From positions 1-24,194 of IMG/VR virus record IMGVR_UViG_3300025120_000534: a stretch of 24,194 nt of DNA. The stretch is one strand, 5' to 3'. How positions within the stretch are numbered: the stretch's first letter is position 1; the number at the start of each line of letters is the position of its first letter. The notes under the pieces are model-generated. The model worked only from the letters and a program-made list of their open reading frames with translations, did not search any database and had not been told where the DNA came from. The position numbers and the translations under genes were made by a program. Origin of the DNA: a virus. Of the stretch, positions 1-24,194 are shown piece by piece.

Positions 1-911
1 ACTCTAGCCTCTATGCTTTCGTTAATAATTTCTTCAGCTTTTGTTTTTAATTCAGGTGTTATTTTTGGTTCATACTGACCGTTTGATTGCAGCACCATTT
101 CAATACCATTTTCTGGAACCTCATCTCCTTCCTTGTAAGGTACATAATCTCCGTAGTCGGCAAGTATACTAGCTGTTTGATTGTCTGTAGCTACAGCAGA
201 TTTTACAAGAGTCTGTTTAAAGTTTTCATACTCAGGATTATCCCTAGCATCTCTTATGTTTTTTATATCGTATATACCTAGAGACTTTATAGATTTAAGT
301 AACTCCCCATTTAAGTCATACTTAGTGTATCTCATGTTACCCATATCTCTTATAACACTTAAAGACATTGGTTGTTTTACAGGATTACCCTCTTCATCTA
401 CGGTGTTTACGTATAGGTTGGTAATACCGTCTGGATTAGTAGACCATTGGAATTTTTTATTTCCTAATTCAGATAAGTCTTTGTATTGTTCTAATTGAAA
501 GTTAGATAGATTACTTAAACCACCCTCTTGAATACCTTTCTCTATGTCTGCAACATTTGTATTGTAGGTAGATAATACATTCTTAAACTCTTGGTTTTGA
601 GTTTGCATTGACATAGCCGCTCTATTAAAAGCATCTGGACTAATCTCTCTTCTTTTTAATTTCTCATGCAGTGCAGCTAGTGTAGTTCTGCCGTCAGATA
701 TCATATTATATGCTAAGTCATTTACCTGCGGTGACTGACCCGCCTCATACTCGCCTATCTTAGCAGATGTCTCAGCAGCTATCTTATCATACTTCTCCCT
801 AAAAGCAGCTTGATCTTTTTTAACATCACCTAATTGATTGACTATATCACCAGCAACTGAGTTCCAGTCTATCGGTGTTTCTCTTCTTACATAACCTGCG
901 TATTCTGCCAT
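1..911 (-). CDS. Large virion-type protein, N-terminal 303 residues (3' end outside window)
   Basis: An open frame starts at an ATG at 911-909 (MAEYAGYVRRETPIDW...) and runs without a stop past position 1, so the C-terminus is missing. The visible part is hydrophilic and helix-rich: about residues 25-60 (VKKDQAAFREKYDKIAAE) look coiled-coil, and there is no signal peptide or obvious membrane segment. It starts 4 bases after the stop of the Ala/Gln-rich 309-aa gene, so the two are almost certainly co-transcribed, probably from the promoter element at 1861-1868. Being last in the tail/virion block, next to a candidate ejection protein, suggests an internal virion or cargo protein, but that is inference from position. 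I recognise no catalytic motif. The leader is A/T-rich without a Shine-Dalgarno sequence, like the other genes here. Confidence 0.85.
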   Translation of the reverse strand, partial: MAEYAGYVRRETPIDWNSVAGDIVNQLGDVKKDQAAFREKYDKIAAETSAKIGEYEAGQSPQVNDLAYNMISDGRTTLAALHEKLKRREISPDAFNRAAMSMQTQNQEFKNVLSTYNTNVADIEKGIQEGGLSNLSNFQLEQYKDLSELGNKKFQWSTNPDGITNLYVNTVDEEGNPVKQPMSLSVIRDMGNMRYTKYDLNGELLKSIKSLGIYDIKNIRDARDNPEYENFKQTLVKSAVATDNQTASILADYGDYVPYKEGDEVPENGIEMVLQSNGQYEPKITPELKTKAEEIINESIEAR

Positions 912-915
912 AATA

Positions 916-1845
916 TTATTGGTTTATTCCTCCCACTCCTAAACTCATTGTTTGAGGGGCCATGCTAGTATTGTAAATAGGATTTTGATATCCTTGTAAT
1001 TGAAGATTAGGCTGTTGAAATTGTAGACCCGCATAAGGATTAGCAGTAGTTGAAGATAATTGAAAATTTGGTGTTCTAAAATAATTTACTCCAGCCTTAG
1101 TTAAGGCATTTGATCCAGCTACACCAGGAGACAAACTTGTATCTATACCTAGAGACATTCCTTGTGCTTCTGCAGCACTAGGTGTAGTCATATTGGTAGG
1201 TTGAGTACCATATGGATTTTGAGCAGCGGATGATTGCACAGCCATACCACCTAACCCTGACGCTATTCCCGCTATTCCCGCTTGTTGCTGTCTAGCAGAA
1301 TCAGCTGCTGCTTGTCCAGCACCTTGTAATCTCATCATTTCTATATTAGCTATATCTCTTTCGATTCCTATTTTTTGTTGTTGTATTGCCTGCTCTTCTC
1401 TCAACACCGCTTCATCACGTCTAGCTTGCATTTGGTCTAACTCAGCGGCTACCTCAGCTGATTGTGCGTCAGCAGCAGTAACTACCCTAGGCACACCACC
1501 TAACACAGCCTCGGCTCCAGCCTCTTGCATAGACTCTATACCAGCAGTAGTAGCTCTAGCAATACCTCTTTCCCTTAATTCAGCTCCCATTGTAGGAACC
1601 CTTAATGCCTCTAACTCATTCTGAAAATCTATATTTCTTAATTTATTCTCGAAACCAGAAATAGCTTTTCTTTGAGCCTCTTCAGCTTTTCTTTTGTCAA
1701 TACCACTCTTTATCGCTTGTCCTGCGGAGAACGCAGTCTGAAGACCCATTATAACAAGAGCGGGAGCAATAGCTTGATATTGGGTGTTATCTTGAGTAAA
1801 TAATAAGTCGGATAGGATGTTGAATATTTCTATGATGTAATCCAT
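916..1845 (-). CDS. Ala/Gln-rich coiled-coil protein, candidate internal virion (ejection) protein
   Basis: A 309-aa protein. Residues about 27-50 are hydrophobic and small-residue rich (APALVIMGLQTAFSAGQAIK). Residues 50-190 form long Ala/Glu/Gln/Arg helices (AVLREEQAIQQQKIGIERD), then a Gly/Ala patch (GIAGIASGLGGMAVQ). The last 100 residues are Asn/Gln/Pro/Gly-rich and probably disordered. Short-tailed phages often carry such Ala-rich helical internal proteins (T7 gp14 is an example of the type), and the location after the tail genes fits. No sequence family is assigned; the role is inferred from composition and position. It has its own promoter element (TATCTTTG, 1861-1868), 15 bases upstream of the ATG, so it and the downstream gene may form a separate unit. 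An alternative start is Met33 (MGLQTAFS). Confidence 0.85.
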   Translation of the reverse strand: MDYIIEIFNILSDLLFTQDNTQYQAIAPALVIMGLQTAFSAGQAIKSGIDKRKAEEAQRKAISGFENKLRNIDFQNELEALRVPTMGAELRERGIARATTAGIESMQEAGAEAVLGGVPRVVTAADAQSAEVAAELDQMQARRDEAVLREEQAIQQQKIGIERDIANIEMMRLQGAGQAAADSARQQQAGIAGIASGLGGMAVQSSAAQNPYGTQPTNMTTPSAAEAQGMSLGIDTSLSPGVAGSNALTKAGVNYFRTPNFQLSSTTANPYAGLQFQQPNLQLQGYQNPIYNTSMAPQTMSLGVGGINQ

Positions 1846-1860
1846 TTCTTTAGTTTGTTA

Positions 1861-1868
1861 CAAAGATA
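1861..1868 (-). promoter_or_regulatory. Bacteroidetes-type -7 promoter element (TATCTTTG), internal virion genes
   Basis: An exact TAnnTTTG match in the 28-base gap between the 245-aa and 309-aa genes, 15 bases before the ATG. There is no hairpin in front of it, so it probably adds to read-through from the tail operon. Confidence 0.55.
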
Positions 1869-1873
1869 CTAAT

Positions 1874-2611
1874 TTAAGGAAAACTTTTAAATATCTCACT
1901 GCTTACTGAAAATAATTCTACCTCATCAGTGCCGCTATATGTTAATTTTAAATCCATATAATACCCTCGTGATCCATATGATTCAGCCTGTGCATCCTTT
2001 AAGTATAGTATAAAGTTACCAGCGACAGGCGTTATTGCTGTAGTAGCTACAGTTATAGTAGTGCTTGTCAAACCAGTTATAGTTCCTATTAGTTCAATAC
2101 CTGAATTATCTCTATATAGTAAGTCTCCCACAGAAACTATACTGCCTATGTCAAAATTAAATGTAAGTGTAATACTACCTGGAGATGTTCCAGCAACTGT
2201 AGTTACCTCACCTACTCCTTGCGCTGACATCAAACTTAAGTCTGTATTCCCAGCCACTCTTTTTATGTATGCGTAGTAGTCACCCTCTTTTAAGGAGTAT
2301 GCCGCAGCATCTATTATACCTGTTGTAAGGTTGGTTGTTATGTTACTAAGCCATGCTCTGTTACTATTTAGTTCAATAGTTTTAAACATCTTAGCCTCAG
2401 TAGGTGAATCATTTAATACGGTAGTTATATTAGCCTCATACTGTACCCCGTAATAATTACCTCTGGTGTTGTTACTATAGTGTCTATATAATTTACCCTC
2501 CTTAAATGTAAAGAAAGAGTTATTCATATACACCATAGCATCTGGGAAGTAAGAATGAAACGATGTCCATCCGTCTCCTGTGGGTGAGTATGATATTGTA
2601 TATTCTGCCAT
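1874..2611 (-). CDS. Structural protein resembling the C-terminal domain of phage stabilization proteins
   Basis: A 245-aa protein with two recognisable parts. Residues about 12-115 contain GWTSFHSYFPDAMVYMNN, FFTFKEGKLYRHYSN and VLNDSPTEAKMFKTIEL. I recall this pattern from the C-terminal end of large tail/stabilization proteins of marine phages, where it follows directly on the main body. Residues about 150-245 are beta-rich and end in AESYGSRGYYMDLKL and ELFSVSSEIFKSFP, a tail I associate with the same class of virion proteins. It is likely a virion surface or tail-tip component. It lies 10 bases downstream of the 668-aa surface protein and two genes after the 1156-aa stabilization protein. 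The family assignment is from memory of motifs, not a search. Confidence 0.85.
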   Translation of the reverse strand: MAEYTISYSPTGDGWTSFHSYFPDAMVYMNNSFFTFKEGKLYRHYSNNTRGNYYGVQYEANITTVLNDSPTEAKMFKTIELNSNRAWLSNITTNLTTGIIDAAAYSLKEGDYYAYIKRVAGNTDLSLMSAQGVGEVTTVAGTSPGSITLTFNFDIGSIVSVGDLLYRDNSGIELIGTITGLTSTTITVATTAITPVAGNFILYLKDAQAESYGSRGYYMDLKLTYSGTDEVELFSVSSEIFKSFP

Positions 2612-2621
2612 ATCTTATATA

Positions 2622-4628
2622 TTAAGGACACACTGTTTTCTCAACTACCTGCCCTACACCATCTATTCTTATGATGTTGTTCTTACCACCTGTCAACTCA
2701 TCGGTGATGTAATACTTGTACCCACCATTATAAGCAACCTGCCTTCCATTTACAAATGTATAAATAAAATCGTTTAGTGCTGGATACGTCCCCTTACCAC
2801 TGTGATACATTTGAGCGTATGATGGTGTTACACCACAAGCTAAAGTACTTGTTACCTGTGGATTTGAGATATCCATATTATATCTTATGAGAGTGATCAC
2901 TGGATTTATAATTAAATTTATAGTGGTATTTACACTAGTTCCAAAGCAATTAGTAGCCGTTACTACTACTGAATATGTTCCAGGAGTGCTTGAGTTACCA
3001 GAGAAAGAACCAGTGTTTTCATTAAAAAATATACCAAGTGGCAGTATCTCATCACTACAAACACCTTTAGATGTTATTGTCCCATTACCACTCACTAACA
3101 CTGGGGTAGATGAAGAACAAATTTCTAAAGAACTACCAGACATGACCGTAACACTTTTAGTTATTCCTGTTGTGCAGTCTACCACAGTAAATGTAGAGCC
3201 AGAATCCCCTGATGTTAATGAGTAATTATTACACGCTGAAACAAGAGAGTAATACTCTGGGTTATTAGTAGTTATTAAATCAAACCCTATTCTTTGGTTT
3301 GGCTCAAAAGTAAAACTCGTGCTACTTATAACTGGCACTGCTGTTTCAGAGCAAGGGCTACAGTCTCCAGTATCAACTACTAAACCAGTGGCTGTAATAA
3401 GCGCATAGTTATTTGTAGATATTTTAAAATACTGATCATTACCATCAAATGCAATTGTTCCAGAAGTATTAGTATATATATTATCCCCAACCTCTGGCAA
3501 TGCGTTAATCCCAGTGTGATAAGCAGTATCTGTTGCGGTATCTGAACAAACACTAGCTAAAGTTGTTCCTGTGTTTTCAATAAGAAAAGACGTTAATGTA
3601 GTAGCGTTTGGGGTAATCTCCCAGCCGTCATCACTAGCACCTGTTAAAACTTGTAAGTCGTATATACTATTAGAAGAACCTCTAGTACCTTTAAGAAAAC
3701 TAATAGTACCCGCACCCGTTACCGAGCCACTATTAAATAATTCTACATCGTTTAGTTTTAGTATAAATGTTTTGCTAGTAGTATTAGCATCGTAACCAAT
3801 TGTTGCACGACCTATTCTATTTGAAAAGTTTATTTTAACGTTTATTGTAGCACCATTAGATGATCCAGATGGAACTATAGCTGTATTTCCATTAGCGGTT
3901 AATTGACTCTGGTAGTCATAGAATAAATATAGGTAAGACTTAGATGCTCTGGTATACGTAAACTGCGATGTGTAAACATCACCAGCTAATGTTGCTGTAG
4001 GAACAGTAGCCTTAGTTAGTCCACTCTGAAAATCCGCTGAATCATTAGGATCATATACAGTATCCGTTATTAAATACCCCATTGTATTACCTAGTTCTGG
4101 TATAAATGGTTGAACAGTAGCACTACCTATTCTGTTAGCTTTCAAGTCAACAGTATCCCCATCAACAGGTATAGATTCTAACCCTTCATAATCAGAAAAA
4201 ACTACAAACTCAGACGGTTGACCAGAGGTTATAATTGTGTCTGTAAATTCTATATCCGAACCTGTTGTATTACTTGTAAAGTCATATTTTTGTGTAGCTA
4301 TTTTACCTGCATCGTAATTGCTTGCATTTACTGCAAATACTCTATTTACCAGTGTGCTCTTTGATTGAAATAAGGTAAACACTTGTGCTGTGTCTGACGT
4401 TACAGTAACCTGAACAGTTCTATTTGCTCCTGTAGAGTTTAATAAAAAAGTAATCTTTACATCTTCATCACCCGACCCTTGGTATGTGCCTGTACCCAAA
4501 ACAACATCGTTTATTTTAACAATACTAACACCATCACCTAAATCTTGCAGGGTAACAGTCCACGTAGAGTTAGACCTTACATTAAGATTGTTTGAAGATT
4601 CTGTAGATGGAAAGTTTATTTGAGCCAT
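2622..4628 (-). CDS. Multidomain surface/adhesin-like protein (BACON-like, Ig-like and Cys modules)
   Basis: A 668-aa beta-rich Ser/Thr/Asn-rich protein with no signal peptide, as expected for a virion protein. Residues about 1-90 look like a BACON domain: a SNSTWTV strand, a G-rich turn, then the NRTVQVTVTSD strand and a closing FTLFQSKS. Residues 361-423 and 598-667 are two copies of a Cys-bounded module with the pattern Y-H-[TS]-G...LP/YP...D-x-IYT...YfkI/YYIT...Cys. Residues 436-463 and 528-575 form an Ig-like domain of the He_PIG type (LPLGIFFNENTGSFSG, then TYSVVVTATNCFG), interrupted by a Cys module at 466-524. BACON domains are often linked to carbohydrate or mucin binding, so a host-surface adhesin role is reasonable. 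It starts 2 bases after the stabilization gene and is probably translated from the same message. Confidence 0.88.
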   Translation of the reverse strand: MAQINFPSTESSNNLNVRSNSTWTVTLQDLGDGVSIVKINDVVLGTGTYQGSGDEDVKITFLLNSTGANRTVQVTVTSDTAQVFTLFQSKSTLVNRVFAVNASNYDAGKIATQKYDFTSNTTGSDIEFTDTIITSGQPSEFVVFSDYEGLESIPVDGDTVDLKANRIGSATVQPFIPELGNTMGYLITDTVYDPNDSADFQSGLTKATVPTATLAGDVYTSQFTYTRASKSYLYLFYDYQSQLTANGNTAIVPSGSSNGATINVKINFSNRIGRATIGYDANTTSKTFILKLNDVELFNSGSVTGAGTISFLKGTRGSSNSIYDLQVLTGASDDGWEITPNATTLTSFLIENTGTTLASVCSDTATDTAYHTGINALPEVGDNIYTNTSGTIAFDGNDQYFKISTNNYALITATGLVVDTGDCSPCSETAVPVISSTSFTFEPNQRIGFDLITTNNPEYYSLVSACNNYSLTSGDSGSTFTVVDCTTGITKSVTVMSGSSLEICSSSTPVLVSGNGTITSKGVCSDEILPLGIFFNENTGSFSGNSSTPGTYSVVVTATNCFGTSVNTTINLIINPVITLIRYNMDISNPQVTSTLACGVTPSYAQMYHSGKGTYPALNDFIYTFVNGRQVAYNGGYKYYITDELTGGKNNIIRIDGVGQVVEKTVCP

Positions 4629-4630
4629 TA

Positions 4631-7600
4631 TTATGTTCTTGTGTATGTTATGTTTGTTATTGTAGGGAAAGCAATGTCTCTAGATGATAATACATACCTA
4701 CCTTTAAATGGATCAATACCACCTAGTTTTCTTTTACCTGGGTAGTCTCTAAATAAGTCCTTAAACCAATCAGCCATACCAAATGATGATATTTCAAATA
4801 TACCATTACCAGATAATCTACAAACCGCCCCTCTAAACTCGTCAGTAAAGTACATATTATTACCCCACTGAGCAAAACTTTCTGGGTTTTTACTAATCCC
4901 GTACTGTCCAGAGAATGATATCTGAGTACCTAGCACTTCTGGTATACTAGCTATAGACCCACCACCAACAGCGTCTGATAGTAGATTTTTACCGTATAAT
5001 ATCTTAGATACCTTATCTTCCTGGAATACTACTAGGTCTGTATCTCTTGACTTTATTTTTTGTATAGAACCAAAAGACTTGTCTAGATATTTAAAGTTAG
5101 ATAGAGATAAATTAAACTCATTTAAGTTGTTTATACCACTGGTCTCTCTGTATACACCACTATAAGTTAACGCCTCCTCTACTCTTTCCTCAGCGTAGTC
5201 TTCATAGGTGGAGTTAGCCCTAGGGCTATATTTTAAATGCCTACCATTCCAGTCGTCCCTTATTACCATTGACTCAACACCATTACCAAAACTATAAGCA
5301 TTAAAGTTTGAGTTAAAGTCATAGTAATTTAATCTAACTATTGCTGGTGCATTTAATGTTTGATCTGCTGCTCCAGTACCTCCACTTCCTCCGTGTAGTT
5401 TGAAATTACCAGAAGTGTTTATGTCGTATGTTCTTCTTGTTTCGTAAAACACATCCTCTAAATTTTCCTTACCCTCTGTTTCAAACACATTTAACCCAGT
5501 CTGCATTATCACCTCCATTTCAGCATGCATATAATTAAGTTTGCTTACATCGTCTGTTACACTGGTTGTCATTATAAACATATACACTGGTCTCCCAGCA
5601 AGGATAGTAGATCTATTTGCGTTATTGTAAGCATCATTGTTTTGTGATATATAATTTACTTTTACATCATCCCCTCCACCTCCAGCTCGATTTCTTCTAT
5701 TGTAACCTCTTCTGAAGTACACATTACTAGTACCGCTATCCTCAGATTCACTATTAAATTGCTTAAATGTTCTATGTGCTCCACTTTCCCAAAACCACTC
5801 CTGTATATTAACATATCTTCTTGGAGATACCCATTCTTGCCATCCTTGCCAAGAACCTTCTCCAAATTTTTCTTCTTCTTTTAACCTAATTCTAATTCTT
5901 GATCCAGATTCAATAGGTCTATCTACTGTGCTAATTCCGCCTGGTTGAGGATAAGTAATTTGAGTACTATTTATTGTGGGGCTCCAAGAATCACCTGGAA
6001 GAATAGCGTTTGATCCACTCAAAGATACTGTTGAAGATTCTGTTGAAGTGGATACTACTCCTATTCCTGAGAAAGTTAGACCCTCAGATGGTAAAATATT
6101 TATAATCCAATAATCCCCTTTGGTATAACCACTAGAATGTAAAAACTGAAATTTACAAGCGAATGCTGTTCCTAAAGACCCACCAGCCATAGATCGTACA
6201 GAAACCTCCCTGTTTGCTGGAATTTGAATAGATTGAGAGTTAAGTCCATGTCTCTCATAGGTTGATCCGTTAAAGTAGTATATGCTAAAATGATCAGTGC
6301 TGTCCATATATATTCTGAACCTTTGGTATTCTTGAGTCTCTAGCGAGTTTACCATTTTATAGTTAGAAAAACCACTTCCAGCTAAGTTTAATATAGTTAG
6401 CCTAGCGTGATCATCTGTTCTACTTCCGTAATAAACAGGCTCGTCTATATTTCCTACAAAAACTCCAGCGTTACTGTATGATCCAGGTATTTCTACGCTA
6501 TAAGCAAAACCTACAGTTTCAAAATTAAACTCTTCAATATCAGATCCGTCAAATAGGATTGCGTTATCATTTTTAATTTTAAAATACAAACCTCCTAACT
6601 CGTTGTTACCTAAAAAATCTTTATTTTGAACACCTATTTCAATAACCTTATATTTTTCTAATGTCTCTATTGCAACATCATTATTGGTTTTAGCTACAAT
6701 GTAATCACCCTCTTTTATTTTATCTACATCACTTTGACTTATCCTAAACCACCTGTATACTCCATCAACATAGTAGTATAACGGAAATATATTATAGTAT
6801 AATCCTGTGTTCTGTTTAATAAATAGTCTATACTTGCTTGCAAAAGAAGGTGCTGTGTGGTCAATTTTTACTACTAAATCATTAGCATTCTTAGATGATG
6901 ATATAGGTATGTGTGTAGTGCCGTCAGAGCTATTTAATTCTTGATTAGTAAACACAGTAGTCATTCTACCATAATCATCTAAATAAGATATACCAACCTC
7001 ATAATCTCTATTACTCTTAAATGTGAGTTCAGGAAAAACAGAAGATAATGGTTGATCATAATCCAACCCAAGTTTTATTTGCCTGTTTATATTGAAAAAT
7101 TGTGTGTAGTTACCGTATATTAATCTACTACCTATAATATCTTGCGCTTTAGCTTTTAATGGTACGTTATCAAATAGTCTTGTTACCTCATCTGGCGGCA
7201 GAACAGAAAATATTTTATTATTGGTAAATGTTACTTCTTTACTTTGATTATCTCCCCACCCTTGATTTACCTTATTAAATCTTTCAATTATAAACACTGT
7301 ATTATCTAACGTATCTCTAAACAATAACTGAACCTCTTCTACTTGACTCAAGCCCGTGTTAAACGTAATATTTACCTGGTTAAATTTATTAACCATTGAT
7401 GTGAACTCCGCATCGGCATAGTTGTACTCAAAGTTTTCAGGAAAAAAAGCAGTAGCTGAAAAAGGAGACATTGCGCTATATTCGTCATTCTCATACTTAT
7501 ACCTATATGAAAACTGAAGAAACTTGTCCTCAATATTATTAGGTGAACTACCATTATCAAGCTCTACATCTGATAAGGCTATGAGCGGAGCGTTAAGTGG

Positions 7601-8101
7601 TGGCTTAACAATAACTGATATGTCATCCTCTGTAAAAGCATCTGTTTGATACTGTTTTGTTGTGTTTATTTTTCTAGGTGGGTTTTTATCATCAGTCCAG
7701 AATAATAAATTATCTACTATATTAATACCTGTTATAAAAAACTTGGGATCAAAATTTAATACCCTACCCTTAGTGTCTTTTAATAATGTTCTAATAGCTG
7801 TACCATCTCCAGCATATCTAAGTACATAATCAAAAAGAGTTCCAGATACTAAAAAATATATATGATCATTCGCTTGATCAGCAATGGTTCCTACTATAAA
7901 TAGGTTGGTCTCACCCGCTGGATAATTATAGTTAGTCCCTACTAGTGTATTTCCTAGTACATTCTCAACAGCTCCAATACCAGCGCCTTCAGAGGAGTTA
8001 ACCTCTATATTAAGCGCATCCCTATACTGACCCTTAGGTATAAGACGCTCATCGAGGTCTTTATTCATTTTACCCTGAGTGAAACTATTGCTTATTTTCA
8101 T
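4631..8101 (-). CDS. Phage stabilization / tail hub-type protein
   Basis: A 1156-aa protein. The N-terminus (MNKDLDERLIPKGQYRDALN, then EGAGIGAVENVLGN and a stretch ending NLLFWTDDKNPPRKINT) is what I know as the hallmark of the large phage stabilization proteins of Bacteroidetes podoviruses. Near the C-terminus (about 1060-1140) are YFTDEFRGAVCRLSGNG and WFKDLFRDYPGKRKLGGIDP, also typical. Such proteins sit at the bottom of the short tail and close the portal channel. The length matches the large members. Unlike relatives I remember, it stops soon after FKGRYVLSSRD; the domain that usually follows appears to be the separate 245-aa gene at 1874-2611. Its start overlaps the stop of the 309-aa connector gene by 4 bases, implying translational coupling. 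Confidence 0.93.
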   Translation of the reverse strand: MKISNSFTQGKMNKDLDERLIPKGQYRDALNIEVNSSEGAGIGAVENVLGNTLVGTNYNYPAGETNLFIVGTIADQANDHIYFLVSGTLFDYVLRYAGDGTAIRTLLKDTKGRVLNFDPKFFITGINIVDNLLFWTDDKNPPRKINTTKQYQTDAFTEDDISVIVKPPLNAPLIALSDVELDNGSSPNNIEDKFLQFSYRYKYENDEYSAMSPFSATAFFPENFEYNYADAEFTSMVNKFNQVNITFNTGLSQVEEVQLLFRDTLDNTVFIIERFNKVNQGWGDNQSKEVTFTNNKIFSVLPPDEVTRLFDNVPLKAKAQDIIGSRLIYGNYTQFFNINRQIKLGLDYDQPLSSVFPELTFKSNRDYEVGISYLDDYGRMTTVFTNQELNSSDGTTHIPISSSKNANDLVVKIDHTAPSFASKYRLFIKQNTGLYYNIFPLYYYVDGVYRWFRISQSDVDKIKEGDYIVAKTNNDVAIETLEKYKVIEIGVQNKDFLGNNELGGLYFKIKNDNAILFDGSDIEEFNFETVGFAYSVEIPGSYSNAGVFVGNIDEPVYYGSRTDDHARLTILNLAGSGFSNYKMVNSLETQEYQRFRIYMDSTDHFSIYYFNGSTYERHGLNSQSIQIPANREVSVRSMAGGSLGTAFACKFQFLHSSGYTKGDYWIINILPSEGLTFSGIGVVSTSTESSTVSLSGSNAILPGDSWSPTINSTQITYPQPGGISTVDRPIESGSRIRIRLKEEEKFGEGSWQGWQEWVSPRRYVNIQEWFWESGAHRTFKQFNSESEDSGTSNVYFRRGYNRRNRAGGGGDDVKVNYISQNNDAYNNANRSTILAGRPVYMFIMTTSVTDDVSKLNYMHAEMEVIMQTGLNVFETEGKENLEDVFYETRRTYDINTSGNFKLHGGSGGTGAADQTLNAPAIVRLNYYDFNSNFNAYSFGNGVESMVIRDDWNGRHLKYSPRANSTYEDYAEERVEEALTYSGVYRETSGINNLNEFNLSLSNFKYLDKSFGSIQKIKSRDTDLVVFQEDKVSKILYGKNLLSDAVGGGSIASIPEVLGTQISFSGQYGISKNPESFAQWGNNMYFTDEFRGAVCRLSGNGIFEISSFGMADWFKDLFRDYPGKRKLGGIDPFKGRYVLSSRDIAFPTITNITYTRT

Positions 8102-9027
8102 TTAATCCATTTATCACGCCCTCTTAATGGCATAAGAAGTCTACCTGCGTGTATATTACTTAATCTAATCTTAGTGTTTCTTAACTTAGCCATCTTATCT
8201 TTATTGGCTCTTCGTATCACATACTCTTGAGCACTTATTCTATTCTCTAATATAGACGCTTTTATGTAAGCATACAAGTAACCCTCGGCTAATTTATTAA
8301 TACTAACAGACTCATCATCTCCATTTTCCATCCCATCTGACACATATTCTATTACTATACACTCATCCTTTACACCTGAGCTAAAGTTAATTACTCCAGA
8401 CTTTTTATCTATTCTAAAGTTGTCATTGATATTAGCCTTAGATGTTTCTAATCCGTAAAAAGCACCGCCTACCCCATATCTAAAAAACCATTCGCCATCA
8501 ACATTCCATCCCCATTGACCGTATCTTGCTCCTTCACCTAAAAATTGAGACTGGGGTAGACCATTCAATCTATTTCTATCTAACTGAGAATTCTCAGCCT
8601 CTAATACTTCCCCGTCTTGATCAAATAAGAAATCACAATTATTGTCTCTTAAGTATTCAGACGCATAGTTAATACTTTGGTTTTCGTGTAGTGGGAATAA
8701 TATACCATCTTTTTCAACAGATATCCTAACATAGTTAACATAGTCTGGTGGTAGTATCATTTTTAAGTTATCGCACTCAGCCATGCAAAACTCTAATACC
8801 TTTATGTTTCTAAGAGCATCATAGGTTATTTCTTGAATACCTCTCTTAGCGTGAAACAATACAGTGTATCTATTTACCTTACCTATAGTACTATCATCAT
8901 CAGCATACATCAACATAAAATTGTTAACAATATCCTTTAATGGTACATACTGATAGCTTCCCCAGTTTGCGTCTGTTGGAACATTTCCACTATTATTGTA
9001 ATATTGATAGTTAGTTAGATAAGCCAT
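8098..9027 (-). CDS. Head-tail connector / tail ring-type structural protein
   Basis: A 309-aa soluble protein located between the 260-aa connector-type protein and the stabilization protein. The N-terminal region includes YVPLKDIVNNFMLMYADDDS and NRYTVLFHAKRGIQEITYDA, followed by LKMILPPDYVNYVRISVEKDG. This block is familiar from virion proteins of marine flavobacterial phages. Position and size fit a ring or tail-tube protein under the portal. No enzymatic motif is visible. It overlaps the upstream gene by one base (TAATG) and the stabilization gene by four, so three proteins are made from a tightly coupled message. The exact ring position is inference; a structure-based comparison with Crassvirales ring proteins would settle it. 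Confidence 0.9.
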   Translation of the reverse strand: MAYLTNYQYYNNSGNVPTDANWGSYQYVPLKDIVNNFMLMYADDDSTIGKVNRYTVLFHAKRGIQEITYDALRNIKVLEFCMAECDNLKMILPPDYVNYVRISVEKDGILFPLHENQSINYASEYLRDNNCDFLFDQDGEVLEAENSQLDRNRLNGLPQSQFLGEGARYGQWGWNVDGEWFFRYGVGGAFYGLETSKANINDNFRIDKKSGVINFSSGVKDECIVIEYVSDGMENGDDESVSINKLAEGYLYAYIKASILENRISAQEYVIRRANKDKMAKLRNTKIRLSNIHAGRLLMPLRGRDKWIK

Positions 9028-9809
9028 TATGATTCACTTTGATTATTAATTGCCTCTGCACCTGAAGCAAACTGAACTACTTCTGGTTCTCTTATATTAA
9101 CACCAGCATACTGTAATATTTTTAACGTCATCTCTACTTGATCAGAAAACGGCAACTCAAAGTCTTGATAGTCAGTAGCAGATTGATTAAATATAGGAGA
9201 TCCTGACACTACATTGTATGTCCACTTTGGATCCTTTGGGTATCTTACATATGTTAAGTCACAACCTAGTGTGCATGTAGCTGCCTGTGCTGGGTATAGT
9301 GTTATTTGGTTTCCTAAATTTCCATACGTTCCAGTCCCTGGTCCTTCAGTCACTCCTAGTCCTTGCTGAGAAAAAACATAGGCTGGGTATTGCTTAGATG
9401 GTGAGGTAAGGTTAGATGATAGTAATCTATTTATTTGACCCTCACTTATTCTTTCTGCTTCATTACTTGTTACAACAGCTCCACACGTTTGTTTAAAATT
9501 CACATAAGTAATCGTATACCAGTCTGCTGGTAACTCAAATGTTTGTTCACTACCTGTAGATAGTGTTAGTGCCTTGAACTGCGTAAACGTATCTATAACC
9601 TCTACCAACTGCCTAGGTAGGTCAGCATACCCCGTATTAGTTAGTCTTTTATTTTGCTTGTTTAATAAGTTATTATAATTGTAGAAGTACTCCTCAAATA
9701 TTTCTAACTGTGCTTGTTTAGCAAATAGGTTAAACTCTTCTGGAGTAAGATAACCATTGTTATCCTTATTAAGGACAGCCATGACAGTATTTCTTACCGT
9801 ATTAATCAT
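9027..9809 (-). CDS. Connector / tail-tube-like structural protein with an EF-hand-like N-terminal loop
   Basis: A 260-aa protein. The N-terminus reads VLNKDNNGYLTPEEFNLFAK, then QLEIFEEYFYNYNNLLNKQN, a combination I know from short-tail connector proteins of Bacteroidetes phages. Residues 14-25 have the spacing of an EF-hand calcium loop with Asn in place of the first Asp. The middle (ELPADWYTITYVNF and ITLYPAQ...LTYVRYPKDPKW) is beta-rich, as in gp4/tail-tubular-A-like adaptors. The C-terminal helix (FSDQVEMTLKILQYAGVNI) is typical of such adaptors. It is the first gene of the tail operon, preceded by a terminator (9835-9868) and its own promoter element (9826-9833) with a 16-base leader. 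Confident as a structural gene, less so for the exact connector position. Confidence 0.9.
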   Translation of the reverse strand: MINTVRNTVMAVLNKDNNGYLTPEEFNLFAKQAQLEIFEEYFYNYNNLLNKQNKRLTNTGYADLPRQLVEVIDTFTQFKALTLSTGSEQTFELPADWYTITYVNFKQTCGAVVTSNEAERISEGQINRLLSSNLTSPSKQYPAYVFSQQGLGVTEGPGTGTYGNLGNQITLYPAQAATCTLGCDLTYVRYPKDPKWTYNVVSGSPIFNQSATDYQDFELPFSDQVEMTLKILQYAGVNIREPEVVQFASGAEAINNQSES

Positions 9810-9825
9810 CTAAAAATGTTTGATA

Positions 9826-9833
9826 CAAAGATA
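9826..9833 (-). promoter_or_regulatory. Bacteroidetes-type -7 promoter element (TATCTTTG), tail operon
   Basis: An exact TAnnTTTG match 16 bases before the ATG of the 260-aa connector gene, directly downstream of a terminator. A GTG at the -33 distance lies in the 3' arm of that hairpin. It is likely the main promoter for the tail operon, which otherwise would be cut off by the terminator. Confidence 0.6.
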
Positions 9834-9836
9834 ATG

Positions 9837-9868
9837 AAAAAAAAGAGAGACACGCTATTTTAAGCGTG
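9837..9868 (-). terminator. Rho-independent terminator after the 101-aa gene
   Basis: On the minus strand, stem CACGCT, loop TAAAAT, stem AGCGTG, then TCTCTC and eight T residues. The 5' arm contains the last two codons and the loop starts with the stop codon of the 101-aa gene. The next promoter element follows within a few bases. Confidence 0.75.
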
Positions 9869-10165
9869 ATCAACACTAGTTATGTTTACAGGAGAATCTA
9901 CATTCCTAACTGTACCACTCTGACCTAGTATAGATGAAGCGGCAACTACCGCCATCATTATAGCTGTAGCAACTGAGTCTTGAGCAGTATCCGCTACGTG
10001 AGTCACATTAAGTTGATCATCACTTCCTTGAGCACCTATAGCTGCTGTTATTATATGTGTAGATGTAGAAGAATGTCTAACAGCGGTTATTATTTGATTT
10101 GTTTGTACTATTACGTTATAGTTTCCAGCACCATCAGTAATTGGTATAGAGATAAAATTATTCAT
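9860..10165 (-). CDS. 101-aa Ala/Thr-rich protein of unknown function, own transcription unit
   Basis: A 101-aa protein: residues 1-75 are beta/alternating (FISIPITDGAGNYNVIVQTN), followed by an Ala-rich hydrophobic stretch at about 62-82 (SVATAIMMAVVAASSILGQ) that could be an amphipathic helix or weak membrane segment. I do not recognise the family; a small capsid- or tail-associated protein is plausible from its place between capsid and connector genes. It is bracketed by regulatory signals. A promoter element ends only 4 bases before its ATG, and a terminator hairpin begins inside its stop codon, so it appears to be expressed as a single-gene message that may be leaderless. That arrangement suggests a need for separate, probably high, expression. 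Confidence 0.8.
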   Translation of the reverse strand: MNNFISIPITDGAGNYNVIVQTNQIITAVRHSSTSTHIITAAIGAQGSDDQLNVTHVADTAQDSVATAIMMAVVAASSILGQSGTVRNVDSPVNITSVDHA

Positions 10166-10169
10166 AATA

Positions 10170-10199
10170 CAAAGATAGAAAAAAAAGAGAGGGCCTCAA
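10170..10199 (-). promoter_or_regulatory. Full Bacteroidetes promoter TTG-N19-TATCTTTG, overlapping a terminator
   Basis: On the minus strand TTG (10199-10197) is followed after 19 bases by TATCTTTG (10177-10170), an exact match to the TTG-N17-23-TAnnTTTG consensus. The ATG of the 101-aa gene comes only 4 bases later, so the message may be leaderless. The TTG is in the loop of the terminator hairpin 10187-10206 and the spacer is its T-run. Confidence 0.65.
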
Positions 10200-10206
10200 C
10201 CCTCTC
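10179..10206 (-). terminator. Rho-independent terminator after the 246-aa gene, fused to a promoter
   Basis: On the minus strand, stem GAGAGGG, loop TTGAGG, stem CCCTCTC, then eight T residues with no gap. The loop supplies the -33 TTG and the T-run forms the spacer of the promoter for the next gene. Confidence 0.85.
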
Positions 10207-10243
10207 CCCTCTTCACTATGAAAGAAACAAACAACTATATGAA
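10179..10243 (-). ncRNA. Possible short RNA between a promoter element and a terminator
   Basis: A promoter-like TATATTTG at 10248-10255 and a strong terminator ending at 10179 bound about 65 nt with no ATG-initiated frame on the minus strand. It could be a small RNA or an attenuated leader of the 101-aa gene. Evidence is only the two flanking signals. Confidence 0.25.
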
Positions 10244-10245
10244 AG
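10217..10245. repeat. Direct repeat TATGAAAG, two copies 21 bp apart
   Basis: TATGAAAG occurs at 10217-10224 and 10238-10245 in the 95-base gap before the 101-aa gene, start to start 21 bp, close to two DNA helix turns. It lies just downstream of the TATATTTG element, where a regulator could block it. It may be chance in AT-rich DNA. Confidence 0.3.
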
Positions 10246-10247
10246 CA

Positions 10248-10255
10248 CAAATATA
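10248..10255 (-). promoter_or_regulatory. Bacteroidetes-type -7 promoter element (TATATTTG) with no adjacent gene
   Basis: An exact TAnnTTTG match 5 bases after the stop of the 246-aa gene. Transcription from here would meet the terminator at 10179-10206 after about 40-65 nt, without an ATG-started ORF in between. The nearest -33 candidate is TTA, so it is weaker than the next element. Confidence 0.45.
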
Positions 10256-10260
10256 GTAAA

Positions 10261-11001
10261 TTAATTTACTTTTTTCTCTAACATCTTCATAATTTCTACA
10301 CCCTCATCAGACTGCAAGAATGCTGATACAGCAGAAGCTGGAGTCTCATCAAATGGTACGGTAATCATTTTCTTCTTGTTATTCTTCAAGTTAAAGAACA
10401 CATCTCTGTCTCCATTTCTTAGTGTAAGAATCTTGGAATCTAATGCCTTCTTTGCTAAACCTTGTAGCCTAACCATAGGATCGTCAACCATTTCTAAAAA
10501 CTCTACGGGGTTTTGTCTAGCGTATAATCTAACATCTCTTCTTAATTCAGAGCTTGTTAACTTATCTACAGTAGAACCCATTAGTAGTCTAGCTATGTTT
10601 TCAATCATATCTATTTCTAATTCTTTAGCAGCTATTTCTGCATCTAGTTGACTATCTAAACTAGCAACCTCTTTACTAGCATCTTTCTCTGTGTTTACCT
10701 CTTCGTATATTTTATTTATACCAGGGTGTAAGTTTAGAAATTTTTGTAGTACTGGATTATTTTTTGGAACACTTAAGAAACCATCCTCAAACACTATTGG
10801 TTCTAAAATAGCATTGTCATCTTGCTCATCCTCAAAAGGACTCTTCTGGTTTCTTGCATAACGAAGTGGTCTATTAACTCCCATATCTTCGTCAAAATAT
10901 AATAATGGTGCTCTTTTTGTGTTTCTTGAGTTTAACATATAACTCAAAGGGGTTGTTTGAGATTTCAATACATATACCCTATCTTTTAATTCTGTTTTCA
11001 T
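10261..11001 (-). CDS. 246-aa helical structural-region protein, function unknown
   Basis: A 246-aa charged protein between the capsid gene and the connectors. Key stretches are TPLSYMLNSRNTKRAPLLYF, RPLRYARNQKSPFEDEQDDN and ILEPIVFEDGFLSVPKNNPV in the first half. These look strongly conserved in type and recur, as I recall, in marine Bacteroidetes phages. Residues 115-175 are helical with acidic/Leu repeats, and the C-terminus (SAFLQSDEGVEIMKMLEKKV) is helical. It is probably a head-associated or connector protein, but I know no function. It is followed by a strong terminator (10179-10206). Upstream lies the capsid terminator with no clear TAnnTTTG promoter after it, so expression may rely on read-through from the capsid message. 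Confidence 0.87.
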   Translation of the reverse strand: MKTELKDRVYVLKSQTTPLSYMLNSRNTKRAPLLYFDEDMGVNRPLRYARNQKSPFEDEQDDNAILEPIVFEDGFLSVPKNNPVLQKFLNLHPGINKIYEEVNTEKDASKEVASLDSQLDAEIAAKELEIDMIENIARLLMGSTVDKLTSSELRRDVRLYARQNPVEFLEMVDDPMVRLQGLAKKALDSKILTLRNGDRDVFFNLKNNKKKMITVPFDETPASAVSAFLQSDEGVEIMKMLEKKVN

Positions 11002-11024
11002 TTTATTCGATTTAATTTAATTGT

Positions 11025-11054
11025 AAAAAAAAAAGAGGAGGGAATTAACCCTCC
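11025..11054 (-). terminator. Rho-independent terminator after the capsid gene
   Basis: On the minus strand, stem GGAGGG, loop TTAATT, stem CCCTCC, then TC and ten T residues. It begins 17 bases after the capsid stop codon. The strong G/C stem plus long T-run make it a convincing terminator. Confidence 0.85.
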
Positions 11055-11071
11055 CCTAGTAATTGTTATTC

Positions 11072-12472
11072 TTAATCCTTAAAGATAAAGAAGTTATTAG
11101 CACCTAAAGTACAAAGAGCTCTTTCTGATAAGAAATTAACTTCCATTGCATCTAAGTCACTTGTTGCAGCTCCGCCAGCGGAACCAGTCATCCAAGTCTT
11201 ATATCTTCTATCTTCAGTTTCTGACGCTCTATATCTTACGTGTAAGAATGGTCTCTTAGCATTTCTACCCATTACTTGATCGTAAACATTAGTTGAACCT
11301 GCTGGTACTAATACACCATTTACAGCTCCACCAACTATACCACCTCTTAATGTAGCATCGTTAAGATATTTCCAGTCAGTCTTATAGAACTCATATCCTC
11401 TTTTGAATCCTGAGAATCCAAGGTTAAGTGCCATTTCTTCGTCATTGTCAAACAATCCGTAAGAAGTACCACCAGCTCCGTAAGAATTTTGAGCAGCTAA
11501 CATATCGTCGATATCAAAACCGAACTCTCTGTTAACGAACATTACATTCTCTTGGATAGCACCTTGCTTATCTAATCTCTGGATAATAGCATCAAAGTCA
11601 GCTAAAGCAGCTGGGTTTCCACCAGACCAAACGTTACCGTTGTTCTCAATTTCGTGGAATAAACCTTTTGTACCTTGATTACCTAATTGTCCACCAGCAG
11701 CTAAAGCAGCAACACCTGAACCAGCAGCAGCTGGAACACCTTCAATCATTGCCATTTCAAGATAATCATCAAAACGTAATCTTGTTTCGTGCTCTGATTT
11801 AATGTACCATAAGTATCCTGACGCTCCGTTTTCTGACGTTACCTCTACCCATCCGATTTGAGCCATATCTGAACCAGATACAACATACTTATCTTTTATG
11901 ATAATTGGCTTATTGTCTTTGATTACTGGATCAGCCTCTAAAGAACCACTCATTCCGTTAGCTCCTTTATTGAACTCTGAACCATATACATAAACAATAA
12001 TGTTTGCAGAAGCATTCATACCTACAGCTTGACCAGCTGCCTCGTAGTAAGCTACGTCTACTGAGTTAGTAGCAACAGCTGTAACGATAGCTTTATTGCT
12101 AGCAGTAGAAGCAGCAGTACCATCAGACACAAAAATAGTTTGACCTACTCTTAAATTATGTCCAGTGATAGCTAAAGTAGCCGCATCTTGAGCATCAGCA
12201 GTAGCTGTAGTTACTCCCTCGAACTTTGTATGTAATCTACCTTGCTCTTCCCATTTGATAAGGTCAGAGTTAGTAGGCATTTCTGCACCAACCATTCTCA
12301 AGAAAGCACTGATAGATCTGTTTCCATATCTTTCAAACTCTTTCTCGTAAGTGTCTGGTAAGTATTGATTTAAAAAATCAAAATTTGTAATATAATTTGA
12401 AGGCAATGCTGCCTTACTTGACGACGGTGTTAACGCTGGTTGTCCAGCGGCACCTGTTATTGAACCTGCCAT
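11072..12472 (-). CDS. Major capsid protein
   Basis: A 466-aa protein in the expected slot after portal and scaffold genes and richer in Ala/Gly and G+C than its neighbours, as is common for a highly expressed coat protein. Typical stretches are YITNFDFLNQYLPDTYEKEF, SAFLRMVGAEMPTNSDLIKW, KSEHETRLRFDDYLEMAMIE, NVMFVNREFGFDIDDMLAA and, near the C-terminus, RPFLHVRYRASETEDRR and NFLSERALCTLGANNFFIF. I associate these with capsid proteins of flavobacterial podoviruses and crAss-like relatives (HK97-type fold expected). Residues about 88-161 form a Thr/Ala/Val-rich beta segment that looks like an inserted small domain. A strong terminator follows the gene (11025-11054). The 18-base leader is A-rich with no Shine-Dalgarno sequence. 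It shares a message with the scaffold-like gene. Confidence 0.93.
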   Translation of the reverse strand: MAGSITGAAGQPALTPSSSKAALPSNYITNFDFLNQYLPDTYEKEFERYGNRSISAFLRMVGAEMPTNSDLIKWEEQGRLHTKFEGVTTATADAQDAATLAITGHNLRVGQTIFVSDGTAASTASNKAIVTAVATNSVDVAYYEAAGQAVGMNASANIIVYVYGSEFNKGANGMSGSLEADPVIKDNKPIIIKDKYVVSGSDMAQIGWVEVTSENGASGYLWYIKSEHETRLRFDDYLEMAMIEGVPAAAGSGVAALAAGGQLGNQGTKGLFHEIENNGNVWSGGNPAALADFDAIIQRLDKQGAIQENVMFVNREFGFDIDDMLAAQNSYGAGGTSYGLFDNDEEMALNLGFSGFKRGYEFYKTDWKYLNDATLRGGIVGGAVNGVLVPAGSTNVYDQVMGRNAKRPFLHVRYRASETEDRRYKTWMTGSAGGAATSDLDAMEVNFLSERALCTLGANNFFIFKD

Positions 12473-12490
12473 TTTGTTAAGTTTTAGTTT

Positions 12491-13645
12491 TTAGTTTTTA
12501 TTTTTTTTACTTCTTATTTTTAGTCCAGAACCATGATCATTACCTAACGCTGTAACACTGAAACCGCCCTTATTAATACTTTCAGGAGCTTTTCTAACGG
12601 GCATATCCACGTTTTTAGACTCCTTAGTTATATCACTAACAGCGTCTGCTTTGCCTTGCTCATAAAAGAACTTAGCAAAAGATTCAGAGTTCATAGCGAC
12701 AGCTAATGACTTGTGATACGCAGCAGCATCTTTAATAAAACCATCCTCATTAATGTGTGCATTAATAAAATTAGTTATATCAGACTGGGTACTTTTCATT
12801 TTATCCAAATTACCTGGATTAAAAACCATATCCTTTTCTCCTACTTTGAAATCAAAACCTTTGAAATCGTTAGAAAATAATTCGTTAGTTTTCTTTGTAA
12901 AGTATTCCTGTCTCTTTACATTCTGCTCTTGCATACTGTTTGATTCTTGAACATACTTCTTGTAAGCCTCGTAGTCACTTTGCTCGTCCTTAGAAACGAA
13001 TGAACTACTTGACTCAAGTGGCACACTATATTGTTCCTTTTGATTGTTTAAATACTTCTTAGCTTTTACAAGTTCTTCTTTCTTAGCTATATTAATCTGC
13101 CTCTTTTCCTTATCATCCGCTAAGTCTTCATCATATCCGAATCTATTATCTAGTTCGAACTGAATATCCTCTGCGTCTAAGTGTGGTTTAGATTGAGACC
13201 AATATTCCGCCAAGAGTTGATCGTTACCCATACTATCATAATCCTTATTAAGGTTTACGAAGTCTTGGAATCCACGACCAGTTTCTTTTTTGAATTTAAG
13301 ATAAGCTGAAACATCCTCTGGAAGTTCCTCATTGCTTTCTTTTTGTTCAAACAAATCATCTAAAGAGTTTATCTCTTTATTGTATCTATTTTTAATAAAT
13401 GAAAGAACGTCTTTATCTCCAATTTGATAATCTTCCTTGACTACCTCTTCTTCAATTTTTTCTTCTGACTTAACCTCTTCCTGAGGTTCTTCAGTTTTAA
13501 TTTCTTCTTCAGCAACTACAGTGGTTTCCTCTTTAGGAGCACTGTCTTCAAATTGCTCTTCATGTTTTTGTAGTAACTCTTGTTCTATTTCAGCCTTAGA
13601 CTTTTCTGGAACATTAGATACTTCCTTTACTTTTAACTCTGACAT
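12491..13645 (-). CDS. Putative capsid scaffolding protein
   Basis: A 384-aa highly charged protein directly upstream of the capsid gene. Residues 15-75 are extremely Glu-rich and probably disordered (EEEIKTEEPQEEVKSEEKIE). Residues 75-250 are helical with FIKNRYNKEINSLDDLFEQ, KFKKETGRGFQDFVNLNKD and a probable coiled coil (IAKKEELVKAKKYLNNQKEQ). The extreme C-terminus is basic (LKIRSKKNKN). An acidic, helical body plus a basic C-terminal tail next to the coat gene is the usual layout of scaffolding proteins, whose basic tail binds the coat; the function is inferred on that basis. A promoter element (TAATTTTG, 13671-13678) lies 25 bases upstream of the ATG and probably drives this gene plus the capsid gene. 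Confidence 0.85.
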   Translation of the reverse strand: MSELKVKEVSNVPEKSKAEIEQELLQKHEEQFEDSAPKEETTVVAEEEIKTEEPQEEVKSEEKIEEEVVKEDYQIGDKDVLSFIKNRYNKEINSLDDLFEQKESNEELPEDVSAYLKFKKETGRGFQDFVNLNKDYDSMGNDQLLAEYWSQSKPHLDAEDIQFELDNRFGYDEDLADDKEKRQINIAKKEELVKAKKYLNNQKEQYSVPLESSSSFVSKDEQSDYEAYKKYVQESNSMQEQNVKRQEYFTKKTNELFSNDFKGFDFKVGEKDMVFNPGNLDKMKSTQSDITNFINAHINEDGFIKDAAAYHKSLAVAMNSESFAKFFYEQGKADAVSDITKESKNVDMPVRKAPESINKGGFSVTALGNDHGSGLKIRSKKNKN

Positions 13646-13670
13646 TTTATTTGATTTTATTTATTAAGTA

Positions 13671-13678
13671 CAAAATTA
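13671..13678 (-). promoter_or_regulatory. Bacteroidetes-type -7 promoter element (TAATTTTG), scaffold and capsid
   Basis: An exact TAnnTTTG match in the 53-base gap after the portal gene, 25 bases before the scaffold ATG, with a strongly A/T-rich surround. It would let the scaffold and capsid genes be expressed above the packaging genes. The -33 box is weak (TTA). Confidence 0.55.
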
Positions 13679-13698
13679 AGGATTTTTTTTAAATATAA

Positions 13699-16128
13699 TT
13701 ACCTCGGTTCAAACTCTGCTAAATCAAAACCATCTAAGGAATCTTCATTAGACTCGAAATTGATTGGAGGTAAATTATCCTTTCTTTGTTGTATTAGTTT
13801 AGATTGTTGAGTATTCTGAATAGACACCCTATTGTCTTTAGCAGCCTCTTTCATCTCTTCTCTCTGTACGACAGCCTGAGACTCTAATCCTTTAAGTTGC
13901 ATTTGCATTTGAAACTCTACCTGCATTAACTCTTTCTTAAGCGCTGCCTCTGCACTCATCTTCTCTATATCAAAAGCAACCTCCGCCTGTTTAACCTGTA
14001 CCTTAGATTGTGTTTCAGCTTGCGCTACCTGCATTTGAGCCTGTGCTGAAGCCTGTGATGATTGAGCGTTTATCTGCGCCTGCATCTGCATCTTTTCATT
14101 CTCCCTCTCTACATCTTTCTTCTCCTTATTCTTTCTCTTAACCTTTAACAATTGATTAGCCATCTTAATATTCTTAATCTGTCTTATATCAATCGCATCC
14201 TCTAATGTGATCTGATCTCTACTTAAAGCCACCTGTATATTAGCCTCAAGTTGCGCCTTCTCTTCCTCATCTGGAGATACCTCAATAAAAATACCAAAGT
14301 CATGTAGGTATAAATCCTTTATATCTTCTAATGTGTTTACGTTGTATTTACCTATTTGGTTTATAAACTCTTCCTTAGTAGCTGAATACTCTAACACATC
14401 AGATACCCTACAAGATAAAGCCTCGGCTAATCTTTTAGTTATATATAAACTACCGTCAAGTATGTGTCTTGTAGCGGTGTTAGAATTTAATGCCGCTAGT
14501 TTTTGTAACCCTACTAAAGAATTTGGATCAGGAGATGAAGCGTCCCTAGCCTCATTTAATCCTGTCACATCTCTTATCATACTTAGGTAGTGATTATACG
14601 TACCTATTAAACTAGCAATTTTAGATTGTCCTGAGTTACTAGATAATTCTTGAATAGGAACCTTAGCATGATTGTATTCACCATCTTGAGTAAAACTTCT
14701 ACCAATAACACTACCAGTTTGAAAATAAAGTCTTAGTGCATCCTCTGGATTATATGCAGCACCCGTACCTAAATCTACCTCATTTAAACCATCGGCATCT
14801 ATATATACACCATCTGGAACTACTCTAGATATAACTTGCTGTAGTTTTAAGTGTGTCATTTGAATTAAGTCAGCAAACGTAGTCATACGTCTTACTAATG
14901 ATTCAACAACTCCTTTATACATTCTAGGAGCAACACCAATGTAGTTAGGTGTAGCATACTGAGATGCTGATTTAGGTCTAACCATATTCTTAGATAGGTC
15001 CCACTTAAGTAGCTTACCACTACCCAAAACCATAACTCCTTCATACCAAACGTCTATTCTTTTTTCTATTTTTTCAAACCTTTCCTCTGCTTGTGGTGGA
15101 GGATTAAACGAGTCATCCTTTCTTATAACTTTTTCCCCACCATTATCCATATACTTCTTTTTGTATACAAACTTCTTATCTGTCTTGTAATTAAAATACA
15201 TTAAACAAACAACGTCTTTTTCGAATATACTATCTCTGTATGGGTTTAATATACCATAGTGACTAGACCAGCTAGAGCTTAATTGTGATATCTCTTGTAA
15301 ATCTTCCTTAGTTAGGTCTGGATTTATTTTTAATAGTTCTGTTATTGGAACTCTTTTAACTTCACCATAATAAAAGCAATCATCAAATGTTGGGCTTTCG
15401 CTGTAGCTGTATACTAAATTAGCTGGATCTACGTAGCTCACTTTGATACCTGCATTAGCTAAAAACTCGTGCTTTAACCAACCCATACCAATAGTACATA
15501 TATCGTAGTCTACTCTTTTTCTAACATCATAGAAATGATTCTCTTCAAGTATTGTGTTTATAGCCTCTTCTTCCGCTATCTCTATACCAGGCTTATACTC
15601 CAACTGCATGTGTAGTTGTAACTCCTGATCATCTGCTGGTAAATTTTCCGCACTAGTATTGAATGCGTCAATACCGTATAATTCTTTTGATTGATTTAAG
15701 AAATCCTTAGCTACCATATCAGCCTCTATCATCTGCTGATACTCCATTCTCTGGTCCGATGCGAGTGCATCCTGTGCGTAAGCTTGAACGGTAAATAATC
15801 TATTAGACATTCCGTTAACTACTATGTCAACGAATTTTGGAATTATCGGAACAGGTGTCCAGTCTAGATTTAAATAAGAAAGATCACCATCTACAGCCAG
15901 TTCTGACTTGTACTTATCTACTGGTTGCTCACCCCTAGCGTATAGCCTTAGTTTGTGAAACTCTACCCATTGATTGTAATACCTACATGTGTTACCTGTT
16001 CTCTTAAACCATTCATACTGAATAGCCTGACCTACCTGTAAACCATATTCCTCTGTAGCTTTTTGGCTATCTGTTGCTAATTGATTAGGAAAAGTTACAG
16101 GGTTTATTAATACAATAGGCTCCTTCAT
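13699..16128 (-). CDS. Portal protein with long C-terminal Gln/Ala coiled coil
   Basis: An 809-aa protein immediately after the large terminase, which is the canonical portal position. The central region holds GMGWLKHEF, a DPANLVYSYSESPTFDDCFY stretch, YIGVAPRMYKGVVESLVRRM and, at about 516-555, SMIRDVTGLNEARDASSPDP followed by LVGLQKLAALNSNTATRHI. Together these are typical of large portal proteins of Bacteroidetes podoviruses. Residues about 660-785 form an unusually long Gln/Ala/Met/Glu helix (MQMQAQINAQSSQASAQAQM), probably a coiled-coil barrel extension or a tail reaching into the capsid. Its start directly abuts the terminase stop with no gap. The portal forms the dodecameric DNA channel and docks the terminase. 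I am confident in this call from position plus motifs. Confidence 0.92.
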   Translation of the reverse strand: MKEPIVLINPVTFPNQLATDSQKATEEYGLQVGQAIQYEWFKRTGNTCRYYNQWVEFHKLRLYARGEQPVDKYKSELAVDGDLSYLNLDWTPVPIIPKFVDIVVNGMSNRLFTVQAYAQDALASDQRMEYQQMIEADMVAKDFLNQSKELYGIDAFNTSAENLPADDQELQLHMQLEYKPGIEIAEEEAINTILEENHFYDVRKRVDYDICTIGMGWLKHEFLANAGIKVSYVDPANLVYSYSESPTFDDCFYYGEVKRVPITELLKINPDLTKEDLQEISQLSSSWSSHYGILNPYRDSIFEKDVVCLMYFNYKTDKKFVYKKKYMDNGGEKVIRKDDSFNPPPQAEERFEKIEKRIDVWYEGVMVLGSGKLLKWDLSKNMVRPKSASQYATPNYIGVAPRMYKGVVESLVRRMTTFADLIQMTHLKLQQVISRVVPDGVYIDADGLNEVDLGTGAAYNPEDALRLYFQTGSVIGRSFTQDGEYNHAKVPIQELSSNSGQSKIASLIGTYNHYLSMIRDVTGLNEARDASSPDPNSLVGLQKLAALNSNTATRHILDGSLYITKRLAEALSCRVSDVLEYSATKEEFINQIGKYNVNTLEDIKDLYLHDFGIFIEVSPDEEEKAQLEANIQVALSRDQITLEDAIDIRQIKNIKMANQLLKVKRKNKEKKDVERENEKMQMQAQINAQSSQASAQAQMQVAQAETQSKVQVKQAEVAFDIEKMSAEAALKKELMQVEFQMQMQLKGLESQAVVQREEMKEAAKDNRVSIQNTQQSKLIQQRKDNLPPINFESNEDSLDGFDLAEFEPR

Positions 16129-18366
16129 TTATTTTATAATTTGGCTTATACTTCCCTTGTTACTATATCTTGCAAAGTTAATAGAAATTTTTGACTCTTT
16201 CACGACTGGGTTGTATAAATGTTTTTGATTTGCCATAATAGCTAGTCCAGAACTAATAGATGCATCAAACTTAGTTCTATTGTTAATATCGAACCTAGCC
16301 CAATCCATTAATGTTCGTGTAAAATACATAGACCCCATTTCATCTGGATCTCTATAAGTACCCTCTAAATCCATCCCTACATTCTTTTCTATATATGCCT
16401 CTATAGCGGCAGCATGCGCTTGTTTAACATCCTCTGATGAGTTAGGTATTCCACCTAATTCTTTCTCAGAGCCTGACAATTTATTCTTATGTTTATCTGG
16501 TCTGTTCATAGAGAACGCCCTATATCCCCTATTCTTAAAATGGTATAATAACCTAGCCTTATTATTCTCTACTAATACTGGCATACCGTAAAATACACAA
16601 GCCATTAGTACATCCTCAAAAAATATCTCTGCCGTTTGTGGTCTAGCTACATACTCTAAAAAAAACTCATTACTAGGGGCATCATCCATATTAAACTTAG
16701 TCATGCCATGCAAGGATCCATTAGAACCTCTACCCATAACTGTAGCTGATATATCGTAAGGGTCACACCCTAGGCTTCCAATATGCTCATTACCAGGGAA
16801 ATACTTTCCGTTCTTACTTATTACATTATTTTGTAAATTACTTTTAGGTATCCAAGACAATACAAACCTGCCAGTATTGTTAGGTGTCCATACCACCTTA
16901 CTATCTTTTATACCATCTCTCCAGTGAAACCCTCCCTTAGTTAAGAACCTATCCTTTATAAGAGACTCGTTATAATCTATTTGCTGGTATAGCTTAGTTA
17001 GATTAAATATAGACGACTTGCTTTCATCCCTGAATGCGTGACTTTCTGTTCTAGGAAATTGTCTATAAAATTCATTAAGCGCATCATTATCAGACTTTAA
17101 TGAGGCTACCTCATTTTCCCAGTAGTTAACAACTCCTGTTGATATATACTCTCCATCAACACCAACCCTTGGTTTGTTAGGCGTATCAAATACAGGCATA
17201 CCAAATTCATCTATATACCCCTCAAAGTTCCACTCCATAGGAATAAACAAACTATATAAACCACTCCTGGTCTGACCGTTAGCGTTTCTTTCAAATGGAT
17301 TAGAGTCTTCGTAAAGTTTTTTAAAGTTTCCACCCCCTTTATTTAAGGCATTACAGGTAGATCCCATCATACACTTACCAACTACTTTACTACCTAATCT
17401 AAGACATGTCTTGGTAACTCGCCAATTATTTAGTATATTGTTGGGTTTTAACCATTTTCCAGACTCATCACTAACTAATAGTAAAAGCTTTTCACCATCG
17501 TAAGAGTTGTCGTCTGTGTTCTTCCAGTCAATAGTTGTATCTAATCCGTCCACATCATCATCGTCCTCTTCATACATATTCTTTTTAGTAATCTTACTAG
17601 CGGGAACTCTGTACGCTAACTCAGTCTTTGGCTTATCCATACCATCCTGAATAGGCTTAAAAAAGAACGGGTAGTGGTTGGATATAGGAACAACCTTATC
17701 TGTAAACATTTTTTTTGCGTCTGAACCAGTCTTTGATAATATACCTAATCTAGCATCTCTTGATATGGTAGCCTGGTTTACAGTCTCTGACGAGCTCATA
17801 AATGAAAAACCAGATCTCCTATTCTTTAAGTAGCACATTCCAAAACATCTCTTATCTGCCTTACACGCTTCCCAAAAAATAAAGAATATTCTATTAGCCT
17901 CTCTGAAGTCAGGTAAACCTATATCAATCTTAGTCCACTGTAGGTACATATAGTGAGACCCCGTAATATAGGTTGGTTTGTTATTATTAGTAAACCAATG
18001 CCCTTGCTCTCTTATATCAAATTGATTTTCTATAAAATCTACCCACTTGTTTTTAAAGTCACTGTTTCTTCTACTCCAATCAAATACCGTCTTTATCTTT
18101 TGTAATTCTCTAGGGTATTGCTTAGGCTCCCATTTGTTAGGACCCTTTTCTATTCTAACTGGAGGCTTAGGTAAGCCTATCTTAAGACCATTTACTTCAT
18201 AAACCTCACCTAGTGAGCCATCCCTAGATATAACTACTAGGTCGTACTTTTCGTGGTATCCATAATCCCAAGTTTTAGCCCTATTCTTAGAAGACATTAC
18301 TGACCTGGGTATCGGCTTGTCTAAAACCTTATATAAACTATTTTGATCTTCTTTCTGCAAAACCAA
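16129..18366 (-). CDS. terL: Terminase large subunit (packaging ATPase and nuclease)
   Basis: A 745-aa protein with the two-domain terminase layout. The ATPase part has a Walker-A-like loop at about 180-189 (LKNRRSGFSF), which lacks the classical GK[ST], a Walker B at 294-301 (LLLLVSDE, with Asp300-Glu301) and a coupling-type segment GKCMMGST at 330-337. The RNase-H-like nuclease part shows the expected acidic residues: Asp535 (SLGCDPYD), Glu600 (PVLVENN) and Asp701 (RTKFDAS). It would pump DNA into the procapsid through the portal encoded next to it. The start at 18366 is a TTG. An ATG occurs at 18297 (MSSKNRAKTWDYGYHEKY), and since the residues between (KVLDKPIPRS) look coding, the longer form is kept with doubt. 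It overlaps the upstream small gene by 29 bases. Confidence 0.95.
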   Translation of the reverse strand: MVLQKEDQNSLYKVLDKPIPRSVMSSKNRAKTWDYGYHEKYDLVVISRDGSLGEVYEVNGLKIGLPKPPVRIEKGPNKWEPKQYPRELQKIKTVFDWSRRNSDFKNKWVDFIENQFDIREQGHWFTNNNKPTYITGSHYMYLQWTKIDIGLPDFREANRIFFIFWEACKADKRCFGMCYLKNRRSGFSFMSSSETVNQATISRDARLGILSKTGSDAKKMFTDKVVPISNHYPFFFKPIQDGMDKPKTELAYRVPASKITKKNMYEEDDDDVDGLDTTIDWKNTDDNSYDGEKLLLLVSDESGKWLKPNNILNNWRVTKTCLRLGSKVVGKCMMGSTCNALNKGGGNFKKLYEDSNPFERNANGQTRSGLYSLFIPMEWNFEGYIDEFGMPVFDTPNKPRVGVDGEYISTGVVNYWENEVASLKSDNDALNEFYRQFPRTESHAFRDESKSSIFNLTKLYQQIDYNESLIKDRFLTKGGFHWRDGIKDSKVVWTPNNTGRFVLSWIPKSNLQNNVISKNGKYFPGNEHIGSLGCDPYDISATVMGRGSNGSLHGMTKFNMDDAPSNEFFLEYVARPQTAEIFFEDVLMACVFYGMPVLVENNKARLLYHFKNRGYRAFSMNRPDKHKNKLSGSEKELGGIPNSSEDVKQAHAAAIEAYIEKNVGMDLEGTYRDPDEMGSMYFTRTLMDWARFDINNRTKFDASISSGLAIMANQKHLYNPVVKESKISINFARYSNKGSISQIIK

Positions 18367-18616
18367 ATGATTTATTCTTACCTTCCTTTTCAGGCTCTTC
18401 GTTAAGTAAGGCTCTTTCAGCCTCTATCCTGTTTAATATTTCAAACGCATCGAATATAGCTAGTTTCTTAGTAGCCGCTGCATTTTTTAATCTATCTGCT
18501 GCTAATTCATCCTCAGGATCAGGCTTTATTATCTCCTCCTTAGCAACCTTTACCAATTGCTTCACAGCCATTTCACCAGCCTTAATAATGTCTTCTTTAA
18601 TTTGTTTAGTTGTCAT
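18338..18616 (-). CDS. Small helical protein before TerL, putative small terminase subunit
   Basis: A 92-aa almost entirely helical protein: an N-terminal helix (IIKAGEMAVKQLVKVAKEEI), an acidic turn (KPDPEDELAADRLKNAAATK), a second helix (KLAIFDAFEILNRIEAERA) and a charged C-terminal tail. It lies between the Cpn10-like gene (11-base overlap) and the large terminase (29-base overlap). Many tailed phages encode their DNA-recognising small terminase subunit just before the large one, so that is the best functional guess. I see no clear helix-turn-helix, so this is inference from size, helicity and position, not from a recognised family. Confidence 0.85.
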   Translation of the reverse strand: MTTKQIKEDIIKAGEMAVKQLVKVAKEEIIKPDPEDELAADRLKNAAATKKLAIFDAFEILNRIEAERALLNEEPEKEGKNKSFGFAERRSK

Positions 18617-19175
18617 ATGATATACAGATGTTTCTTGTAAACATCCTATATAATTTATCTCCCTCTATATCAAACTCGTACTCACTCTCTGGTTGAAAAC
18701 TTATTACATCCCCAACCTTTAAACCCTTAGATGTTAATTCTTTATTAATATACTTAATTTTTCCCAATAAGTTTTGATATACATTATTATTTATTAAACC
18801 AGTTTCTTCCTTTAGTATAGGCTCTACAAAACAATATGGATCTGGAGCTGTCCATTTATCGTCTCTTTTATATAGGAAAAACTGTTCATTATCTATAACA
18901 TATAAATCATCCATAAAAAAAGAAGGACCGCTTTTCTCACGACCCTTCATATCATAATACTTCCTAAATACATTGTGATGAACAATTAATATATCACCCT
19001 TCTTAATATCTCCCTTATATACCACGGGAGTTTCTACCACTACAGCATACCTATTGGTAGCGGTATGATCTTCCTGAGAGGAGCTAACTATTACATCTAC
19101 ACCACCTATCTCTTTAGTGTGTTTATACCTAGTACCGCCTAGTGGTTTAATTAAGAAATGAAAAGGAGATCTCAT
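18606..19175 (-). CDS. Two-copy GroES/Cpn10-like protein (putative viral co-chaperonin)
   Basis: A 189-aa protein. The C-terminal half (about 114-189) follows the Cpn10 pattern: CFVEPILKEE, then LLGKIKYINKELTSKGLKVG, DVISFQPESEYEFDIEGDKL and YRMFTRNICISYD. This mirrors the GroES strand order of an R-V-[VI]-[VK] start, a G-x-V-x-x-V strand, VKVGD-hh-F, then a strand carrying the residue equivalent to the DILA segment. The N-terminal half (about 3-108) repeats the order: FHFLIKP, TNRYAVVVETPVVYKGDIKK, GDILIVHHNVF, then DNEQFFLYKRDD. Both halves therefore look like one Cpn10 fold each. Phage co-chaperonins such as T4 gp31 help the host GroEL fold coat proteins, and this gene precedes the packaging and capsid genes. 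Family assignment is by eye. It overlaps the next gene by 11 bases. Confidence 0.88.
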   Translation of the reverse strand: MRSPFHFLIKPLGGTRYKHTKEIGGVDVIVSSSQEDHTATNRYAVVVETPVVYKGDIKKGDILIVHHNVFRKYYDMKGREKSGPSFFMDDLYVIDNEQFFLYKRDDKWTAPDPYCFVEPILKEETGLINNNVYQNLLGKIKYINKELTSKGLKVGDVISFQPESEYEFDIEGDKLYRMFTRNICISYDN

Positions 19176-19177
19176 TA

Positions 19178-19399
19178 TTAAAAATCTACAAGATACTCTA
19201 TAGACACTGGCATATTCTTACCAAACTCTTTCCATAAAAAAACCTCACTGCCATTATCTATCCATATCTTATAAGAACCATTTGATTCCATTCTAATATG
19301 GTGTATTTTATAGGACCCACCTAGTATAGATTGACCTACTAAATAATGCATTGAGCTTGATTTATAGTCAGCCCCTACAGATATCTTTCTGATTATCAT
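19178..19399 (-). CDS. 73-aa beta-rich protein, function unknown
   Basis: A 73-aa protein starting in a 4-base ATGA overlap with the upstream coiled-coil gene and ending 2 bases before the Cpn10-like gene, so it is clearly part of the same operon. The sequence (VGQSILGGSYKIHHIRMESN, then YKIWIDNGSEVFLWKEFGKN) suggests a small antiparallel beta sheet. Neighbours on both sides belong to the packaging and capsid-assembly block. I recognise no family or catalytic residues. Conservation of the coupling and the coding-like composition support it as a real gene. Confidence 0.82.
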   Translation of the reverse strand: MIIRKISVGADYKSSSMHYLVGQSILGGSYKIHHIRMESNGSYKIWIDNGSEVFLWKEFGKNMPVSIEYLVDF

Positions 19400-19632
19400 G
19401 ACAACTCGCCAGTCTCAAGGTTTACTTTTTTGTCGCCATACTTTTCTGTCATTTCGCTTTGAGTTTTCTTAAGCTCAACTGAAACAGTTTCCACTTCTTC
19501 CACTAATGCGTCCTTTCTTTTTAGTAATCTAGCGATAGCTACCTCTATATCTCCGATGTCTACTCTAGCGTTGAATAACCTAGACTGCAAAGATTTGAGC
19601 ATCTCTGCTTCTTCTTTTTTCATTTTTTCCAT
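19396..19632 (-). CDS. 78-aa coiled-coil protein, function unknown
   Basis: A 78-aa protein made of one long charged helix with Leu/Val heptad spacing (residues about 5-60, including EMLKSLQSRLFNARVDIGD and ARLLKRKDALVEEVETVS) ending in YGDKKVNLETGEL, a tail I recall from small proteins of flavobacterial phages. It is the first gene of the packaging operon: a promoter element (TATATTTG, 19659-19666) lies 26 bases upstream and an ATGA overlap couples it to the next gene. Met4 is an alternative start. It might be a scaffold, an assembly factor or a terminase partner; the sequence does not decide. Confidence 0.83.
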   Translation of the reverse strand: MEKMKKEEAEMLKSLQSRLFNARVDIGDIEVAIARLLKRKDALVEEVETVSVELKKTQSEMTEKYGDKKVNLETGELS

Positions 19633-19658
19633 TGTATTAAATTTAATTTATTAAAGTA

Positions 19659-19666
19659 CAAATATA
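19659..19666 (-). promoter_or_regulatory. Bacteroidetes-type -7 promoter element (TATATTTG), packaging operon
   Basis: An exact TAnnTTTG match in the 42-base gap between the CxxC peptide gene and the 78-aa coiled-coil gene, 26 bases before the ATG. It would drive the run from 19632 down to the portal. The -33 TTG is not evident. Confidence 0.6.
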
Positions 19667-19674
19667 GTTATTTT

Positions 19675-19827
19675 TTAAGAACCACAGCCTATGCAGTCGA
19701 AATGAGAATCCTCTGGTTTAACACCCTTTAGTTTCATCTCTAGGTTGTGTATTTCATCCTTAATATCCATATCCTTAAACATGTCTCCAGTAAGTTGAGA
19801 CCTTAACTCTTCTATTTGTTTTTCCAT
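19675..19827 (-). CDS. 50-aa peptide with C-terminal Cys-x-x-Cys
   Basis: A short frame, easily missed, starts at an ATG one base after the stop of the holin-like gene and ends at TAA 19677-19675. It reads MEKQIEELRSQLTGDMFKDM..., a charged helix, and finishes DSHFDCIGCGS. The CxxC pair at the extreme C-terminus (Cys45 and Cys48) could bind a metal, form a disulfide, or be lipidated, although there is no signal peptide. Tight spacing and helix-like composition argue that it is translated. I recall similar small proteins with a DF-C-x-GCGS ending in marine phages, but name no function. It is the last gene of the lysis cassette. Confidence 0.75.
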   Translation of the reverse strand: MEKQIEELRSQLTGDMFKDMDIKDEIHNLEMKLKGVKPEDSHFDCIGCGS

Positions 19828-19828
19828 A

Positions 19829-20284
19829 TTACTTATCTTTTCTCATTGATGAGCCAAAGTAGAAACTAAAAATACTCAAAGTTATCCCCTCACAGAGACC
19901 GATTAAAGTATAAAATGTTTTCTCATTGTGCTCAGGTATATTAATATAAACTATTGCATAAACCAAGAATACAAATGTACCTAGGCCAACTAAGCCTGTT
20001 AGATTAAACATAAAGTCAAATTTTCTAACCTTAGCTATTTCTACCTCTCTTTTCCTAGCTGAATCTCTATCAGCTACTTCAGTCTTATAAGACTCTATAA
20101 GTTGATCGTGGAGCATCTTCTTAGTCTCTGGATCTATAGAGTCATCCTTGTCTATTAGGTTCTTTACAATACCTAATGCTCCCCTGTCAGGCAATATATC
20201 CCCTACAACATCTAAAATATTTGGGGCCTTACTTTTTAAAAACTTACCTATCTTAGTGTCCTTAAACTTCTTCTTATCACTCAT
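19829..20284 (-). CDS. Holin-like membrane protein
   Basis: A 151-aa protein with a cytoplasm-type basic N-terminus (MSDKKKFKDTKIGKFLKSK) and a helical middle with ADRDSARKREVEIAK (residues 71-85). Two hydrophobic segments follow at about 94-115 (TGLVGLGTFVFLVYAIVYIN) and 124-144 (FYTLIGLCEGITLSIFSFYF), and it ends in FGSSMRKDK. The RD-x-AR motif before two or three membrane spans with a YFGSS-type end is the pattern I know from 3TM-holin-like proteins of phages and gene transfer agents. A holin would form the lesion that releases or triggers the endolysin encoded just upstream, whose stop it overlaps by 8 bases. The assignment rests on topology, motif and neighbourhood. Confidence 0.88.
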   Translation of the reverse strand: MSDKKKFKDTKIGKFLKSKAPNILDVVGDILPDRGALGIVKNLIDKDDSIDPETKKMLHDQLIESYKTEVADRDSARKREVEIAKVRKFDFMFNLTGLVGLGTFVFLVYAIVYINIPEHNEKTFYTLIGLCEGITLSIFSFYFGSSMRKDK

Positions 20285-20744
20285 AGAATTTATATTTTGT
20301 TTTACCCTTATCGTTCTTATAGGCTATAAGAATTTGTTTTCTTTGAGCTCCTTCTGTGTCATAACTAACGTGAACCCAGTTTGGATTATTGTCTGTACCA
20401 AACTCCCATATAAGTTGATCAAACTTTAAGTTGTCTTTAATGTAAGTAAACACATCAGCATTAGATGGTCCACCCTTATAGTCCATGTCAATATCAATAG
20501 CCTCACCCTTGCAATGTTGCGAAGATTTACTTCCATTAATAGCCTTGTTTAAGGCGTTTCCCCTGTACCCTGAGCTGATATATATAGGCGATCCAAAGTG
20601 CTCCCTAATTGGTTGAAATATATTAACAGCTAATTCTTTCATATTAGAAACATGTTCATCTGTAGGTTGATTACTAATACCTAATCTAGTAGCTGTGTTG
20701 CTTTTAGTCATTTCGCTTAATGAAAGGTTTCTTGATAGCTTCAT
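20277..20744 (-). CDS. M15-family peptidoglycan peptidase (endolysin)
   Basis: A 155-aa protein with a complete D-Ala-D-Ala-carboxypeptidase-like (Peptidase M15) core: SSGYRGNALNKAINGS, then QHCKGEAIDID (zinc ligands His77 and Asp84 in an H-x6-D arrangement), LIWEF (catalytic Glu114 candidate) and NWVHVSY (third ligand His125). All the expected metal and catalytic residues are present and the length is typical for a single-domain enzyme. It would cut peptide cross-links of the cell wall at lysis. There is no signal peptide, consistent with export through a holin; the neighbouring gene encodes a holin-like protein. It overlaps the upstream membrane-coil gene by 4 bases. Confidence 0.94.
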   Translation of the reverse strand: MKLSRNLSLSEMTKSNTATRLGISNQPTDEHVSNMKELAVNIFQPIREHFGSPIYISSGYRGNALNKAINGSKSSQHCKGEAIDIDMDYKGGPSNADVFTYIKDNLKFDQLIWEFGTDNNPNWVHVSYDTEGAQRKQILIAYKNDKGKTKYKFYE

Positions 20745-20989
20745 TTCTTTACCCTGTTTTTTGCTGTTAATAATATTCTTTCTTCCATTTTAGCAACCTT
20801 TACTTTTAGTTGCATGTTCTCCTTTATAAGTTCGTCTATTTTGATTTCAAGATTAGAAATCTTTTCTGTAAGCATCTCAATGTGATTGTCTTCTTTTTTA
20901 GCATTAATGTCAATTTTTTTCTTAACAATATTCCATATCTCTTTTATTCCTAGAGCTGATATTAAAGCTATTAGTAGACCGTCTTCCAT
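20741..20989 (-). CDS. Membrane-anchored coiled-coil protein, lysis-associated candidate
   Basis: An 82-aa protein: a short hydrophobic N-terminal helix (residues 4-22, GLLIALISALGIKEIWNIV), a lysine patch, then a clear heptad coiled coil at about 36-75 (ISNLEIKIDELIKENMQLKV). One N-terminal membrane anchor plus a coiled coil is the architecture of inner-membrane spanins and of several accessory holins, and the gene sits directly before the endolysin in a 4-base overlap. Its own start shares one base with the stop of the 35-aa basic gene (TAATG). No outer-membrane lipoprotein partner is evident, so spanin is only a suggestion. Confidence 0.83.
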   Translation of the reverse strand: MEDGLLIALISALGIKEIWNIVKKKIDINAKKEDNHIEMLTEKISNLEIKIDELIKENMQLKVKVAKMEERILLTAKNRVKK

Positions 20990-21096
20990 TATTTACCTTG
21001 ACCCTTGTACACTTTTTTATGTTTAACTTGAGACTTAGAGGCATTCTTAGAATGCACCCCAGGTCTTTTGGTAGTTACTTTCTTTATGTAATACAT
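20989..21096 (-). CDS. 35-aa basic peptide, easily missed, function unknown
   Basis: A short frame starts with an ATG at 21096, two bases after the stop of the 80-aa gene, and ends in a TAA that overlaps the next ATG by one base. The product, beginning MYYIKKVTTKRPGVHSKNAS and ending KHKKVYKGQGK, is very basic (Lys/His-rich, no acidic residue). I recall short proteins with a GVHSK...Y-x-GQG[KR] pattern in other Bacteroidetes phages, which would mean selection on the peptide, but I cannot check it. Charge suggests nucleic-acid or ribosome binding. Perfect packing between two genes supports translation. Confidence 0.75.
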   Translation of the reverse strand: MYYIKKVTTKRPGVHSKNASKSQVKHKKVYKGQGK

Positions 21097-21098
21097 AA

Positions 21099-21341
21099 TT
21101 ACTCAGGCTCTGGTGGTGTCCACTCTGGAGTTGCCATTAAGGCTAACGCCTGTTCATGATTCAATGTGGAAACAGGAACTAACGATCCATTAGTAATGAA
21201 AGAAGGCTCTACTTGGTAAGATAGTAACCCTTGAGTATTAGCTACGTTTCTACGCATAGTTTGAGCACTTGATTGGTTTACTTGACTAAATAGAATTGCA
21301 TTCGTATCATCAAGATTTATTACTGCATATATTGTTGACAT
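21099..21341 (-). CDS. 80-aa protein, function unknown
   Basis: An 80-aa soluble protein: STIYAVINLDDTNAILFSQV, then QTMRRNVANTQGLLSYQVEP and a Pro/Glu-rich end (TPEWTPPEPE). It is the first gene of the lysis cassette, preceded by a promoter element (TAACTTTG, 21355-21362) 13 bases from the ATG. The alternating beta pattern and short length give no clear family. Because it is followed within two bases by the 35-aa basic gene, it must be transcribed with the lysis genes, though it may be structural. Confidence 0.8.
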   Translation of the reverse strand: MSTIYAVINLDDTNAILFSQVNQSSAQTMRRNVANTQGLLSYQVEPSFITNGSLVPVSTLNHEQALALMATPEWTPPEPE

Positions 21342-21354
21342 TTTATTTTTTTTA

Positions 21355-21362
21355 CAAAGTTA
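21355..21362 (-). promoter_or_regulatory. Bacteroidetes-type -7 promoter element (TAACTTTG), lysis cassette
   Basis: The minus strand matches TAnnTTTG exactly in the 31-base gap after the LamG gene. It lies 13 bases before the ATG of the 80-aa gene. No good TTG is seen at the -33 spacing. The match fits the known Bacteroidetes housekeeping promoter; activity is inference. Confidence 0.6.
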
Positions 21363-21372
21363 ATATTTTTTA

Positions 21373-24194
21373 TTATGATATATCTGGTACACTAGAGCTT
21401 TTATCATCTGCATTCATATTTACGGAAAATGCGTTTGCATTTGAGTTAGGTGCGTTACCTTGTAGATTACCTGGTATATTCATACCTGTACCTACTCCAT
21501 TTGCTTCACTACCTGGACCATTACCTACTAAGTCTTGTGATCCTAAATTATAAGATGTACCATTATTTGAACTAGAAGTTAAGTTTGGACAAATAAAATT
21601 ATTTCCATCAAAATAACTATCACCTGATAAACTCCACCATCTAGTTGGTGATAAACTTGAAATATCATTTGGGACACCTCCATTATAAACCGTTAAAACT
21701 TGATCACTTGTCAATTCTGAATTCCAAACCGCTATATTACTTAAGTTTCCGTTAGTTGAGTATGTAGATGAATAATAAGATCCTATATAAAAATTATCTG
21801 AAGAGAAATCTACTGTAGAATAAATGCCAGAGTCTACCACTGTTTGAGCTTGACCATCTATATATATTTTACCAGCGGCACCCTTGTCGTATACACATGT
21901 TATATTGTACCAGTTTCCATTACTAAAACCTGGGTTTGAAATAGTTACATATCCGTTATTTCCACCTTCATAATAAGCTAATCTTAAAACTGCTCCAGAA
22001 CTATATAGTGATAAACTTGTTCCTACATCATTAGTATTGTCTCCTGATCTAAAATTCCACAAACCTTGTTCTTCTGTTGTATTGTTGAAATAAACCCAGC
22101 AACTTACAGTTACATACTCAGCTTGAGACAGTGAAGAACCTAAACTATTTCCGCATCTTATGTCTTCAGTTAAACCATCGAAATACATACTATAACTACT
22201 ATACGGAATACTACGAGTTAAATCAGAGTTAACTAAATTTGCTGTATTCATACCTGAACTAGTACCGTTTAGTGCAGAAACATTGTTGTTAACTAAATTA
22301 GATTCAGTCATTTCTGAACTTGTTCCAGTGTTGCCATTTCCTGAAGCATCTGGCACGCTCCAATTAGTTGAGAATGTAGCAGAATTATCAAGTTTATACC
22401 AGGTTTTTAGGTTAGAACTTGCTATTGCTGTTGTTAAGGGAGTTCCGTTGTTGTATAGTGTTTCTACTGAATCTGTTCCTGTTGCTGGTAACGTTGTATT
22501 CCATATTTGAAAATTACTTATATTATAAAACAAACTCGTACCAGGATTACCAATAATAAGGTCATTTCCGCTTCCGTTTAACGTTCCACCTAATGAACTT
22601 TCATTTTTAACTTCAACTCCGTTTACATATATTATTTGATTAGTACTATTCCAAACTAAACAAACGTGAGCCCATTCATCTACATTCGTTGGATTAGCAG
22701 GTGAAGTCATATATTTTGCTCCATTGGAAGAATCTACCCTAAACTCAAAGCAATTTGCTGACCCCCCTTGATTTCTAAATTGATTTAAATAAAAACCATT
22801 TGTATATCCTCTATCTAAAATTTTCCCTGTAGGATTATTTAATATACCTTTATTGTACCAAAACGAAATTGTAAATTCAGTTATATTATCTAAATAAGTA
22901 GGATTATTAATAGTTACTACATCTCCTCCACCAGGTTGGTTATTCCTAAACTTAAAACTCTGTGGATATGCTGAATTTGCATCTGCTATTTGCCAATCGC
23001 TACCTAACCAATTAGCATTGTCAACATTCATTGGGTACCAAGCTCTAAGATTAGCAGCTTGAGGTTGTGTACCAGTGTAAGGAACACCGTTGTTATATAT
23101 AGTTGTAACTTCTGGACCACTTAAATTAGTGTCCCATATTTGTACATTACTCATTTCTCCACGATATGGAAAAGTGCCATTACTATAAGATCCGATAGTG
23201 TTTTCACTTTGCATTTCTCTATCTGCATAAGTCCCACTGATTGGTTCTCCATTTACATATGGTATTAGATTTGTCCCATCACCACTAATACAAATATGAT
23301 ACCAAGTATTTAGTGAAAAACCAGGTGTGTACTGAGCAGAACTCCAACCACTTGCATCTCTTATATATATATAATCTCCTTGAATAAATAAGTAATAATT
23401 TGTCGTAGCTTCACCAAAGAACATAAAACCACTTGCGTCTTGAGCCATAGTTAAATTTATCCAAGCTGAAAAAGTTTTGTTTCCTGTGAGCGTTATTGCT
23501 TGATCTAAAGTTATTCTATCAATACCTCCACTTGGCACGTTAAACTCAAAAACAGTTGCACTTGGCACTGAAGAGTTTGGTACAGTTAAAGTGTTTGGCG
23601 ATGATGCAGCAGCGTCACCAGTTGACGAGCCTCCTAAAGGATAATAAGCTATAGGTGCATTACCTGATATAGCCATAGGGTTTTGAGGGTTAGGTGTAGA
23701 TCCACCAGCGTTATTATTATATAAATATTTTATTTGAGTTTCAGAAAGTGCGTAGTCGAAAATACTACATTGAGATAATTTTCCAAGAAATTCTCTACTT
23801 GCTGCAAATGGATCATCTCCTATTGTTAAATCATTACTATTAGCATTTAAAGTGTATGTTCCTCCTGAATCAGTATTAAAACTAGAACCATTTTTATACA
23901 CAATTAAGTCTGTTCCATCACAAGTAATAACGCAATGAATCCAAGTATCAGTAGTACTAAAAAAGTTTGAAGTATTTATTTGAGTGCCACCTCCTGGTAT
24001 ATCAGGGTTAATTTTTATAGTTTGATCATTTTGTAATATTACCCATCCTCTTGTTCCACTATCAGCACATAAAATACCTTTATCACCTCCTGTACTATTA
24101 GAGCCATTTTTTAACCACAAACTAATACTATACTCAGCTTGATTAAATATAGCACTATAAGTGCATGTAATGCGTTGAGTTGATCCATCAAAAT
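21373..24194 (-). CDS. LamG-repeat adhesin/fiber-type protein, N-terminus outside window
   Basis: A stop-free frame runs from TAA at 21375-21373 to the window edge (939 visible residues). It opens FDGSTQRITCTYSAIFNQAE, which is in phase with the rest, so the gene begins beyond 24194; a TTG at 24120 is internal. It carries four concanavalin-like/LamG_3-type repeats, each with a W-x-H/N...DG...Y-x-[ND]G core (IHCVITCDGTDLIVYKNG, YHICISGDGTNLIPYVNG, AHVCLVWNSTNQIIYVNG, YNITCVYDKGAAGKIYIDG). Each closes with a [IVL]-Y-N-[NG]-[GN] motif. The C-terminal 65 residues are Asn/Gly/Ser-rich. LamG folds bind glycans, so it is probably a receptor-binding or decorating protein of the virion. A short linker motif (S-[SG]-x-M...NLV) is repeated around the fourth repeat. 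Confidence 0.92.
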   Translation of the reverse strand, partial: FDGSTQRITCTYSAIFNQAEYSISLWLKNGSNSTGGDKGILCADSGTRGWVILQNDQTIKINPDIPGGGTQINTSNFFSTTDTWIHCVITCDGTDLIVYKNGSSFNTDSGGTYTLNANSNDLTIGDDPFAASREFLGKLSQCSIFDYALSETQIKYLYNNNAGGSTPNPQNPMAISGNAPIAYYPLGGSSTGDAAASSPNTLTVPNSSVPSATVFEFNVPSGGIDRITLDQAITLTGNKTFSAWINLTMAQDASGFMFFGEATTNYYLFIQGDYIYIRDASGWSSAQYTPGFSLNTWYHICISGDGTNLIPYVNGEPISGTYADREMQSENTIGSYSNGTFPYRGEMSNVQIWDTNLSGPEVTTIYNNGVPYTGTQPQAANLRAWYPMNVDNANWLGSDWQIADANSAYPQSFKFRNNQPGGGDVVTINNPTYLDNITEFTISFWYNKGILNNPTGKILDRGYTNGFYLNQFRNQGGSANCFEFRVDSSNGAKYMTSPANPTNVDEWAHVCLVWNSTNQIIYVNGVEVKNESSLGGTLNGSGNDLIIGNPGTSLFYNISNFQIWNTTLPATGTDSVETLYNNGTPLTTAIASSNLKTWYKLDNSATFSTNWSVPDASGNGNTGTSSEMTESNLVNNNVSALNGTSSGMNTANLVNSDLTRSIPYSSYSMYFDGLTEDIRCGNSLGSSLSQAEYVTVSCWVYFNNTTEEQGLWNFRSGDNTNDVGTSLSLYSSGAVLRLAYYEGGNNGYVTISNPGFSNGNWYNITCVYDKGAAGKIYIDGQAQTVVDSGIYSTVDFSSDNFYIGSYYSSTYSTNGNLSNIAVWNSELTSDQVLTVYNGGVPNDISSLSPTRWWSLSGDSYFDGNNFICPNLTSSSNNGTSYNLGSQDLVGNGPGSEANGVGTGMNIPGNLQGNAPNSNANAFSVNMNADDKSSSVPDIS
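21673..24194 (-). repeat. Array of four LamG-type repeats
   Basis: Approximate DNA extents of the protein repeats are 24194-23713 (first visible, N-terminus cut), 23559-23086, 22965-22441 and 22188-21673. They are diverged: the shared signal is the W-H...DG...Y-x-NG core and the closing YNNG motif, not base identity, so the duplication is old. Confidence 0.75.
22192..22329 (-). repeat. Linker motif repeat before the fourth LamG domain
   Basis: Two adjoining units, SSEMTESNLVNNNVSALNG and SSGMNTANLVNSDLTRS, share S-S-x-M-x-x-x-NLV. A third, degenerate unit (GTGMNIPGNLQGNAPNS) lies in the C-terminal tail near 21485. They look like a modular boundary sequence between domains. Confidence 0.6.

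Follow-up and report, generated by a model that had tools for sequence, protein, structure and literature searches.

The promoter consensus of the Bacteroidetes, from which the original prediction for the locus treated here started, is TTG-N17-23-TAnnTTTG. Class I intrinsic terminators consist of a G+C-rich hairpin followed directly by 6-11 T. In the sigma-ABfr promoters of Bacteroidota, the −7 box TAnnTTTG is combined with an AT-rich −18 region (PMC6847099) and lies 4-5 nt from +1, a spacing reported in both PMC9723704 and PMC6847099; for F. johnsoniae promoters the latter describes two AT-rich motifs, at −18 and −28, with little signal near −33. In T7-like phages (T7, LUZ100) a terminator of the late module is located behind the capsid gene (PMC10134795). 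Termination and initiation are brought together in facilitated reinitiation after recycling termination, for which PMC6978380 and PMC11347151 describe post-termination retention, one-dimensional diffusion and reinitiation of E. coli RNA polymerase in vitro; the terminators of T7, T3 and SP6 have a start site at distances between 14 and 1742 bp.

The locus compared with these systems belongs to an IMG/VR virus record, 24,194 bases long and used in full (hereafter the window). Its late structural genes (TerL, portal, 384-aa, capsid-like, 246-aa, 101-aa, and the 260-aa and 309-aa virion proteins) are found on the minus strand, and the late module is arranged in the order MCP, terminator, 246-aa gene, fused joint, zero to four members of one small-protein family, fused joint and 260-aa gene. 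The first joint (minus strand, 10206-10170) is composed of a 7-bp hairpin, T8, a C and the box TATCTTTG; TATT (4 nt) and the ATG at 10165 follow. The features, with their basis in brackets, are:

13671..13678, minus strand: unfused promoter-like box TAATTTTG in front of the 384-aa gene, itself followed by the capsid gene (motif scan; class comparison)
11072..12472, minus strand: major capsid-like virion protein gene, phrog_13704 (PHROGs)
11034..11057, minus strand: strong predicted terminator behind the major capsid gene, with no −7 box, an unfused internal control (folding; junction comparison)
10261..11001, minus strand: 246-aa gene upstream of the joint (ORF list)
10200..10206, minus strand: 5′ arm of the terminator hairpin, GAGAGGG (sequence; fold)
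10197..10199, minus strand: TTG in the hairpin loop, the −33 element of the original prediction, judged a chance match (N19 spacing exact, not conserved)
10187..10193, minus strand: 3′ arm of the terminator hairpin, CCCTCTC (sequence; fold)
10179..10186, minus strand: T8 run, putatively both U-tract and, at about −22 to −15, AT-rich −18 part of the promoter (sequence; position statistics; motif in PMC6847099)
10178, minus strand: C between T8 and box (sequence)
10170..10177, minus strand: −7 box TATCTTTG (present in 6/6 homologous sites)
10163..10165, minus strand: ATG, its A being the predicted +1 of a leaderless message (4 nt past the box; N-terminus conserved in the family)
9860..10165, minus strand: 101-aa small-protein gene, whose family occurs here in 0-4 copies in relatives (ORF; family comparison)
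9851..9868, minus strand: weaker, non-conserved hairpin of the second joint, overlapping the 101-aa stop codon (−9.7 kcal/mol)
9826..9844, minus strand: T-run and −7 box of the second joint, T8-CAT-TATCTTTG, upstream of the 260-aa gene (sequence; relatives)
9027..9809, minus strand: gene of the 260-aa virion structural protein, phrog_14543, behind the second joint (PHROGs)

The original prediction had described the first joint as a terminator and a promoter fused into one element, and all that it described is present base for base, including the exact TTG-N19-TATCTTTG spacing. As an intrinsic terminator, the stretch 10206-10179 shows a stable hairpin directly before a T-run of more than the six T required (T8), and the RNA fold of 10214-10179 reaches −20 kcal/mol (z −2.87), a value equalled by 1/200 shuffles. 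As a sigma-ABfr promoter it shows the conserved TAnnTTTG and the AT-rich −18 region, whereas the TTG at −33, though present in the window, is not conserved (see below). Taken by itself, the −7 motif is no more frequent in the window than expected by chance (29 TAnnTTTG seen, 29.5 expected), and on this strand of the window 8.9% of all positions are preceded by a TTG at N17-23. Among the 20 T6+ runs of the transcribed strand four have a hairpin, and TAnnTTTG follows two of these four; this proportion, together with a recurrence in relatives far above that of decoy motifs (see below), argues that the joint is more than a coincidence. A further box, TATATTTG, is located at 10248-10255 (minus strand), just past the stop of the 246-aa gene, and the stretch from there to the hairpin is conserved in four of the homologous loci (L001, L003, L005 and L006); a transcript from this box would end at the T-run at 10179 after ~60 nt, so that a short RNA is possible. 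A hairpin with T7 is also seen at 18948-18922 (minus strand), directly 5′ of an internal ATG of the GroES-like gene (18606-19175).

Compared with the described systems, the hairpin and T-run resemble Class I terminators, but the T-run ends 1-4 nt short of the promoter box of the next gene. The box, the AT-rich −18 region (PMC6847099) and the 4-5 nt to +1 are those of sigma-ABfr promoters, whereas the −18 region would here double as a terminator's U-tract, and at group level neither TTG nor TTTG is seen near −33. The capsid terminator of T7 and LUZ100 (PMC10134795) has its match in the unfused capsid junction of the window, the fused joints being two further ones downstream. The short distance between terminator and promoter is shared with facilitated reinitiation, which PMC6978380 and PMC11347151 describe in vitro for E. 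coli polymerase, whereas what is seen here is a geometry, in the form of a recurrent element with shared sequence.

By TerL, the nearest named phages are MW202828 (70%) and Elemovirus of Flavobacterium (45%), followed by Pachyviridae (phi19:3) and Pervagoviridae (phi38:1), both of Cellulophaga, at 37-39%. Membership in the Crassvirales, guessed from PHROG names, was rejected, as TerL identity to crAss-like records is 24% over 42% of the query, against 37-45% to phi38:1 and Elemovirus.

The 101-aa protein is encoded at five further loci with 80-86% identity. All six sites (window and five loci) share T-run, TATCTTTGTATT and ATG across three different hairpins, apart from an extra C between T-run and box in the window, L002 and L004, and the hairpin abuts the T-run in 6/6 (sequences read by eye; folded values for the window, L001, L002 and L003). 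In L001 and L005 the hairpin is unrelated and another gene lies upstream. The TTG at N17-23 is retained only in the window, L002 and L004, which have one hairpin in common, and is lost in 3/6 sites. The alignment of relatives that the original prediction had proposed as a check therefore gives a divided answer: TAnnTTTG is kept, but the TTG spacing, whose loss the prediction had named as one of two observations against it, is lost in half of the homologues and, as shown below, is found no more often than by chance in the class.

A survey of 86 sequences (the best 80 of at least 600 capsid-protein loci, the five 101-aa loci and the window; 759 kb scanned) was based on hairpins of −6 kcal/mol or better, on TAnnTTTG at a gap of −1 to 4 as the definition of fusion, and on dereplication at 70%. 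Among 139 intergenic T6+ runs, 111 are preceded by a hairpin, and TAnnTTTG is found at the fused gap in 68 of these and within 60 nt in 3 more, with none in 40. After dereplication 39/70 sites are fused, against a median of 0 for 839 permuted decoy motifs; decoys above 11 (up to 36) are all partial matches to the TAnnTTTG motif, and at the 31 unfused dereplicated sites no decoy exceeds 2. Since the hairpin class was set by folding energy, the energy contrast between classes is partly circular. The capsid/246-aa junction has a hairpin at 42/60 dereplicated sites and a −7 box at 4/42 of them; before the 260-aa gene the corresponding numbers are 26/31 and 22/26, and hairpin, T-run and box are seen there in nearly every locus displayed, each with its own hairpin sequence. 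In three high-G+C members (L036, L066 and L080) a box resembling TATCTTTA or TATCTTAG stands 4 nt upstream of the ATG, with a clear hairpin and short T-run in L036; all three were left out of the fused count.

Promoter-like sites numbered 101 after dereplication, namely 48 fused, 8 with a T-run without hairpin and 45 with neither. In the fused sites the distance from T-run to box is 1-4 nt in 47/48 and −1 in one, while the hairpin has a median clearance of 22 nt from the upstream stop, so that compactness alone does not account for the contact between T-run and box. As many as 44 different 3′ arms occur among the 48 fused sites, and the inner stem shows all pair types. Because hairpin sequences differ in this way while hairpin, T-run and box persist, the reading of the joint as an intrinsic terminator fused to a Bacteroidota promoter is well supported by comparison, and we regard it as probably correct. 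The fusion proposed for this locus is thus supported, and conserved, though as one case of a recurrent class rather than as a lone element. Counting against it are the 40 of 111 hairpin sites without a box within 60 nt, and the Pachyviridae relatives, phi14:2, crAss001, phi19:1, FCL-2 and B40-8, in which the joint is absent or occurs at most once per piece.

The TTG proposed as −33 element does not survive the same comparison: at N17-23 it is found in 3/48 fused sites (shuffle mean 4.7), 1/8 T-run-only sites (1.1) and 6/45 sites with neither (5.1), and with the losses among homologues we reject the loop TTG as a promoter element and take it for a chance match. The T-run goes with the hairpin, as 48 sites have both, 8 have the T-run alone and 45 have neither; in these 45 promoters T is not enriched and only 3/45 fold with z<−2, by which a T-run as general promoter element of these phages, though possible for their hosts, is rejected. 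With +1 set as the fifth base after the box, the centre of the T-run has its median at −19 (range −20.5 to −15.5), and one T-run would thus serve as both U-tract and AT-rich −18 promoter region. The distribution of sites differs by gene: 27 with neither, 4 T-run only and 1 fused before the 384-aa gene, 29 fused, 4 T-run only and none with neither before the 260-aa gene, and 15 fused and 10 with neither before the small-protein family. The box TATCTTTG itself is found in 39/48 fused vs 6/45 unfused promoters (Fisher p 2e-11). Among the dereplicated promoters of the 86 sequences, TAACTTTG stands before the 384-aa/capsid unit and TATCTTTG at fused joints; the two boxes perhaps represent two promoter classes or strengths.

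RNA polymerase that has passed the 246-aa gene would form the hairpin and U-tract and release its RNA at the T-run, which would also be the AT-rich middle of a Bacteroidota promoter, with the −7 box one base on, and a new transcript would begin ~13 nt further, at the A of the ATG. From this arrangement we infer termination, initiation, the start at the ATG and a host RNA polymerase that does both. Since the joint would end one late message and start the next, the small virion-associated gene (or pair) would get its own rate. Insulation of the 101-aa gene as a single unit, as originally predicted, is plausible; the second joint (9868-9826), which would close the unit, has a weaker hairpin that is absent from some relatives, with T-run and box kept.

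The message of the 101-aa gene may well be leaderless. The start codon is credible because the N-terminus is alike in 26 homologues, M1 being the one invariant column, and with the box 4 nt from the ATG the predicted +1 coincides with its A. A leaderless start is therefore our best guess for this gene, and one towards which we lean with some reserve. Flavobacterial leaderless mRNAs are comparable, the predicted 5′ end here coinciding with the ATG or lying close to it. They are rare in hosts, with a share of 5.5% in F. psychrophilum (PMC9723704), and in F. johnsoniae 87% of the leaders are longer than 10 nt (PMC6847099), whereas 7/48 fused sites have the box 4-5 nt from the ATG; the distances at fused sites are mainly 4-5, 14-19 and 29-33 nt.

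Zero to four proteins are encoded between the 246-aa and 260-aa genes, and 46/55 of them belong to one family (BLAST linkage at 1e-3), with members of ~91-116 aa (MxKFLSIPV...) in the window (9860-10165), L001, L005, L045 and L055. The 101-aa protein has no Pfam match and a best PHROGs E of 0.0037, to a family of unknown function. Its AlphaFold2 model (pLDDT 84.5) gave no match in the PDB with E<=0.001 and eight among viral proteins at the same threshold, the named ones uncharacterized, which suggests that the small-protein family is related to uncharacterized viral proteins.

The alignments between the window and relatives with additional genes break inside the T-run and box, which suggests that the joint is also a cassette boundary, where near-identical T-run and box would provide a short homology at which single-gene units come or go. 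Against L001, the left half of the joint region corresponds to 3706-4105 and the right half to 4979-5330, with a query overlap of 22 bases made up of T-run and box; the extra DNA at the joint is ~895 bp with two genes in L001 and ~375 bp with one gene in L005, where the break is likewise in the T-run and box. In L001 and L006 the window's hairpin is also found in front of another gene (92 aa), and the varying copy number of the small-protein family between the joints points the same way. Selection would keep such a joint because any recombinant retains a terminator and a promoter. However, of 33 indel pairs 15 have their break in the T-run/box core, which makes up 2.5-5% of the region, and 18 have it elsewhere; the pairs are not independent, 8 of the 15 core breaks belonging to the window's clade. 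We hold the cassette boundary to be nearly as probable as its opposite.

More doubtful is a second extension of the fused reading, in which polymerase stays on the DNA after RNA release and restarts, so that upstream transcription would feed downstream initiation. The predicted 3′ end and +1 are only ~13-16 nt apart, and the retention, diffusion and reinitiation recorded in PMC6978380 and PMC11347151 would provide the steps. By the account of both papers, however, these are established in vitro and not in vivo, and for E. coli rather than Bacteroidota polymerase; a seated terminating polymerase would also block the promoter, and the geometry fits two independent events equally well. We therefore mention this only as a tentative proposal.

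The fused joint is not confined to close relatives of the window. TTTTTTN0-3TANNTTTG is found in 18/20 whole records of relatives, with 54 matches vs 9 for the reversed control (overlaps counted in both). A scan of viral contigs for CTCTTTTTTTNTATCTTTG gave 111 stretches; among the 80 listed there are 26 dereplicated sites, 22 with a hairpin, and 13 of these 22 belong to contigs for which no similarity to proteins of the window was detected. Five phage contigs likewise without such similarity (L227, L241, L260, L289 and L293) have fused joints before a 342-345-aa gene (MCYESLLGL.../MCIESLLGL...). Of named phages, MW202828 and Flavobacterium phage elemoA (6-nt gap) have both joints and Cellulophaga phage phi38:1 one, crAss001 and FCL-2 have one candidate joint each, and the joint is absent from the scanned pieces of phi19:3, Gundel_1, phi14:2, phi19:1 and B40-8. 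In genomes, CTTTTTTTN1-3TATCTTTG has 106 matches vs 2 in the reversed control for Bacteroidaceae (81 genomes) and 14 vs 8 for Flavobacteriaceae (80 genomes), each set containing one genome picked for having a match; a hairpin is present at 9/24 and 3/14 of the sampled sites, respectively. A stricter pattern in genome contigs gave 85 stretches, of which 64 among the 80 listed are Bacteroidota by record titles, with a hairpin at 39/78 sites. In three Bacteroidaceae chromosomes (L352, L353 and L354) hairpin-T7-TATCTTTG with differing hairpins lies ~22 nt before a 492-aa gene.

These genome counts bear on the possibility that the joint is a promoter only, its T-run an AT-rich promoter element and its hairpin incidental or acting on DNA. 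T-run and box without hairpin make up 8/56 of the relatives' sites, 15/24 in Bacteroidaceae and 11/14 in Flavobacteriaceae; the eight T-run promoters and the majority of Bacteroidaceae sites would allow the T-run to be an independent promoter feature, a reading with which the Bacteroidaceae excess over the reversed control and the second joint of the window, which retains T-run and box but not hairpin across relatives, agree. Nevertheless, 48/56 T-run promoters of relatives have the hairpin, hairpins are rebuilt in place with new sequences, and the 45 promoters without T-run are neither enriched in T nor, with few exceptions, folded, which makes this explanation improbable. A terminator followed by a mere chance TAnnTTTG, as the density of the motif in the window would permit, is highly improbable in view of the decoy motifs, the unfused capsid junction, the narrow gap of 1-4 nt and the preference of fused sites for TATCTTTG.

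A literature search found no account of a terminator fused to a promoter in these phages; most subscription journals were outside its scope, and it is thus no proof of absence in print. Each component of the fused terminator and promoter is already known, and the recurrent joint with its shared T-run is the part for which no precedent was found. The widest reading, a compact terminate-and-restart joint at which host polymerase reloads and the same sequence exchanges single-gene virion cassettes, spread over several unrelated phage groups and sparsely over Bacteroidaceae chromosomes, is one we offer with considerable doubt. If the fused joint is true, it would supply some dozens of natural elements of diverse sequence in which transcription ends and starts ~13-16 nt apart, with which polymerase recycling would become testable in living cells. 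Bacteroidota genetics would gain minimal insulated parts, and promoter prediction for these hosts and phages would do well not to demand a −33 TTG. In this family of Bacteroidota viruses, short structural genes would be separately switched units that can apparently be gained or lost at the joint.
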